A program made the position numbers and the translations under genes. Shown one piece after another: positions 1-64,000 of a stretch of DNA of 64,000 nucleotides. The stretch is taken from positions 62,001-126,000 of the forward strand of contig JARGOX010000011.1 in NCBI GenBank assembly GCA_029233925.1. Reading direction: 5' to 3'. This stretch comes from Rhizobiaceae bacterium (GTDB lineage: Bacteria > Pseudomonadota > Alphaproteobacteria > Rhizobiales > Rhizobiaceae). Positions within the stretch are counted from its first letter, which is position 1. Each line of letters starts with the position of its first letter. Under the pieces are notes generated by a model. It was not told the DNA's origin and ran no database searches. It was given only the letters and a program-made list of their open reading frames with translations.

Positions 1-548
1 AACGCAACGTCTGCGGAATCCGTAATTTTCTCGATACGTTTTCGAAGGTTGTCAAAATCTGTCTGGTTGGAAAGCGGAACATCAAAACCATGAACCAAGA
101 GGGCAGATCGGGTGGTCTCAGCAGAGCCGGAATCTATCGCGCCCGGGTGACGAAACAAGGTGAAAATTGAGTCCACGCCTCCCGAGAATGTCTGGATGGC
201 GTTTTTGTTGTGCGGGGTCATCGAGAAATTTTCAGACGGTATCACATCCGCCGCTTCGATATCCACAAACTGGTAATCATCAGGACAATAACAATGCCAG
301 GCCTCTTGAAACAGTGCGATATTGCGGAAGAGTTTTTCGCTTATCGGACCTTTGACCTTGAGCTTGCTGCAGTGACGCATTGCATGAAAAATGACATTGC
401 ACAGTGGGCCGTCCAGGGTTTTGGGATCCTCCACCGGTGCGCTGATTTCCGTGAGTACCCGGATGGTCTGGACTCCATCGCCATGAAGAATGAGGGTCTG
501 CCCTTTGCCCGAAAGCGATCCCTCCACATCCAACGTCAATGTCTTCAT
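1..548 (-). CDS. PP-loop ATP-pyrophosphatase-like protein (partial, C-terminus beyond window)
   Basis: An open frame reads from the ATG at 548 down to the left edge without a stop, giving 182 residues of an incomplete protein. Residues 121-131 hold a clear PP-loop, with SGGVDS at 122-127. This is the ATP-binding motif of the N-type ATP pyrophosphatase family (QueC, asparagine synthetase, NAD synthetase and relatives). The roughly 120 residues before the loop match no family I recognise, so this is not a canonical QueC, in which the loop lies at the extreme N-terminus. The gene lies 74 bases downstream of the SET-domain gene on the same strand and probably shares its transcript. The PP-loop family assignment is firm. 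The substrate is unknown, and the C-terminal half is missing from this window. Confidence 0.75.
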   Translation of the reverse strand, partial: MKTLTLDVEGSLSGKGQTLILHGDGVQTIRVLTEISAPVEDPKTLDGPLCNVIFHAMRHCSKLKVKGPISEKLFRNIALFQEAWHCYCPDDYQFVDIEAADVIPSENFSMTPHNKNAIQTFSGGVDSIFTLFRHPGAIDSGSAETTRSALLVHGFDVPLSNQTDFDNLRKRIEKITDSADVA

Positions 549-622
549 GTCACAGCACTCGGAGTTTGCTGCGGCATGTGAAATTCTTTTTTGCGACTGA
601 TAAGTGACACAGCATGCAGATG

Positions 623-1210
623 CTAGTTCTCCAGGTAATCCGACAACTCGTCGACGATGTAACTTTGCAGAACATTCATATGCAAATATTTCAGAAGCAA
701 AGCTCTTGGCACGCTTTTGACATTACAAATTGACGATCTGCAATTTTCGGAATTGCACCTGCATTGCATTGTCCATGCGTCAGGAGCAACGCTGCAACTT
801 ACGGTGGTCGAATAGTCGTATGTAATCTCTTCTCCGGCATCTATATCGCGGATCGCTATAAGGTCGTTCCGTGCCCTTATTCCTGCGTTCGGGTTGCAAC
901 TGTGATTGAAGGCCAATGAGGCGGGATCCAGATCGATAAAAAGGTCGGCATCAATTTGGAGCGGGTCATCCGGGGTCACTTTCCGTTTTTTGATTCTGCG
1001 CAAAACCTCCTTGAAATCGATGACATCGCCACGCAATGCACAGATCAGATCACCTTTATTGATATCGGTCGTCGCGAATGAACCCAGTTGATGGATGTCA
1101 GAGACCCCGATGGCAATGGATCCGGAACCCGCACGCACCACCATTGGAATGTTCACATCATAAGACCGTTTGCGCGAAAAGACGCCGAAAGCTCTTTCGA
1201 ATATTCTCAC
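623..1210 (-). CDS. SET domain-containing protein-lysine methyltransferase
   Basis: This encodes a single compact SET domain of about 195 residues. Hallmarks are the NHSCNPN motif (pseudoknot and SAM-binding segment), GEEITYDYST near the active site with its tyrosine, and a post-SET cysteine cluster of the type CxCxxxxC that should bind zinc. By family it would transfer methyl groups from SAM to lysine on an unknown protein. I chose the GTG at 1210 because a GGAG lies six bases before it. A GTG at 1222 in the same frame would add four residues but has no visible ribosome site. It lies upstream of the PP-loop gene in the same orientation, which suggests a two-gene unit. Bacterial SET proteins are sporadic, and no histone-like target is visible here. 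Confidence 0.85.
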   Translation of the reverse strand: MRIFERAFGVFSRKRSYDVNIPMVVRAGSGSIAIGVSDIHQLGSFATTDINKGDLICALRGDVIDFKEVLRRIKKRKVTPDDPLQIDADLFIDLDPASLAFNHSCNPNAGIRARNDLIAIRDIDAGEEITYDYSTTVSCSVAPDAWTMQCRCNSENCRSSICNVKSVPRALLLKYLHMNVLQSYIVDELSDYLEN

Positions 1211-1635
1211 CCCAAGCTCCACACATTTGTTTCAACATACCCCAAATGGCCTGCCTTGTGATGCCTTAACTGCCCAATCGAGCCGGCAAATCAAGTATTT
1301 TCAATCGACGGACGGATCTGTTCTGCCGTTTTCGCCCTGTTTCGGTCATGCCCGGGGATCCTGACACGTCCTTCGCGGCGGTGGGTATTTTTATTCGCCC
1401 TCAGTTGCGACGCAGATCCAAAGACACAAAATCAGGCGAACCGAACGTCTTATCCGATCCACGCAGCATCGACAGACCAACATTCCAACGGATTGAGCTC
1501 ACAGGGATTGCGAACTGTAGGATCAGACAGACAGGGACATACAGATGGCCCTTTATTGCATGCCTGCCATCCGCTTCTGGTAGTTGCTGCAGTGCAACAT
1601 AGACATTATGTAAGAAGCAACAGAAAGAGGGTACC
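1211..1635. other. Intergenic region between divergent genes
   Basis: This stretch separates the divergent SET gene and the small gene at 1636. I find no convincing coding frame. A short imperfect inverted repeat (GTTGC at 1583-1587, GCAAC at 1594-1598) lies about 40 bases before the small gene and could be a regulatory site. No clear promoter boxes were found. Confidence 0.4.
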
Positions 1636-1818
1636 ATGTCTTTTAATGCATCACGCGCCAGCCGCGCTATTGGCTCATTCGGTCGTTTTTTTGGAGAAGC
1701 CGTGGACAGCATTGCCCGCGCCCGCCTGGCAACGGAAATTTTGAACACGCCTGAAAGCGTTTTCGAGCGCAGAGGCACAACACGCGACCAGGCCATGCGC
1801 CGTATCATGGACATCTGA
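1636..1818 (+). CDS. Small conserved-type hypothetical protein (60 aa)
   Basis: This 60-residue protein starts at an ATG preceded by AGAGGG with good spacing (1625-1630). The N-terminal half (SRASRAIGSFGRFFGEAVDS) could form an amphipathic helix, and the C-terminal half is charged with many arginines. It resembles the small basic DUF1127-like proteins common in rhizobia in size and composition, but I cannot place it in that family with certainty. The opposite strand also has a long open frame, which I treat as a shadow because it has no ribosome site. Function unknown. Confidence 0.55.
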   Translation: MSFNASRASRAIGSFGRFFGEAVDSIARARLATEILNTPESVFERRGTTRDQAMRRIMDI

Positions 1819-2182
1819 TCTGCCTTCTTATTGATTGGGTACGCAGGGGTTCAACCCGATAGGCTGGACATTGTCCCTGCTGAGTACAGTCGGCCTGCCA
1901 CCCTGCGCATGCCGCTCAAAACGGCCTTTACACAAGAGAGCCCTTCCCGATGGGTTTCTCATTTTGAACAACGCGCATTCGGCGTCTAAACACGTCTGAA
2001 TGCGTTGATTCATGTTCCGTTCCAAATGGCAATTGGACATTCCCATCCGTACAGTGCATGATGTACGTGATGTTCCTGCCAGATCTTGGCGGTTCTATTT
2101 TCGAAAAATCAATAAATTGGCCGTGACCAATCCTGGTGCCGGTTGTCTCCGCTTCGATTTCGATCGAGCGAAAGGATATTTC
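1819..2182. other. Intergenic region
   Basis: No convincing gene is seen. The frame of the next gene stays open upstream to an ATG at 2012, but that extension lacks a ribosome site and looks non-coding. It most likely holds the promoter of the gene at 2183. Confidence 0.4.
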
Positions 2183-2548
2183 ATGCAGTTACCCTCCATT
2201 CTTCAAGGCGAGTCACTCACACGACTTCTGCAAGGCATCGCTGTTGGCGCCATTGCTTCGATGGTCATTGGATTCGGCTGGGGTGGTTGGATGCTTGGCG
2301 GCACCGCTGAAAAGCAGAGTGCCGATAACGCCAAGAGCGCTGTCATCGCCGTATTGGCGCCCATTTGTGCCGACAATTTTCAAAATGCCAACAATGCGAC
2401 CACCAATCTGGAAAACCTCAAAAAAGAAACCAGCTACCAGCAGGCCAGCTTTGTTGAAAAAGGCGGCTGGGCCATTCTACCCGGCAATGACAAGTCAAGC
2501 TCCGGCGTCGCAAGAGCATGCGCCTCCATTCTCAACGACCTGAAATAA
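2183..2548 (+). CDS. Single-pass membrane protein of unknown function
   Basis: This is a 121-residue protein with one N-terminal transmembrane helix (about residues 15-40, GIAVGAIASMVIGFGWGGWM) and a soluble C-terminal part with an isolated CADNF segment. I chose the ATG at 2183 because AAAGGA lies at 2171-2176. The frame continues upstream to 2012, but that part has biased, low-quality sequence. Similar small proteins with a glycine-rich helix followed by a region around an alanine-rich API-CADNF stretch occur in many Rhizobiales as uncharacterised proteins. It stands alone, and no operon partner is evident. Function unknown. Confidence 0.65.
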   Translation: MQLPSILQGESLTRLLQGIAVGAIASMVIGFGWGGWMLGGTAEKQSADNAKSAVIAVLAPICADNFQNANNATTNLENLKKETSYQQASFVEKGGWAILPGNDKSSSGVARACASILNDLK

Positions 2549-2844
2549 TCATTGTTTACACATGCCTGATGGCAGCAACGTCATCAGCATTGCAATGATG
2601 CGATCGCTGGAAGGGGCCTGACGGCCCCGGACAGCCTTTGCCTTATACAAGATCAGCCCAATCAAAGATCCCGAACAATCTCCGCTTGGCGCTTGGACCC
2701 AACGGAGCTCGTTCGTTTCGGGGTGTGGGCACAGTTTAAAATTCAATTCGAAATGTACCTCGCGTGGTTCTGTAACGGACGCTTGGACAACGGACCGCAT
2801 GCGCAATCGTGCTGCATGTTGATGATCCGCACCAAGGAGCGACC
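2549..2844. other. Intergenic region with a small GC hairpin
   Basis: This gap contains a hairpin with a six-base-pair stem (GGGGCC at 2613-2618, GGCCCC at 2623-2628) and a four-base loop. It lies downstream of the membrane-protein gene and has no following T tract, so it is a weak terminator at best. The rest should include the promoter of the DUF1611 operon, but no convincing boxes were found. Confidence 0.4.
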
Positions 2845-4044
2845 ATGATTACAATTCCATTGACACGCCCCCCGATTTCGCCGGAAATCCCCCTGTTCCC
2901 GCGCGCTTTGAAACCTGCGGCAAAGCACGCCATCAAGCGTCCACAGCGTCAGGAGGCGCAAACCGCCACAGCGATTGTCTATTGCGAAGCCCATTTTGGA
3001 GCCATCGACGGCAAGACGGCAAACGGCCTGGTACGCCACTCGGAAAAATATACGATCCTTTCGGTGATCGACAGCCAGAAAGCCGGCCTTGATGCAGGCA
3101 ATGTGCTTGACGGCAAGACAAATGACATCCCGATTTTCGCCGATCTCGCCGAAGCACTGGCCCATACACAAGGCGTGCCGGACTATTTCATATACGGCAT
3201 AGCACCGGCGGCCGGCATCTTGTCAGCCAGGGAACGTGCCGTGGTTTTCGAAGCGATCAGCCGGGGAATGAACATCGTCAACGGGCTACATGAATTCCTC
3301 AATGACGATCCTGAATTTGCGGCAGCGGCCAAAGCGGCAAATGTCGAAATTCTTGATATCAGAAGGCCCCGCCCGAAAAATGATCTGCGTCTGTTCAGCG
3401 GTCGTATCAACGAGGTCACCTGCCCCCGTATCGCTGTATTGGGCACCGACTGCGCCATCGGCAAGCGCACCACAGCCAGCATTCTGACACGCGCGCTCAA
3501 CGAGAGTGGCGTGAAGGCCGTCATGGTGACAACCGGTCAGACCGGACTGATCCAGGGTGCCCGTCATGGTTTGGCCATGGACGCCGTGCCCTCGCAATTT
3601 TGCGCCGGTGAACTCGAAGCAACGATCATCGAGGCCTTTGAAGGCGAAAATCCGGACGTGATCATCATCGAAGGTCAGGGCGCCCTCAGCCACCCTGCCT
3701 TTTGCACCACAGCTTTCATCCTGCGGGGCAGCGCTCCCGATGGAGTCATCTTGCAGCACGCACCAAACCGCAAGCACCGGTGCGATTTCGAGCAGATGGA
3801 AATGCCCACGCCCCGTTCGGAAATCGATCTGATCAGCGCTTTCGCCGATACAAAGGTCATCGGACTGACGATCAATCATGAGAATATGAGTGATACGCAA
3901 GTCAGCACGGCCATCATGTCCTATGAGGGCGAACTCGGCATTCCGGTCACCGATGCGCTGACGCGTCCCACGGAACTTCTGGTGGCCATGGTGCTCTCCT
4001 CGTTCCCGCAACTGAAAAGAAAACCGGGCGCTATCGTGCAGTGA
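2845..4044 (+). CDS. DUF1611 family P-loop protein (DgcN-like)
   Basis: This 399-residue protein belongs to the DUF1611/COG3367 family. It has a Rossmann-like N-terminal domain and a C-terminal P-loop domain. The Walker A-like segment GTDCAIGKRTTAS lies near residue 205, and a hydrophobic strand followed by EGQGAL (near residue 275) is typical of the family. Family members include DgcN, described as a D-glutamate N-acetyltransferase in D-glutamate catabolism. I use this only as the nearest characterised relative. The ATG at 2845 has an AAGGAG site four bases before it. The stop overlaps the GTG start of the racemase-like gene, so the two are probably translationally coupled. A role in D-amino-acid metabolism is inferred from that neighbour. 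Confidence 0.75.
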   Translation: MITIPLTRPPISPEIPLFPRALKPAAKHAIKRPQRQEAQTATAIVYCEAHFGAIDGKTANGLVRHSEKYTILSVIDSQKAGLDAGNVLDGKTNDIPIFADLAEALAHTQGVPDYFIYGIAPAAGILSARERAVVFEAISRGMNIVNGLHEFLNDDPEFAAAAKAANVEILDIRRPRPKNDLRLFSGRINEVTCPRIAVLGTDCAIGKRTTASILTRALNESGVKAVMVTTGQTGLIQGARHGLAMDAVPSQFCAGELEATIIEAFEGENPDVIIIEGQGALSHPAFCTTAFILRGSAPDGVILQHAPNRKHRCDFEQMEMPTPRSEIDLISAFADTKVIGLTINHENMSDTQVSTAIMSYEGELGIPVTDALTRPTELLVAMVLSSFPQLKRKPGAIVQ

Positions 4045-5177
4045 GCACACCAAGGCTGGACATTGATCTGGCAAAGATCCGCCATAATGCCGCGACTCTG
4101 GTCGCACGGCTGCGCAGGCCTGGTATCTCCGTCACCGGCGTAACCAAGGCCTGTCTGGGGGACCCATGCCTTGCCAATGTCCTGCTGAAAGCAGGCGTTG
4201 GCGGACTTGGTGATTCCCGCATTGAAAACATCGAAACCATGCGCCGCGCAGGCATCAGGGCACCCATGACACTCATGCGCGCTCCCATGCCAAGTCAGGT
4301 TGACCGCGTCGTGGCGCTGGCTGACACCAGTTTCAACACAGAACTCAGCGTGATCCGCGCCCTGTCTCAGGCAGCGTGCAAGGCCGGGCGCAGGCACGCC
4401 GTGGTGCTCATGGTGGAACTGGGTGATCTGCGTGAAGGCATCATGCCGGACGACCTGGACGCCATGGTGCGCGCGACATTGCTTCTGCCCAATATCGACT
4501 TCAAGGGCATTGGCACCAACCTCGCCTGTCGCAGCGGCGTGGTACCCGACGCGCAAAACATGGGCGAATTGTCCCGTTTGGCAGATGGTCTGGACAGAAG
4601 GTTTGGCCCGGTCATCAGCATTGTATCCGGCGGCAACTCCAGCAACCTGCAATGGGCGCTCAATGGCGCCGACACCGGTCGCATCAATGATTTGCGTCTC
4701 GGCGAGGCAATTTTGCTTGGGCTGGATCCGCTGCACAGACGGCCGATCACCGGCCTGCATACCGATGCCATCACTCTGGTCGCCGAAGCCATCGAATCGA
4801 AAGACAAACCGTCACGGCCCTGGGGCGCAATCGCTCAATCGGCCTTTGGCGCCATGCCGGGCATCACGGACCAAGGCCCGATCAACCAGACCCTATTGGC
4901 CATCGGTCGCCAGGATGTCGATCCTGCCGGCCTGACGCCGCTGCAGGACATCGAAATCCTCGGTGCAAGCAGCGACCACCTCATTTTGGACACCAGCAAA
5001 TGCAAGGTAAGTGTAGGCAGCGAAATAGGCTTCCAGCTCAATTACAGCGCCCTGCTGCGCGCCATGACCTCGCCATTTGTCACAAAGACCTTTGTGCAGC
5101 CGGATGATCACCGGCCAAGCGCACCCGTTTTACCAACCCGATCAAAGCCCATAGGGAATTTCCAGCAATGTCATTGA
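4041..5177 (+). CDS. PLP-dependent alanine/ornithine racemase family protein
   Basis: This 378-residue protein has the alanine-racemase N-terminal TIM-barrel fold. Its layout fits the ornithine racemase/YhfX branch: DIDLAKIRHNA at the start, the probable PLP lysine in TGVTKACLGDP (near residue 34), a MVELGDLREGI strand and SGGNSSNL for phosphate binding. By family it would racemise an amino acid in the cytoplasm. The start is a GTG overlapping the stop of the DUF1611 gene by four bases. The end overlaps the DUF1488 gene by ten. The extreme C-terminus is a poorly conserved tail. The substrate is unknown. Pairing with a DgcN-like protein suggests a D-amino acid or its acylated form. Confidence 0.8.
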   Translation: MSTPRLDIDLAKIRHNAATLVARLRRPGISVTGVTKACLGDPCLANVLLKAGVGGLGDSRIENIETMRRAGIRAPMTLMRAPMPSQVDRVVALADTSFNTELSVIRALSQAACKAGRRHAVVLMVELGDLREGIMPDDLDAMVRATLLLPNIDFKGIGTNLACRSGVVPDAQNMGELSRLADGLDRRFGPVISIVSGGNSSNLQWALNGADTGRINDLRLGEAILLGLDPLHRRPITGLHTDAITLVAEAIESKDKPSRPWGAIAQSAFGAMPGITDQGPINQTLLAIGRQDVDPAGLTPLQDIEILGASSDHLILDTSKCKVSVGSEIGFQLNYSALLRAMTSPFVTKTFVQPDDHRPSAPVLPTRSKPIGNFQQCH

Positions 5178-5434
5178 CCTTTCCAAACCCAAGCCGCAGC
5201 TACGATGATGCGCTGGATCGCATCCGTTTCATCGGCCATGACGGCATGTTTCAGATTGCCTTCTTTGTCGAAATCGACGCATTGGCAAAAACCACAAAAA
5301 ATCTGGTTCGCACTGAAGCCGGATATCTCGAAGCATTCGATGCAGCACGCTCGGCGATCGAGCGTGTGGCGCTGAAGGCCTATTCACGGGATCGAAATTC
5401 GATGATCGTCCTTCGGGCCGCCGACATGCATTGA
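5168..5434 (+). CDS. DUF1488 family protein
   Basis: This 88-residue cytoplasmic protein begins SLTFPNPSRSYDDALDRIRFIGHDG and continues with FFVEIDAL and FDAARSAIERVA. This is the recognisable layout of DUF1488, a small family frequent in rhizobia and without a known function. It begins inside the end of the racemase gene (ten-base overlap, different frame), which implies co-transcription and perhaps coupled translation. An AGGGA lies somewhat far upstream of the ATG. Nothing in it suggests catalysis. Confidence 0.75.
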   Translation: MSLTFPNPSRSYDDALDRIRFIGHDGMFQIAFFVEIDALAKTTKNLVRTEAGYLEAFDAARSAIERVALKAYSRDRNSMIVLRAADMH

Positions 5435-5632
5435 TCTGCTTTCCCATAAATCGTGCAGCCTTGGCCACATATGGGCCTTGGCCACACCGGAGAGACTCGA
5501 ACCCAATGCCCATACCCTTTTGCGATACGACTGAAAGCAGGCAGCTTCCAGCGTGTTACAGCGATTGACTGCGCTTTTTGCGTGCAAAATGAAAAAATAA
5601 TAACTTTTATACTCATGTTTAAAGCCTACTAA

Positions 5633-5660
5633 TTGACTCCAGTTTAATGGCCGCTATAGA
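5633..5660 (+). promoter_or_regulatory. Predicted sigma-70-type promoter of the FecBCD-type ABC operon
   Basis: TTGACT at 5633-5638 and TATAGA at 5655-5660 are separated by 16 bases and lie about 55 bases before the start of the binding-protein gene. No cobalamin-riboswitch core and no evident Fur or Zur palindrome was recognised nearby. Two direct copies of CCTTGGCCACA (5459-5469 and 5476-5486) lie further upstream. Confidence 0.5.
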
Positions 5661-5716
5661 GATTCGCATTATTCACCGTCTACGCGATCATCAGGCCACG
5701 TTAATTGGAGCTCAGG

Positions 5717-6802
5717 ATGTCACTATTCCCATCACCGCATCACGCAATCAGCAAAACCGCCATCACAATGGCCCTTTTGACAAGCCTGCTGACGGCTGCC
5801 GCCCATGCGGACATCACCTTCAAGGATCACCAGGGCGTGGAGATCAAATTGGATTCGCCACCTGAAAAAGTGGTGACCATCGTGCGTTCAGGCCCGATCC
5901 TTTACCGCGCCGTGGACGGAACAGCGGACCATATCAGTGCCGTGAACAAGAGTTTCTTCACCCGCGATTACATCTCCGGCCGCTACGGAGAAATCCTGCC
6001 GGAACTGGGCAATCTGGCAGCAACCGCCGCGCGCGAAGGCTTCGTCCCCAATGTTGAAGCCCTCTTGGAAATCAATCCAGATGTGATCATTCAGTGGGCA
6101 ACGGAGCCGCAAAACATCGAGCCTCTCGAACGGGTCGGCCTGACGGTTGTCGGTTGGAATTGCTGCACCGAAGCCGACCGCCGCGACTACCTGACGATCA
6201 GCGGAAAGTTGAGCGGCAAAACGCAACAGGCCGAGAAAATCCTGGCAGCGCAGGATGCCTCGAATGCGGTGCTGCGTGAACGTTTCAGCACTTTTGACAG
6301 CGCCGATACCGTCAGCCTGTTGCAGGTCGACCAGTTGAACGACCAGATCCGGGTCATCGCCAATGCTTCCCTGGATTTCAGCCTGAGCGGCGTCAATACG
6401 CCAGCGGCGGACGACAGCAATGTCTGGTGGAAAACCGTAGACCTTGAGCAGCTCTATGTCTGGAATCCGCAGATGATCCTGATACCACCCTACGCCAGAG
6501 ACCTGACGCCGGAGACATTCTACAGCAATCCGCTTCTCGCCAGCCTCGATGCCGTTGAAAACAGGCGTGTCTACAAGATACCTGCCTTTGCCGGGTCACC
6601 CGACGGGCCGGAAATCTATCTTGTCTCCTCATGGATTGCCGCTCTGGCACACGGCGCGGATGCAGCACCGGATTTTCGGGCCAATGTCCGCCAGGTCTAC
6701 AAGACGATTTATGACATCGAACTGGCCGATGCACAGATCGACCGCATTCTGTCGATGGAAGAAAACGCCGGGTCTCAAGCTTATGGCAGCCTGTTCGAAT
6801 AG
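5717..6802 (+). CDS. ABC transporter substrate-binding protein (FecB/BtuF-like)
   Basis: This is a periplasmic binding protein of 361 residues. It has an N-terminal export signal whose hydrophobic core lies around residues 15-30 and ends near AAAHA. Class III (helical-backbone) features follow: PPEKVVTIVRSGP, NVEALLEINPDVII, and a long helix between the two lobes. Family members deliver ferric siderophores, haem, cobalamin or metal chelates to FecCD-type permeases. The ATG at 5717 has GGAG at 5707-5710. The frame also holds a TTG at 5705. A CC pair (GWNCCTE) is unusual. The gene heads a four-gene unit with the permease ten bases downstream. The ligand cannot be told from the sequence. Confidence 0.85.
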   Translation: MSLFPSPHHAISKTAITMALLTSLLTAAAHADITFKDHQGVEIKLDSPPEKVVTIVRSGPILYRAVDGTADHISAVNKSFFTRDYISGRYGEILPELGNLAATAAREGFVPNVEALLEINPDVIIQWATEPQNIEPLERVGLTVVGWNCCTEADRRDYLTISGKLSGKTQQAEKILAAQDASNAVLRERFSTFDSADTVSLLQVDQLNDQIRVIANASLDFSLSGVNTPAADDSNVWWKTVDLEQLYVWNPQMILIPPYARDLTPETFYSNPLLASLDAVENRRVYKIPAFAGSPDGPEIYLVSSWIAALAHGADAAPDFRANVRQVYKTIYDIELADAQIDRILSMEENAGSQAYGSLFE

Positions 6803-6811
6803 GGGCTGCAG

Positions 6812-7858
6812 GTGTCCGACACAACAAAGAAGGCGCCTCTGGCGCGTCGCGCCCTCTTTCCGCTTCTGCTGGGTCTGTTGCTGCTCACCATACTCTATTC
6901 GGTGACCATCGGGCGCTATGACCTGCAAGTGCGGGATGTGGCGCTGATCCTTTGGGACAACATATCGCCAAGTCAGGCACCAAGCTGGACAAAACTCGAA
7001 GAGACAGTGGTCGAACTGGTGCGTTTGCCGCGCGTTCTCGCCGCTGTATTGATCGGCTTTGGCCTTGCCGTTTCGGGCGGTGCATTGCAGGGCCTGTTCC
7101 GCAATCCCCTTGTTGATCCCGGCATAATCGGGGTCACTGCCGGTGCCGGCTTTGGCGGCACCCTGGCAATCCTGCTCGGCATACACGGATACATGCTTTT
7201 GGCCATCGCCTTCTGCTTTGGCATAGGCAGCGTTGTGCTGGTCAAATTCCTGGCAAGTGTGCGTGGCCGGACCTCCATTTTGACATTGGTTCTTGCCGGT
7301 GTTGTCATCTCGGCCTTCTTCTCCGCAGCCATTTCCATTGCCAAACTACTGGCCGATCCGTTTCAAAAACTCCCCGCCATCACCTATTGGCTGATGGGCA
7401 GCATTGCATCGACGCATTATGGCGACGTTCTTCTGTTGGCCATCGCTGTCATTCCGGCCACCATTCTGATTTTCCTCTTGCGCTTTCAGATCAACATCCT
7501 GTCGCTGGGCGAGGAAAAGGCCCGTGCACTGGGCACACCCGTTGTCCTGGTTCAATGGCTCATTTTGATCGCAACAGCGATGATTTCCGCTGGCATTGTG
7601 GCCATTTCCGGCATTATCGGCTGGGTCGGACTGGTCATGCCGCATGTGGCGCGGGCATTCGTCGGCGCAGACCACAGCCGGATGCTGCCGGTCGCCGGCA
7701 TAATCGGCGCCATCTATCTCTTGCTGGTCGACAATCTGGCCCGCACGGTCACCACCGCAGAAATTCCGCTTGGCATCATCACCGCGCTGATCGGCGTGCC
7801 CGTATTCGCCATCATCCTTCGGCGCATGCATTCAAAAGGCGGCTGGAGCAATGATTGA
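6812..7858 (+). CDS. FecCD family ABC transporter permease
   Basis: This 348-residue inner-membrane protein has about nine to ten transmembrane helices. It shows the FecCD signatures RLPRVLAAVLIGFGLAVSGGALQGLFRNPLVDPGIIGVTAGAGFG and the coupling region with GEEKARALG, followed by ISGIIGWVGLVMPHVAR. It should form the homodimeric channel for the substrate delivered by the upstream binding protein. The start is a GTG with AGGGG six bases before it. Its last eight bases overlap the ATPase gene. No TonB-dependent receptor is encoded next to it. Confidence 0.92.
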   Translation: MSDTTKKAPLARRALFPLLLGLLLLTILYSVTIGRYDLQVRDVALILWDNISPSQAPSWTKLEETVVELVRLPRVLAAVLIGFGLAVSGGALQGLFRNPLVDPGIIGVTAGAGFGGTLAILLGIHGYMLLAIAFCFGIGSVVLVKFLASVRGRTSILTLVLAGVVISAFFSAAISIAKLLADPFQKLPAITYWLMGSIASTHYGDVLLLAIAVIPATILIFLLRFQINILSLGEEKARALGTPVVLVQWLILIATAMISAGIVAISGIIGWVGLVMPHVARAFVGADHSRMLPVAGIIGAIYLLLVDNLARTVTTAEIPLGIITALIGVPVFAIILRRMHSKGGWSND

Positions 7859-8609
7859 GGTCCGTGATCTGCACGTCAGACGGGGTGACAAGACCATCAT
7901 AGATGGTTGCAGCTTCGCCGTTCACAGCAGCGGCGTGCTGGTCATCCTCGGCGCCAATGGCGTCGGCAAGACAACCTTGCTCAACACCATGATTGGCGTG
8001 CTCAAGCCTTACAGAGGCCACATGGAGATCGGCGGAAAGATCGGCTTTGTACCGCAATTGTTCGAAGTCGCCTTTTCCTATTCCGTCATGGATATCGCGC
8101 TGATGGGCCGGGTACGCCACATTGGTCTGTTTGGCTCACCCGGCACCCGTGACTTTGCAGTCGTTCGCCGGTTTCTTGCATTGCTCGGCATTGAATATCT
8201 GGAAAACCGCGTGTTCAACGAATTGAGCGGCGGACAGCGCCAGATGGTGATGATCGCGCAGGCACTGTCTTCCGAATGCGATATTCTCATTCTTGACGAA
8301 CCCTGCGCCGCTCTGGATTACAGGAACCAGAAGGTGGTGATTGATGTCCTTCGAAGTCTCAGCCGGGATCATGGCATCACCATTGTCTTTACCACCCATG
8401 TACCACAGCACGCGGTGGAAATCGCCAGCCATGTTCTGCTGATGAACAGCGCTGTGTCCTACCTGAGCGGAACAGCGGAAACAGTGCTCAGCGAGAGCAA
8501 TCTCAGCGCCCTTTACAAGGTGCCGATCGGTCGCGCCCAATTCGCGGGCAGCGGCAAATTCACCTATGCGCCCCTGTTCCACCATGAAGAGGTCAGGCAT
8601 GAACCCTAA
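7851..8609 (+). CDS. FecE-type ABC transporter ATP-binding protein
   Basis: This is the ATPase of 252 residues for the FecCD-type importer. It shows Walker A GANGVGKTT, Q-loop FVPQLFE, the ABC signature LSGGQRQMV, Walker B ILILDEP followed by CAALDY, and the switch histidine in FTTHVPQHA. It starts eight bases before the permease stop. Its end overlaps the next gene by eleven bases, so transporter and downstream protein are likely made together. Confidence 0.92.
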   Translation: MIEVRDLHVRRGDKTIIDGCSFAVHSSGVLVILGANGVGKTTLLNTMIGVLKPYRGHMEIGGKIGFVPQLFEVAFSYSVMDIALMGRVRHIGLFGSPGTRDFAVVRRFLALLGIEYLENRVFNELSGGQRQMVMIAQALSSECDILILDEPCAALDYRNQKVVIDVLRSLSRDHGITIVFTTHVPQHAVEIASHVLLMNSAVSYLSGTAETVLSESNLSALYKVPIGRAQFAGSGKFTYAPLFHHEEVRHEP

Positions 8610-9900
8610 GCCCGTTCGGGAAAAATCCATTGCTTATCTGCACTGGGGAAGCGCTTACCAGTTGCGCAGCTTCCAGGATTTTTCCCACTACATCGACGAA
8701 CAGATCTATCTGGGTGATCTGGGCCAGGTTGATCTGAACCAATTCGCCGCCATCATCGTCGCTGACGCGATGGATAGCGTCACAATCGCTGCCCATGCCC
8801 GACAATTGAACAACTATGTCCGCAATGGCGGATTTCTGATTGTCTTCTTTCAGGGAAACGCCGACTGGATCGATGTCGTCCCCCTCAACTGGCGCCCGCA
8901 TACAACAAAGGACTGGCTGTGGTGGATGAAACCGGGCCAGCGACTGGAAATACACCAACCGGAACCCAGCCATCCGATTTGTGACCATATCCCGCTCAGC
9001 AACATGAGTTGGCACTGGGGCGGCGCCTATGCGCTGGATAAAAATGGCCAATCCATCCTCAATCTTGATGAGGGCGACGCAAGCCTGTTTCTCGATTTCC
9101 GCAATATTGAGGGAGGCGGTCGCCTGATGGTCTCCACCCTCGATCCTCATTCCCACAATGGCCAACGCTTCATGCCGGCCACAACACGCTTTCTGCAGGG
9201 CTTTTATCCCTGGCTCAACCGGGAACTGGGCATCGAGCGCCCCAAACGCAACCGTTTCACCTACCTGCAATGCACCCATAACCTCAGCGATTGGCGACCG
9301 CCATGGATTGAAACCAGCCTGACCGACGCCGGCTTTGATGTTCAATTCTGCCCGCTTTACGCTTTGGACGAGGCCGTGCTGTCCGCCACCGACTATCTTT
9401 ATCTGCCGGCAAACCATGACGAGGTCTTTTTGCAGCGCAATCAGGCCCTTTTGCTCGACTATCTGGAAAATGGCGGCAATATGATCATCTGCGCCGAACC
9501 GGTGACATCCTGGCTGCCCTTCATCAGCCCGTTCAATGCTGTATCCCCCCGACCCTTTTCCAATATCAAAATACGCCTGCGTGACGACCGCCCCGGTTTT
9601 TTTGCCCAAATGGACGACACATTTGATGGCTGGCAGGATGTTTACGGCCAATATGCCCGGGGTTGGAGCGACATGCCGCCGGGCGCCATCTGGTTGACCG
9701 ACGTGGGTCCGCAACACGACCCCAAGCCCGCCGACTGGCTGTGGCGCTATCCGGCCGCATCGGGCAAGGGCGGCTTTGTCTTCATGCACAATGGGGACAG
9801 CATGATCCGATATCCCGATCACGGCCCGCACAAAGAGCAGTTGGTGCGTGACATCTGCCTTGGCCTGCAGTCACTGATCTTGGCAAAACAGATTCTCTGA
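8599..9900 (+). CDS. Uncharacterised 433-aa protein with two amidotransferase-like modules, coupled to ABC importer
   Basis: I do not recognise a named family. The protein has no signal peptide. Two similar halves are visible. Residues about 8-90 contain strand-turn-helix segments ending in LNNYVRNGGFLIVFF. Residues about 225-320 repeat the pattern and end in LLDYLENGGNMIICAEP. Both resemble the Rossmann-like fold of class I glutamine amidotransferase/ThuA-type proteins, but no Cys-His-Glu triad is obvious. Many tryptophans (WLWWM, WHWGGAY) could form an aromatic ligand pocket. I chose the ATG at 8599 because AGAGG lies just upstream. It overlaps the ATPase gene by eleven bases. Processing or binding of the imported compound is an inference from position. 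Confidence 0.7.
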   Translation: MNPKPVREKSIAYLHWGSAYQLRSFQDFSHYIDEQIYLGDLGQVDLNQFAAIIVADAMDSVTIAAHARQLNNYVRNGGFLIVFFQGNADWIDVVPLNWRPHTTKDWLWWMKPGQRLEIHQPEPSHPICDHIPLSNMSWHWGGAYALDKNGQSILNLDEGDASLFLDFRNIEGGGRLMVSTLDPHSHNGQRFMPATTRFLQGFYPWLNRELGIERPKRNRFTYLQCTHNLSDWRPPWIETSLTDAGFDVQFCPLYALDEAVLSATDYLYLPANHDEVFLQRNQALLLDYLENGGNMIICAEPVTSWLPFISPFNAVSPRPFSNIKIRLRDDRPGFFAQMDDTFDGWQDVYGQYARGWSDMPPGAIWLTDVGPQHDPKPADWLWRYPAASGKGGFVFMHNGDSMIRYPDHGPHKEQLVRDICLGLQSLILAKQIL

Positions 9901-10034
9901 AGGCCAGCCATTCTGCCCCGTCTCTTTCCATAGCGCCGGCCCCATGGCCCCGTTGGAATCCGGCTCGCCGGTAGAATGCCGGGGCGTTTCATTGTATCAA
10001 GTGATCTTGCATCTGCGCCATGGAGGAATCATCA

Positions 10035-10805
10035 ATGGCATTTGAATATATCAGTGTGGAAGAGGCGATGCAGCGCGACGGCCTGCGCATGGTCGTCGTC
10101 GGTGGTACGCCAAGCCCCTGGGGCGAAGCGGCCAAGGGCTTGTTGCATATCAAGAAAATCGATTGGGCGGCGGTGCGTCTGGACCATGGAAGCGAGGTTT
10201 TGTCAGCGTGGGCCGGCCAGCAAGGCGGGCCGGTTGCTTTCTACAACAATGAGAAACCCCGTTCCGGCTGGGCTGAAATATTGCTGCTGACCGAGCGACT
10301 GGCGCCGACACCCCCCCTGCTGCCCGCACATCCCGCAGACCGCGCCCTTGTCATGGGGCTGGCGCATGAGCTTTTGGGTGAAGAAGGCCTTGGATGGTCG
10401 CGCCGCCTGCAATTGGTGCATGCCGGACTGCAGGGCACCGGCGGTTTCAAGGAACCAGTGGCAAAATTCCTGGCCGCAAAATACGGCTACCGCTCCGACA
10501 CGAACCCGGCCAATGGAATACGCGTGGCATCGTTGCTGCGCATGCTGGCAGGCCGCCTGGCTGTCCAGCGTGAGGCGGGCAGTAGCTATTACGTCGGCCA
10601 TAGCCTGTCGGCAGCGGATATCTATAGTGCCACAATCATGGCCCTGTTCAGACCCCTGCCCCAGGAACAATGCGAAATGCGCGCCAGCACGCGTGCGGCA
10701 TTCGAGACGCTGGACGCGGAAACCAAAGCCGCGCTGCATCCCGCTCTGATCGAACATCGCGACATGATCTACGCACAACATCTGGAATTGCCGCTATCTC
10801 TTTGA
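10035..10805 (+). CDS. Glutathione S-transferase family-like protein
   Basis: This 256-residue cytoplasmic protein has a thioredoxin-like N-terminal part and an all-helical C-terminal part. The segment YYVGHSLSAADIYSATIMALF (near residue 195) is the N-capping-box region typical of GST C-terminal domains. The N-terminal half lacks a clear catalytic cysteine or serine, although TPSPWG is in the right place for the glutathione loop. The ATG at 10035 is chosen because GGAGGA lies at 10022-10027. An ATG at 10020 lies before that site. It follows the ABC operon after 134 bases and probably has its own promoter. Substrate unknown. Confidence 0.75.
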   Translation: MAFEYISVEEAMQRDGLRMVVVGGTPSPWGEAAKGLLHIKKIDWAAVRLDHGSEVLSAWAGQQGGPVAFYNNEKPRSGWAEILLLTERLAPTPPLLPAHPADRALVMGLAHELLGEEGLGWSRRLQLVHAGLQGTGGFKEPVAKFLAAKYGYRSDTNPANGIRVASLLRMLAGRLAVQREAGSSYYVGHSLSAADIYSATIMALFRPLPQEQCEMRASTRAAFETLDAETKAALHPALIEHRDMIYAQHLELPLSL

Positions 10806-10834
10806 GACAAGCAAGCCGCTTTAATTCAACCGTT

Positions 10835-11512
10835 CTAATTCAACCGCCCGAAGAGGTTCATCTCGATCGCGTTCATATGCACCAGCATGGCGTCCGAGGC
10901 GCCTGCGGCGTCGCGGTCCTTGAGCATGCGCACGATATCTTCGTGCTGGGCGCAATAGCCCAGGCGCCGCTCCTCGGAAAAGCGTTTTCGCTTCAATTCG
11001 ATCCATGGATCGCGGTTGCGGATCACCCGCAGGATGTCATGCAGGCTCATCAGCAATTCATTGCGGGCGGCCTTGAAGATACGATGATGGATCTGCGCAT
11101 CCCAATATTCGAATTTGGCCGGGTCTCTTTCCGCCTTTGCCATCTCATGGGCTTCGACAATCGCATCAATATCCGAGGCGCTCGCCATGGTCACGGCAAT
11201 GGCCGCCGCCTGTGGTTCGACCAGCCGACGCACTGTCATCATATCGGTGGGTGAGACGCCGGTGACGCGCTGGAGTATGTCATTCATGTCCACTTCATCG
11301 GCAGGACGCACAAAGGTGCCACGGCCAACATGGCGGGAAAGGACACCCTCATCAACAAGCGCATTGATGGCGCGCCGTGCCGTGTTGCGCGCCACCGCGT
11401 ATTCCGTTGCGATATCGCGTTCGGCAGGCAATTGCCCGTCGTGCGACCACTCCCCGGCCGCAATACGCTGGCGCAGGGATTTTTCGACTTCACTGGCAAT
11501 TTGTTTGGGCAT
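10835..11512 (-). CDS. GntR family transcriptional regulator, FadR/FCD type
   Basis: This 225-residue repressor-like protein has a winged-helix DNA-binding domain at residues about 1-70 (LPAERDIATEYAVARNTARRAINALVDEGVLSRHVGRGTFV) and an FCD ligand-binding domain after it. Metal-binding-type residues are present: D in the segment ending WDAQIHH, two histidines there, and H of CAQHEDIVRML. It is divergent from the large catabolic/transport operon and most likely controls it. Inverted and direct TGGTTCA/TGAACCA-type elements lie in the space between. The ATG at 11512 is preferred. A TTG at 11536 in the same frame would place the start inside a candidate operator. Confidence 0.88.
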   Translation of the reverse strand: MPKQIASEVEKSLRQRIAAGEWSHDGQLPAERDIATEYAVARNTARRAINALVDEGVLSRHVGRGTFVRPADEVDMNDILQRVTGVSPTDMMTVRRLVEPQAAAIAVTMASASDIDAIVEAHEMAKAERDPAKFEYWDAQIHHRIFKAARNELLMSLHDILRVIRNRDPWIELKRKRFSEERRLGYCAQHEDIVRMLKDRDAAGASDAMLVHMNAIEMNLFGRLN

Positions 11513-11527
11513 GATGGCGCTTCTATT

Positions 11528-11548
11528 ATGAACCAATGATGAGCCAAT
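11528..11548. promoter_or_regulatory. Direct repeat, candidate operator at the GntR gene start
   Basis: ATGAACCAAT at 11528-11537 and ATGAGCCAAT at 11539-11548 repeat with an eleven-base period, one helical turn. They share the TGAACCA half-site with the palindrome at 11664-11683. This position fits autoregulation of the GntR gene. Confidence 0.45.
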
Positions 11549-11614
11549 TACTCCAAATCAATCGTAATTTCAAGTTGGAATTGGCAAATTTCCGTGATTT
11601 TCCACGAAATGCTG

Positions 11615-11643
11615 TTGACTCGTTTATTCAGGCACATAATAAT
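11615..11643 (+). promoter_or_regulatory. Predicted promoter of the catabolic/transport operon
   Basis: TTGACT at 11615-11620 and AATAAT at 11638-11643 are 17 bases apart and lie about 60 bases before the first gene of the operon. The operator-like sequences TTGGTCCA and TGGTTCA-N6-TGAACCA follow immediately. That position would let the divergent GntR protein block transcription start or elongation. Confidence 0.5.
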
Positions 11644-11663
11644 TGGTCCACTATAAAATACAT

Positions 11664-11683
11664 TGGTTCAGTTAAATGAACCA
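11664..11683. promoter_or_regulatory. Perfect inverted repeat, likely GntR operator
   Basis: TGGTTCA (11664-11670) and TGAACCA (11677-11683) form a perfect seven-base inverted repeat with a six-base spacer. A related TTGGTCCA lies at 11643-11650, and related half-sites lie at the start of the regulator gene. Placement just downstream of the promoter suits repression by the divergent FCD regulator. Confidence 0.6.
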
Positions 11684-11700
11684 GATCGCTGGGAGGCATC

Positions 11701-12579
11701 ATGCGTTTTGCGGCTTTTTCGATATCCGGAGAAAGACGTGTGGGGATGGTAAGCGCAGATGGCGCCAATTTCCACCCCATCAACATGTCGACAGAACGGG
11801 CAGCCAAGGGCGTTGCGGCGCTGATCGGCATGTCTGATGCCGAAATTGCCGATGTCTCTTCGCCGATTCCGGCACATGAGGTCACATTGGAAGCACCCTT
11901 TCCAAGGCCAGGGCGCAATATCTTCTGCGTCGGCAAGAATTACCTCGACCACGCGCACGAATTTTCCAATAGCGGCTTTGATTCCAGCGCAGCAGCTTCA
12001 ACCGTCCCCAAGGCGCCAATCATCTTTTCCAAGGTGCCCGAAACCGTCATTGCCCATGGTGAGAAGATCATCATCGACCCGACGGTTTCCGCAGCCATTG
12101 ACTATGAGGCGGAACTGGCTGTCATCATCGGCACCGGCGGGCGGTCGATTTCAAAAGCGGACGCGATGAACCATGTCTGGGGCTATACGCTCGTCAATGA
12201 TGTGACGGCTCGCGATCTGCAGGGAAAATACAGCCAATGGCTGATTGGCAAATCGCAAGACACCTTCTGCCCCATGGGCCCCTTTGCCGTCACAAGGGAC
12301 GAACTCGATATCGGTGACACCGAGATCCGCTGCGTAGTAAACGGTGAAATACGCCAGCAGGCCAATACCCGCGATCTGATCTTCGATGTTCCAACCATCA
12401 TCGAAACCCTGTCAGCCGGCATTACGTTGCTGCCGGGCGATATCATCGCCACAGGAACACCCGCCGGCGTCGGCATCGGATTTGACCCGCCGCGCTATCT
12501 GCGGCACGGTGACGTGGTCCGCGTCGAAATTGACGTGATCGGAAGCCTCGAAAATCAATGTGAAGAGCGCCCCTCATGA
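11701..12579 (+). CDS. Fumarylacetoacetate hydrolase family protein
   Basis: This 292-residue cytoplasmic enzyme of the FAH family acts, by family, on beta-dicarbonyl or 2-keto-3-deoxy-type acids with a divalent metal. Metal ligands are visible in DYEAELAVIIG (E-x-E) and in the aspartate of LVNDVTARDLQ. GPF, LPGDIIATGTPAGVG and the N-terminal FCVGKNYLDHAHE are also typical. A GGGAGG site precedes the ATG. It is the first gene of the operon and overlaps the following hydrolase gene by four bases. Ring-fission product hydrolases and decarboxylases or isomerases share this fold, so the exact reaction is open. Confidence 0.88.
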   Translation: MRFAAFSISGERRVGMVSADGANFHPINMSTERAAKGVAALIGMSDAEIADVSSPIPAHEVTLEAPFPRPGRNIFCVGKNYLDHAHEFSNSGFDSSAAASTVPKAPIIFSKVPETVIAHGEKIIIDPTVSAAIDYEAELAVIIGTGGRSISKADAMNHVWGYTLVNDVTARDLQGKYSQWLIGKSQDTFCPMGPFAVTRDELDIGDTEIRCVVNGEIRQQANTRDLIFDVPTIIETLSAGITLLPGDIIATGTPAGVGIGFDPPRYLRHGDVVRVEIDVIGSLENQCEERPS

Positions 12580-13355
12580 CATCGATCCGTTTCAAGGACA
12601 TGATGGTGGAAACTGCGGGTGACGGCATGCCAATCGTCATGCTGCACGGTCTGGGTGGAACATCCAACAGCTGGCAGGCGCTCGTGCCTTCACTGGCGGG
12701 TTTTCGGCTCATCCGCCCGGATCTGCCGGGAGCCGGACGTTCACCCACGCCTGGCGGAAAAATCGATATCGTTTCGCTGGCGCAGGCACTTGCCCGCAAC
12801 CTTGCCGAGCTGGGCGTGGAACGTGCCCATATCATTGGCCATTCCTTCGGCACACTTATCGCCCAGCATCTGGCCGTCATGCATCCGCGCCTCGCCGCAA
12901 GCCTTGCTCTGTTCGGACCAATCATAGAGCCTGCCGATGCAGCGCGTGAGCGCCTGCGTGCCCGTGCCGCGCTGGCGCGTCAGGAAGGCATGTGCACCAT
13001 TGCCGATCAGGTGACGCCCGTCAGTCTTGCCGCCAGTGCGCAGCAGCAATCGCCCGTGGCCTTTGCCTTTGTTCGCGAAAGCCACATGCGTCAGGATGCC
13101 GAGGGCTTTGCAAAATCCTGCGAGGCCCTTGCAGGCGCAAGCGGAACGGAACTTGCCGCCATTGCCTGCCCGGTTCTCGTTGTCACAGGCGATCAGGATG
13201 GCGTCGGCCCGCCCAGCGTTGCGCAACAATTGGCAGAAACGGTCAAGCAGGGCAGCGCCGTCGTCCTCAATGATTGCGGCCATTGGGCGCCGATTGAAAA
13301 ACCCGCTGAATGCGCGCGGCTACTGAATGAATTTGTCCGCAAAATTGCGATTTAG
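12576..13355 (+). CDS. Alpha/beta hydrolase
   Basis: This 259-residue enzyme has the alpha/beta hydrolase fold. The oxyanion segment is LHGLGGTSNSW, the nucleophile elbow is GHSFGTL with serine near residue 91, the acid is in VVTGDQDGVGPP and the base is in DCGHWAPIEKP. It is close in layout to 3-oxoadipate enol-lactonases and meta-cleavage-product hydrolases, but the substrate is not deducible. It is translationally coupled to the FAH gene. It probably performs a hydrolytic step on the compound brought in by the downstream importer. Confidence 0.88.
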   Translation: MTSIRFKDMMVETAGDGMPIVMLHGLGGTSNSWQALVPSLAGFRLIRPDLPGAGRSPTPGGKIDIVSLAQALARNLAELGVERAHIIGHSFGTLIAQHLAVMHPRLAASLALFGPIIEPADAARERLRARAALARQEGMCTIADQVTPVSLAASAQQQSPVAFAFVRESHMRQDAEGFAKSCEALAGASGTELAAIACPVLVVTGDQDGVGPPSVAQQLAETVKQGSAVVLNDCGHWAPIEKPAECARLLNEFVRKIAI

Positions 13356-13405
13356 CGGCGGCAGGCAGCGCAAGGCTGCAGCCGAACAGAAGCAGGGAGA
13401 ACCTT

Positions 13406-14725
13406 ATGGCCGATGATATCAATGGTTGGAACAGCAACCGTTCGACGTTGTTCACCAATGTGCGCGTGCTGGATGCAACCGGAGAAAATCCCTTTACCGG
13501 CGAAGTTCTGGTGCAGGGCAACCGGATCAAATCGGTAAACCGGGGCACGTCCCGCTTCAGCGCGCCCATGACATCGGGCGGCGCCACGGTCATTGACGGT
13601 ATGGGCGCAACGCTGATGCCGGGCATGATCGACGCCCATCTGCACCTGTCCTGGAACAATGCGCCGGGCATTGATCCTATCCAGATGATGGAACTGGAAG
13701 AGCATATGCTGGTCACCATGGAGATGGCCAAACTGGTGATTGATGCCGGTTTCACGGCCGGGCGTGGTGCGGCCGCCGCCAAGCCAAGGCTCGACGTCGT
13801 TGCCAAGCGCTTTATCAATGAGGGGCGTTTTCCCGGACCGCGCTATCTGGCGGCTGGCCCCGAAATCACCACGGTTGGCGGGCTGGGCGATGCCGCCCCC
13901 TCCCACATCCCGCATGAAGGCCTCAACCTTGGCCTGGTCGTCTCCGGCCCGGAAGAAGTGCGCCGCACCGTGCGCCAGCTGATCAAATATGGCGTCGATT
14001 CAATCAAGCTCAACCTGTCGGGTGAATCCATCACCGGAATGGGCGCCGAAGAAACGCCCATGTCTGAGGAAGAAGTGGCCATGGCCGCACAGGAGGCGCG
14101 TTGCCGCAACAAGGTCCTGTCTGCCCATGCGCGCTCCTCCGGTTCCATCAAGCAATGTATCCGGCACGGTATCCGTAATATCTATCATGCGTCCTTCTGC
14201 GATGAGGAAGGCCTCGACATGCTCGAGGCTGCCAAGGAGCACCACATGGTCGCCCCCGGCATTGCCTGGCTTATCAACACGGCGCGCCATGCGGAAGAAT
14301 GGGGCATCAAGCCGGGCTCGCCGCTGTCGATGGAGTATGAGCGCGAACTGGCCATGTGTATCGATGCGATGAAGAAAATGCACCGTCGCGGCATCCGCAT
14401 CTGCATCGGCGGGGATTATGGTTTTGCCTGGACACCTCAGGGCACCAACGCCAAGGACATTCAGACATTCGTCGAAATGCTCGGATTCTCGCCCATGGAA
14501 GCCATTCAGGCGGCCACCAAATATGGCGGGCATATGATGCTGATGGAAGACGAACTGGGCCTGATCAAGGAGGGCTACCTGGCCGACATTCTGCTGATCG
14601 ACGGCGACCCGCTTGCCGATGTACGCATCCTGCAGGATCAGAAGCGCATCATGGCGATCATGAAAGACGGCAAATTCCACAAGGCGCCAAAGGTCAATGA
14701 AGCAAGGCGGCGTCTGACAGCATGA
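13406..14725 (+). CDS. Metal-dependent amidohydrolase (imidazolonepropionase-like)
   Basis: This 439-residue amidohydrolase-superfamily enzyme has the metal motif MIDAHLHL (H-x-H) near residue 76. A lysine in DSIKLNLSGE is likely carbamylated. Further metal or catalytic positions lie in LSAHARS, NIYHASF and the aspartate of CIGGDYGFAW. The N-terminal beta-sandwich returns at the end in GYLADILLIDGDPLADV. By family it hydrolyses amide or lactam bonds, as in prolidase-like and imidazolonepropionase-like enzymes. An AGGGAG site lies eight bases before the ATG. Its stop overlaps the permease gene, tying the enzyme directly to transport. Confidence 0.88.
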   Translation: MADDINGWNSNRSTLFTNVRVLDATGENPFTGEVLVQGNRIKSVNRGTSRFSAPMTSGGATVIDGMGATLMPGMIDAHLHLSWNNAPGIDPIQMMELEEHMLVTMEMAKLVIDAGFTAGRGAAAAKPRLDVVAKRFINEGRFPGPRYLAAGPEITTVGGLGDAAPSHIPHEGLNLGLVVSGPEEVRRTVRQLIKYGVDSIKLNLSGESITGMGAEETPMSEEEVAMAAQEARCRNKVLSAHARSSGSIKQCIRHGIRNIYHASFCDEEGLDMLEAAKEHHMVAPGIAWLINTARHAEEWGIKPGSPLSMEYERELAMCIDAMKKMHRRGIRICIGGDYGFAWTPQGTNAKDIQTFVEMLGFSPMEAIQAATKYGGHMMLMEDELGLIKEGYLADILLIDGDPLADVRILQDQKRIMAIMKDGKFHKAPKVNEARRRLTA

Positions 14726-15786
14726 GCATTGCCGACGCGCCAAAAACGCCCCCCGGCTCCGCTCCGGGTTCACCCGGCACCGGCATCACCCGGCGCCAAG
14801 TCTGGGGCCTGTTCTGGCTGGTTCTGGCCGCCCTGTTCATCTGGCTCGTCTTTGCCGACTGGCCCGATTGGGTCAAGAATATCCTGCTGTCAAAAAAGGC
14901 CTTTCTCAGCGCCTGCCTGAACGGCCTGACTCTGGCCGGCCTCTATTTCCTCGTTGCCAGCGGCTTTACCCTGGTTTTCGGATTGATGCGCAACGTCAAT
15001 CTGGCGCATGGCTCGCTCTACCTGCTGGGGGCCTATATCGGTTACGAGATCGCCGATCGCACCGGCTACTGGCTGCTGGGCGTGCTTGGTGCCTTTCTCA
15101 TTCTGTCGGTCGTTGGTCTGCTGATGCAGGTGGTGGTCTTTCGCCGTCTGGAGGGCGATGATCTGCGTCAAACTCTGGTGACCATCGGCATTTCGATCAT
15201 CGCCGCAGATCTGATGCTGGCTGTTTGGACCGGCGGCACCTATCAGATACTCATTCCAGACTGGCTGGCCGGTGCGATCAAATTGCCCATCGTCACGGCC
15301 GTGCGCTCCAACGGTTCGATTGTGCTTCTGTCCTACCCGTTTTTCCGCCTGGTTGTTCTGGCATTGGCCATCGTGATCGGCATAGGCCTGTGGCTGATGC
15401 TCAACAAGACCCGCGTCGGCATGATGATCCGCGCCGGTGTGGATGACCGTGAAATGCTGTCGGCATCCGGCACCAATGTGCATCTTATTTTTGCCGTGGT
15501 CTTTGCCATTGGCGCGGGACTGGCCGGGCTTGCCGGCGTCATTGGCGGCTCTGCCCTTTCCGTGGCACCGGGTGAAGATGTGCGCTACCTGCTGGCATCG
15601 CTTGTCGTGGTCATTGTCGGCGGCATGGGATCAATCACCGGCGCCGCCATCGGCGCCCTGATCATCGGTCTCGCCGAGCAGATCGGGCTGGTCTATTTCC
15701 CCACCTATGGCGTTGTGCTGACCTTTGTCATCATGGTGGTGACGCTGGCCATCCGTCCGCAAGGCATCATGGGGAAATCGCAATGA
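14722..15786 (+). CDS. Branched-chain-type ABC transporter permease LivH
   Basis: This 354-residue inner-membrane protein has a long N-terminal extension carrying one extra helix (about residues 27-48) and then the usual LivH bundle. FLVASGFTLVFGLMRNVNLAHGSLYLLGAYIG is the family hallmark. The cytoplasmic coupling loop is NKTRVGMMIRAGVDDREM. Overlaps of four bases on both sides tie it to the amidohydrolase and to LivM. In this family, substrates range from amino acids to amides, urea and aromatic acids. Confidence 0.9.
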   Translation: MSIADAPKTPPGSAPGSPGTGITRRQVWGLFWLVLAALFIWLVFADWPDWVKNILLSKKAFLSACLNGLTLAGLYFLVASGFTLVFGLMRNVNLAHGSLYLLGAYIGYEIADRTGYWLLGVLGAFLILSVVGLLMQVVVFRRLEGDDLRQTLVTIGISIIAADLMLAVWTGGTYQILIPDWLAGAIKLPIVTAVRSNGSIVLLSYPFFRLVVLALAIVIGIGLWLMLNKTRVGMMIRAGVDDREMLSASGTNVHLIFAVVFAIGAGLAGLAGVIGGSALSVAPGEDVRYLLASLVVVIVGGMGSITGAAIGALIIGLAEQIGLVYFPTYGVVLTFVIMVVTLAIRPQGIMGKSQ

Positions 15787-16811
15787 ATGCCGATGTCACC
15801 CAGAACCCCGCAACACCTGCCAGGAATTTGCTGGCGCGCATCGGCACCGGACACCTGGTGCTGGCCGCCCTGCTGCTGGCCTATCCGCTTGTCTCCTCAG
15901 ACTTTTTCCTCACCCAGATCGGCGGCTATTCGCTTATTTTCGGCATGCTGGCGCTCTCCTTGAGCCTGCTTGCCGGCTATGGCGGCATGGTCAGCCTTGC
16001 CCAGATATCCTTTGCCGGCGTCGCCGGTTACACGGTGGCCATTTTCGGCGAGAATAATTCCAACATTTTGGGCTTTGGCTGGCCCTGGTGGCTTGTCATG
16101 CCGCTGGCGCTGTTTTTTGCCGCCACGAGTTCGGCACTGATTGGCTGGGTTTCGGTCCGCACAGAGGGCATTTACACGATCATGATCACCCTCGCGGTGG
16201 CCACGGCAGCCTTCTATTTCGTGCGCCAGAACTACACGCTGTTCAATGGTTTTCCCGGCTATACCGGCCTGCGCGCACCCATCGTGTTCGGCGTGAACTT
16301 TCGCGATCCCGTGCCCTTCTATTATATGTGCCTGGTGGCAGCGACCCTCTCCTATGCCGCCGTGCTCTATGCAGCGCGCTCCACCTTCGGCCTTACCCTG
16401 CAGGCCATCCGCGATAACCCGCGCCGCATGCGCGCCATCGGCTTTGACGTGACCGCCCACAAGGTGGTCGCCTGGTTCTATGCAGGCCTGATTGCCGGTC
16501 TGGCCGGCGTGCTGCTGGTCTGGTTCAACGGGCGCATTTCGCCCGGAACCATCAATGTCGCCGCCGCCATCAATGTATTGATCATTGCCGTCATCGGCGG
16601 ATTGAAGCACCCGATCGGCCCGTTCGTCGGTGCGGTCATGGTGGTGCTCATGCAAACATTTGCCATCGACATCGTTGGAGCAGAGCGCTTCAACACATTG
16701 ATCGGTGTATTTTTTCTGGCGATCGTTTTCTTTTCGCCAGACGGAATTCTTGGGCTTTGGGGGCAGCTTCGGCAGCGCCTGGCACAGGAGGACTTGCGTT
16801 CGCGTCAATGA
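15783..16811 (+). CDS. Branched-chain-type ABC transporter permease LivM
   Basis: This is the 342-residue second permease of the HAAT importer. Typical sequence includes ALSLSLLAGYGGMVSLAQISFAGVAGYTVAIF and the coupling loop STFGLTLQAIRDNPRRMRAIGFDVTAHK. It has about eight or nine transmembrane helices. Its ATG overlaps the LivH stop. A 45-base gap with a GGGAGG site leads to the binding-protein gene. Confidence 0.92.
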   Translation: MNADVTQNPATPARNLLARIGTGHLVLAALLLAYPLVSSDFFLTQIGGYSLIFGMLALSLSLLAGYGGMVSLAQISFAGVAGYTVAIFGENNSNILGFGWPWWLVMPLALFFAATSSALIGWVSVRTEGIYTIMITLAVATAAFYFVRQNYTLFNGFPGYTGLRAPIVFGVNFRDPVPFYYMCLVAATLSYAAVLYAARSTFGLTLQAIRDNPRRMRAIGFDVTAHKVVAWFYAGLIAGLAGVLLVWFNGRISPGTINVAAAINVLIIAVIGGLKHPIGPFVGAVMVVLMQTFAIDIVGAERFNTLIGVFFLAIVFFSPDGILGLWGQLRQRLAQEDLRSRQ

Positions 16812-16856
16812 AGAGCGGACGTTGGGAAAAGAACTAAATCAACTTGGGAGGTACCA

Positions 16857-18104
16857 ATGAGAATTCACAGACGCACATTGCTGGCACTCGCGCTGGCCAC
16901 CGGATTGACTGCACCGGCCATGGCCGTTGCCCAGGCCGAGGATATAAAGATCGGTGTTCTCGCCACATTTGAAGGCGCCTTCACCGTACTTGGAGAAGAT
17001 GGCGAACGCGGCGCACTGACTGCCCTCGACGAAGTCGGAGGCATGGCCGCCGGCAACAAGATTGTCGTTGTCCGTGGTTCATCCGATGCATCACCTGACA
17101 GTGCCATTCGCGCTGCACGAAAACTGGTGGAGCAGGATGGTGTGAAAATCCTCGTCGGTCCACTGTCGGGTGACGAGGGCATTGCCGTCAAGGATTATGC
17201 CAAGACCCAGCCGGGCGTGACCTTCATCAACGGCTCATCGGCGGCACAGGACACAACCCTGCGCGACCCGGCGGAAAACTTCTTCCGCTTTTCAACAGAT
17301 GGCGCACAATGGATGGCTGGTCTTGGAACCTATGCCTACAATGAAAAGGGCTACAAGAATGTTGCCGTCGTGGCAGAAGACTATTCCTTCCCCTACACGC
17401 AGGTTTTTGGTTTCATGGCCGAATTCTGCAAGGCCGGTGGCAAGGTGCCTTCGAAATCCTGGGTGCCCATTGGCAACAAGGATTATTCATCCGTCATTGC
17501 CGCCATCCCTGATGATGTCGATGCGGTCTATGTGGCGCTTGGCGGCGCCGATGCCGTCAACTTCCTGACACAGTTCCAGCAGTCCGGCGGTGAAGCACCC
17601 CTGATCGGTGGCTCGATCACCGTTGACCAGACGGTGCTGACGTCCAAGGGCCGTTTGCGTGATGTGCTGATCGGCACACCGGCTGCCGGTCCGACAGCCG
17701 ACACCAATGATACGCCGGAATGGAATGCCTTCGTCGAAGCCTATAAAAAGCAGGAGGGCGCATTTCCTTCGCCATCATTGTTCGCGCATGCCTATTACAT
17801 CGGCATGAAGGCGGCCTTGCTGGCGCTTGAGGAAACCGGCGGCAAACTGGATGATGACGGTGCGAACTTCCGCAAGGTCTTGAGCTCGCTGTCGTTCGAA
17901 ACACCGACAGGCAAGGTATCGCTTGACAAGAACCGTAATGCGATTGCCGATATTTACCTGACTGAAGTGACCGAAGGTCCCGATGGCAATCTGTTGAACA
18001 AGCTCATCAAGGTTGTTCCGCAGGTCAACCAGACCCTGGGCATTGATGAAGCGGAATTCCTCGCACTGGGTGCGGTCAGCCGCGAAAACCCAAGCTGTCC
18101 ATAA
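16857..18104 (+). CDS. ABC transporter substrate-binding protein (Leu/Ile/Val-binding type)
   Basis: This 415-residue periplasmic binding protein has a clear Sec signal (residues 1-27, ending AVAQA) and the type I two-lobe fold. KIGVLATFEGAFTVLGEDGERGALTALDEVGG is the family's N-terminal lobe. VKILVGPLSGDEGIAVKDYA, ATPVINGSSA-like FINGSSAAQD and ALGGADAVNFLTQF follow. It should deliver the operon's substrate to LivHM. A ligand other than a plain amino acid is expected from the enzymes around it. Confidence 0.92.
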   Translation: MRIHRRTLLALALATGLTAPAMAVAQAEDIKIGVLATFEGAFTVLGEDGERGALTALDEVGGMAAGNKIVVVRGSSDASPDSAIRAARKLVEQDGVKILVGPLSGDEGIAVKDYAKTQPGVTFINGSSAAQDTTLRDPAENFFRFSTDGAQWMAGLGTYAYNEKGYKNVAVVAEDYSFPYTQVFGFMAEFCKAGGKVPSKSWVPIGNKDYSSVIAAIPDDVDAVYVALGGADAVNFLTQFQQSGGEAPLIGGSITVDQTVLTSKGRLRDVLIGTPAAGPTADTNDTPEWNAFVEAYKKQEGAFPSPSLFAHAYYIGMKAALLALEETGGKLDDDGANFRKVLSSLSFETPTGKVSLDKNRNAIADIYLTEVTEGPDGNLLNKLIKVVPQVNQTLGIDEAEFLALGAVSRENPSCP

Positions 18105-18134
18105 CCGTTACATCAACCGATCAGGAGACATAAA

Positions 18135-18920
18135 GTGACCGCAAATGTTGCAGCATCCAGACTTCAGGACTCCGGTGCCTATGCACTCGAGCTTGACAGC
18201 GTTGCCCGGCATTTCGGTGCACTGGTCGCCCTGACCGGCATCAACATGAGGATCGCGGCCGGTGAACGGCGCGCGGTCCTCGGCTCCAACGGGGCCGGCA
18301 AGACGACCCTGTTCAATGCCATCACCGGCGATTTCCTGCCCACCGAAGGCCGCATCAAGTTCTTCGGCGAAGACATCACCGATCTGCCACCGCATGAGCG
18401 TATTCGCCGCGGACTGAGGCGCACCTATCAGATATCGCAATTGTTCGGCGGCCTGAGCGTTCTGGACAACATCTATCTGGCCTGCCGCGGCGTGTCGCGC
18501 AAACGCTACTCGCTGATCCGGCCAAAACCATCCGACGCCAATAGGATGCAGGCGGAATCGATCCTCCATGCCGTCCATCTGGAATCCGTGCGCGACACGC
18601 CGGTCTCCAATCTTTCGCACGGCCAGCAAAGACAGCTTGAAATTGCCATGGCCCTTGGCGGCGCGCCACGTTTCATCCTGTTTGATGAACCGGCTGCCGG
18701 GCTGTCGCCGACCGAGCGCCGCGACCTGATTGAAATTCTCAACGCCCTGCCCGCCCATATCGGCTACATCATCATTGAACATGACCTCGACGTAGCGCTG
18801 CGCGTATCGGAATATGTGTCGATGATGCACAATGGCAAATTGTTTAAAGAGGGCACGCCCGAAGAAATAGAAAACGATCCGCAGGTCCAGGAAATCTATC
18901 TTGGAGGTGGTCATGGCTGA
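18135..18920 (+). CDS. ABC transporter ATP-binding protein LivG
   Basis: This is the first ATPase (261 residues) of the importer: Walker A GSNGAGKTTLF, Q-loop RRTYQISQLF, signature LSHGQQRQLE, Walker B FILFDEPAAGLSPTE and switch histidine IIIEHDLDVAL. The signature LSHGQ and the long segment between Q-loop and signature are LivG-like. The start is a GTG with AGGAG at 18123-18127. The end overlaps the next gene by eight bases. Confidence 0.92.
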   Translation: MTANVAASRLQDSGAYALELDSVARHFGALVALTGINMRIAAGERRAVLGSNGAGKTTLFNAITGDFLPTEGRIKFFGEDITDLPPHERIRRGLRRTYQISQLFGGLSVLDNIYLACRGVSRKRYSLIRPKPSDANRMQAESILHAVHLESVRDTPVSNLSHGQQRQLEIAMALGGAPRFILFDEPAAGLSPTERRDLIEILNALPAHIGYIIIEHDLDVALRVSEYVSMMHNGKLFKEGTPEEIENDPQVQEIYLGGGHG

Positions 18921-21123
18921 CAAATCGGCACCAATGGCCAAAGCCGCACTGAGCGTGGACGACCTGCACGTCTATTACGGCGAAGCCCACGTCCTGCAGG
19001 GCGTTTCCCTGGAACTGCAATCGGGCATCATGTCGGTGGTGGGTCGCAACGGCATGGGCAAGACCACCCTGTGCAATGCGATTGTCGGTCTCAAGCGCAT
19101 CCGCTCCGGCAGCATGCGCGTTTTCGGACGCGAGGTTTCAAAGCTCGAACCGCACGTCATTCACCGAGCCGGTGTCGGCTATGTGCCGCAGGGGCGCCGC
19201 CTCTGGCCCAGCCTCAGCGTCGATGAACATCTGCGCCTGGCGGCATCGCCCGATCCTGAAGCCGCCTGGACCGTTGAGCGCCTGTACCAGACCTTTCCAA
19301 GGTTGCATGAACGGCGCAACAATGGTGGCTCGCAGCTTTCCGGCGGTGAACAGCAGATGCTGGCCATTTCGCGTGCGCTGCTCAGCAATCCGCGGCTGTT
19401 GGTGATGGATGAGCCCACCGAGGGCCTGGCCCCGGTGATTGTCGACCAGGTCGAGGCCATGCTGGTACAGCTCGGACGTGAAGGCGACATGTCTGTGCTG
19501 GTCATCGAGCAGAATATCGGCGTTGCAACATCCGTGTCCGACAAGGTGGCCATCATGGTCAATGGCCGCGTCAACCGCATCATGGATGCCGACACTTTGG
19601 CTGGCGACCGTGACCTGCAGCAACGTCTGCTGGGCGTTGGCCGCCATGAGGACGACATCGCACCACCGGAGGAGATGGGTGAGGTCTCTCAGGAAGCGCT
19701 GATGGCGGAAGTCTTTGCAGTGCAACGCGATGGCGCAAAGAGCGATGCATCCAGAGGCAACCTGCAATTGGCCAATGCATTGCCCAACCGCTGGAGTCTG
19801 CCGGCAAACCAACTGCGCGCCGACACCTGGCGCAGGCAGGAAGCCGAAACACCCGCGACCCGTATTTTCGCAATCCCCTTTTCCGAGCGCATCGGCAAAA
19901 CCGCACTGGTTGTCGGCACCTTTGACACCAAGGGGCCTGAACTCAATTTCATCCGTGACAAATTGAAGGCGCTGGGAATCCCGGTCAAAACCGTCGATCT
20001 TTCCACATCCGGCAAACCGTCGCGCTGCGATGTTACGCCGATGCAGGTCGCCAGCATGCATCCGGGCGGCACCAATGGGGTCTTCAGCCATGATCGCGGT
20101 GAGGCCGTATCGGCCATGGCAGAAGCCTTTGCACGATGGATGGCGCAGGAGCGCCAGATTGGTGGCGTCATTTCCGCTGGCGGTTCCGGCGGCACCACGC
20201 TGGCCACGGCCGGCATGCGCAGCCTGCCGGTCGGCATTCCAAAGGTGATGGTTTCAACCGTTGCCGCAAGCGACACCCGCCCCTATGTCGGCGCAACCGA
20301 TATCAACATGTTCCATTCGGTCGCCGATGTTCAGGGTCTCAATTCGATCACCGAGCAGGTGCTGGCCAATGCCACCCACGCCCTGGCGGGCATGATCGCC
20401 CAACTGCCCTCGCCCACCGAGCGTGCGGCAAAACTGGCGGCAGCGCGCCCGGCGATCGGCCTGACCATGTTCGGCTTGACCACACCCTGCGTGCAGGCTG
20501 TTACCCGGCAGCTTGAAGCGGACTACGATTGCCTTGTCTTCCATGCGACGGGCACCGGCGGACGCGCCATGGAGGCCCTTGGGACATCTGGCCTGCTGGC
20601 CGCCATGATCGACGTCACGACAACGGAAATTGCCGATATGATTGTCGGTGGTGTCTTTGCCGCCGATGAAAACCGGTTCGGTGCCGCCATTGAGACCGGC
20701 CTGCCCTATGTGGGCTCGCTCGGGGCGCTTGACATGGTGAATTTTGGCGCACGCAATAGCGTTCCTGCAAAATTTGATGGCCGCAATTTCGTCATTCACA
20801 ACCCGACTGTCACTCTAATGCGCACGACCATTGATGAAAACCGCGCCGCCGGTGAATGGATCGGCAATCGCCTGAACCAGATGGAAGGCCCAGTAAGGTT
20901 CCTCATCCCAGAAGAAGGGGTGTCAGGCCTCGACAAAGCCGGCGAGGCTTTTCATGATCCACAGGCCGACAAGGCGCTGTTTGATGCCCTTGAACAAACC
21001 GTGCGCCTCAGTGCCCGCCGACAGATCATCCGGGTGAAAGCCAATATCAATGATGAGGCTTTTTCCAATGCCGTGGTGGCCAATTTCCGTTCGATTTCCC
21101 AGCTTCACAAGAGGAGCGCCTGA
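18913..21123 (+). CDS. Fusion of LivF-type ABC ATPase and UPF0261 (Tm-1-like) domain
   Basis: This is one 736-residue chain with two parts. Residues about 10-250 are a LivF ATPase: Walker [11 protein letters not shown], signature LSGGEQQML and Walker [14 protein letters not shown]. After a linker of some 75 residues, residues about 325-735 form a UPF0261/Tm-1-like ATP-binding domain. Its marks are [48 protein letters not shown], and [15 protein letters not shown]. No stop, frameshift or ribosome site separates the parts. The ATG at 18913 has GGAGG at 18903-18907. The following TIM-barrel gene starts inside its stop codon. Plant Tm-1 carries a UPF0261 domain followed by a TIM-barrel domain, so this gene and the next together hold Tm-1's two parts. 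Reaction unknown. Confidence 0.88.
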
Positions 21124-21953
21124 TGCCGCGATTTGAAAGACACGAACTGGTTGATAAATTTCAAAAGATGAAACGCGACCGTATTCCCATCGTCGGTGGC
21201 GGCGCTGGCACCGGTCTCTCCGCCAAATGTGAAGAGGACGGCGGCATAGATCTGATTGTCATCTACAATTCCGGTCGCTACCGCATGGCGGGCCGCGGCT
21301 CGCTGTCAGGTCTTTTGGCCTATGGCAATGCCAATGATGTCGTGGTCGAAATGGGCTATGAGATCATTCCCGTCGTGAAAAGAACGCCGGTACTTGCCGG
21401 AGTAAACGGCACCGATCCGTTCTGCATTTTCGACAAATTTCTGGATGAGTTGAAGGTTCAGGGCTTTGCCGGTGTACAGAATTTCCCGACGGTGGGCCTG
21501 ATTGATGGTAACTTCCGGGCCAATCTGGAAGAAACCGGCATGTCCTACAGCCAGGAAATCGAGATGATCGCCATGGCACACGACAAGGATATGCTGACAA
21601 CACCCTATGTCTTTTCTGCGCAGAACGCAGCTGCCATGGCCGCCGCCGGCGCTGATATCATCGTTTGCCATCTGGGTCTGACGACCGGCGGATCGATTGG
21701 CGCCAGCACGGCTCTGACCCTCGAACAGTGTCCGGCACTGGTCGACGAATGGTCACAGGCGGCGCTGGAGGTCAACAGCGATGTGATCATTCTCGTGCAC
21801 GGTGGACCGGTATCCGAGCCGAGGGATGCACAATATATTCTCGACAACACGAAAAACTGCCACGGTTTCTACGGCGCGTCTTCCATGGAACGCCTGCCGA
21901 CGGAACGGGCACTGACCGAACAGACGAAAAAATTCAAAGCGATTACACGCTGA
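21123..21953 (+). CDS. Phosphoenolpyruvate hydrolase family (TIM-barrel) protein
   Basis: This 276-residue cytoplasmic TIM-barrel protein belongs to the family annotated as phosphoenolpyruvate hydrolase-like, related to the isocitrate lyase/PEP mutase superfamily. Recognisable stretches are [64 protein letters not shown] and HGGPVSEP. It begins in the stop of the fusion gene (TGATG), so synthesis is coupled. The pair UPF0261 plus this barrel recurs in bacteria and as one chain in plants, and implies a joint function that is not known. The PEP name should not be taken literally. Confidence 0.82.
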
Positions 21954-21982
21954 TCCTATAAAGCGTGACAGGAGGAATAATT

Positions 21983-24181
21983 ATGACTGGTGAGTTGGTT
22001 GGCGCATTGTTGCTTTGGCTTATCGGCATTGCCGTGGTTGTGGTCATTGCCGTTTACATCCTGCAATGGCTGTACCGCCGTTCGACCAAGGAAACCGCCT
22101 TTGTCAGGACTGGTTTTCTGGGCGAGAAGGTCGTCGTCAACAGCGGCGCCTTTGTCATTCCCGTGCTGCATGAAATCACCCCGGTGAACATGAATGTCCT
22201 GCGCATTGAAGTGGCGCGGCGCGATGGGCAGGCGCTGATCACCAAAAACCGCATGCGGGTGGACATTGCCGCGGAGTTTTTCGTCCGCGTGGGAGCGACC
22301 AAGGAAGCTGTCGCCTCTGCCGCTCAGACATTGGGCCGCCGCACCCTGCAGGAAGACGGTCTGCGGTCGCTGCTGGAGGGAAAATTCGCCTCCGCCATGC
22401 GCACGATTGCAGCGCGCATGACCCTGGAGGAACTGCATGAACAGCGCGGCGATTACGCGCAACATGTGCGCGATCTGGCTGCCCAGTCGCTCGCCGCCAA
22501 TGGTCTTGATCTCGAAACTGTCGCTGTGGTGGATCTCGATCAGACCGGACTGGAATTCTTTGACCCCTCCAATGCTTTTGATGCCGAAGGCCTGACGCAG
22601 ATCACCGAAGCCATCGAAGGACGGCGCAAGATGCGCAACGAGATCGAACAGCGCACCCTCGTCGATATCCGCAACCAGAACCTCACGGCTCAGAAACAGG
22701 TCTATGACATCGACCGGGATCAGGAATATGCCCGCCTCGAACAGGAGCGCGAACTGGAAGTCCGCCGCGCGGCGCAACGCTCAGACCTTGTGCGTGAAAG
22801 AGCCCTGCGCGAACAGGAATCGGAACAGGCGCAATTGTCATCGCGTGAGGCCGTTGAAAAATCCCGGATCGCCCAGGAGCGCTCCCTGACTGACGAACGC
22901 ATCAAATCCGAGGAAGAAACCCAACGCCGCGAGATCTCGCGTCGCCGCTCCATCGACGAAGCGGAACTGAAATCGCGTGAACTGACAGAGCGTGAGCAGA
23001 TTGCTCTTGAACTTGCACTGGGCAAGGCCCGCATCAGCCGGGATCTGGAACAGAAAGAACTGGAAATCGCGCGTGAAAAATCCATCGAGATCTTTGTGCT
23101 TGAACGGCAAATCTCCGTCGCTGAAAAGGCGGTCGAACTGAACAAGGCCGAAGCCGAAAAAATGCGCAACGAGATCATTCAGACGCAATTGACAGAAGCC
23201 GAACGCGTCGCACAGGACCGTGCTCTCGATGAGATCCGCATTGAGAGGGAACGCCGGCTTGAAGCCCTGCAGATCGCCAAGCGCCAGGCCTTCGAAGAAG
23301 CAGAACTGGCCATGGCCGAAGAAGTGGAACGCGCCCGCATCAACACCGAACGGGCTGTGGAAGAATCCAGAATCATCAAGGATCGCGACATCCGTCAGAT
23401 CAGCGTTGATCGTGACCGGTTGATCGAACTGGCGGAAATGGAAAAATCCATCGAGCTTTCCAAGAAATCGCAGGAACGTTCCTCGGCCATGGCGGCGGCC
23501 TCGGCCGTGCGTTCAAAGGCCATACAGGCAGAAGAACAGACCTTCACTGCCCGCGAACGCGAAATTGCCGAACGCCGCAAGCTGACAGAAGTCATAGCGG
23601 CAGAAAGAGAAGCGGCGCGCGAAACCGTCCGCATTATCGCCAAGGCAGACGCAGAAATGAAGGCGGCGAAAAGCCATGCAGAGGCACAGAAGATCACCGC
23701 AAATGCCAATGCCGAAGCAGAAAAGGTTGCGGCACTGGCTGCCGGTGAGCGCTACATGGTTGATGCGGCCGGACGCAAGGCGCTCAACGAATCTGAGAAT
23801 GTGCTATCCGAACCCGCCCGTCAGGCCCGCATTCGCGAGAACCTGCTTTCACGCCTTGAAGGCATCGTGCGTGAAAGCGTGCGGCCAATGGAAAAAATCG
23901 AAGGCATCAAGATATTGCATGTTGATGGCATGAATGGCGGCGGGGCTGGCGGCTCAAAAAACGTCACCGATGAAGTCATCGATTCCGCTCTGCGTTACCG
24001 TGTCCAGGCACCGATGATCGACAATCTGATGAAAGAAATCGGCATCGAGGGCGGTTCCATGGGCCGGATGACGGATGTTCTGCGCGACGCCAAGGACATG
24101 TCCAACCTGGTGCGCAACAAGAAATCAGAAACACCCGATGCAAAACCGGAGCAAAATGATGATGATGATCGCGACCGGTAA
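21983..24181 (+). CDS. Flotillin/YqiK-like membrane protein
   Basis: This is a 732-residue protein. An N-terminal transmembrane helix (residues about 5-27) is followed by an SPFH/PHB domain (about 35-210, with GEKVVVNSGAFVIPVLHEITPVNMNVLRIEV). A very long charged coiled coil rich in Glu, Arg and Ala (about 210-590) comes next, then a C-terminal part with ANAEAEKVAALAAGERYMVDAAGRKALNE and an acidic tail. Flotillins organise membrane microdomains and oligomerise through the coiled coil. The ATG at 21983 has AGGAGG seven bases before it. It lies 29 bases after the TIM-barrel gene and 21 before the SRPBCC gene on the same strand, which makes it part of the operon. No NfeD partner is present. Confidence 0.85.
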   Translation: MTGELVGALLLWLIGIAVVVVIAVYILQWLYRRSTKETAFVRTGFLGEKVVVNSGAFVIPVLHEITPVNMNVLRIEVARRDGQALITKNRMRVDIAAEFFVRVGATKEAVASAAQTLGRRTLQEDGLRSLLEGKFASAMRTIAARMTLEELHEQRGDYAQHVRDLAAQSLAANGLDLETVAVVDLDQTGLEFFDPSNAFDAEGLTQITEAIEGRRKMRNEIEQRTLVDIRNQNLTAQKQVYDIDRDQEYARLEQERELEVRRAAQRSDLVRERALREQESEQAQLSSREAVEKSRIAQERSLTDERIKSEEETQRREISRRRSIDEAELKSRELTEREQIALELALGKARISRDLEQKELEIAREKSIEIFVLERQISVAEKAVELNKAEAEKMRNEIIQTQLTEAERVAQDRALDEIRIERERRLEALQIAKRQAFEEAELAMAEEVERARINTERAVEESRIIKDRDIRQISVDRDRLIELAEMEKSIELSKKSQERSSAMAAASAVRSKAIQAEEQTFTAREREIAERRKLTEVIAAEREAARETVRIIAKADAEMKAAKSHAEAQKITANANAEAEKVAALAAGERYMVDAAGRKALNESENVLSEPARQARIRENLLSRLEGIVRESVRPMEKIEGIKILHVDGMNGGGAGGSKNVTDEVIDSALRYRVQAPMIDNLMKEIGIEGGSMGRMTDVLRDAKDMSNLVRNKKSETPDAKPEQNDDDDRDR

Positions 24182-24202
24182 CAGCGAAAGGGTCTGCTGC
24201 CT

Positions 24203-24640
24203 ATGACGCATGTCTATGTTTCATCCATCATTCCGGCGCCCGCCAACACGGTCTGGGCATTGGTGCGTGATTTCAATGCCTTGCCGCAATGGACGCCCTT
24301 TGTCGCCGAAAGCCGCATCGAGCAGAATGTGCCGTCAGACAAGGTTGGTTGCATACGGGCATTCAGCCTGAATGACGGCGGCCGGATCCGGGAGCAGCTT
24401 CTGGCCCTGTCGGATTACGACATGAGCTGCACCTATGCGATCCTCGAAAGCCCGATGGGCGTCGAAAACTACATTGCCACTCTTTCCCTGACGCCCGTCA
24501 CAGATGGCAATGTGACATTCGCCGAATGGCAGGCTCGTTTCGATTGCCCGGCGAATCGCGAGGCAGAACTGATCCAGCAGATCGGCACCCATGTGTTTCA
24601 GGCCGGGTTCAATGCGTTGAAACGCCATTTCGGGCGCTAG
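24203..24640 (+). CDS. SRPBCC family protein (polyketide cyclase/Bet v 1-like)
   Basis: This 145-residue single-domain protein has the START-like helix-grip fold. Typical pieces are SSIIPAPANTVWALVRDFNALPQWTPFV at the N-terminus, GGRIREQLLALSDYDMSCTYAILESPMGVENYIATLSL in the beta sheet, and a C-terminal long helix. Such folds hold hydrophobic ligands in a deep pocket and may act as cyclases, hydrolases or carriers. It lies 21 bases after the flotillin gene and three bases before a second SRPBCC-containing gene. The two domains look like a tandem duplication. Confidence 0.85.
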   Translation: MTHVYVSSIIPAPANTVWALVRDFNALPQWTPFVAESRIEQNVPSDKVGCIRAFSLNDGGRIREQLLALSDYDMSCTYAILESPMGVENYIATLSLTPVTDGNVTFAEWQARFDCPANREAELIQQIGTHVFQAGFNALKRHFGR

Positions 24641-24643
24641 TGA

Positions 24644-26176
24644 ATGGCAAGGGTCCACGAGAGCACGATAATCAATGCGCCTATCGATGCCGTCTGGCAT
24701 ATCTTGCGCAATTTCAACAGCCATGTCGACTGGCACCCGGCCATTGCCACCAGCCAGATTGAAAATGGCCAGCCGGGCGATACGGTCGGCGCCATTCGCA
24801 ATTTCACTCTGGCGGATGGCGGCCTGCTGCGCGAGCAATTGATCAAACTCGATGATGAAGCCCACGAACTGGCCTATTGCCTGCTGGAAGCGCCGCTCCC
24901 CCTCAATGGCTATGTGGCGACAATCAAACTCAAACCGGTGACCGAAACCGGGCAGACCTTCTGGACCTGGGAAAGCACATTCTCGCCGCCAGACCATCGC
25001 AAGCAGGAGCTTGTGACCCTGGTGGCAAAGGATATCTATCAGGCAGGCTTCAGGGCACTGGAAGACTATCTGGGTGGATCAGGCCCGATACATGCCTCTG
25101 TTCACAACCAAACCGAACAAGGGGCGAGCCCGTCACCCTCCTATCAGCAGATCAGGAGGCATGACACCTCCTCCGCAGGTCCTTCCGCCCTGGGCACGCT
25201 GACCACGCAAGCCATTGTGATGGATACCCATGGCGGACCCGAAGTGCTCAGACCACGCCAGGTGGACGTCCCGGCACCCGGTCCTGGCCAGGTGCGCATC
25301 AGGCAATCCTTCATTGGCGTCAATTACATCGATGTCTATTGCCGGACGGGCTATTTCAACCTGATTGATCCACCCGGCATTCCCGGCATGGAAGCTGCCG
25401 GCACCGTTGAATCCGTCGGTGAAGGCGTCACCCACGTGCAGCCCGGTGACGCGGTTGCCTATGCATGCGCGCCGGTCGGTGCCTATACCGGCCTTCGCAC
25501 CATGGAGGCCGAACTGGTAATCCAATTGCCGCGATGGCTTGATCCCCGGATGGCCGCAGCAAGTCTGCTGAAAGGCGTCAGCGCCGGTTTCCTCCTGCAA
25601 GATGTCTATGCGTTGCGGCGCGATGATGTGGCCGTCGTGCATGCCGCTGCCGGCGGCGTTGGCTCGATGCTGGTCCAATGGGCGACAGCCCTTGGTGCAC
25701 GGGTTGTCGCCACCGTTTCGACACCACAAAAGGCGGCCATTGCCGAAGCGCATGGTGCCTATGAGACCGTCATTGGCAGAGGCGCGGATTTTGTGGAAAC
25801 GGTCATGCAGGTCTCCAACGGTCGCGGCGCGGATGTTGTCTATGATGCCATCGGCCGCGACACCTTTGCGCAATCGTTCGAGGCCCTGGCAATAAGGGGG
25901 CACCTGGTCAGTTTCGGTCAGGCATCTGGGCCGATCGGCGAATGGGACATCGGACATTTCGCCACCAAATCGGCAACGCTCTCACGTCCCAATTACGGCC
26001 ACTATACCGAAACAGGGCCAATGATGGAGCAGCAGGCCACGCGGTTTTTCAAGGCCGTGGAAGAGCACATGCTGACGCTTGCAGAGCCGACGCTCTATGA
26101 TCTTGGGCAAGCGGCCGAGGCGCACCGCGACCTCGAGGCACGCCGCACCACGGGATCCATTGTTTTGAAGGTCTGA
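24644..26176 (+). CDS. Fusion of SRPBCC domain and zeta-crystallin-type quinone oxidoreductase
   Basis: This is one 510-residue chain. Residues 1-145 are an SRPBCC domain resembling the preceding gene (INAPIDAVWHILRNFNSHVDWHPAI, GGLLREQLIKL). A linker of about 35 residues follows, and residues about 185-510 form an MDR-family quinone oxidoreductase. That part has GPEVLRPRQVDVPAPGPGQVRIRQSFIGVNYIDVYCRTG and the NADPH-binding AAAGGVGSMLVQWATALGARVVATVS, and it lacks the zinc ligands of alcohol dehydrogenases. The fusion suggests a ligand is handed from the START-like pocket to the oxidoreductase. It is the last gene of the operon and converges with the APC permease gene only six bases away. Confidence 0.87.
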   Translation: MARVHESTIINAPIDAVWHILRNFNSHVDWHPAIATSQIENGQPGDTVGAIRNFTLADGGLLREQLIKLDDEAHELAYCLLEAPLPLNGYVATIKLKPVTETGQTFWTWESTFSPPDHRKQELVTLVAKDIYQAGFRALEDYLGGSGPIHASVHNQTEQGASPSPSYQQIRRHDTSSAGPSALGTLTTQAIVMDTHGGPEVLRPRQVDVPAPGPGQVRIRQSFIGVNYIDVYCRTGYFNLIDPPGIPGMEAAGTVESVGEGVTHVQPGDAVAYACAPVGAYTGLRTMEAELVIQLPRWLDPRMAAASLLKGVSAGFLLQDVYALRRDDVAVVHAAAGGVGSMLVQWATALGARVVATVSTPQKAAIAEAHGAYETVIGRGADFVETVMQVSNGRGADVVYDAIGRDTFAQSFEALAIRGHLVSFGQASGPIGEWDIGHFATKSATLSRPNYGHYTETGPMMEQQATRFFKAVEEHMLTLAEPTLYDLGQAAEAHRDLEARRTTGSIVLKV

Positions 26177-26182
26177 ACCGCT

Positions 26183-27418
26183 TCAAAGGCTGCCCGCCAG
26201 AAAAAGCAGAATACTCGACAGGCACCCGAGAATGGGAATCCAGAAGGGCACTTGAAACACATCGTCGCCCGGCGGTATCCCAATCCATTTCAGACGCAAA
26301 AGCGCCAGATTGACCATGATGAACACGACAAGAACGATCTTCGAGGTTATTTCGGCCAGTGCCATGATCGGCAGAAAAAAAGCAAGCACAAGAACCAGGA
26401 TGACGACAAGCACTGTTGCCACCAGAGGCGTGCGTGTCACCGGATTGATATAGGCGATCACGGCGGGCAGGTTTTTCTGCGACGCAAGACCGTAGAGCAC
26501 CCTGGAAGACATGATCATCTGAATGAGAACGCCGTTGAACGTGGCGATGCTGGCAATGATGCCGAACAGCATGTTGATCCGGCTGCCCGAGCCCGCAAAC
26601 AACAGGCCAAGCGGCGCGTCTGACTTGCTGAGGATTTCCATCGGCACGGAGAGAACAACCACCGAGACGATCATTGTATAAATGATGGTGGCGATCAGCA
26701 ATGTCAGTATGGTTGCCCGCGGCAGCGTCTTGCCCGGGTCCTTGACCTCCTCGGCCACATTGGCAATATCTTCAAAACCGACAAAGGCAAAAAACGCCAG
26801 AAGGCTGGCCGATGCGATGCCGGTCCATGCAGCCTTTTCAAAGGGCGGCACCAGCCTGCCCAGTTCACTGATCAGATCCGGATTGGTTTTCAGGCTGAAA
26901 TACACAACCAGTCCCAGACCAAAAATTTCGATCAGCGTAAAGATTGCGGCGACCGTTACGGATTCGACTATGCCCCAGATGGCAGCCAGGCCCAGCACCA
27001 CGATAACCAGTGCCGTCAGCACTTCAGGTGAAAGGGGAATGAAGGCCCGAAGATAGGCCGCAGCGCCGATCGATATGGCAGCGGACGAGACAACCCCGAC
27101 GGCGACAACCATCAGCCCGACGATCAATGAAAGCGTTTTGGAATTGAAACCATGGCGCATATAGGCGGCTTCGCCCGCACTGACCGGATAGCGTGTGCCC
27201 ATTTCGCAATAGGAAAGACCGGTAAAGGCAACGACGCACGCGGCCATCAGGAAAGAAACAGGCGCATAGATACCGGCTTTCGCCGCGGTGGCGCCGACAA
27301 GCACATAAATACCAGCGCCAATCGTCACACCCAGCCCGTAAAGGGTCAAAAGGGGCAAGGTCAGGCTTCGTTTCAGCGTGACGTGCTGTGCGCTCTCATT
27401 ATGGATTTCGCTATTCAC
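26183..27418 (-). CDS. APC family amino acid permease
   Basis: This 411-residue inner-membrane protein has about eleven or twelve transmembrane helices. The first helix holds GLGVTIGAGIYVLVG, the unwound substrate-binding segment of the amino acid-polyamine-organocation superfamily. FFAFVGFEDIANVAEEVKDPGKTLPRA is the other hallmark, around TM6 and the following loop. The start is a GTG with GAGG upstream. It is slightly short at the C-terminus compared with 450-500-residue members. It is convergent with the end of the catabolic operon and not obviously part of it. Substrate unknown. Confidence 0.87.
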   Translation of the reverse strand: MNSEIHNESAQHVTLKRSLTLPLLTLYGLGVTIGAGIYVLVGATAAKAGIYAPVSFLMAACVVAFTGLSYCEMGTRYPVSAGEAAYMRHGFNSKTLSLIVGLMVVAVGVVSSAAISIGAAAYLRAFIPLSPEVLTALVIVVLGLAAIWGIVESVTVAAIFTLIEIFGLGLVVYFSLKTNPDLISELGRLVPPFEKAAWTGIASASLLAFFAFVGFEDIANVAEEVKDPGKTLPRATILTLLIATIIYTMIVSVVVLSVPMEILSKSDAPLGLLFAGSGSRINMLFGIIASIATFNGVLIQMIMSSRVLYGLASQKNLPAVIAYINPVTRTPLVATVLVVILVLVLAFFLPIMALAEITSKIVLVVFIMVNLALLRLKWIGIPPGDDVFQVPFWIPILGCLSSILLFLAGSL

Positions 27419-27661
27419 TCAGGCCTCGCCTCTGTCGGTGTATTGTGGGACCATAACAGCGCTGATCAACCTGTCTTTGCGTTTGGTCAATCGTGTGAAA
27501 CGGCAAGACAACAAAATGGCGCGCGCATATACTGGAAGCGGTTCACACGACCTGCATGGCATTCTATGGATAGGCTTCAGACGTCCGGCGATTGCTTAAT
27601 TTTGTCACCGGACTAGTGCCCCGGCATTTCCATGTCCAAAATATGAAAGACATCTCTGACC

Positions 27662-28144
27662 ATGATCAGGAAATTCGAACAGGAAGATACCGAAGACGTG
27701 CTTGCGTCCTGGCGTTCTGCCAGTGAACTTGCCCACCCGTTTTTAAGCCAGGCCTTTCTTGAAAAGGAGGCTCATGATGTGCGCAATGACTATCTGGCTT
27801 TGGCGGAAACATGGGTATGCGAGGTTGACGGCAGGGTTGTCGGCTTCATTGCAATGATTGAGAATATCATCGGAGGCCTGTTTATCGATCCGCATTATCA
27901 CGGGCGCGGGCTTGGCCGGGCATTGGTCGACAAGGCCCTTGCGGAAAAAGGCCCGTTGGAAGTCGAGGTCTTCCGGGACAATGTGATCGGGCGTCGTTTC
28001 TATCAGGCCTATGGGTTCCATCGAGAGGGTGTATCCTTCCATGAACCCTCAGGTCAGGTCACCATTCAGATGACCTACACCCCGGAATCAATCGACGAAG
28101 GCGCTCCAGTGACAGAAGTCGGAAAACCGCCCGCTCCCTCTTGA
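27662..28144 (+). CDS. GNAT family N-acetyltransferase (YjaB-like)
   Basis: This 160-residue GNAT enzyme has the acetyl-CoA pyrophosphate loop HYHGRGLGRALVDKAL at about residues 79-94. The preceding strand GGLFIDP and the final ...EVFRDNVIGRRFYQAYGFHREGV strand-helix are typical. The N-terminal pattern (ASELAHPFLSQAFLEKEAHDVRNDYLALAETWV) resembles E. coli YjaB. Acetylation of a small molecule or protein amine is expected from the family. The C-terminal 20 residues are an extra tail. It stands alone, divergent from the APC permease gene. Confidence 0.85.
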   Translation: MIRKFEQEDTEDVLASWRSASELAHPFLSQAFLEKEAHDVRNDYLALAETWVCEVDGRVVGFIAMIENIIGGLFIDPHYHGRGLGRALVDKALAEKGPLEVEVFRDNVIGRRFYQAYGFHREGVSFHEPSGQVTIQMTYTPESIDEGAPVTEVGKPPAPS

Positions 28145-28152
28145 GCGAGCCT

Positions 28153-29430
28153 TCAGCGATCCGGCGTTTCCCATTCGGCTGGGGGTCGTTTGCGGTTTCG
28201 CAGGCGCAAGGCCAGGCCTATGGAAACACCCACACCGATGGCCACAGTCAGGTCGACCAATACGGTCAGGACCAACGTCACCAACAGCAGCACCCGGTCT
28301 GACATAGGCGCGCTCACATAGGACTTCCATTTGTGTGGTTCGCTCATGTTCCAGGCCGTCAGGAGGAGCAACGCCGCCAGTCCGGGCAGCGCCAGATAGC
28401 CCACAACGGGCGCCGCCAGCATCATGAACGCCAGAATAACCAGAGCATGGACAATTCCTGCCACCGGAGTTTTACCGCCTGCCCTGATGTTTGTCGCGGT
28501 ACGGGCAATGGCCCCGGTCGCCGGCATGCCGCCAAAAAGAGATGAGGCGACATTGGCAACGCCCTGCGCAATCACTTCAGCGTTCGGGCGGTGTTGGCCC
28601 TGCATCATGCGATCCGCAACCATCGCGGACAAAAGCGATTCCACGCCGGCCAGAAAGGCAATGATGATGGCGGAGGGGATCAGTTCAACCATGCGCTCGA
28701 GGGAAAATGCCGGTATATGCGGCACAGGCAACTGACTGGGCAAGGCACCGAAACGCGAAGCAATCGTGTCAGCCGACAATCCCCCGAAGGCCACCATTGC
28801 CGAGCCGATTGCCACCGCCACGATAAGTCCTGGAAACTTCGGTGCGAGCCGTCGCAACACGACAATCAAGACCATCGTTACAAGAGCAACCAGCAAGGCA
28901 GAAAGGTTGACGGTGTCACGCACGTTCCACAGCGCAGACAATTTCTCCACAAAATCGGCAGGGACATCATCAATCGACAGTCCCAGAAAATCCTTCAACT
29001 GACTGGTCGCGATAATGATCCCGATACCGATGGTAAAGCCGTTCACAACCGCTTCGGGAACGAAGGCAATCAGATTGCCGACCCGCAAAAACCCGGCAAT
29101 CAGCAGGATGATCCCGGCCATGAAGGTCGCCAATACCAGACCGTCATAACCATGTTCGGCGATGACCATGAAAACGACGACAATGAAGGCGCCCGTCGGA
29201 CCACCGATCTGAACCCGGCTCCCGCCGAGAAGCGATATGAAAAAGCCTCCGACAATGGCTGTCACAAGCCCCTGGGCGGGATTTGCGCCCGAGGCAATGG
29301 CAATGGCCAGGCTGAGCGGCAGCGCAACCATGGCAACAGTCAGCCCGGCAAGAAAATCGGCTACGAATAATGACCATGAATAGGTTTTCATGGTTGTCAG
29401 AATTTTTGGTTGCAAAATCGATATCCCCAT
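28153..29430 (-). CDS. SulP family inorganic anion transporter, no STAS domain
   Basis: This 425-residue inner-membrane protein has the SulP/SLC26 fold, with about fourteen helices including re-entrant segments. Marks are FLAGLTVAMVALPLSLAIAIASGANPAQGLVTAIVGGF near the N-terminus and GGMPATGAIARTATNIRAGGKTPVAGIVHALVIL. The chain ends right after the last helix with a short basic tail, so the cytoplasmic STAS domain usual in the family is missing. The start is uncertain. The ATG at 29430 gives the family's usual N-terminus (ILQPKILTTMKTYSW) but has no good ribosome site, and the frame is open to a GTG at 29544. Sulfate or bicarbonate is the likely substrate by family. Confidence 0.83.
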   Translation of the reverse strand: MGISILQPKILTTMKTYSWSLFVADFLAGLTVAMVALPLSLAIAIASGANPAQGLVTAIVGGFFISLLGGSRVQIGGPTGAFIVVVFMVIAEHGYDGLVLATFMAGIILLIAGFLRVGNLIAFVPEAVVNGFTIGIGIIIATSQLKDFLGLSIDDVPADFVEKLSALWNVRDTVNLSALLVALVTMVLIVVLRRLAPKFPGLIVAVAIGSAMVAFGGLSADTIASRFGALPSQLPVPHIPAFSLERMVELIPSAIIIAFLAGVESLLSAMVADRMMQGQHRPNAEVIAQGVANVASSLFGGMPATGAIARTATNIRAGGKTPVAGIVHALVILAFMMLAAPVVGYLALPGLAALLLLTAWNMSEPHKWKSYVSAPMSDRVLLLVTLVLTVLVDLTVAIGVGVSIGLALRLRNRKRPPAEWETPDR

Positions 29431-29650
29431 ATCGTGATCTTGCGGCGGGATACGATCTTCCACCACAATCTGTCTGGTGATTCCCCTCACGATCCAATAT
29501 TGCGCCCTCGCCTCACCTTTTGACAAGCATGCGCCAGCTTTCACGACGAAAAATGCCGTAAATGTCTAAAATGTCGCAGCAATTCCGGTTAAGTTGCAAG
29601 GTCAAGATTGACCATAACCGGCCGAATGCAGTGGCAAATGTCGGCAAGAT

Positions 29651-30664
29651 TTAACGCAATATCCCGACACGTTTGAAAAGCCATATCTGCAACACTGCCA
29701 CCAGAAGAAGCAAACCACACACGACAAGAAAAGCCCATGGATCATTGGCGCCTGGAATGCCGCCGACATTGATTCCCAGCAAGCCGGTCAAAAACCCCAA
29801 AGGCAGAAAGATAACCGCCACGACCGAGAGCACCAGCATGCTGCGGTTCATGGCTTCGGCCCGGTTGTCCATGATCTGGTCATGAACGACTTGCGCCCGG
29901 TCGCGTATCGCATCCAGCTCTTCGGCCAGCCGCGTCACCCGTTCCGCAGCCTCGCGAATCCGGCTGCGGTCGCGCTGGGTGAGCCATTCCAGATCCTCGA
30001 TCTCCAGCGTCGTCAGCGCATCTCGTTGCGGAAACATGAAACGCCTCAGGACGATCGCGTCGCGGCGTATCTCAGCCAGATGCCCCCGTTCGATTTTTGC
30101 CTGCTCGTCAATGACGAGCTCTTCCATGGCATCAATGCGCTCATTGAGTGTAGCAACAGTCGGTTCAGCCCGGTCAGCCAGGCGCAACGCAAGTTTTGCC
30201 ATCAGGTCACCGGGACTGACGGGCCCCAGTTTCCGCTCCATCGCATCGAAAATATCATTGATTGCCAGCAATGGTCGAACCCAGACCCCGATCACCCGCT
30301 TCTCCTCAAGCCAGAAACGAATGGAAATCATGTCTTCGGGTTCTGCGCCGGGATTGAGGTTGATCCCCCGAAGATTAACCACGGCGCCATCCTGATGCAC
30401 GGTGCATCGCGGACGTGTCTCTTCAGCTGTCAATGCATCAATGACAAACTGGTCGACGCCGCATTGCTGAAGCCAGGCATAGGAGTCCGGATCATCATGC
30501 TGCACATGCACCCAGACGAAGACAAAAGCCTTGTCTTCCAACACGGCAGTCGCGCACGTATCAACAGCAATCGCCTGTCCACCGCCGTGCCCGTCAAAGA
30601 GGAAAGCCGACACGTCAGGCGCCAACACGTCAGGCAATGTATGCAATTCAGGAAATTTGCTCAT
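29651..30664 (-). CDS. zntB: Zinc transporter ZntB-like (CorA superfamily)
   Basis: This 337-residue CorA-superfamily protein has a large soluble N-terminal funnel domain and two C-terminal transmembrane helices (about residues 275-330). The loop after the first of them reads GINVGGIPG, the GxN-containing motif of the ZntB branch rather than GMNF of CorA magnesium channels. ZntB moves zinc through the inner membrane. An alternative metal is possible. It is transcribed on its own, downstream of the desaturase gene on the same strand and separated from it by a hairpin. Confidence 0.85.
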   Translation of the reverse strand: MSKFPELHTLPDVLAPDVSAFLFDGHGGGQAIAVDTCATAVLEDKAFVFVWVHVQHDDPDSYAWLQQCGVDQFVIDALTAEETRPRCTVHQDGAVVNLRGINLNPGAEPEDMISIRFWLEEKRVIGVWVRPLLAINDIFDAMERKLGPVSPGDLMAKLALRLADRAEPTVATLNERIDAMEELVIDEQAKIERGHLAEIRRDAIVLRRFMFPQRDALTTLEIEDLEWLTQRDRSRIREAAERVTRLAEELDAIRDRAQVVHDQIMDNRAEAMNRSMLVLSVVAVIFLPLGFLTGLLGINVGGIPGANDPWAFLVVCGLLLLVAVLQIWLFKRVGILR

Positions 30665-30837
30665 ATTCTGATCCAGGATTTATCCCAAAGTGGGTTCCTT
30701 AATCAATATGGCATGCGCAACGGGTGTTTGGCCATGGCGGCACTGCAGCCTGGAAAGGCTGTTGGAAGTCTGACAACACTCAGCTAACCCGAAGGCGTTT
30801 GCAGCTCTTGATGCAGTCGGAAATGCCGCAATAGAAA

Positions 30838-30878
30838 CGGACCGCAGTTTTGAAATCATCAAAACACCAAGCGGTCCG
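30838..30878 (-). terminator. Putative Rho-independent terminator of the desaturase gene
   Basis: On the minus strand, CGGACCGC and GCGGTCCG (30871-30878 and 30838-30845) pair as an eight-base stem. An inner GTTTTG/CAAAAC stem lies between them, and TTTCTATT follows. It begins about 18 bases after the desaturase stop. The T tract is interrupted, so strength is uncertain. Confidence 0.5.
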
Positions 30879-30895
30879 TTGTCACGCGCAGGGTA

Positions 30896-31930
30896 TTATT
30901 TGGCCATATTGAAGGCGCGGAACGAAATCATGCGGTGTTCCTTTGGATCCCACAATGACAGCCTGATCACACGCAGGCTTTCCAGCAGGGTCATGCGGTT
31001 CACGTCACGCAACTCCGGGTGATTGCGCAATACTTTGGGCAATCGGTAATAGGGTATGCGGCTGCACAGATGGTGCACATGATGAACCCCGATATTGGCT
31101 GTAAACCACCGCAAAGGCTCGGGCAAATCATAATGCGAACTGCCGTGCAATGCCGCTTCCTGGCGCTTCCATTCCGGCAGTCTTTCCCAGGATGTTTCTT
31201 CGAACTGATGCTGGACAAAAAACAGCCATACGCCGATTGTCGCAGCAAACAGGATGATGGGCAGTTGGACCGCCACAAAAATCTTGAAACCGACAAACCA
31301 GATGATGACAGAAGCCGCCAGAACAATTGCCAGATTGGTCCCCATGGCACTGGCCCATGGCCGCCAACCATGCCCCATCATGCCCATTGGCACGCGGTGC
31401 TTGAAGATGAACAGATAAGTCGGGCCAATGCCAAACATCACCAGCGGATGCCGATAAATACGATACTTCGCCCGGTCCAGCATCGACATGGCGGCATATT
31501 CATCCACCGTCAGCGTTTCAATATCACCAAAACCACGATGATCCAGACATCCGGATCCCGCGTGATGCAGGGCGTGGTTGCGTTGCCACACACTGTAGGG
31601 CGTAAATGTCAGAACGCCGAGAATACGCCCTGTCCAGTTGTTCGCTCTGGAACTGCCAAAAAACGATCCATGACCGCAATCGTGCTGGATCATGAAGAGG
31701 CGAACAAGAAAGGCCGCCGCCGGCAGGGTCAGGACAAGTGCCAGCCAGTACCCCTGCATCAGCAGCATGGCAGTGATTGCCCATAATGCGACCAACGGAA
31801 GAACCGAAACAGCGATTTCATAGATGCCCCGGCCATTGCTGGGGTCACGATATTGCGCGAGGGTTTTGGCCCATGCACGTGCGTCTATCCGCTCAGGCTT
31901 GACCGGTTGGTTTTCTTCAGCATTTGACAA
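30896..31930 (-). CDS. Membrane fatty acid desaturase
   Basis: This 344-residue di-iron membrane desaturase has three histidine boxes: HDCGHGS (about residue 88), HALHHAGSG (about residue 124) and GVHHVHHL (about residue 280). Four or more transmembrane helices surround them. It resembles acyl-lipid omega-type desaturases, which insert a double bond into membrane fatty acids with electrons from ferredoxin or cytochrome b5-like donors. The start is a TTG at 31930. No in-frame ATG lies before the first helix, so the true start deserves care. A hairpin terminator follows its stop. It is monocistronic. Confidence 0.87.
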   Translation of the reverse strand: MSNAEENQPVKPERIDARAWAKTLAQYRDPSNGRGIYEIAVSVLPLVALWAITAMLLMQGYWLALVLTLPAAAFLVRLFMIQHDCGHGSFFGSSRANNWTGRILGVLTFTPYSVWQRNHALHHAGSGCLDHRGFGDIETLTVDEYAAMSMLDRAKYRIYRHPLVMFGIGPTYLFIFKHRVPMGMMGHGWRPWASAMGTNLAIVLAASVIIWFVGFKIFVAVQLPIILFAATIGVWLFFVQHQFEETSWERLPEWKRQEAALHGSSHYDLPEPLRWFTANIGVHHVHHLCSRIPYYRLPKVLRNHPELRDVNRMTLLESLRVIRLSLWDPKEHRMISFRAFNMAK

Positions 31931-32520
31931 AGATTGGACTTTCTATTTCAACACGTTTCAATCGAGGCACCACATCTGTGAAACATTGCAGACGGGTACC
32001 GTGGGCTGCCATTGCGGCGTCTCCCAACCACGTGCCAACCGGCATGCCCTGGGTCATAAATGCATGATCTGATAGAAATGCGCAGGCAGAGTTAATTCAT
32101 GCACCCGCATCGAAAAAGAGGACGATCAGTCTCAAGTTCAATACATACGCATGCTCTTCACATACTAGCGATACTCGACAATTTCAAGGCATCCATTGAT
32201 TTGTGCGACATTCTTCAACACCAAAATAATCAAATTTCCCATAGAATTTGGTTATCCAATTGCAAGTTTCGCCAGCAAACACATCAGGGCGCCAGCGCTG
32301 TCCCGGTGGAAAAAGCGCCTTAAACATGTTGGCCCCATATATTAGGTGTACCCACACCGGGTACAGGGCAACACAATATTCTCCAAGAGATAACCTTTAG
32401 GTTCAATGAGATAGCGCGTTTTCCGGAATCAATCTGCGAGAAACCTGAGGTTGAGCATGAAAGGCAGCACGGGCTCTTCACCGACATTTTCCGACCAAGG
32501 CTCGCGGGTTAAAACACGGT
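31931..32520. other. Long AT-richer intergenic region
   Basis: About 590 bases without a convincing gene lie between the desaturase start and the end of the TPR-like gene. Short open frames in it have neither ribosome sites nor protein-like composition. The only clear structure is the inverted repeat at 32348-32364. The desaturase promoter must lie near 31940-32000. Confidence 0.4.
32348..32364. promoter_or_regulatory. Short perfect inverted repeat
   Basis: GTACCC (32348-32353) and GGGTAC (32359-32364) form a perfect six-base inverted repeat with a five-base spacer in the middle of a long gene-free stretch. It could be an operator, but no adjacent gene start makes the target obvious. Confidence 0.3.
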
Positions 32521-33309
32521 TCAACTGTCTTCATCAGAAGTCGCTTCCACTCTGAGCAGAAGATCTGCCAGTTTAAACCGTCCTGCGTCCTTGAAGGCGT
32601 TGACGAGGAAGGCCTTGAATTCCAGGCTGAATGGCATGGTCATCCAAATTCGCGATCTTTCGAAGGCATCCAGATGTTGCCCGTGCCGCAGGAGAAGACT
32701 GACCAGAACCGCCCGTTCCCTTTCTCCATCACCCTTGTAAACGGCATCGAACCTTTCCAGAACGTCCTGTGCCTTGTCGACCTCTCCCCGCGCCGCATAA
32801 AGCAGACCCAATCTGCCAAGATCAGCCGGTTTCACGTCCGTTTGGTTCTCAATTTTTGTGAGAAGTGCAAACTCCCGCTCAAAATCACCATTGTATCGCA
32901 AATAGGCGAGGACCTGGCTGGCAGCGCTGCCATTCGCAGCCAGGTCGGGACGCAGTTCCAGAATAGCGACATATTTGTCCATCTCCTGATAGGTGAGATA
33001 GTGACTTGCCAGAACCTCCTGGATTCTGACAACGTTCGAATGCAGCCGCGCCAATTCCTCTATGATGCGCCGGGTGCCCTCAATGTCTCCTGCATGCGTG
33101 CGCTGGTCATAGATATTCAACATCAGATCCGGATCCACAACACCATTGGCATACAACGCCTCAGCCTTCGTCCGCGCCACATCGAATTTGCCATCATTGT
33201 ACAGGCTGACAACGTGATCAACCGGTCCGGGAACCAAAGCCCAACCCGCAGACAGCGCTACAATGGCGAGCAGCAGGATTGCAAAATCACTCAATCCAGG
33301 TTTGCGCAT
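32521..33309 (-). CDS. Membrane-anchored TPR-like protein of the Pel-like locus
   Basis: This 262-residue protein has one N-terminal transmembrane helix (residues about 9-28) and an all-helical remainder. Its repeated AL..NG..D/ARGEVDKAQDVL spacing is characteristic of tetratricopeptide-like repeats. Its start overlaps the end of the deacetylase gene by 23 bases, so the two are one operon. In canonical Pel systems, PelB (periplasmic TPRs) and PelE (membrane plus TPR) act as scaffolds for PelA and the synthase. This protein could play either role, but I cannot assign it by sequence. It ends in an acidic tail (TSDEDS). Confidence 0.65.
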   Translation of the reverse strand: MRKPGLSDFAILLLAIVALSAGWALVPGPVDHVVSLYNDGKFDVARTKAEALYANGVVDPDLMLNIYDQRTHAGDIEGTRRIIEELARLHSNVVRIQEVLASHYLTYQEMDKYVAILELRPDLAANGSAASQVLAYLRYNGDFEREFALLTKIENQTDVKPADLGRLGLLYAARGEVDKAQDVLERFDAVYKGDGERERAVLVSLLLRHGQHLDAFERSRIWMTMPFSLEFKAFLVNAFKDAGRFKLADLLLRVEATSDEDS

Positions 33310-35614
33310 CGGAGCTCCCCCTACATTTGAATTGAAACTGCACGCTTTGCGAACCGAGGTCTGGCAGAGTGACCCTCAGTTTATGCTCCTCACTGATTAT
33401 GTTTTCTGTCCAGATGCCGGTTTCCTGGCCTTGCGCAACAATCTGGAATGTTCCGCTTTGCGGTACCATCCAGATCATTTCTCCAGCACCAAACCCTTGT
33501 GAATCAAAGGACCATTTACAGTCGCCTCGCTGGAGATTTGAAATGCTCCGGTTACTCTCGACCAGATAGGCGCTGCGCCGCAGATTTCCCCGTTTTTTGG
33601 TACGAAAAAGGCTGATTCGGGCCTCAGGAACAGCGCCGTCCAAAGCAACGTAAAGCGAAGTATGGAACCTTGTGTAGCCAAGCACCCCGTCGCTGTCACC
33701 CATATCAACTGAGAGTTCATCTGCATCATCAAAGCGAACCGTCTGCAACGCGCCGCGGTTTGACACGCTCCACTGCAATGAGCCGGTTTGTGTGATGTCC
33801 GCGTCAAAGAAACTATCGGCAATACGGGCGTAGTGCGAGGCGCGTATCGCGATGAACTCGCCTTCCCCTCCATAGTCCAGCAATTGCTCGATCGCCGTCA
33901 GGCTGGCCACCTTCTCGGCGCTGTAAATATGGTAGTAAAGATTGAATGGTTTCAACCGCCGGGGCGCGCCTGTTCGCTCCACCGTCTCGAGAACGAGAAT
34001 CTGGCCGTGAAAGGGGCCCGTCCACCTGTTCGTATAGGCATATTCATTGCTGTTGGCAGCGTAGATCTGACGTTCTGATCCCACCGGACGTGCAATCGGC
34101 GCGACATAGGCATGCGAGGGGAAAAGGCGGTCAAACCGGCTGTCTCCACCGTTGATATTTTCGACCGGCACCTGCCGGGTCATCCGCACGGCATCAGCGA
34201 AGGGTTCGGCATCACCGGACCATTGATAGAGCGCAGCTTTCTTGCCGAGTGGTGCAAGGGATTCCGCAACAACAAGAGAGTCACGTATCTCATGACGCAG
34301 ACTGAACGGCTCTTTGAGATAGGTCCGTGGCAGGGTTGCATCCCCTGACACCTGCCGAATGACGGGTGTGAAATAGGCTTCAAGCCCCAGTCCGTCGACA
34401 ACCATATTGCCTATCTTCTGATAGGGTTTGGACGAGGCCTGATCCTGATAGGAAAGCAACGCACTTTGTTCGGCCACACGATCATATTTTTCGTAGTATT
34501 GCCAATTGTAGGGATGCGTATATCCATGCGATGCCACCTCGACCTGTGGCAGGCTGTACAATTGCCTGGCCACCTCCCGTGATTGGGCGTTGCCACCAAG
34601 TTCCGTATCGACATCACCGGCAACAAGTCCAACAGTGACCGGAATACCTGGTCGCGGGGCGATGATGCGGTCAAGGGCGACACGCGCAGCTATGAGATTT
34701 TCGCCGTTAGCGCCTTTGACATCCGAAATATTGTTCCAGCCGTCTCCATCAATGTGGCTGAAGAAAATTCGTTTGCCTGAAAGTGTCGCCACATCGGGTA
34801 TCGGTCTCAGACCATCAGAGAAAGAAGCCTCGAAAAAGGCAAATGGATTGACCAGCCACTTGACCCTTTGAATGTCCCGCTCTTCAAACAGAGCAAAACC
34901 ACTTGGCACAAAACCGCCATGTGGCCCGGTCGTTACAATGGCGCTGCCCATACGGGCGTCCGGTTCTCCGGACGGTGCAATCATGAGATGCGCCGTCACG
35001 TCTGGATCAATGATCCTGATATTGGGGTAACCGGGAAGTATCGGGTCAAGTCGGTGCTCAAAGGCGTACATCGCCCGATCGACGAAACGAACCTTGCTGT
35101 CAAAGGTCATCGAGGTCATGCCCTCGACCTGCAGACCGAACAGCGCCAACAATTGGTCATGCTGGGTTCCGGTCCGGCGGCTCCGTTCGATACCGGGATG
35201 CTCCATTATGGCAAAGCGGGCACCGGATTCGACCATGCCGACAACCCAATCGAGATAGGTGTTTGCATCAGCGACCGGCTCGTCGAACCAGGTTATCACC
35301 CGGCTTTGCTCGGGCACGTCGGAGAGCAACGGAAGTCCCGCCGATATATCGACATATTCAAGATGATAGCCAAGATGATTCAGCACCATCTCCGCGTAAC
35401 GGTGAATGCGCGTACGGTCGGCCTTACCTTCCTGTGTGCTGTCAAATAGCGCCAGAACGGTGCGCGGTACCTTTGTTTTGGCAGCATAGGCATGATCTGC
35501 CACCGAAATCATCAGGCCCAATTGAACAGCGACAATCAAGAGGAACACCGACCTCAAAATCCTGGCTATCGCATTCCGCTTTCCGGGAAAAAACCTCGTC
35601 CGCATTTGCATCAT
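33287..35614 (-). CDS. PelA-like polysaccharide deacetylase (lacks hydrolase domain)
   Basis: This exported 775-residue protein has a long signal segment (hydrophobic core about residues 20-37, AYA near 44). Residues about 50-270 form a Rossmann-like domain (TVLALFDST...HRYAEMVLNHLGYHLEYVD). A NodB-like deacetylase domain follows, with metal/catalytic motifs SHIDGDG at 286-292 and ASHGYTHP at 361-368. The C-terminal third is beta-rich and may bind carbohydrate. This order matches the middle and C-terminal domains of PelA, which partly deacetylates the GalNAc-rich Pel polymer in the periplasm. The N-terminal glycoside-hydrolase domain of PelA is absent. A separate protein of that family is encoded at 44296-45276. 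It is the first gene of a two-gene operon. Confidence 0.75.
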   Translation of the reverse strand: MMQMRTRFFPGKRNAIARILRSVFLLIVAVQLGLMISVADHAYAAKTKVPRTVLALFDSTQEGKADRTRIHRYAEMVLNHLGYHLEYVDISAGLPLLSDVPEQSRVITWFDEPVADANTYLDWVVGMVESGARFAIMEHPGIERSRRTGTQHDQLLALFGLQVEGMTSMTFDSKVRFVDRAMYAFEHRLDPILPGYPNIRIIDPDVTAHLMIAPSGEPDARMGSAIVTTGPHGGFVPSGFALFEERDIQRVKWLVNPFAFFEASFSDGLRPIPDVATLSGKRIFFSHIDGDGWNNISDVKGANGENLIAARVALDRIIAPRPGIPVTVGLVAGDVDTELGGNAQSREVARQLYSLPQVEVASHGYTHPYNWQYYEKYDRVAEQSALLSYQDQASSKPYQKIGNMVVDGLGLEAYFTPVIRQVSGDATLPRTYLKEPFSLRHEIRDSLVVAESLAPLGKKAALYQWSGDAEPFADAVRMTRQVPVENINGGDSRFDRLFPSHAYVAPIARPVGSERQIYAANSNEYAYTNRWTGPFHGQILVLETVERTGAPRRLKPFNLYYHIYSAEKVASLTAIEQLLDYGGEGEFIAIRASHYARIADSFFDADITQTGSLQWSVSNRGALQTVRFDDADELSVDMGDSDGVLGYTRFHTSLYVALDGAVPEARISLFRTKKRGNLRRSAYLVESNRSISNLQRGDCKWSFDSQGFGAGEMIWMVPQSGTFQIVAQGQETGIWTENIISEEHKLRVTLPDLGSQSVQFQFKCRGSSDAQTWIE

Positions 35615-36082
35615 CTGTCAAACTCAATTCAATTTCAATTGGGAAGGAAGACCTGTGAATTTTATGAAATTGAAACTCCGCAAAACATTGCTGCACCTTA
35701 TGTCGGAACTGTAAATCCGTAAACCACACTGACACCATCACATTGCCAGCGTCTTCCCCAGTCACAAAAATCGACACATTGCAGGAAGGAGGGCTGTTTT
35801 GGCAAAATTGCAAAAGAGGATCATGCGAGATGGAATTCTCAAGCCGAGCGCCTCGACGGAAAATCTATCAATCATGTTGTCTGTCCGCAGGCGCGTCTTA
35901 TCCCGATGCGGCGGCAAAGCGGGTGCCTTTTCCAGAGATTCTGAATGCCTGAGTCCTAGCAATATTATTGCACTGAAATCACATTTATTTCCGTTTGCCT
36001 TATCCTCATGGGCGGCTCATTTTTTCACAAATGACCTTCGGCAACACCTGTGCCGTGTTGCAGACGTATGAGGAAATTCACG
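35615..36082. other. Divergent promoter region between PelA-like and ctaD genes
   Basis: No convincing gene is found in these 470 bases, which should carry both divergent promoters. A perfect 13-base palindrome (GCAATATTATTGC, 35959-35971) lies about 110 bases before ctaD. I see no FNR-type box. The segment near 35640-35720 is AT-rich and contains repeated AATTTCAATT-like words. Confidence 0.4.
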
Positions 36083-37708
36083 ATGTCCGACAAGGCCACC
36101 GCTCACGACAGATCACAGGATGTCACCACTTCAAAGGATAACCACAAGTCACAATTTATTGCCCGTTGGTTACTCTCAACCAACCATAAGGATATCGGAA
36201 CGCTCTATTTGTTGTTCTCAATATTAGCCGGACTTTTCGGGACTGTGCTTTCGATCTTGATCCGAATGGAGCTTCAGCAACCCGGCATGCAGATATTCAA
36301 CGATCCTGGCACCTACAATGTTGTTGTTAGCGCGCATGGGCTGGTGATGATTTTTTTCGTTCTCATGCCCGCTTTGATCGGAGGCTTTGGCAACTGGTTC
36401 GTGCCGATCCTGATTGGCGCACCCGACATGGCATTTCCGCGCCTCAACAATTTGTCATTGTGGCTTCTCATCGTGTCATTCTTGCTCTTCATCATCTCCA
36501 TGTTTGCGGAAGGAGCGCCCGGGACATTGGGGCATGGAGGAGGGTGGACACTGTACCCGCCCTATTCCACCTCCGGGCAGCCCGGACCGACCGTTGACCT
36601 TGTCATCCTGTCCATTCATCTGTCGGGCGCATCCTCGATCCTGGGCGCAATCAACTTCATCACCACCATTTTCAACATGCGCGCACCGGGCATGAATCTG
36701 CATAAAATGCCGCTGTTTGCCTGGGCCATGTTGGTCACCGCCTTCATGCTGTTGCTGGCATTGCCGGTGCTTGCCGGTGCGGTCACCATGCTTCTGACGG
36801 ATCGCAATTTTGACACCACCTTTTTCGCTCCCAATGGCGGCGGTGATCCGATCCTCTATCAGCACCTGTTCTGGTTCTTCGGACATCCGGAAGTCTACAT
36901 CATGATTCTGCCAGCTTTCGGCATTGTCAGCCACATCCTGTCGACCTTCTCACGCAAGCCGATCTTCCGTTATCTTGGCATGGTTTATGCGATGGTTGCG
37001 ATCGGTCTGATAGGCTTTATCGTCTGGGCGCATCATATGTTCGCCGTGGGCCTGTCGATCGATTCCCAGCGTTATTTCATGTTCGCCTCAATGGTCATCG
37101 CGGTGCCGACCGGCGTAAAGGTGTTTTCCTGGCTGGCAACCATGTGGGGCGGTTCCATCTCTTTTCGCACACCAATGATATGGGCGATCGGCTTTATTTT
37201 TCTGTTCACCATCGGCGGCGTAACGGGCGTCCAGGTCGCCAGTGCCGGTCTCGACCGTTCAATGCATGACACCTACTATGTGGTCGCACATTTCCACTAC
37301 GTGTTATCGCTTGGCTCGGCCTTCGCGATTTTCGCTGCCTGGTATTACTGGTTTCCAAAAATGTCTGGCTATCTCTACAATTCCGTCCTCGCCAAGACCC
37401 ATTTCTGGCTGATGTTTATCGGCGTCAATATTGTCTTTTTTCCGCAGCATTTTCTCGGCATTGCAGGGATGCCACGCCGTTACGCCGACTACCCCGATGC
37501 CTTTGCCGGGTGGAATTTCGTGTCTTCGATTGGCTCCTACATTTCGGCGCTTGGCATAATCGTCTTTCTCGTCACCGTGGCAGAAGCATTCATGATGAGA
37601 CGGCCAGCAGAAGACAATCCCTGGGGCGACGGCGCAACCACCCTGGAATGGACCCTGTCGTCGCCACCACCATACCATCAATTTCAATCACTGCCCCGGA
37701 TCGCGTAA
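36083..37708 (+). CDS. ctaD: Cytochrome c oxidase subunit I (aa3 type), solitary copy
   Basis: This 541-residue haem-copper oxidase subunit I has twelve transmembrane helices. Visible are the D-channel aspartate in [13 protein letters not shown], the E of [17 protein letters not shown] with the CuB-ligand histidine, the HH pair in WAHHMFAVG, and [18 protein letters not shown] with the haem-ligand histidines. It should couple oxygen reduction to proton pumping in the inner membrane. The ATG at 36083 has GAGGAAA upstream; earlier in-frame starts lie before this site. No subunits II, III or assembly factors accompany it, unlike the normal cta operon. It is followed 44 bases later by a Tim44-like gene. 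It is probably a second copy, because the main oxidase operon is not in this window. Confidence 0.93.
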
Positions 37709-37752
37709 CACCGGAGCCGTCACTCTTGCCGAAATTCGATAGGAGTATCCAA

Positions 37753-38364
37753 ATGACCGAGACCACAGAAAACGGAACCAGCCTTTGGCCCATCATAACA
37801 TTCGCGATTTACTGGGCCTATCTGGTCGTTTCATATCGACAGCACAAGAGGACCGGGGTGAAGACATTTTTCAATTTCGACCTCTTTTCGCATGGGAATG
37901 GAACAACCCATGGACACAGCTCCAATTGGTTGGCTGATCTGACAAACAGGCAAAACGGCCTTGATGAGGAGAATTTTCTGGCCGGTGCAGTGAAGATGTA
38001 TGAGTACATTCTGGTAAACTATGCATCAGGAAACCTGGAGGCGCTCGTCGGGTTTCTTGACCCTGATGTTTTTGCGGTGTTCTCAGAACATATCGAAGAT
38101 AGGAAGACAAAGGGCGAAAGACTGTCTCTCGATATTGTCACTCTCGCAAACGCAAAAATTGTCGCAAGAGACTTCGATAAAACGCATTGCAAATACACGG
38201 TTCGATTTGAAGCAGACATTCTGGTCTCCACGCAGAATGTTGGTTCGGACAATTGCCCACAAGGTTCGCAGAAAATGTTGAACGCAATCGATACCTGGAC
38301 TTTTCGAAAACGGAAAAATGCCATGAACAAAAACTGGGTGCTGATTGCGACAGAAACAGACTGA
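37753..38364 (+). CDS. Tim44-like domain protein
   Basis: This 203-residue protein has an N-terminal membrane helix (about residues 10-28, LWPIITFAIYWAYLVVSY) and a Tim44-like C-terminal domain. FLAGAVKMYEYILVNYASGNLEALVGFLDPDVFAVFSEHIEDRKTKGE, followed by strands and a closing WVLIATETD, has the family layout. Alphaproteobacterial Tim44 homologues (TimA) are inner-membrane proteins of unclear role, distantly related to the mitochondrial import motor anchor. The ATG has AGGAG at 37741-37745. It directly follows the lone oxidase subunit, and the pairing suggests a role in its assembly or stability. That is inference. Confidence 0.75.
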   Translation: MTETTENGTSLWPIITFAIYWAYLVVSYRQHKRTGVKTFFNFDLFSHGNGTTHGHSSNWLADLTNRQNGLDEENFLAGAVKMYEYILVNYASGNLEALVGFLDPDVFAVFSEHIEDRKTKGERLSLDIVTLANAKIVARDFDKTHCKYTVRFEADILVSTQNVGSDNCPQGSQKMLNAIDTWTFRKRKNAMNKNWVLIATETD

Positions 38365-38495
38365 CCATCGTCAGAGGACTGACTTGCATATACTTTGAAA
38401 TGAAATCGCAGAAGCTGCCGACTGCGCTCCGAAGACAATACTGAGCGGGGTTCTTGCTGTTGAAGAAATCATGCGAAAGAAACCGTCTGGCATGA

Positions 38496-39373
38496 CTAGA
38501 GCGCCCCGGACGACGGTTCCAATTTGTCACCTGCAATGGCGTGAAGTCCGGCCAGCGCTGCGTCTGATACGCTCCTATCGGCAATAATGGCCGATTGCAC
38601 CGCATAAACAGGATAGGAAAACATCGGCATTTCAGGGACAAGATGGAGCCTGCCAGCTGCGACATAGGGCTGTATCGAGCTCAATCTGAAATAGCCCGCC
38701 CCGCCGGCTGAAAGAATGTAATTGAGCGCAATAGGACCAAGGTCCATATGAATATCCGGCGTAATATCCGGAAAATTCATTTCATGCTGAAGCGCGAATT
38801 CCGGTCCCCAATCCATGTAAATATAGTCCGGACCATCGGGAAACCGAGTTTCGGGGTCTGTCGTCACGAACACCAGTTCTTCTTCCATGAGCAGATCGAT
38901 TTTCAACCCCGGAAGATGTTGTGGCGCATACATGATTGCCAGATCAATCTCCCCCGATGCGACCTGCTTGATCAGATCTTTCGGCACATCGACACGCACC
39001 CGAAGGGCTATGTCGGTCAAGGACTCGCGAATCCATTGAACCCAGCTTAGCAGCAGCGGCTGCGCAAGACTTACCTCACTGCCTACGGTCAGCACTGCAC
39101 GGCGCCCCGGCGCCCCGGCGGCACAGCAACCTGGTGCAGGGTGCGTTGCCATAACTGGATAAACATCGGGGCGTGTCGAAGAAACTGCTGACCCGCTGGC
39201 GTAAGATTTGCTCCACCCTTGTTCCGAACAAAAAGGTCGCGTCCCAACAATTGTTCAAGATTGCGAATGCGCGCGCTCACGGTTGTCTGCGCGACATTCA
39301 GACGTTCGGATGCGCGGATGAAGCTTCCGGTCGACACGATTGCAATGAAGGTCCTGGCGAGTTCGATATTCAT
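38496..39373 (-). pseudogene. LysR family regulator, frameshifted by an 8-bp tandem duplication
   Basis: The N-terminal winged helix-turn-helix reads from ATG 39373 (MNIELARTFIAIVSTGSFIRASERLNVAQTTVSARIRNLEQLLG), but the frame ends early at a TGA near 39089. The LysR substrate-binding domain (TVGSEVSLAQPLLLSWVQWI to the stop at 38496) continues in another frame. The break coincides with two tandem copies of GGCGCCCC at 39101-39116. Removing one copy restores an uninterrupted chain, ...VAVPPGRRAVLTVGSE, of about 290 residues, the usual LysR length. It lies divergently upstream of the pelD-like gene and could have controlled it. Either a pseudogene or a phase-variable gene. Confidence 0.85.
39101..39116. 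repeat. Tandem 8-bp repeat (GGCGCCCC x2) inside a LysR gene
   Basis: GGCGCCCC occurs twice in tandem (39101-39108 and 39109-39116), followed by a partial third GGCG. The unit is not a multiple of three, so gain or loss of a copy by replication slippage switches the LysR reading frame. Confidence 0.85.
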
Positions 39374-39492
39374 CGGTGGCATTGCATAAATATCGCACTC
39401 AAATGTCAATCAATTTCGTTTCCAACGGGGTGTGTTGACCTGCCGATCAGCAAGTCTCAATCCCTCAAAAAAGCAGGAATACACACAAGGCG

Positions 39493-39534
39493 AGCGTTTC
39501 AGGATCAAATGGTTCCATTTGATTCTGAAACGCT
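39493..39534. promoter_or_regulatory. 42-bp near-perfect palindrome before the Pel synthase operon
   Basis: The arms 39493-39512 and 39515-39534 are 20-base reverse complements with one mismatch around a central TT. The right arm contains TTTGATTCTGAAACGCT. It lies between the divergent LysR gene and the pelD-like gene, about 100 bases before the chosen pelD start. It could be an operator, a cruciform or a mobile palindromic repeat. No second copy was noticed in the window. Confidence 0.55.
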
Positions 39535-39637
39535 TTACTCTGTGATTTTACAGCGTTTGTTTTTGGCCGCAGAATTGCTAAAAACTCCGATACCATTCAT
39601 CACACCTTGGCTGGAAACAAGGCAACAAAGATGTCCA

Positions 39638-41341
39638 ATGGTTGCAAGATTGCAAGAACCTGAAGAGACGCTCAAGGTGAGCGAAAATGAGACCGACAAT
39701 CGTCATCGCATGGCCGTCGCCCTGATCGAATTGGCAACTTTGCTGGCCATTCTGTGCGGCGCGCAATATCTGTTGGCGGGCAATCTGGACTTCTCCGATT
39801 ATTCGATCAATCCCCTTTGGATACCGATCGTCCTCATGGCCTCGCAATATGGGCTGGCCTTTGGGGTTGCTTCGGTGATGGCTGTTGTTACAGTCCATCT
39901 ATCGGGTGGGAATCTGTGGCCGCCTGACGCCGGAACACCCCCCTTCGGTGCCCTGCAGCAACTGTCTGTTCCTGCTCTCTGGCTGATTACAGCAATCGTT
40001 CTGGGCCTTTTACGCGACCGCACTACGGCCCGCATTCGGGAACTCTCCAGGGCATCAGCCGAAGACCGGGCGCGCTACACGGCTATCTCGAATTTCGCAA
40101 CCGGGCTCAAGGCTGACAATGCAACATTGCAGATGCAAGTTGCGACAAGCCGTGATTATACCATTTCATCCGTCGTCAAGGCCTTTGCTGATCTGCGGTC
40201 TGCAGATCAGAACAACCTGGAAACCATGGTCGAGCGATGCGTCTATATGATTACCGGGTCCGGATCCTATTCAATATACCTGTTGAAGGATGAAAGGCTC
40301 GTCCGGGTCTGCGGAAAGGGCAGAGCGTCGCCCTTTCTGGCTGATGGACATGCATCACCTGCCGTGAGCCTTTTGTTTCAACAGGAAAATGATGCTGTTA
40401 CCGCCCTGCAGCAGCAGACATTGGGAAACGATACGGTGCAATCCGGTCTGGTCACCGCGCTGCGATCACCGACCGGGCAAGTGATGGGCATCCTGATGAT
40501 CGACAGCGATACACAGCCGGTCATTGGCAAGATACAGAACCTGGACATCCGGCTTCTGGCCGATGAACTGTCAGCAATTGCTCCAAAACTTGTCAGATTG
40601 ATGCAGTCAGGATTGGACCGGCTCCAAAACGAAGCAAGTGCTCAGCGACATAGCTTTCCGATACTTCGGCAGGCCGCCACGCCAACCGCAGTGTCAAGCA
40701 CGCCAGAAGAAAAACCACCCGTACCATTGCAGATTCGGATGTCTGACTTTATTCTGGGTATAGCGGTTTTGTATGTGGAGGTTCTGGCCTGCTACACGTT
40801 CCTATATTCAAACCGCAATGTCGCCCTTTTCCTTATCATCCACACAATCGTGGTTTGCGCATTATATTGGCTCGCGAATGCCCGTTATCAGTTCATAGGT
40901 CATCTGACGACGACACTGTTGACCATCCTGGTTGCCTTTCTTGGGCCCGTGGGTGCTGCCGCTTCACTGATTTTCTGTACGCTTTTGCGTGTCCGTCTGA
41001 AGATGACGGCAACCCCTTCCAGCTGGTATGAAACCCTGTCTGGTCGGCATGCCGCTGATCCGGCCCATGCACTCTATGAACGCATCAATGCTGGGCGTTT
41101 GCACCCGGACGGCCAGTCCCCATCCCCCAGCATGACCGACATCATGGAAACCGGTGACCGCAGTCAGCGGCAGATTGCTCTGGGGCTCATGCTTCGTAAC
41201 TTCCACGTGGAATTTTTGCCCTTGTTGAAAAGGGCGCTTGAAGACAGGGATCCGCTGGTGCGGGCACAGGCTGCAGTTATTATCAATACGGTTTTGCCAA
41301 CCGGGCGCCGCCCGTCAAACGAGGAGGGCAAGGAGAGGTGA
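39638..41341 (+). CDS. PelD-like GAF protein with second membrane module (PelD-PelE-like)
   Basis: This is a 567-residue inner-membrane protein. Residues about 28-125 form about four transmembrane helices as in PelD. A coiled linker leads to a GAF domain (about 165-320). Instead of the degenerate GGDEF domain that binds c-di-GMP in Pseudomonas PelD, a proline-rich linker leads to three more helices (about 371-450). A short helical C-terminus follows (GDRSQRQIALGLMLRNFHVEFLPLLKRAL), recalling the membrane-plus-repeat layout of PelE. The start is uncertain. The frame is open far upstream, ATG 39509 lies within the palindrome, and ATG 39638, GTG 39677 or ATG 39710 precede the first helix. The stop overlaps pelF by four bases. 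The PelD assignment rests on topology and on PelF and PelG next door. Confidence 0.7.
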   Translation: MVARLQEPEETLKVSENETDNRHRMAVALIELATLLAILCGAQYLLAGNLDFSDYSINPLWIPIVLMASQYGLAFGVASVMAVVTVHLSGGNLWPPDAGTPPFGALQQLSVPALWLITAIVLGLLRDRTTARIRELSRASAEDRARYTAISNFATGLKADNATLQMQVATSRDYTISSVVKAFADLRSADQNNLETMVERCVYMITGSGSYSIYLLKDERLVRVCGKGRASPFLADGHASPAVSLLFQQENDAVTALQQQTLGNDTVQSGLVTALRSPTGQVMGILMIDSDTQPVIGKIQNLDIRLLADELSAIAPKLVRLMQSGLDRLQNEASAQRHSFPILRQAATPTAVSSTPEEKPPVPLQIRMSDFILGIAVLYVEVLACYTFLYSNRNVALFLIIHTIVVCALYWLANARYQFIGHLTTTLLTILVAFLGPVGAAASLIFCTLLRVRLKMTATPSSWYETLSGRHAADPAHALYERINAGRLHPDGQSPSPSMTDIMETGDRSQRQIALGLMLRNFHVEFLPLLKRALEDRDPLVRAQAAVIINTVLPTGRRPSNEEGKER

Positions 41342-42927
41342 AGGCATCGCAAAGCGGCAGATTGCAAAGACAAAGCTCGAGCATGGGGTACGAAGACCAG
41401 ACGGACGAGGACTATGAAGCTGATGTCTGCCTCATTCTTGAAGGAAGCTATCCCTATGTGTTTGGCGGTGTCTCAGGGTGGACCCAATCACTCATCAAGA
41501 TGCAGCAACACAGGACGTTTTCGGTGGTCTCTATCCTGCCGGATAATAAAAATCTGCAATCAAGATATCCACCCCCCTCCAATCTGGTTGCCCTTCACCA
41601 CCTGTTTCTCGATCGACAGAAGAAAAAAGGCAAAGCCGTCCCGATGGAAACCGCCAAGGCCCTGTCGGAAGCGCTGCTGGCAACCATTCAGAACGGCCGG
41701 GTGTGCGACCTGCGAGCCCTTGTCGAATTGCTGGAAACCGCCCATGCGGAACATACGCTTGATGACGTCATGAATTCTCCCATGGGCTGGCAAATGGTTC
41801 GCAGCATGTACCGCGCATCCATGCCCCAATGCTCATTCCTGCAATATTTCTGGGCATGGAGGTCCCTGGTCGGCGCACTTCTGGCGGTCCTTCAATTTCC
41901 TCTGCCAAAAGCGCGCATCTATCACAGCCTTTCAACGGGATACGCCGGAATATTGGCGGCCAGGGCTGCTATCGAACTAAACCGCCCCTGCATGGTCACG
42001 GAGCATGGCATCTATACCAACGAACGGCGCATCGAAATCTTGACGGCGGATTGGATCGCCGATAGCGTCGACAACGGTTTCTCAACATCGACGCAAAAGC
42101 GGGACGTGCGGGATATGTGGATCGGCACGTTCGAGAACTTGGCGCGAATCTGCTACGGTGCCAGTGACCAGATCATTGCACTCACGCAAGTCAGCCAGCG
42201 AGAGCAACTGGCGAGCGGCGCAGACCCTGCCCGCTGCATGATCATCTCCAATGGCGTTGATGTGGAACGCTTTTCTCGACCCGCAGAATCTGTCGGTGAA
42301 CCAACCGAAATGATCGCTCTGATCGGTCGTGTGGTCCCCATCAAGGACGTATTGACCTTCATTCAGGCTGTTGATCTTTTGCGCTTTGAATTCCCCCACC
42401 TGCAAGCACATATAGTCGGTCCGTTTGACGAGGATCCCGACTACTACGCGACCTGTCGCGCCCTTTTGGATGAACTTGGTCTTGATGCCCATGTCTGTTT
42501 CACCGGCGTGGTCAAGATCGAGGAAAAATTGCAATCCTGCAGCCTTGTCGTCCTGACCAGTATAAGCGAAGGTCAGCCATTGGTCATGATGGAGGCAGGT
42601 GCGGCAGGCATACCCTGCGTCGCAACAGATGTCGGAGGATGTCGGGAAATTCTGTTTGGCACGGATACGGAAAATCCCAATCTGGGGTCGGGCGGATTGA
42701 TCACCGGCCTTGTTTCACCGAACGAAACAGCCGACGCTATCGCCACTTTATTACGCGATCCGGTTTTGCGAAAACGTCTGGGATCCAATCTCCAAAACCG
42801 CATTCGTCAGCATTACAACGCGCGCATGGTCGATACCGCATACACGCAATTGTATGATCGGTTTGCATCCAATGATCGAAACAGTTCAACATTCCCCGAT
42901 CATGAGGTCGAACCATCGCCGGCATAG
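41338..42927 (+). CDS. pelF: PelF-like GT4 glycosyltransferase
   Basis: This 529-residue cytoplasmic glycosyltransferase has the family-GT4 (GT-B) fold. The N-terminus DVCLILEGSYPYVFGGVSGWTQSLI is distinctive for PelF. The C-terminal nucleotide-sugar domain has IALIGRVVPIKDVLTFIQAV and the E-x7-E region EGQPLVMMEAGAAGIPCVATDVGGCREIL. PelF polymerises the Pel exopolysaccharide from UDP-sugars and works with PelG. The start is a GTG overlapping the pelD stop, with a GAGGAGG region upstream. Its 3' end overlaps the N-terminal coding part of pelG. Confidence 0.9.
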   Translation: MKASQSGRLQRQSSSMGYEDQTDEDYEADVCLILEGSYPYVFGGVSGWTQSLIKMQQHRTFSVVSILPDNKNLQSRYPPPSNLVALHHLFLDRQKKKGKAVPMETAKALSEALLATIQNGRVCDLRALVELLETAHAEHTLDDVMNSPMGWQMVRSMYRASMPQCSFLQYFWAWRSLVGALLAVLQFPLPKARIYHSLSTGYAGILAARAAIELNRPCMVTEHGIYTNERRIEILTADWIADSVDNGFSTSTQKRDVRDMWIGTFENLARICYGASDQIIALTQVSQREQLASGADPARCMIISNGVDVERFSRPAESVGEPTEMIALIGRVVPIKDVLTFIQAVDLLRFEFPHLQAHIVGPFDEDPDYYATCRALLDELGLDAHVCFTGVVKIEEKLQSCSLVVLTSISEGQPLVMMEAGAAGIPCVATDVGGCREILFGTDTENPNLGSGGLITGLVSPNETADAIATLLRDPVLRKRLGSNLQNRIRQHYNARMVDTAYTQLYDRFASNDRNSSTFPDHEVEPSPA

Positions 42928-44315
42928 GTTTCATACTGCAAAAGCTCGGCCGCGCGGAAGACCTGATCGCCCAGCTTCAATCTATCGGTTACGGCGGCAT
43001 TGTCGCAGCCGGACCATGGTTGCTCACGATTGCAGGGCTGGGCCTGACGAGCCTGGTGACAGCAGGAAGAACCGACCTTGAACTTGTCGAGACATTTCGC
43101 ACCATCATTGTCTATGGTTTTGCTTTCGGCCTCATAGCAGCCATTCCCTGCACCATGGTGGCAACGCGGCAATTGTCTGATGCCCTTTGGAAAAGAAAAC
43201 CCGATCAGGCGCCCATCCACCTGCTCGGCAGTCTGATTGCCAGCGCAGGCCTATCGGCATTCGTTTTCGTGCTCTTGTATTTCGTGCTCTTCCCGCTACC
43301 CGCTGATCTGGCCCTGGCAGGTGTAGTCAGCGGCATTCTTATTGCTTTGCTCTGGACAGCAGCCACTTTCTCCAGCGCAACACATGACTATATGGCCGTC
43401 GCCCTGGCATTTTTGGTCGGCACATTGTGCAGTCTGGTAGGCGCAGTCTTCATGGCGTTCAAATATGAAACGGCCAGTGACACCGTCTGGGGCTATGCAT
43501 TCGGTCTGGCGCTGTCACTGACCCTTTTGCTGGTGCGGATTGCAGCAACATTTCCCTTCGAAACCGACAGGAAATCCAGACCTCTGGCAAGCCTCGTGTC
43601 CGGTTTCAGGCTTTTCCCCCTCCTGGCCTTGGGCGGCCTTTTGAATGCGCTTGGCATATGGGTCGACAAATGGATCGTCTGGTCTTCGCCCTATGGGGAG
43701 CGCACGGCAGCGGGATTGCCCCATTCAGCAATCTACGACAATGCCATATTTCTCGCCTATCTGATGATCGTGCCGCCGCTGGCTATTTTCGTGGTGCATC
43801 TTGAAACCCGGTTTTCGCGCAATTTCGGCAGGTTCACAGCAATTATTCTGCAACATGGGACGCTGGAAGACATCGAACAGGCCGGCATAAAGACAAAGCG
43901 AGATACACTCGGAACACTCCGCAAGACCATTCTCTTTCAGGCCGCCATGTGTTGCGCCCTCATAATTCTGGTTCCACAGTTCGCCGAATTTCTGGGGCTG
44001 CAGCAAAGACAGGTGCCCATCATTCAGATTGGCTTGCTTGGCACCATTTTCCATTTCATTCTGATCGCCTCCGGATCGATCCTGCTATATTTGGATCTTC
44101 AGCAACGCTATGTCGGAATCCAACTCCTCTACCTGATGACGCTGGGCGGCTTCACCACATTGAGTCTGCTTGGCGATGGGCAATATCTTGGCATGGGTTA
44201 TCTGGTGGCGACCGTGGTCAGCAGCAGCGTCGCCTACTTGATGCTTCTGGATGCACTGGACCGCATTGATTACCACTTTTTCATGTCGGCAATTTTCAGG
44301 AACGGCAAAACCTGA
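42915..44315 (+). CDS. pelG: PelG-like polysaccharide transporter; start codon unusual
   Basis: This inner-membrane protein of about 466 residues and twelve helices belongs to the PelG branch of the MOP flippase superfamily and exports polymer made by PelF. Conserved PelG sequence begins IAGIGFILQKLGRAEDLIAQLQSIGYGGIVAAGPWLLTIAG. This N-terminus is encoded from 42915, but between the upstream stop (TGA, 42903) and the TTG at 43020 the frame has no ATG, GTG or TTG. I place the start at the ATC at 42915, eight bases after a GAGG, where the family's initiator methionine should lie. A one-base indel near 42912-42915, joining the frame to ATG 42902, is the alternative. Starting at 43020 would remove the first conserved segment. 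It converges with the GH114-like gene, overlapping by 20 bases. Confidence 0.8.
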   Translation: MAGIGFILQKLGRAEDLIAQLQSIGYGGIVAAGPWLLTIAGLGLTSLVTAGRTDLELVETFRTIIVYGFAFGLIAAIPCTMVATRQLSDALWKRKPDQAPIHLLGSLIASAGLSAFVFVLLYFVLFPLPADLALAGVVSGILIALLWTAATFSSATHDYMAVALAFLVGTLCSLVGAVFMAFKYETASDTVWGYAFGLALSLTLLLVRIAATFPFETDRKSRPLASLVSGFRLFPLLALGGLLNALGIWVDKWIVWSSPYGERTAAGLPHSAIYDNAIFLAYLMIVPPLAIFVVHLETRFSRNFGRFTAIILQHGTLEDIEQAGIKTKRDTLGTLRKTILFQAAMCCALIILVPQFAEFLGLQQRQVPIIQIGLLGTIFHFILIASGSILLYLDLQQRYVGIQLLYLMTLGGFTTLSLLGDGQYLGMGYLVATVVSSSVAYLMLLDALDRIDYHFFMSAIFRNGKT

Positions 44316-45276
44316 CACCACCCAACACCGTTGCAGCGTTGGCCGGTGCCGGCACGCTTTGGGATATTTCCCGCAGAAGGCGATCACCAAAACTGGCAAG
44401 AATACCGTGCTGCGATAACCTTCTGGTGACCTCGTCGCGCTGTTCGCCAGGTGGCAGATATTCGATTGCCAGCACGGGAATGTCATAATCCTTTGCGGAG
44501 GCCAGGTTGGCCAAAGCAGTCTCTATGGACTTTTCACTATTGCGCTCGCCATCGTGAGCAACACCATAGAAAAGGTCTTCCTTAACAACCGCATCCACAG
44601 AGTTCCGAAACCGTTCGTTCTGCAGCAGGCGTTCGCCGTTCTGCGCAATGATCAGAAATTCGGGGTTTCTTGTTCTGGCATGTTGCGCGACGCGTTCGAC
44701 CAGATTGATCATTTCCATGCGGGCATCTTTGTTGCTCTGCGACCAATATTCAAAGGCATCGACGATATCGAGAAACGCGCCATCAAATCCGGCATCCAGT
44801 ATCCTGTCGAGGTAGGCACCTGGCTCAGCGTAAATGATTCCCTGCCAGTCCTCCTCCCAGAAACGCACATGATAGTTGCCTGGCCACCGGCGGTTTTCCT
44901 CACCTATCCAGGACGGCGACGCAAGGTTCCAGATGTCCCGCCAGTAATATCTGTAATCCTCGGCCTCGCCAATACTCAGATAAGCCAAGACCAGCCGGTC
45001 GCGGCCATCAGCCCTTTTCTTCATCCGCAAAACGGTCTCCCGTTCAAGCGCCTGCTTTTGGCTGCCGTCCTTGGAATAATCGATGATGATCAAATCATCA
45101 TCAGATTGCACAATTGCATCCGGCTCCATCTGTTGCAATTGGATGCTCCACCTGTCGATATCGTATTTTTCAGGCGCCAGACAACGATCCTTTGCCCAAC
45201 TGTCACCGAGGCAAACAACACTCAGTACCAGTGCGGTCAATAGAGGACATATCTGATATTTCACGCTTGTTCTCAT
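44296..45276 (-). CDS. Secreted GH114/PelA-hydrolase-like glycosidase
   Basis: This exported 326-residue protein has a signal peptide with cleavage likely after DSWA. The TIM-barrel belongs to the TM1410/GH114 type related to endo-alpha-1,4-polygalactosaminidase and to the N-terminal hydrolase of PelA. Key parts are DDLIIIDYSKDG, VLAYLSIGEAEDYRYYW with the probable catalytic glutamate, and AGFDGAFLDIVDAFEYW. The start is ATG 45276; a TTG 21 bases upstream is less likely. The gene faces pelG, overlapping its end by 20 bases. It likely trims the polymer and so supplies the activity missing from the deacetylase at 33287. Confidence 0.82.
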   Translation of the reverse strand: MRTSVKYQICPLLTALVLSVVCLGDSWAKDRCLAPEKYDIDRWSIQLQQMEPDAIVQSDDDLIIIDYSKDGSQKQALERETVLRMKKRADGRDRLVLAYLSIGEAEDYRYYWRDIWNLASPSWIGEENRRWPGNYHVRFWEEDWQGIIYAEPGAYLDRILDAGFDGAFLDIVDAFEYWSQSNKDARMEMINLVERVAQHARTRNPEFLIIAQNGERLLQNERFRNSVDAVVKEDLFYGVAHDGERNSEKSIETALANLASAKDYDIPVLAIEYLPPGEQRDEVTRRLSQHGILASFGDRLLREISQSVPAPANAATVLGGVRFCRS

Positions 45277-45490
45277 GCTTGCTTTCACCGAACGCAATGG
45301 CCCGGGTTTAGCCTTTGACAGGGTAGAAATCTGTTAGTCGGCATCGTGTATCAGGCCCTGGTGATTGACCTTCTTAAAAGTTGAAGCTAATTTTGAGACT
45401 ACGAAGTCAGAATCATGGCGGCAACGTCTCATTTTGAAATTCCGGCAATATTTCCTCTGTAACCACACAATTTCAAGTGAGGGTTGATCG

Positions 45491-46240
45491 ATGCATTGCA
45501 CTCTGCTCAAGAATGTTTTTTTTGCTGCCACGCTTGTCTTTGTGGGACAACCAATTTTTGCGGATGCAGCCGATATCAATTTTGGTACGGCGGCGCCCGC
45601 CAACAACATGGTCGTCTATTGGGGCGCCGACGCCTATAAAAGCGGCTACGGCCTTGATACTGGCTTTGCCTATGCACTCAATGGCGACATATTGAGCAGC
45701 GGCTGGGTCCTGTCCGGCAATATGGGTTATGCCTATTCTTTCGACAGGGCCTCCTCACCCCGTTCCAGCACGAAAGCGCTTTCCGGGTCTGCGCTCATTG
45801 GATACCAATGGCAAACAAGCGACTATTATATCGCGACTTATCTGGGCGCTGACTTTGTCAACAACGATGAAAATCCGGTCGGAACGAGCGATGGCTTTGA
45901 AGCAGGCGTGATGGGTGTTTTGGGCTTTGAAACAAAAAGGCAAAATGCCCCCTATGTGGAAGTGAATGCGGCCTATTCGACAGCAAATGACCGGATGTAT
46001 GGTCGCCTGCGCGGTGGCTATAAAACAAATCAACTGAAATTCGGCGCAGAGTTCACGGCCTATGACGAAAAGGACTCCGACGAAGCTTTCCGTTATGGTG
46101 CCTTCGTGGGCGATATCCCTGTCGGCAGAATGAGCATGACCCTTTCCGGTGGCTATCATGACGACCAGAGCACCAGCGCCAACAGCGGATATTATGGGCA
46201 GATCGAGTTTTCTGTTCCGCTCAGCGCCCCTTCCCTTTGA
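45491..46240 (+). CDS. BcsS-like outer-membrane protein
   Basis: This 249-residue exported protein has a signal peptide of about 26 residues (ending IFADA). Alternating beta strands run to a C-terminal segment (YYGQIEFSVPLS), consistent with a small outer-membrane barrel. The motif VYWGADAYKSGYGLDTGFAYALNGDILSSGWVL strongly resembles the BcsS family, which accompanies cellulose synthase genes in alphaproteobacteria. No bcsA/bcsB is here. Next to PelFG and the glycosidase it might serve export or retention of the Pel-like polymer, since no PelB or PelC is found. GAGGG precedes the ATG. A strong hairpin follows its stop. Confidence 0.78.
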   Translation: MHCTLLKNVFFAATLVFVGQPIFADAADINFGTAAPANNMVVYWGADAYKSGYGLDTGFAYALNGDILSSGWVLSGNMGYAYSFDRASSPRSSTKALSGSALIGYQWQTSDYYIATYLGADFVNNDENPVGTSDGFEAGVMGVLGFETKRQNAPYVEVNAAYSTANDRMYGRLRGGYKTNQLKFGAEFTAYDEKDSDEAFRYGAFVGDIPVGRMSMTLSGGYHDDQSTSANSGYYGQIEFSVPLSAPSL

Positions 46241-46264
46241 CCTTCTGACAACCTGGGTGACTTT

Positions 46265-46308
46265 GTGGAAAGCAGGCAGGTTGCGTGACAATCCTGCCTG
46301 TTTTCCAC
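46265..46308 (+). terminator. Strong hairpin after the BcsS-like gene
   Basis: A stem of about 16 pairs (46265-46280 with 46293-46308, one G-T pair) closes a 12-base loop. The core is GCAGGCAGG against CCTGCCTG. It begins 25 bases after the stop. T's lie in the descending stem rather than behind it, so it may act in both directions or as an mRNA 3' end stabiliser. Confidence 0.6.
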
Positions 46309-46618
46309 CGTCTCCAAATGCTGTGGCAGTTGCTTCCCATTTGTCTGGCTGTACCGCCACCCTGCCGTCTATTAGGAAGTTCGGTTGCGCCGTCAGGATC
46401 ACCTCAACTGGAGATTGATCCTACTGACTCACAATGGCTGGCGGCAGTGTTGCGCCTGCCGCGGTCAGCTTCTGCATGAACTTTTGGCCCTGGGTACCGG
46501 AGCCGCTATGGCCGGTCCGTTGCTGACATTTCGCCTGTCCTGACCTTGTAATAGCGCCAAACAAGCCTTTCTTATATAAGACCGGCAAAGGTTCCGTTTG
46601 ACCCGAAAGCGATTGCAA
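46309..46618. other. Intergenic region before the cyclase gene
   Basis: About 310 bases without a convincing gene. A TTATATAA box lies about 40 bases before the cyclase ATG, but no well-spaced -35 box is evident. Confidence 0.4.
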
Positions 46619-47956
46619 ATGACTGAAAACCAGGATTTTGACGCACCGTCATCCACTGAACTGTCATTTGAAGTTGAAGAACTGGCTGCGAGGAAAACAG
46701 CGTTCAAGGGACGGCTTTTTGCACTGGCCGCCATTGCAGTTCTGACAACCTTTCTGTCACCCTGGCCCGGCTTTCTCTATATATATTTCCTCTTGCTTCT
46801 CTTCGTTGCCCTTGGATACGGCTCCTACCTGGCAGCAAAGGCAAGCTGGAAGAAGCCGTGGCATATCTATGCATTTGTTACAGCCGATTTTATCCTGCTG
46901 ACCTTTACGCTGCTTTACCCAAATCCGCTGATACCATTCGATTATCCAGCACCCTTGGTCTTTCGGTTCGGCACATTCATCTATCATTTTGTTCTGCTCG
47001 CCGGCCTGGCCTACCTTTACAAGCCCCGCCTGGTGCTGTGGGGCGGCATATCGGCAGCTCTCAGCTGGCTTGTCGGTGTTGTCTGGATGATGTATGCGTC
47101 CAACGCCGTTGTGGCGGAACCCGCTGCTGGTGATCTCACCGCTTTGATGCAGACCCTGAGCAATCCACTCTATGTTGATATGGGCATCAGAATGCAGGAA
47201 GTCATCGTCTTGTTGATCACGGCAGGTTTGCTTGCCCTGGCGGTTCAGCGCACGCGGTCCATTGCCCTGCGACAGGCAGCCCTTGCCAGTGAACGAACCA
47301 ATCTTGCCCGCTATTTTCCGAGAAAAACGGTCGACATGCTGGCGACCAGAACCAATGCACTGTCGCGACCTCGTGAGCACAATGCCGCAGTTTTATTTGC
47401 CGATATCATCTCCTTTACTGCCTGGGCCGAAACCCGCTCGCCGCGCGAAACCATTGTCGTCTTGCGCGAAGTCCATCAACTTCTCGCAGAAACCATATTC
47501 AAGCACGACGGCACCCTCGATAAATTCATTGGCGATGGCCTGATGGCAACATTCGGAACGCCCGAGCCCTCGCGGCGCGATGCCATTAATGCGCTTTCGG
47601 CAGCGGTTGAAATGGTGGCCGCGTTCGAAGCATGGCGGCAGGCCAGAAAAGATACGGATGCGGGCGAATTGAAACTGGCAATAGGCGTGCATTACGGACC
47701 GGTCATCATCGGCGATATCGGCGTCAACAGACGGCTGGAATTTGCTGTTCTGGGCGACACGGTCAATGTTGCCAGCCGTCTGGAGAAAGCCAACAGGGAA
47801 ATCAATTGCCGATGCATTGTCAGCACCGATCTAGTCGAGGCCGCACGATTTGAAAGCCCCGAGGAGACCTCGACAGCAATCGAAATCCTGCAGAGCCATG
47901 GACCTTTGACATTGCGCGGGCGGCGCAGAGCCACTCCGATCTTCATATTGCCCTGA
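46619..47956 (+). CDS. Membrane-bound class III adenylate/guanylate cyclase
   Basis: This 445-residue protein has an N-terminal membrane domain of about six helices (residues about 35-225) and a C-terminal class III cyclase catalytic domain. Catalytic features are AAVLFADIISFTAWAE with the first metal aspartate, DKFIGDGLMATFG with the second aspartate and a substrate lysine, and AVLGDTVNVASRLEKAN with the transition-state Asn and Arg. These residues favour ATP as substrate, making cAMP. The ATG at 46619 lacks a strong ribosome site, and an in-frame TTG lies at 46598. It lies downstream of the Pel-like locus in the same direction but behind a terminator. Confidence 0.9.
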   Translation: MTENQDFDAPSSTELSFEVEELAARKTAFKGRLFALAAIAVLTTFLSPWPGFLYIYFLLLLFVALGYGSYLAAKASWKKPWHIYAFVTADFILLTFTLLYPNPLIPFDYPAPLVFRFGTFIYHFVLLAGLAYLYKPRLVLWGGISAALSWLVGVVWMMYASNAVVAEPAAGDLTALMQTLSNPLYVDMGIRMQEVIVLLITAGLLALAVQRTRSIALRQAALASERTNLARYFPRKTVDMLATRTNALSRPREHNAAVLFADIISFTAWAETRSPRETIVVLREVHQLLAETIFKHDGTLDKFIGDGLMATFGTPEPSRRDAINALSAAVEMVAAFEAWRQARKDTDAGELKLAIGVHYGPVIIGDIGVNRRLEFAVLGDTVNVASRLEKANREINCRCIVSTDLVEAARFESPEETSTAIEILQSHGPLTLRGRRRATPIFILP

Positions 47957-48028
47957 AAATGGCTTGCATCGCACAGGCCAACTGATTATCTTAAACATGA
48001 CAAAAATAATCAGGATTATACAGGCTTT

Positions 48029-49042
48029 ATGATTACTCTCGTGTCGCGTGCCGCCCGTAAACGACCTTTCCTGCTGGCTTTGTGTTCTCTGCTCAGCTTC
48101 CACGCCTTCAGTGGATCACCCCTTGCGCAAGAAAGCACTATTGAAGCGCCTGGCCCGCATGGGCCACTGAAGGGCAGCTTTCTGAAAGCAGGTCCCTTTG
48201 CCGCGCCCGTTGTTCTCATCATTCCCGGCAGCGGGCCCATCGATCGGAACGGCAACGGGCCCATCGGATGGCGCACGGATATGTACAAATTGCTGGCCGA
48301 AGGCCTTTCACAGCAAGGCATCAGCACGATCAGAATTGACAAGCGAGGAATGTTTGAAAGTCAGGGTGCAATCGATGATCCGAACGACGTGACGATTGGC
48401 GCCTATGCCGATGATGTCCAAGCCTGGATCAAGGTCGCAAAGGGCACGAGCGGGTCTGAATGCGTCTGGGTACTTGGACACAGTGAAGGCGCACTGGTTT
48501 CACTCAAGGCAGCACAGGCCGCCTCCGGCCTATGCGGACTTGTGCTGGTCGCAGCGCCGGGACGACCAATTGGAACGCTCTTGCGGGAGCAATTGCAGTC
48601 AAATCCCGCCAATGCGGCGGTGCTGGAAGAAGCCATGTCCATCATCGATTCTCTGGAGAAAGGCCACAAAACCGACACGCACACCATGCACCCAGCGTTG
48701 CAGCCCTTGTTCAGTGAAGGGTTGCAAAGCTACATGATCGATCTGTTCTCCCACGACCCTTCAGCCTTGGCATCCACCTATGATGGTCCGGCGCTGGTCC
48801 TCCAGGGAAACCGCGATCTCCAGGTGAAAATGCGCGATGCCGAACGCCTGATGGATGCCCTGCCAAATGGCGAACTGACTGTCTTGCAGGACGCAAACCA
48901 CGTGCTCAAACAGGTCGAGAGCGAGGATCTGATGGCAAATTTTGCCACCTATTCAGACCCGAACCAAGCTCTGGCCCCGGGCATCATAGCGGCCCTGACA
49001 GACTTTATTGGTAGGCATGGGGTTTCCGTCCGCCGTGACTGA
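48029..49042 (+). CDS. Secreted alpha/beta hydrolase
   Basis: This 337-residue protein has an N-terminal signal (hydrophobic residues about 13-33, cleavage likely near PLAQ) and an alpha/beta hydrolase fold. It has IIPGSGPIDRNGNGPIG as the oxyanion segment, GHSEGALVSL as the nucleophile elbow (serine near residue 152), LQGNRDLQV for the acid and DANHVLKQV for the histidine. The pattern resembles periplasmic peptidase/esterase-like hydrolases of the dienelactone-hydrolase group. It follows the cyclase gene after 72 bases and may be co-transcribed. Substrate unknown. Confidence 0.85.
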   Translation: MITLVSRAARKRPFLLALCSLLSFHAFSGSPLAQESTIEAPGPHGPLKGSFLKAGPFAAPVVLIIPGSGPIDRNGNGPIGWRTDMYKLLAEGLSQQGISTIRIDKRGMFESQGAIDDPNDVTIGAYADDVQAWIKVAKGTSGSECVWVLGHSEGALVSLKAAQAASGLCGLVLVAAPGRPIGTLLREQLQSNPANAAVLEEAMSIIDSLEKGHKTDTHTMHPALQPLFSEGLQSYMIDLFSHDPSALASTYDGPALVLQGNRDLQVKMRDAERLMDALPNGELTVLQDANHVLKQVESEDLMANFATYSDPNQALAPGIIAALTDFIGRHGVSVRRD

Positions 49043-49216
49043 TGGGGATATTTGTCAAAGGGCCGGATTACATCGCACCATATCAACATTGTGTAACAAG
49101 TAACTCGGGCCGGCAAACGGGGTGCAACTTTTCCTCATCTGGTCCATATTGACGGTCGTTTCAAAATGCCACAATGAATTGCCGGACAATTTGAACAGCG
49201 GCAAGAGGAGAAATTG

Positions 49217-50203
49217 ATGCACGTGCTTATCCTGGGCGCGGCCGGAATGGTCGGGCGCAAACTCGTTGATCAGCTTTGCGAGGCCGGTTCCGTGGCCGGA
49301 CGCGAAATCACCGCCATGACAGTCGTCGATGTGATCGAGCCCGAAAGTCCCGCAGCAGATAAACACGCCGTCAATTGGGCTGTTTCGACCGCTGCTGCCG
49401 ATATATCGGTGCGTTCTGAAGTGGATGCTCTCATTGCCCACAAGCCGGATATCATTTTTAATCTTGCGGCCATTGTTTCAGGCGAAGCGGAAACAGATTT
49501 TGACAAGGGCTACGCTGTCAATCTCAATGGATCGCACAACCTTTTCGAAGCAATCCGTCAGCAGAACTACCGGCCAAAGGTTGTATTCACCTCATCCATC
49601 GCCGTCTTCGGAGCCCCCTTTCCCGACGCCATAGACGATGAATTCCTGAGCGCGCCCCTCACCTCCTATGGTGTACAGAAAGCCTGCTCTGAATTGTTGC
49701 TCATGGACTATTCCCGCAAGGGCTTTATTGACGGAATTGCCATTCGCTTGCCCACAGTGGTGATAAGACCGGGCAAGCCAAACAAGGCGGCATCAGGGTT
49801 TTTCTCCAATATTCTGCGCGAACCCCTGAATGGCCAGGAAGCTGTTCTGCCCGTCTCGCTTGATGTGCGTCACTGGATGGCCAGCCCCAAAAGATCTGCA
49901 GGATTTCTCATTCATGCTGCAAACCTGGATACCAACAGGCTTGGAGCCCGCCGTGCGCTCTCCATGCCGGGAATTCCCGTGACAGTGGGAGAAATGATTG
50001 AAGCGCTTGAACGTGTCGCAGGCCCCGAACGCGCTGCACTCATCCGCCATGAACCCGACGAGACAATCACTCGGATCGTCGATGGATGGCCGCGCAATTT
50101 CAATACATCCCGCGCGCTGGAACTTGGCTTCACGGCAGACAATTCAATGGATGAAATCATCCGCATCTATATTGAAGAAGAGCTGGGCGGTCAGTTGGGC
50201 TGA
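49217..50203 (+). CDS. NAD-dependent epimerase/dehydratase family, D-erythronate dehydrogenase-like
   Basis: This 328-residue short-chain (extended) dehydrogenase has the N-terminal NAD motif GAAGMVGRKL and the active-site YxxxK in SYGVQKACSE with serines in VFTSSIAVFG. Its closest recognisable branch is DenD, which oxidises D-erythronate in four-carbon acid sugar catabolism. The usual DenA/DenE/OtnK partners are not adjacent, so the role is tentative. The ATG at 49217 has GAGGAG before it, and a TTG at 49214 directly precedes it. Confidence 0.82.
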   Translation: MHVLILGAAGMVGRKLVDQLCEAGSVAGREITAMTVVDVIEPESPAADKHAVNWAVSTAAADISVRSEVDALIAHKPDIIFNLAAIVSGEAETDFDKGYAVNLNGSHNLFEAIRQQNYRPKVVFTSSIAVFGAPFPDAIDDEFLSAPLTSYGVQKACSELLLMDYSRKGFIDGIAIRLPTVVIRPGKPNKAASGFFSNILREPLNGQEAVLPVSLDVRHWMASPKRSAGFLIHAANLDTNRLGARRALSMPGIPVTVGEMIEALERVAGPERAALIRHEPDETITRIVDGWPRNFNTSRALELGFTADNSMDEIIRIYIEEELGGQLG

Positions 50204-50351
50204 TGCTCAGCGGTCCACAATAACGCCGACTATGTCGATAGGAACGAAGACTGCAGCGGCAAAGCTTTGCAACAATGCGCTTGCGCGGTAAAGTCGATAA
50301 GACAATATGAACGCAAGCAAAAATCATGGAAATCTGGGGAGACTGACAATC

Positions 50352-51407
50352 ATGGCCGGTAAATATGAAAATATTCTCGGAACGATCGGCAATACGCCGG
50401 TCGTGCGGATCAACAAACTCGCGCCCGAAGGCATCAATCTGTTCGTCAAGATTGAAGCCTTCAACCCGCTGGGATCGGTCAAGGACCGGCTGGCGCTGGG
50501 TGTGATCGAGGCCGCGGAAAAATCCGGCGCCCTGAAACCCGGCCAGACCGTTGTCGAGGCCACCAGTGGCAATACCGGCATCGGTCTCGCCATGGTCTGC
50601 GCACAAAAGGGCTATCCCCTTGTCATCACCATGGCTGAAAGCTTCAGCGTCGAACGCCGCAAGCTGATGCGTTTTCTGGGGGCAAAGGTCGTCCTGACCC
50701 CGGCCGCCGAAAAAGGCACGGGCATGGTGCGCAAGGCATTGGAACTGGCAGAAAAGCATGGCTGGTTCCTGACCCGCCAGTTCGAAAATGAAGCCAATCC
50801 CGAGACCCATGCACGCACCACGGCCCAGGAAATCCTGCGGGACTTTGATGGAGAGGCGCTGGATTACTGGGTGACCGGATTTGGCACCGGCGGCACGCTC
50901 AAGGGTGTTGGCAGCGTTCTGGCAGACAAACGGCCGGAGACAAAGATCATCGTCTGCGAACCGGAGAGCGCAGCCATGCTGTCCAGCAAAATCGATCAGG
51001 AAAGAAACAGCGATGGTTCAGCGGCCAGCAGCCATCCGACATTCACGCCGCACCCGATGCAGGGCTGGAGCCCCGATTTCATCCCCAAGATCACCGAGGA
51101 TGCGGTCAATCAGAACTTCATTGACGACGTCCTCAAGATCAGCGGGCCCGATGCCATGAAATGCAGCCGCGATCTGGCGCGCCGCGAAGGCATATTTGTG
51201 GGCATCTCAGGGGGCGCAACCTTTGCCGGAGCCTTGAAAGTATGTGAGAGTGCTCCGGCAGGCTCAACGGTTCTGTGCATGTTGCCTGATACCGGAGAAC
51301 GCTACCTCAGCACCCCGCTGTTTGCCGATATAGAGCCCGAAATGAACAGCGATGAAATCGAAATCTCGCAATCGACACCCGGCTACCAACGGCCGAATCC
51401 GGCTTAG
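50352..51407 (+). CDS. cysK: Cysteine synthase A family (O-acetylserine sulfhydrylase)
   Basis: This is a 351-residue PLP enzyme of fold type II. PLP lysine is in FNPLGSVKDRLA, the substrate loop is VEATSGNTGIG, and the PLP-phosphate loop is FGTGGTLKGVG. It replaces the acetyl group of O-acetylserine with sulfide to make cysteine. It is longer than the usual 310-325 residues because of an insertion near residues 215-250 (ERNSDGSAASSHPTF) and an acidic C-terminus. The ATG at 50352 has GGGGAGA upstream. It converges on murB with a shared hairpin. Confidence 0.9.
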   Translation: MAGKYENILGTIGNTPVVRINKLAPEGINLFVKIEAFNPLGSVKDRLALGVIEAAEKSGALKPGQTVVEATSGNTGIGLAMVCAQKGYPLVITMAESFSVERRKLMRFLGAKVVLTPAAEKGTGMVRKALELAEKHGWFLTRQFENEANPETHARTTAQEILRDFDGEALDYWVTGFGTGGTLKGVGSVLADKRPETKIIVCEPESAAMLSSKIDQERNSDGSAASSHPTFTPHPMQGWSPDFIPKITEDAVNQNFIDDVLKISGPDAMKCSRDLARREGIFVGISGGATFAGALKVCESAPAGSTVLCMLPDTGERYLSTPLFADIEPEMNSDEIEISQSTPGYQRPNPA

Positions 51408-51420
51408 AGAATATACAATC

Positions 51421-51459
51421 GAAGCATGTCATCATTCCCATGAAGCGATGACATGCTTC
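51421..51459. terminator. Bidirectional terminator between cysK and murB
   Basis: A perfect 13-base inverted repeat, GAAGCATGTCATC (51421-51433) and GATGACATGCTTC (51447-51459), lies between the convergent genes and overlaps the murB stop codon. Neither side has a long T tract. Confidence 0.6.
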
Positions 51460-52429
51460 AAAGCATCTGGCCGAGGAATTCCTGCACGATATGATCCGGC
51501 AGGAACTGGCCCAACCGTTTGATTTCCCACTCCAGCCGAATACCGGAATTTTCCAGCACTCTGGCGCGGACGGTTTCGCCGAGCACTTCCAGATCATAGG
51601 CCGTTGCATGTCCCGTATTGATCATGAAATTGCAGTGCATCGGTGACATCTGCGCAGCACCGACCATCAATCCGCGGCAACCGGCTTTGTCTATTTCCTT
51701 CCAGGCCGAAGTGCCCGGCGGGTTCTTGAAGGTCGATCCACCTGTTTTTTCGCGTATCGGCTGGACGCTTTCGCGATGTTGCTGCACCGCCTCCATCTCC
51801 TTGCGGATGACGTCCTGATCTTCTCTGTAACCCTCGAACACGGCATGCGTAAAAATCAGATCCGGCGACGCGTCGCTGTGCCGATAGGCATAGCCCATAT
51901 CCGCGTTGGAAAGCACATGGCTGTTGCCGCTGCGGTCAAACGCGTGAATCTCGACAACCCGATCGCAGGTTTCCGTACCGTTGGCTCCTGCATTCATGCG
52001 CAAGGCGCCGCCGATGGCGCCGGGAATGCCGTGGTAGAAATGAAATCCGCCGATCCCGGCTGCATGGGCTGCGGCGGCCAGGCGCTTGTCGGGACAGGCG
52101 GCACCAGCCTCCATGCGTGTATCCGACACCTGCCTGACCTGGCCGAAGCCCTTGGCTGACAGACGTATGACGACACCCGGAATACCGCCGTCGCGAACCA
52201 GAATATTGGACCCGATGCCGACGACCAGAACCGGAATATTTGCAGGAAGCCTCTTTAGAAAACGCGCAAGATCCTCTTGGTCGGCTGGCTGAAACATCAC
52301 TTCCGCCGGCCCCCCGACCTGTAACCAGGTCACACCGTCCATCGGTGTATCCGCACTGACGCGTCCGCTCAGCCCTTCGAATAGCTCGGGATTGGTTTCC
52401 AGCAAATTCGTGCCGCTTGGCCTGATCAT
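51458..52429 (-). CDS. murB: UDP-N-acetylenolpyruvoylglucosamine reductase MurB
   Basis: This 323-residue cytoplasmic FAD enzyme reduces the enolpyruvyl group to give UDP-MurNAc. Visible are the FAD-binding [45 protein letters not shown], and the late active-site region [24 protein letters not shown] containing the catalytic serine. The ATG at 52429 overlaps the murC stop (ATGA). The cluster ends here on the minus strand: no ddl or ftsQ follows, only the convergent cysK. Confidence 0.94.
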
Positions 52430-53841
52430 GTTTCTGCCTTGTCGAGCGTCTGCAGGTTTTGCTGCAACGCCGCCGCCCAACTGGTAATGCTACCTGCGCC
52501 CAGGCAGACAACGAAATCACCTTCAACAGCCACGGAGGAAACCAGAGCCGCAAGATTATCCGGTCCGCTCAGGGTTCGTGCATCACGATGACCCGCCGCT
52601 TTCATGCGCGAGACGAGCTCTTCCGAACTGACGCCTTCCATGGGCTCCTCACCCGCAGCAAAGACCGGTGCAATGGCGACAATGTCAGCATCATTGAAAC
52701 AGGTGGCAAAATCATCGAAAAGGCTTTCCAGCCGGGTGTAGCGATGCGGCTGCGCTATCGCGATCACGCGGCCTGAACAGGCATCTCTGGCAGCTGAAAG
52801 AACAGCCCTGATTTCTACCGGGTGATGGGCATAATCATCGTAAATATTCACGCCATGCCAATTGCCCACATGGGTGAATCGACGCTTGACGCCGCCAAAA
52901 GCAGCAAGCCCCTTGGCGATAGCCGCCGCATCCAGCCCCAGTTCATGGGCAACGGCTATGGCTGCCGTTGCATTGGCCACATTGTGCTGGCCGGGCATCG
53001 GCAGACGCAGGTCCTTTATTTCCGTGGTGCCGCCGCTCTTGCGGTGGCGAATTGTAATGTCGAAAACCGAAACAGCCCCATCCATGCGATGATTGGAAAA
53101 GCGCACATCAGCCTGCGGATTCTGACCATAGGTGACGATACGCCGGTCATGGATCTGGCTGACCAGTGCCTGCACCTCCGGATGGTCCAGACACATCACG
53201 CCGAAACCGTAGAAGGGCACATTTTCCACAAATTGTGCGAAGGCCTCGCGCACCTTGTCAAAACTTCCGTAGTGATCCAGATGCTCCGGGTCGATGTTTG
53301 TGACCACGGCGACATCGGCAGGCAGCTTGAGGAATGTGCCATCCGATTCATCAGCCTCCACAACCATCCATTCGCCGTCGCCCATGCGGGCATTGGTGCC
53401 ATAGGCATTGATGATGCCACCGTTGATGACCGTTGGATCCATTCCGCCGGCATCCAGAAGTGTGGCGACCAGAGAGGTCGTGGTTGTTTTCCCATGGGTG
53501 CCGCCAATGGCAACTGCATTGCGAAAACGCATGAGTTCGGCCAGCATTTCAGCCCGCCGCACGATCGGCAAATTGCGTTCACGCGCGGCAATCAGTTCGG
53601 GATTATCCTTGCGAATTGCCGTTGATACGACCAGCACTTCCGCTTCGCCCAGATTATCGCCGCTATGGCCGATATGAACTGCAATGCCCTTGGCGCGCAG
53701 CCTTTGCACATTGGCATTGTCGGAAATATCCGAGCCCTGAACATCATGGCCCAGATTGTGCAGCATCTCCGCAATGCCGCTCATACCAATGCCGCCGATA
53801 CCGACAAAATGCACCAGACCAATATTTTGCGGCATCTTCAT
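52426..53841 (-). CDS. murC: UDP-N-acetylmuramate-L-alanine ligase MurC
   Basis: This 471-residue Mur ligase adds L-alanine to UDP-MurNAc with ATP. It shows [18 protein letters not shown] at the N-terminus, [14 protein letters not shown] (P-loop, about residue 112), EADESDGTF, and [14 protein letters not shown]. Length and order are normal. It overlaps murB and murG by four bases each. Confidence 0.95.
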
Positions 53842-54962
53842 GCTTGCGCACCCCGTTCGTTCAATGGATTTTCACCACCCGCAATAGCCTCTACCAGATC
53901 GCCAAGCAAGCGTGTGGCCTCCGGCTGACCGGCCGCCTTTGCATTTTTTGCCATCAGTGCAAGCCTATCCGGCTGCTCCATCAGCGATATCAGCAATGCG
54001 CTGAGCTTTTCCGCGTCCAGATCCGACTGTCGGATCACCTGAGCGCCACCCTTCTTCTCCAGTGCTGCCGCATTGGCCGCCTGATCATGATCCAGTGCAT
54101 AGGGGAAAGGCACGAGAATAGCTGGTCTGCCGATCGCGGCAACCTCCGATACGGTCGAGGCTCCGGAACGGCTGATGACCAGATGCGCCTTTGCAATGCG
54201 CGCTGCCATGTCATCAAAAAAGGACGCCACGTCTGCACTGATGTCATTGTCGCGATAATATTGCGAAACGCTATCCATGTCTTCGGGACGCGCCTGTTGT
54301 GTGATGCGCAACCGCGCGCGCGCTGGATCAGGCAAAAGTGCGATGGCTTGCGGCATGATTTCTGAAAAAAACCGGGCCCCCTGACTGCCACCAAAAACCA
54401 GCAGTTCGAAGGCCATCCCCTCGCCGGAAGCTTGATACGGCGTTTCTGCCGCCTTGAGCACATCCGGTCGCACCGGATTGCCGGTCGCAACAATCTTGTC
54501 ACCAAAAGGGCCTTGGCCGGCGGCCAGAAACCCGCCCGCGATGACATTGACCTTGTTCGCCAGAAAACCATTGGCGCGGCCCATGACTGCATTCTGCTCA
54601 TGAATAATGGTGGCAATGCCCGCCCGCGACGCTGCCCAAAGAGGTGGCAAGGTCGGATAGCCGCCAAAGCCAATGACCACATCGGGTCTCAGTCTGGCCA
54701 GCAATTGCCGGGACTTGCGCAATCCCTGAAACAGCGACCAACCCGTTCGCGCCAATGCAACCGGGTTTTTTGAAGTCACTGTTGCGGATGGGACAACATG
54801 AATATCATCAGCAGGAAACCCCGTCGAAAAGCGGGTCGCCCGTTCGTCGGTGACCAGATGGACGGTCAGCCCTCTGGCACGCAGTTCATGCGCCAGAGCC
54901 TGAGCCGGAAAGAGATGACCACCGGTGCCACCGGCGGAGAGCAGAACAGATTTGGCCACCAC
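53838..54962 (-). CDS. murG: UDP-GlcNAc transferase MurG
   Basis: This 374-residue GT28 peripheral membrane glycosyltransferase adds GlcNAc to lipid I to form lipid II. Marks are [45 protein letters not shown] and [16 protein letters not shown]. The start is one of two adjacent GTG codons (54962 or 54959). It is separated from ftsW by one base and overlaps murC by four. Confidence 0.95.
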
Positions 54963-54963
54963 G

Positions 54964-56124
54964 TCACACCCGCTCCGCGGGCATCGCCGCGTCCTGATAG
55001 ATTTTCTGTCTGCCGGTCGCGCGCTTTTCCGGATTGCGCCGCGTCAATGCCAGCAGGAAACCAGCCGTTGTTGCAATGGCCAGCATCGATGACCCGCCAT
55101 AAGAGATCAGCGGCAAGGTCATGCCCTTGGCCGGCAAGAGCTCCAGATTGACGCCGATATGGATCATCGATTGCAGCCCGATCAGCAAAGTTAGACCGGC
55201 AATGGCAAGACGGGTGAATTCATCGCCTTCGCGGTTTGCATGGCTTAATCCGCGCAAGACGATGAAGGCAAAAATCGCAACCAGCGCCAGGCAGAACAGA
55301 ATGCCGAATTCCTCGGCTGCAACAGAAAAGATGAAGTCGGTATGGCTGTCGGGCAAAATGCGCTTGATTGTGCCTTCGCCCGGCCCCTGACCCAGCCAGT
55401 CACCACGGATAATCGCTTCTCGGGCCGTATCCACCTGGTGTGTATCGCCCTCACCGGTCAAAAACCGGTCAATACGCCCTGCAACATGGGGAAAGACGAA
55501 ATAGGCCGAAACGAACATCCCAACGCCCATGGCGCCCAGCAAGATGATCCAGAACCAGGGCATGCCGGCCATGAAGAACAATGTTCCCCAGGCTATGGTG
55601 ATCAATATGGTCTGCCCGAAATCCGGTTGCGCAACCAGCAAGGCGATAACAATGCCGTAGAGAATGATGGCAAACAGATTGCCGGGAATATCCGGCCGAC
55701 GGGAATGTTCGGAAAACAGCCAGGCGCAGATGATGATAAAGGCCGGTTTCAGGAATTCCGAAGGCTGAATGGAAAAGCCGGCAATGGAGAACCAGCGTCG
55801 CGATCCCTTTGCCTCAAAGCCGTAAAACTGTGTGAAGATCATCATGGCAATCGACAGGGCCAGCAACAGCATGGCGCTACGACGCACCTGTCGCGGCGAC
55901 AGGAATGACAGGCCGATCATCAGGGCAAGGGCTGGAAAAATGAATTGTGCATGTCTTTTGACAAAATGCAGACTGTCGATATCCAGCCGTTCGGCCACTG
56001 CCGGACTTGCGGCAAAGGAGAGCATGAAGCCCAGACCGAGAAGCGCGACAAAAATCGCCAACAGGTACCGGTCTATCGTCCAGAACCAGTCCGAAATCGG
56101 ACCTCGCTCGGTTCTGCTTACCAT
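54964..56124 (-). CDS. ftsW: Peptidoglycan glycosyltransferase FtsW
   Basis: This 386-residue SEDS family membrane protein has about ten helices and polymerises lipid II at the septum with FtsI. Conserved pieces are FQPSEF-like [32 protein letters not shown], the [46 protein letters not shown] loop with the catalytic aspartate, and [14 protein letters not shown] chose the ATG at 56124. A TTG at 56130 would overlap the murD stop. Confidence 0.95.
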
Positions 56125-56126
56125 CC

Positions 56127-57533
56127 TCAATTCTCCTTTGGATCGACAAGCATTGTTACATTCGGCAAAGCACCGACCTGTTGAACAAATGCATCGCCGC
56201 GGACTTCAAAATTCTTGTACTGGTCGAAACTGGCGCAGGCCGGAGACAGAAGCACCACGGGCTCGTCATCCGGATCCAAAAGCGCATCCTCTGCTGCATG
56301 GCTGACAGCCCGGTCCAGCGTTTCGGCAATTTCATAAGGCACAGTCTCGCCCAGCACGGCGGCAAAGGCGGGTGCTGCCTCACCAATCAGATAGGCCTTT
56401 GCGACGTGCGGAAACAGGTTTGAAAGCGACGCGATGCCGCCTTGCTTGGGCAAACCGCCGGCAATCCAGTAGATCCGCGGGAAACTCGACAGGGCCGGAG
56501 CGGCCGCATCCGCATTCGTCGCCTTGGAATCATTGACAAACAGCACATGCCCGCGCCGGGCAATAGGCTGCATTCTGTGTTGAAGCCCGGCAAAGCTCTG
56601 CAAACCGGAGATGATTTCATCTGTCGAAAGTCCGACGGCCGTGCAGGCGGCGATGGCCGCCGCAGCGTTTTGAGCATTATGAGCCCCGCGCAGTGTGGAT
56701 ATGTCTGCAAGATCCACGACCATCTGCGTTGCGTCATCATCTGCATGCATGATTTGCGTCCCGACGGCGTAAAAACCCTGTGCGAGTACGTCGTGTTTGG
56801 AGATGCGGGTCAGCGGTGTCGCTGCGCTTTCGAGCCGGTCGGCAATCGCCAAACACCAGGGATCATCGACGCCGACAATCGCCAGATCGCTTCCGGCAAC
56901 AAGCCGTTCCTTGACCTCGGCGTAGTGCTGCATTGTGCCGTGACGTTCCAGATGATCCGGACTGACATTAAGCAATATTCCGGCAGACGGATTGATGGAT
57001 GGAGAGAGATCAATCTGGTAAGACGAACATTCCACCACATAGAAACGATTATTGACCGGCGGTTCCAGAGTCAGGATGGCGGTCCCTATGTTGCCGCCCA
57101 GTTGCGTGTCGCGACCGGCTTCCTGCAAAACATGTGCAATCAACGCCGTTGTGGTTGATTTGCCATTGGTACCGGTGATGGCAATGAAGGGGCAATCGGG
57201 CGCCAGCAAATGCCTCTGGCGAACGAACAACTCGATGTCGCCGATGATTTCAACGTCGCAGGTACGCGCCAGATCAACGCTCCAATGGGCCTTGGGATGT
57301 GTTAGCGGCACGCCTGGCGCCAGAACCAGTGCGGCCTGCAAGGTCCAGTCGATGCCGCGCAGATCTGCAACAGGAATCCCGCAGCTCCCGGCTTCGGCCA
57401 CCCGATCGGGATTATCGTCCCAGGCGACAAGCTCCGCACCGCCCGCCAGCAGCGAATGGGCCGTCGCAATGCCGGATCCACCCAACCCGAAGAGGGCAAC
57501 CTTTTTTCCCGCAAAGGCTGTTGCCGCAATCAT
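56127..57533 (-). CDS. murD: UDP-N-acetylmuramoylalanine-D-glutamate ligase MurD
   Basis: This 468-residue Mur ligase adds D-glutamate to UDP-MurNAc-L-Ala. N-terminal [15 protein letters not shown]-loop [34 protein letters not shown], and [11 protein letters not shown] are present. It follows mraY with a four-base gap and precedes ftsW. Confidence 0.95.
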
Positions 57534-57537
57534 CGCA

Positions 57538-58641
57538 TCACCGCAATTTCAGGGTTGCAAGGCCCAGCATGGCAAGGCCGACGGCAATGATCCAGAAGCG
57601 GATGACAACCTGACTTTCGGTCCAACCCAACCTTTCAAAATGATGGTGTATGGGCGCCATCAGGAAAACCCGCTTGCCGGTCAGCTTGAACGATGCAACC
57701 TGAATGATCACCGACATCATTTCGAGGACAAAGAGCCCGCCGATGATGGCCATGACCAATTCATGTTTGGTGGCAACAGCAACTGTGCCGATCAAGCCAC
57801 CCAATGCCAGTGAACCGGTATCGCCCATGAAAATCGCCGCAGGCGGCGCGTTAAACCAGAGAAATCCCAGACCCGCCCCGATGAGGGCGCCAAGAACCAC
57901 GGCCAATTCGCCCGTACCCGGCACAAAATTGATTTGCAGATAATTTGCAAAAACGGCGTTGCCCGCCAGATAGGAAATGACGCCGAATGAAGCCGCGGCA
58001 ATCATCACGGGGACGATGGCAAGACCATCAAGCCCATCCGTCAGATTGACCGCATTGCCTGCGCCAACCACGACAAAAGCGCCAAAGGCAATGTAGAACC
58101 AACCCAGATCAATGATCAGATCCTTGAAAAACGGGAACGTCAGTGAAGACCCGAAACTGGCGCCCTTGCCGCCGGCAGCGGCCATCGAGGCCTGCATGAT
58201 GAAATAGACGGCCAATCCGGCGATGATGAATTCGCCGACCAGGCGCAATCGCCCGGATATGCCCTTGTGCGATTGTTGCGTCACCTTCTGGTAATCATCA
58301 TAGAAACCGATCACCCCGAAACCAAGCGTTACCAGCAGCGTTACCACCACATAAACATTCGACAGATCAGCCCACAGCAGGGCACTGACAACGATCCCGG
58401 TCAGGATCATCAGTCCGCCCATGGTTGGTGTTCCGGCTTTTTTGAAGTGCGTTTGCGGACCGTCAGCACGAATGGGCTGCCCCCGCCCCTGGCGAATGCT
58501 CAGCGCTGCAATGATCCGCGGCCCGAAGAGAAAAACAATAATTGCCGAAGTCAGCGTCGCGGCGCCGGTGCGAAAGGTAATGTATCTGAAGAGATTGAAA
58601 AACTGGAACTGGTCGGAATAGTCAACGAGCCACATGAGCAT
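57538..58641 (-). CDS. mraY: Phospho-N-acetylmuramoyl-pentapeptide transferase MraY
   Basis: This 367-residue inner-membrane enzyme has ten helices and makes lipid I from UDP-MurNAc-pentapeptide and undecaprenyl phosphate. Motifs are [34 protein letters not shown] and the final HHHFE. Its ATG overlaps the murEF stop (TGATG). A second ATG two codons later is also possible. Confidence 0.95.
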
Positions 58642-61550
58642 CAGGCAGATCCCCCAAACTGGTTTGGTTCACCCGACCTGGCATCCACCACCGGCGGAAA
58701 TTTGGCGAGCAAGGCGGGCACAAACCTGGAAAAGCCCATGCCTTTGGATGATTTGATCATGACCACATCTCCGGCTCGAACCGTATCCAGAAGCATCGTC
58801 AGCAAAGCCTCGGTAGAGGCAAAATGATCGTGCAGCACCGAATCGTCCAGAACGGCCTCCAGTGCTTCCATTTCCGGGCCCGCCATCAACACCATGTCGA
58901 TTTTGGCCTCGGTCAGGGGCCTGTTGAGATCCTGATGCAACTTTTTTGCAAATGAACCCAATTCCAGCATGTCGCCAAGAATGGCGATCCGGCGGCCTGC
59001 CCCCTGCGTAGGCGTGTCGCGCAACAACTCTATGCCCACCTGCATGGATGCGGGATTGGCGTTGTAGCTCTCATCAATCAGAGTAAAGGTGCCGTTTGCG
59101 GTTTCCAGAATGTGTCGCGAACCGCGCCCTTCGCTGGGCGCCAGTTCGGCGAAGGCATTGGCCATTTTCGTCAGATCAGCGCCGGCAAGTTTCGCAGCAC
59201 CGGCAACCGCCAAAGCGTTTTGCACCATGTGCCGCCCCGGAGCGCCGATGACCAATTCACAGTCGTCGCCCAGAATCGTTGCCTTGATCCTTGAACCATT
59301 TGGCAATGCTTCATTTTCCAGAAGCCTGATGTCCGCCTGCTGGTGCTCACCAAAGTCATGTATATGGGCAATCGTGCAGGCTTTGGCGGCTTTTTTCAGC
59401 TGCGCATATTTTTCACTATCGCGATTGAGCAGCACATGGCCACCCGATACCACGCCCTCAAAAATCTCGGCCTTTGCCGCAGCAATCTCTCCCAGATTTT
59501 TGAAATGACCCAGATGGGCATCCGCAATGGCCGTGATGATGGCAATATGCGGACGCACCATCTTGACCAAAGGCCTGATTTCATCCGCATGGTTCATGCC
59601 AATTTCGAATATTCCATAGTCAGCGTCCTGCGGCATCCGGGCAAGCGACAGCGGAACACCCCAATGGTTGTTGAACGACGCAACAGAGGCATGCACCCTG
59701 CCCTGTCCCGAAAGGACATGCCGCAGCATCTCCTTGGTGGTGGTTTTACCGACCGAACCGGTCACAGCGATAATCCGTGCCTTCGTTCGCGCACGCGCCG
59801 CGATGCCCAGGCGGGTCATGGCCTCCAGGACATCATCGACAACGATCATCGCCGCATGAAGATGGCCCATTGCAGGCAGCTTGGATTCAGATACCACAAG
59901 CACAGTTGCACCATTTGCTACAGCCGTGCTGGCAAAAGCGTGCCCATCCACCCGGTCACCCTTGATAGCGAAAAATACATCACCGGGCTGCACCGCCCGG
60001 CTGTCTATCGATATGCCCTCAATGCCTTCCGGCATCAAACCGACCGGCCTGCCATTCATCGCTTCGACCATGTCGGCACTGCTCCACAGCCAGGACTTTT
60101 CCTGCTGTCCGGCGATTGCCTTTTTGATTTCCTCATGGTCGGAAAATGGCAAGACGCGGTCCCCGAAAATCTGCCCCTGCTCGTGCCCCTTGCCGGCAAC
60201 GACCAGCGTGTCACCTTCTTCAAGCATGTCCATGGCTGCATGTATCGCCTCAGCACGGTCACCAATCTCCATGGTTCCCGGTGCGGCGGCAAGAATTTCA
60301 GCGCGTATGGCTGCAGGATCCTCACTGCGCGGATTGTCGTCCGTGACGATCACCACATCGGCAAGCCGCGTGGCAATTTCACCCATAATAGGTCGCTTGC
60401 CGCGATCACGGTCACCACCGCAACCAAAAACCAGCACAATTCGGTTGGTGGTAAAGGGGCGAACAGACTGTAAAACCTGTTCCAGCGCATCGGGCTTGTG
60501 CGCATAATCGACGTAGGCGGGCACACCCTTGCCGGTGGATGCCACGAGTTCCAGTCGGCCAGAGGCACCGCGAAGATGCTCAAGCGCTCCGATGGCCTCA
60601 CCAGCTGGAACGCCCGTTGCAATCGCAAGCCCGGCGGCGACCAGAGCGTTGGACAGTTGAAAGTCCCCCGCAAGAGGTATGTTGACCTGGTAAATTGCGC
60701 CTTCATGATGAATTTCTGCACATTGTCGGTGGCGCTGGTGTTCCACCCTCTTGAGCGTCATAAAGGTCCCTCTGCGACCGACAGTCAGCACATTCAGCCC
60801 GGCATTTGCCGCAACAGCAACCACCTGATCAGACCACACGTCATCGGCAAAAATGATGGCTGGTGCTCCGCGCGGCAAAAGGCTGTCGAACAATCGCATC
60901 TTGGCAGCAAAATAGTCATCTATCCCGGCATGGTAGTCGAGGTGGTCACGGCCAAGGTTGGTAAATGCGCCCGCTGCCAGGCGAACCCCGTCAAGCCTGT
61001 GCTGATGCAGTCCGTGACTGGATGCTTCGATGGCGCAGTGGGTCACACCCTCATTGGAAAGCTCGCTCAATAGGCGATGCAACACCACGGGATCGGGCGT
61101 GGTCAATTGTCCATAATCCTGACGCGTCGGCGATTCGACACCCGTCGTGCCGATCATCGCCGCCTGGCGTCCGCTGCGTTCCCAGATCTGCCGCGTAAAG
61201 GAGGCAACTGAAGTCTTGCCTGCGGTACCGGTAACGGCAACCATGGTTTCGGGTTGAGTGGCAAAAAACCGTGCGGCTGCCCTGGCCAGAAGATCGCGTG
61301 GATCGGCAACACGGATCACCGGCAATCCGGGATCCGGGAATGTACTGTGTTCGGATACGAAAATGGCCGAAGCGCCGCGCGCCCGAGCGTCTTCGATGAA
61401 TTCCGCGCCATTCCTCGCGCTGCCCGCCAGAGCTGCGAAGACAAATCCAGGTTGCACATCCTGACTATTGGCCGTCAGGCCCGTAATCTCCAGATCGGCG
61501 TATATTGCGGGGATATTGGCAAATTCACCAGCCAGTACATTCAGCTTCAT
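58641..61550 (-). CDS. murE/murF: Fused MurE-MurF ligase
   Basis: This is one 969-residue chain joining two successive peptidoglycan ligases. Residues 1 to about 485 are MurE: P-loop [25 protein letters not shown], and [11 protein letters not shown], whose DNPR marks use of meso-diaminopimelate. Residues about 490-969 are Mur[45 protein letters not shown]-loop [14 protein letters not shown], and [11 protein letters not shown]. It would add meso-DAP and then D-Ala-D-Ala to the stem peptide. The linker around residue 485 is very short, with no stop or ribosome site. In most bacteria these are two genes. A comparable fusion is known in Bordetella. Both ATP sites look intact. Confidence 0.94.
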
Positions 61551-61625
61551 GTTTTTACGTTACCAATCCTTTATCTTGCGGTGCCAGTGCTTGAGACATA
61601 GCGACTCAACCTGCTTATGTCAGAC

Positions 61626-63365
61626 TTAATATGACACAAGCAAGGCAGCGCCATCTTCTCCAAAAGAAGGTCGTACACCAAGAAGAGCAGCAGATCGCCG
61701 GATGATAGCCTGCACTGTCGGTGCTGCATTCAGACCAGCAGTCGCCGAGTGCTGACCTTCCGCCGGTTTTGGTTCGTCTACAATGACCAAAACGACATAT
61801 TGCGGGTCTTCAATGGGAAAGGCCGACAGAAAGGCATTGAAGCGCACCGCCGAAGAATAGCGCCCATTGACCACTTTTTCCGCTGTTCCGGTCTTGCCGC
61901 CAATGCGAAATCCTGGGACTTCGGCACGCCGGCCCGATCCCTTTTCGACATTCAAACGCATCAGATAGCGCATTGCGGCACTGGTTTCCGATTTGATCAC
62001 CCGTGTGGCGACCCGCTGCGCATCTTCTTCACTGCGCGGCAGGAACGTTGGCGGAATGAGCAGTCCACCGTTCAACATGGCAGCCGCAGACATGGCTGTC
62101 TGTAACGGCGTGGTTGCAACACCGTGCCCAAACGAAATCGTGACGGAGTTGATTTTCTTCCAGGTTTTCGGCTGACTGGGCATGGCGACCTCGGGCAATT
62201 CCGTTTGCATCCGTGTCAACAGTCCGATTCGGGTCAAAAATTCCTGATGACCCTCCACGCCCACGACATCGGCCATTTTTGCAGTACCGATATTGGACGA
62301 ATATATGAAAATCTCCGGAACAGACAATGTCCGGCGTTTTCCGTGAAAATCGTGGATCGTATGTCCGGCGATCCTTATCGGCTTGGAGGCATCAAAACTG
62401 TCGTCCAGGTTGATCAGACCTGAATCCAGAGCCATGGCCGTGGTAAATGCCTTGAACGTCGATCCCATTTCATAGGTACCGGCCGACATGCGGTTGAGCC
62501 GGTCCTTTTCCAAGGCCTGGGCTGCGATATTGGGGTCATAATCCGGCAGTGATGACATCGCCAGCACCTCACCGGTCTTTGCATTCAAAACCACGGCTCC
62601 GGCCGCAATGGCCCGATAGCGCTGCATGGCTGCCGCCAATTCATCACGCACAATGTGCTGGACACGCAGATCCAGAGACAGCCGAACCGGTTCCATTTGC
62701 CGCTCAATGGTCATGCCTGCGGCGGCCAGCGCTGCAAGTCCCTGTCCATCAACATATTTCTCCATCCCGGCAATGCCCTTGTTGTCAATATTGACATGAC
62801 CGACAATATGCGAGGCTGTTGGACCGCCGGGGTAGAAGCGGCGTTTCTCCGGGCGAAAGCCGACGCCGGGTATCCCAAGCGCCAGAATGTCATTTTGCTG
62901 CCTGGGTGTCAGTTGGCGCCGCAGCCATTGAAACTGGGATTTTGATGTCAGTTTTCGGTAGACGCTGCGCACATCCAGCTCTGGCAAAACCGTTGCCAGG
63001 CGCTCGATGACTTCGTCCGGATCGGTAATCTTGTGCGGCTTAGCATAGAGCGAAACCGTCCTGATATCCGTTGCGAGGACCTGGCCGTTGCGGTCAAGAA
63101 GGTCTGGACGCGATGCCATCAGGGCATCACCACGCGCAATACTGGCGACCGTTGTCAGGTCACGAAGTCCATATTGCACCAGGCGACCGGCAATGATTCC
63201 ATAGACCAGGCAAACACCAATCATCACCAAAACGATACGGTGCCTTGTCTTGTGGCCGGACGCCTTGCGAGCACCATCGACAACAAGCACTTTGCCCGGT
63301 CGAGCATTGTTCTCTGTCGCCTTCTTGGCCCGCGCCACCAATCCCATGCGTTGAAGCAGATACAT
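61626..63365 (-). CDS. ftsI: Division-specific penicillin-binding protein FtsI (PBP3)
   Basis: This 579-residue class B transpeptidase has a membrane anchor at about residues 43-65, a pedestal domain, and a penicillin-binding domain. Motifs are STFK in YEMGSTFKAF (active serine), SSN in IYSSNIGTA, and KTGT in GGKTGTAEKV. It cross-links septal peptidoglycan in partnership with FtsW. It starts within the ftsL stop region. A 75-base gap separates it from murEF. Confidence 0.95.
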   Translation of the reverse strand: MYLLQRMGLVARAKKATENNARPGKVLVVDGARKASGHKTRHRIVLVMIGVCLVYGIIAGRLVQYGLRDLTTVASIARGDALMASRPDLLDRNGQVLATDIRTVSLYAKPHKITDPDEVIERLATVLPELDVRSVYRKLTSKSQFQWLRRQLTPRQQNDILALGIPGVGFRPEKRRFYPGGPTASHIVGHVNIDNKGIAGMEKYVDGQGLAALAAAGMTIERQMEPVRLSLDLRVQHIVRDELAAAMQRYRAIAAGAVVLNAKTGEVLAMSSLPDYDPNIAAQALEKDRLNRMSAGTYEMGSTFKAFTTAMALDSGLINLDDSFDASKPIRIAGHTIHDFHGKRRTLSVPEIFIYSSNIGTAKMADVVGVEGHQEFLTRIGLLTRMQTELPEVAMPSQPKTWKKINSVTISFGHGVATTPLQTAMSAAAMLNGGLLIPPTFLPRSEEDAQRVATRVIKSETSAAMRYLMRLNVEKGSGRRAEVPGFRIGGKTGTAEKVVNGRYSSAVRFNAFLSAFPIEDPQYVVLVIVDEPKPAEGQHSATAGLNAAPTVQAIIRRSAALLGVRPSFGEDGAALLVSY

Positions 63366-63739
63366 TATTGCCCCACCGATCCGGTTATGGTGGTTGAATC
63401 CGGCACTTCCGCCATCATTTCCTGTGCCCGTTCCGGAAGATCCATAATGCGGGCGGGAAGCTCCTGTGGGCGCACGATCTGATGTGCTTCGGTAATTTCA
63501 AGCCCCAGCTCATCCTGATGGCGCTCCACCAAAGCCTGCAACCTTCCAGGCTGTATCAACAGGCTCCAGTCAGCCTTGAGCAGGTCAATGGTATTTTTCT
63601 CAAGTCGTATTTCGGCCTCAAGATGCTTGATTTCCTCCAACTGCTCCTCAGCCTGATATTTGATTTGAAATGTCAGGACGGCAGCAGCCGCCATGAAGCC
63701 GATAATCACAAAATCGATCGTTCTGAGCATGCGCGTCAA
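63365..63739 (-). CDS. ftsL: Cell division protein FtsL
   Basis: This 124-residue bitopic protein has a short cytoplasmic start, one transmembrane helix (about residues 8-25) and a periplasmic coiled coil (about 28-75, [44 protein letters not shown]). That is the usual FtsL layout, and the [13 protein letters not shown] end is typical of alphaproteobacteria. It bridges the divisome between FtsB and FtsWI. It overlaps rsmH by four bases and ftsI by about three. Confidence 0.88.
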
Positions 63740-64000
63740 CTCCCCAACGTCGAAACAGAGGGCAATTCCGGCAATCCGAATATCGATCGGTCTGCAGGCC
63801 GAGGTGCGAGGGCAGTGCGCGTTCCCGCACGCAATTTCGCAGAACGCGCCCGCGGGTTTTCATCAGCCTCGGCCTCAGTCGCAGCTGTCATCGGCTTGCC
63901 TATGATTTCAAAGGTTACCGGCACCGCCTCGGTCACTGGCAAATGACGAGAGCTGCCGCCGGCCCGCCCGGAACGGTCCTGGAAAAAGCGTTTGACGATG
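63736..64000 (-). CDS. rsmH: 16S rRNA m4C1402 methyltransferase RsmH (C-terminal part)
   Basis: The frame is open to the right edge. The visible 87 residues contain [21 protein letters not shown] and later [16 protein letters not shown], the conserved C-terminus of RsmH (MraW). The enzyme methylates N4 of C1402 in 16S rRNA. It is the first gene of the dcw cluster, and mraZ would lie just outside. The N-terminal part is not in the window. Confidence 0.92.

Follow-up and report, generated by a model that had tools for sequence, protein, structure and literature searches.

Pel is a biofilm sugar and a model both for synthase-dependent export and for biofilm control by c-di-GMP. We compared with the described Pel systems a set of pel genes at positions 32521-46240 of a 64,000-nucleotide stretch of a Rhizobiaceae bacterium (contig JARGOX010000011.1; the whole stretch is called the window below), with gene coordinates as described in a first-pass annotation. 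With pelABCDEFG of Pseudomonas aeruginosa the locus shares PelF, PelG, the PelA deacetylase motifs, the transmembrane (TM) and GAF parts of PelD, the PelE core and a TPR protein like the N terminus of PelB; it differs in having no detected PelB barrel, PelC or GGDEF domain, in the fusion of PelD with PelE, in a nearby BcsS gene, and in a separate GH191-like protein where P. aeruginosa PelA has a fused GH166 domain. The Gram-positive pelDEADAFG systems of Bacillus cereus and streptococci, as described in the consulted part of PMC7112168, also combine a deacetylase-only PelA and a separate hydrolase with the lack of PelB and PelC, and streptococcal PelD likewise lacks GGDEF; unlike them, the present cell has an outer membrane, a PelD-PelE fusion, a TPR protein and a GH191-like enzyme. 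For the outer membrane, the sections of PMC9601211 consulted assign OPX (Wza-family) exits to Wzx/Wzy and ABC pathways and barrel exits to synthase systems. Composite OPX/beta-barrel translocons such as EpsY/EpsX, by whose example an OPX protein lacking a membrane span might depend on a separate barrel, are described in PMC9601211 and PMC9603273 for pathways of the Wzx/Wzy and ABC types rather than for a Pel-type synthase.

Gene content of the locus

The glycosyltransferase PelF (41338..42927, + strand; NF038011, E-value 7.4e-122; PF11997, 4.2e-73) keeps the GRVVPIKD and EX7E motifs and is of the DUF3492 type that a Pel system requires, and the inner-membrane exporter PelG (42915..44315, +; PF16933, 9.2e-95) covers positions 4-452 of its profile, so that both proteins are as clear as the first-pass annotation had them. 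The conserved N terminus of PelG starts at an ATC codon, with ATA at 42924 and the earliest in-frame ATG, GTG or TTG only at 43020, and low output or a decaying locus may therefore be considered.

PelA had been read as two proteins, a deacetylase without the hydrolase domain and a separate hydrolase on the same strand, and this reading holds. The PelA-type deacetylase (33287..35614, -; 775 aa; signal peptide by eye) retains the HIDGDG and SHxxxHP motifs, has no hydrolase domain, matches solved PelA (9cgy) over residues 255-812 only (E-value 8e-54), and matches Hyphomicrobium and Pseudovibrio relatives at 1e-160 or better. The separate hydrolase is a secreted glycosidase (44296..45297, -; PF03537, 1.5e-21; TIGR01370, 3.5e-68) that had been labelled GH114-like; since its best solved relatives are TM1410 entries (about 1e-48) and PelA itself matches only at 5.5e-4, the strict GH114 label was dropped and the protein is here called GH191-like (TM1410-type). 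An Asp and a Glu align at the putative active-site residues named in the part of PMC12054363 consulted, which also describes one GH191 member shown to cut Pel. The gene stands tail to tail with pelG, as it does in Pseudovibrio (L064) and Hyphomicrobium (L052, L053). A hydrolase fused into PelA is absent from the window; among the comparison loci the profile for this fusion had low power, as no row scored as fused, not even Paraburkholderia L049.

A TPR protein of 262 aa (32521..33309, -) with a hydrophobic N-terminal anchor (by eye) is encoded by a gene overlapping the deacetylase gene by 23 bp. Its best phmmer matches are ORFs in the pelB position of L052 (2e-18), L054 (3e-17) and L053 (1e-16), and it also matches the N termini of full-size TPR/PelB proteins (e.g., L097 and L036), which refines the earlier "TPR-like" description to a relative of the PelB N-terminal scaffold without the barrel. 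No PelB barrel or PelC was matched by profile in the window, in agreement with the first-pass annotation. Across the draft genome (43 contigs, 99.38% complete), the PelB-type profile gave TPR-part matches only, and the PelC profile gave nothing at E-value ≤ 1, a weak result since it was run without a positive genome; the whole-genome search returned one PelF, one PelG and one PF03537 match, and the PelA deacetylase was searched for in the window. The pelB and pelC genes and standard pelA that had been named as evidence against a variant system did not appear in these searches.

PelD and PelE form a single protein of 554 aa (39677..41341, +; GTG start at 39677 assigned by homology; PelD/PelE profile and sequence matches), with a TM and GAF-like part matching PelD (residues 13-280), a linker, and a TM and HEAT-like PelE part (residues 359-540). 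It lacks both GGDEF and the RxxD I-site, and no GGDEF profile match was obtained within the window. The earlier description of a PelD-like protein with GAF, no GGDEF and a second, PelE-like membrane module was right as to GAF and GGDEF; the second module is PelE itself, present as the C-terminal part of one PelD(TM+GAF)-PelE fusion. In a search of solved sequences with the PelD profile, PelD entries came top at a weak E-value of 0.0054, and a low-confidence structure model (pLDDT 58), of which only the order of elements was used, places helices, one alpha/beta domain and again helices.

The locus had been called dispersed, and a block of ctaD-like, Tim44 and lysR genes, the last split over two frames, does separate two divergent pel operons that adjoin each other in Pseudovibrio; we infer that the block is an insertion. 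Pseudovibrio sp. Alg231-02 (L064) shares the layout deacetylase-TPR (-), D-E-F-G (+), GH191-like (-), with a TPR protein of 272 aa and, as in the window, no detected barrel or OPX; it differs in having separate PelD and PelE, no BcsS and no intervening block. PelG was present in 1/8 genomes of the genus, 1/101 of the family and 2/150 of the order (one of them over the cut-off), too rare a distribution for selection to be measured by comparing close relatives. Plasmid searches gave no match with locus DNA, 547 records with PelF (≤ 43.5% identity among the matches listed), and three Azospirillum records with the fusion protein, each matching in two pieces.

Beside the GH191-like gene lies the only BcsS gene found in the genome (45491..46240, +; 249 aa; signal peptide by eye). 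The earlier report of a BcsS-like protein is borne out (PF17036, 2.8e-25; 89.7 bits against a cut-off of 24), and we treat it as a candidate outer-membrane barrel and a candidate member of the pel system. Outer-membrane barrels often end in F or Y, as do 11/13 aligned BcsS relatives and not the window's protein.

Phylogenetic grouping and export genes

Genome contigs for the comparison were scanned with a PelF alignment, because a scan with the PelD-PelE fusion protein found no relative. Four duplicates (L059, L069, L070, L078) were removed before counting, leaving 100 loci. A quick PelF+PelG tree of 88 rows placed the window in a set of 15 loci (SH-aLRT 94) from Pseudovibrio, Hyphomicrobium, Methylobacterium, Aureimonas and Rhodobacterales together with the window itself. 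The window and Pseudovibrio are long branches in this tree. In a careful tree of 38 rows (the 15 set rows, 6 Sphingomonas and 17 hand-picked from the other 67), support for the set was 99/97, and it stood at 96 without Pseudovibrio, 100 without Sphingomonas and 97 without the four Rhodobacterales. In profile searches none of the 15 loci showed a PelB barrel, and none a GGDEF domain in PelD. By strict motif patterns, the two PelA motifs were recovered together in 4/15 rows of the set and the two GH191 residues in 5/15.

A barrel was detected in 67 of the 100 loci, an OPX gene in 11, and both in none. The 67 include L049, whose betaproteobacterial PelB was missed by the iterated barrel profile and which was counted for the reason that a profile seeded on it matched it, and only it; a distant barrel could accordingly have gone undetected elsewhere. 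For L047 the covered sequence stops 2.3 kb upstream of pelF, and a barrel could lie farther out. Four loci with more than 7 kb upstream and no barrel match (L071, L086, L092, L110) were set by hand to "na" before the tree was built, as their status was held unsure; they fall outside the window's set and represent further loci without a detected barrel or OPX, three having GGDEF and L086 having no PelD match.

Within the set, the pel locus includes an OPX gene in 10/15 rows (from Methylobacterium, Aureimonas, Rhodobacterales and one Hyphomicrobiaceae MAG). Of these, 9/10 have a PelA deacetylase and 7/10 a GH191-like match; unlike the window, none of the ten has the fusion. Neither barrel nor OPX was detected in the loci of the window, Pseudovibrio and three Hyphomicrobium-type rows. 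The OPX gene invariably shares the strand of pelF; it comes after pelG in six loci (with a GH191-like gene next in five of them) and before pelD in five. One OPX-bearing locus, from Microvirga, branches elsewhere in the tree and has retained GGDEF, a sign that the swap may have taken place a second time, independently. By eye, no membrane-spanning helix is evident at the end of the linked OPX type, so that the OPX protein itself may not form the pore. No Poly_export gene was found in the window's locus, and the genome's two Poly_export matches lie on other contigs; their open frames, of 205 and 314 aa, are shorter than the roughly 450-540 aa of the OPX proteins in pel loci, and their membership in that group was rejected, although a role for one of them is conceivable.

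The window's fusion is the only one among the 91 loci with a PelD match. GGDEF is lacking in 33/91, more widely than in the 15-locus set; of the 58 GGDEF parts in the remaining PelDs, 47 have the RxxD I-site intact, so that a PelD without GGDEF is missing a genuine receptor site. PelD occurs in grades, as TM+GAF+GGDEF, TM+GAF, TM only and the PelD-PelE fusion; the 7 "shorter" PelDs set apart by threshold include L064, which has a partial GAF region, and the 9/100 rows scored as having no PelD include misses, since the profile missed the annotated PelD of L049.

Discussion

On this evidence the locus probably specifies an exopolysaccharide system of Pel type, with a galactosamine polymer as its predicted product, and belongs to an alphaproteobacterial lineage that has neither the PelB barrel nor the PelD GGDEF. 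The first-pass annotation had proposed an alphaproteobacterial Pel variant with another exit and without c-di-GMP control through PelD; a lineage without detectable barrel or GGDEF is upheld and widened to 15 loci, and the suggested exit through BcsS is not. A search of the open-access literature, subscription papers being outside its scope, gave no earlier description of such a lineage among the matches listed.

From the gene content we infer the polymer, its flux, its regulation and its exit in the window's system as follows. PelF would polymerise UDP-GalNAc in the cytoplasm, and PelG with the fused PelD-PelE would carry the chain over the inner membrane. Next, the polymer would be taken up and partly deacetylated by the anchored TPR protein together with the secreted deacetylase PelA, and the secreted GH191-like enzyme may trim or clear it. 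With the usual exit and on-switch lacking, export and control of the sugar must follow another route: as the c-di-GMP-binding GGDEF is missing, the known action of c-di-GMP by way of PelD is closed off, and the GAF-like domain might respond to another signal or be no more than a scaffold. The outer membrane would be crossed without the PelB barrel and PelC ring. In most of the lineage this exit probably involves the OPX protein whose gene lies in the pel locus; no OPX is linked in the window, so the polymer there would leave through an unlinked OPX paired with a barrel, with BcsS as the less likely route.

That BcsS itself is the exit, a small barrel recruited beside the pel genes with the short TPR protein as scaffold, is in our judgement unlikely. 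Its position next to the GH191-like gene speaks for it, as do the six other genomes of the family listed, none with BcsS, which together with the rarity of PelG look as if both had arrived together, and a GC content like that of the GH191-like gene (0.523 and 0.525; not far outside the window scatter, mean 0.557, s.d. 0.027). Among 20 BcsS neighbourhoods examined, out of 77 BcsS genomes, 4 hold an adjacent ORF with what we take to be a cellulose-synthase-like motif, and two of these ORFs were checked and are GT2; several other BcsS neighbours have no relation to sugars. Against it, BcsS occurs widely in the order (77/199 genomes), commonly where Pel is absent, and no compared pel locus other than the window includes it, for which reason it was rejected as the general exit of the lineage. 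Folded alone it reaches pLDDT 34, too low for the model to be used, and its profile found nothing among solved sequences at E-value ≤ 1. It is also short for a polysaccharide pore, the known ones having 16-18 strands according to the part of PMC9601211 consulted.

Alternatively, the locus could be degenerating, perhaps after horizontal transfer, with the missing barrel and GGDEF, the shortness of the TPR protein, the PelD-PelE fusion and the odd pelG start as stages of the process; the rarity of the locus and the unrelated block with its split lysR fit such decay. We doubt it as much as we doubt a BcsS exit, for the pel genes have long, uninterrupted reading frames throughout and preserve catalytic motifs, and barrel and GGDEF are lacking throughout the 15-locus set, including loci with a linked OPX. 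A polymer other than Pel, made by the PelF/PelG pair and possibly kept at the cell surface, appears a little more doubtful still: no galE or glmS was noted beside the window's pel genes, unlike in Cereibacter, where both flank them, yet the locus has a PelA-type deacetylase and a GH191-like enzyme, and one GH191 member cuts Pel (PMC12054363). Least credible, and very improbable, is a standard system with pelB, pelC and a full pelD elsewhere in the genome; the draft state of the assembly and the limited reach of the profiles leave it some room, but the genome-wide results for PelB and PelC oppose it, and the loci of the nearest relatives likewise show neither PelB barrel nor PelC.

Returning to a lineage without barrel and GGDEF, one may picture that Pel was rewired more than once in Alphaproteobacteria to OPX plus a separate barrel after PelD shed c-di-GMP control, with BcsS as the barrel partner in the window and PelD and PelE as one polypeptide. 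We hold this scenario to be speculative and rather unlikely; if true, BcsS as barrel partner would be the first function for its family. A lineage without a detected PelB barrel that has an OPX gene in its pel locus breaks the split between OPX and barrel exits drawn in the consulted sections of PMC9601211. The stepwise reduction of PelD hints at a part of PelD needed for synthesis, and two questions become testable in environmental bacteria, namely the role of PelD beyond c-di-GMP binding and the role of BcsS.

Gene content and layout of the locus

The genes described by the first-pass annotation are real, as judged from ORF calls and profile matches, and PelF, PelG, PF03537 and BcsS each have a single match in the 6.1-Mb genome. 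On the minus strand, the gene for the PelA-type deacetylase (33287-35614) overlaps that for a 262-aa TPR protein (32521-33309). The plus strand carries three overlapping genes, for a PelD-PelE fusion (39677-41341), PelF (41338-42927) and PelG (end at 44315). They are followed by a GH191-like gene (44296-45297, minus), arranged tail to tail with pelG, and then by the BcsS gene (45491-46240, plus). A class III nucleotide cyclase gene (PF00211; 46598-47956, plus) adjoins BcsS and may have a link to control. The locus looks dispersed because two pel operons are separated by a block of ctaD-like, Tim44-like and lysR genes between the deacetylase and pelD ORFs; in Pseudovibrio L064 these two ORFs are divergent, with starts 195 bp apart. 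The block encodes cytochrome c oxidase subunit I (TIGR02891, 1.7e-217), then a Tim44-domain protein (36050-38364, plus), and a LysR-type regulator (38496-39409, minus) broken across two reading frames inside a GC-rich run, a split that is a frameshift or sequence error.

The conserved PelG chain begins at an ATC (42915), and an ATA at 42924 overlaps the pelF stop. At the conserved N-terminus (42915-43022), no ATG, GTG or TTG was found ahead of the in-frame one at 43020. This non-standard start counts against function of the locus; it could reflect use of a rare start codon, an error in the sequence or decay.

The deacetylase aligns with solved PelA from residue 255 onward only and therefore lacks the hydrolase domain, as first annotated. 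A separate hydrolase (PF03537) is indeed present; its nearest structures are of TM1410 type, so it is GH191-like rather than strictly GH114. In PMC12054363, TM1410-type proteins are assigned to the new family GH191, one member of which cut Pel, and the Thermotoga GH191 protein showed neither binding nor cleavage of fungal GAG. The TPR-like protein was recognized as such and is now corrected to a PelB relative, its top matches being pelB-position proteins and PelB N-termini; the PelB N-terminus may form an inner-membrane helix (PMC12141448). The PelD-like protein has a GAF domain without GGDEF, as described, and its "second membrane module" is PelE, a single chain running from PelD TM and GAF-like parts into PelE.

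Comparison of pel loci

Counting the window's genome, PelG was found in 1/8 genomes of the genus, 1/101 of the family, 2/150 of the order and 21/385 of the class; the one match over the cut-off in the order is the window's genome. For comparison, we collected the best 80 of at least 579 PelF relatives (in at least 586 matched stretches) from named genomes, together with 24 further loci, and scored them with profiles built in this analysis. PelF was matched in 103 of these 104 loci (exception: L044), giving 104 rows with the window and 100 after four duplicates were dropped. The PelB barrel was detected in 67 of the 100 rows, a Wza-family exporter (OPX) within the locus in 11, both together in none, and neither in 22, where the sequence upstream of pelF spans <4.1 kb in 12 and >7 kb in 10. 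PelD was detected in 91 rows, with GGDEF in 58 (I-site RxxD kept in 47), TM and GAF only in 26, and a shorter form in 7; the D-E fusion occurred in the window only, among compared rows.

Several loci show other combinations. Eight Sphingomonas loci (L080, L084, L093, L101, L112, L116, L122 and L127) keep the barrel with a PelD without GGDEF. The alphaproteobacterial L071 and L092 have GGDEF and neither barrel match nor OPX; their pelB position holds a 911-aa TPR protein and an unassigned 985-aa ORF, respectively. In L126, L046 and the Azospirillum loci, PelB exists as two separate proteins, the TPR part having 712 to 1026 aa and the barrel 523 to 595 aa.

Fifteen rows without detected barrel and GGDEF grouped together (SH-aLRT 94 in the 88-row quick tree, 99/97 in the 38-row careful tree, and 96, 100 and 97 in leave-out quick trees); the trees support this group, not the branching order inside it, where the window sits on a long branch. 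One member, L047, starts 2.3 kb before pelF, limiting its barrel scoring. An OPX is present in 10 of the 15 (three Methylobacterium, two Aureimonas, Hyphomicrobiaceae L066 and four Rhodobacterales); the window, Pseudovibrio L064, L050, L052 and L053 have neither barrel nor OPX. Since Sphingomonas, with a barrel and without GGDEF, is next of kin in the quick tree, these sequences suggest that GGDEF may have been lost before the barrel. Microvirga L082 (Microvirga calopogonii) has an OPX (6178-7572), GGDEF and no barrel; placed elsewhere in the tree, it probably represents a second, independent barrel-to-OPX swap.

Exporters and candidate outer-membrane exits

The OPX gene follows pelG in L054, L055, L062, L066, L114 and L119 and is itself succeeded by a GH191-like gene in each of these except L114; it lies ahead of pelD in L047, L048, L120, L129 and L082. 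The window shares with Pseudovibrio L064 and Hyphomicrobium L052 and L053 a GH191-like gene that is inverted relative to pelG, with no OPX there. Cereibacter azotoformans plasmid p1 carries a pel locus (L048, 1-16394) with glmS, galE, OPX and two galactosaminidase-like genes, and its PelD is cut down to the membrane part (189 aa). The L066 OPX has Poly_export and SLBB domains, and an NCBIfam scan of 4 of the 11 OPX, including L066, found an export-family stretch and an HlyD-like stretch in all four. Sinorhizobium ExoF is presumably similar to this type. By eye, the OPX C-termini are without a long amphipathic helix. According to PMC9601211 and PMC9603273, OPX proteins without this helix pair with a barrel, and synthase-dependent pathways exit via a 16-18-strand barrel; the OPX-bearing pel lineage may therefore still need a separate barrel. 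The word "Pel" is absent from the main text of both papers, save once in a reference list.

Elsewhere in the window's genome, searching with a PelB-type profile yielded 8 matches at E<=1, each of them confined to the TPR part of that profile (positions 130-236 of 521); the reach of the barrel profile is limited, as it missed PelB of L049. The PelC profile, run without a positive control genome, gave zero matches. Two OPX genes, with 205-aa and 314-aa open frames, lie on other contigs.

By profile, the window BcsS belongs to its family (PF17036), which occurs in 77/199 genomes of the order. An ORF with a cellulose-synthase-like motif adjoins BcsS in 4 of 20 fetched neighbourhoods, being GT2 in both of two checked. 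No BcsS was found at the other compared pel loci. We regard BcsS as a candidate outer-membrane exit of the window system, not more.

Relation to known Pel systems

Like the window, Gram-positive pel loci have PelA without a hydrolase, and streptococcal PelD likewise is without GGDEF (PMC7112168); pelB fission and rearrangement have been reported in other bacteria (PMC7112194). Among the literature matches listed, none described an OPX in a pel locus, a D-E fusion or Gram-negative pel loci without a barrel. As tested, the window system misses the defining Pel features of a GGDEF PelD, PelB barrel, PelC and fused hydrolase. Judged from its genes, it is a Pel-like system that probably follows the Pel mechanism as far as the outer membrane, and this Pel variant is common to a lineage rather than to the window alone.
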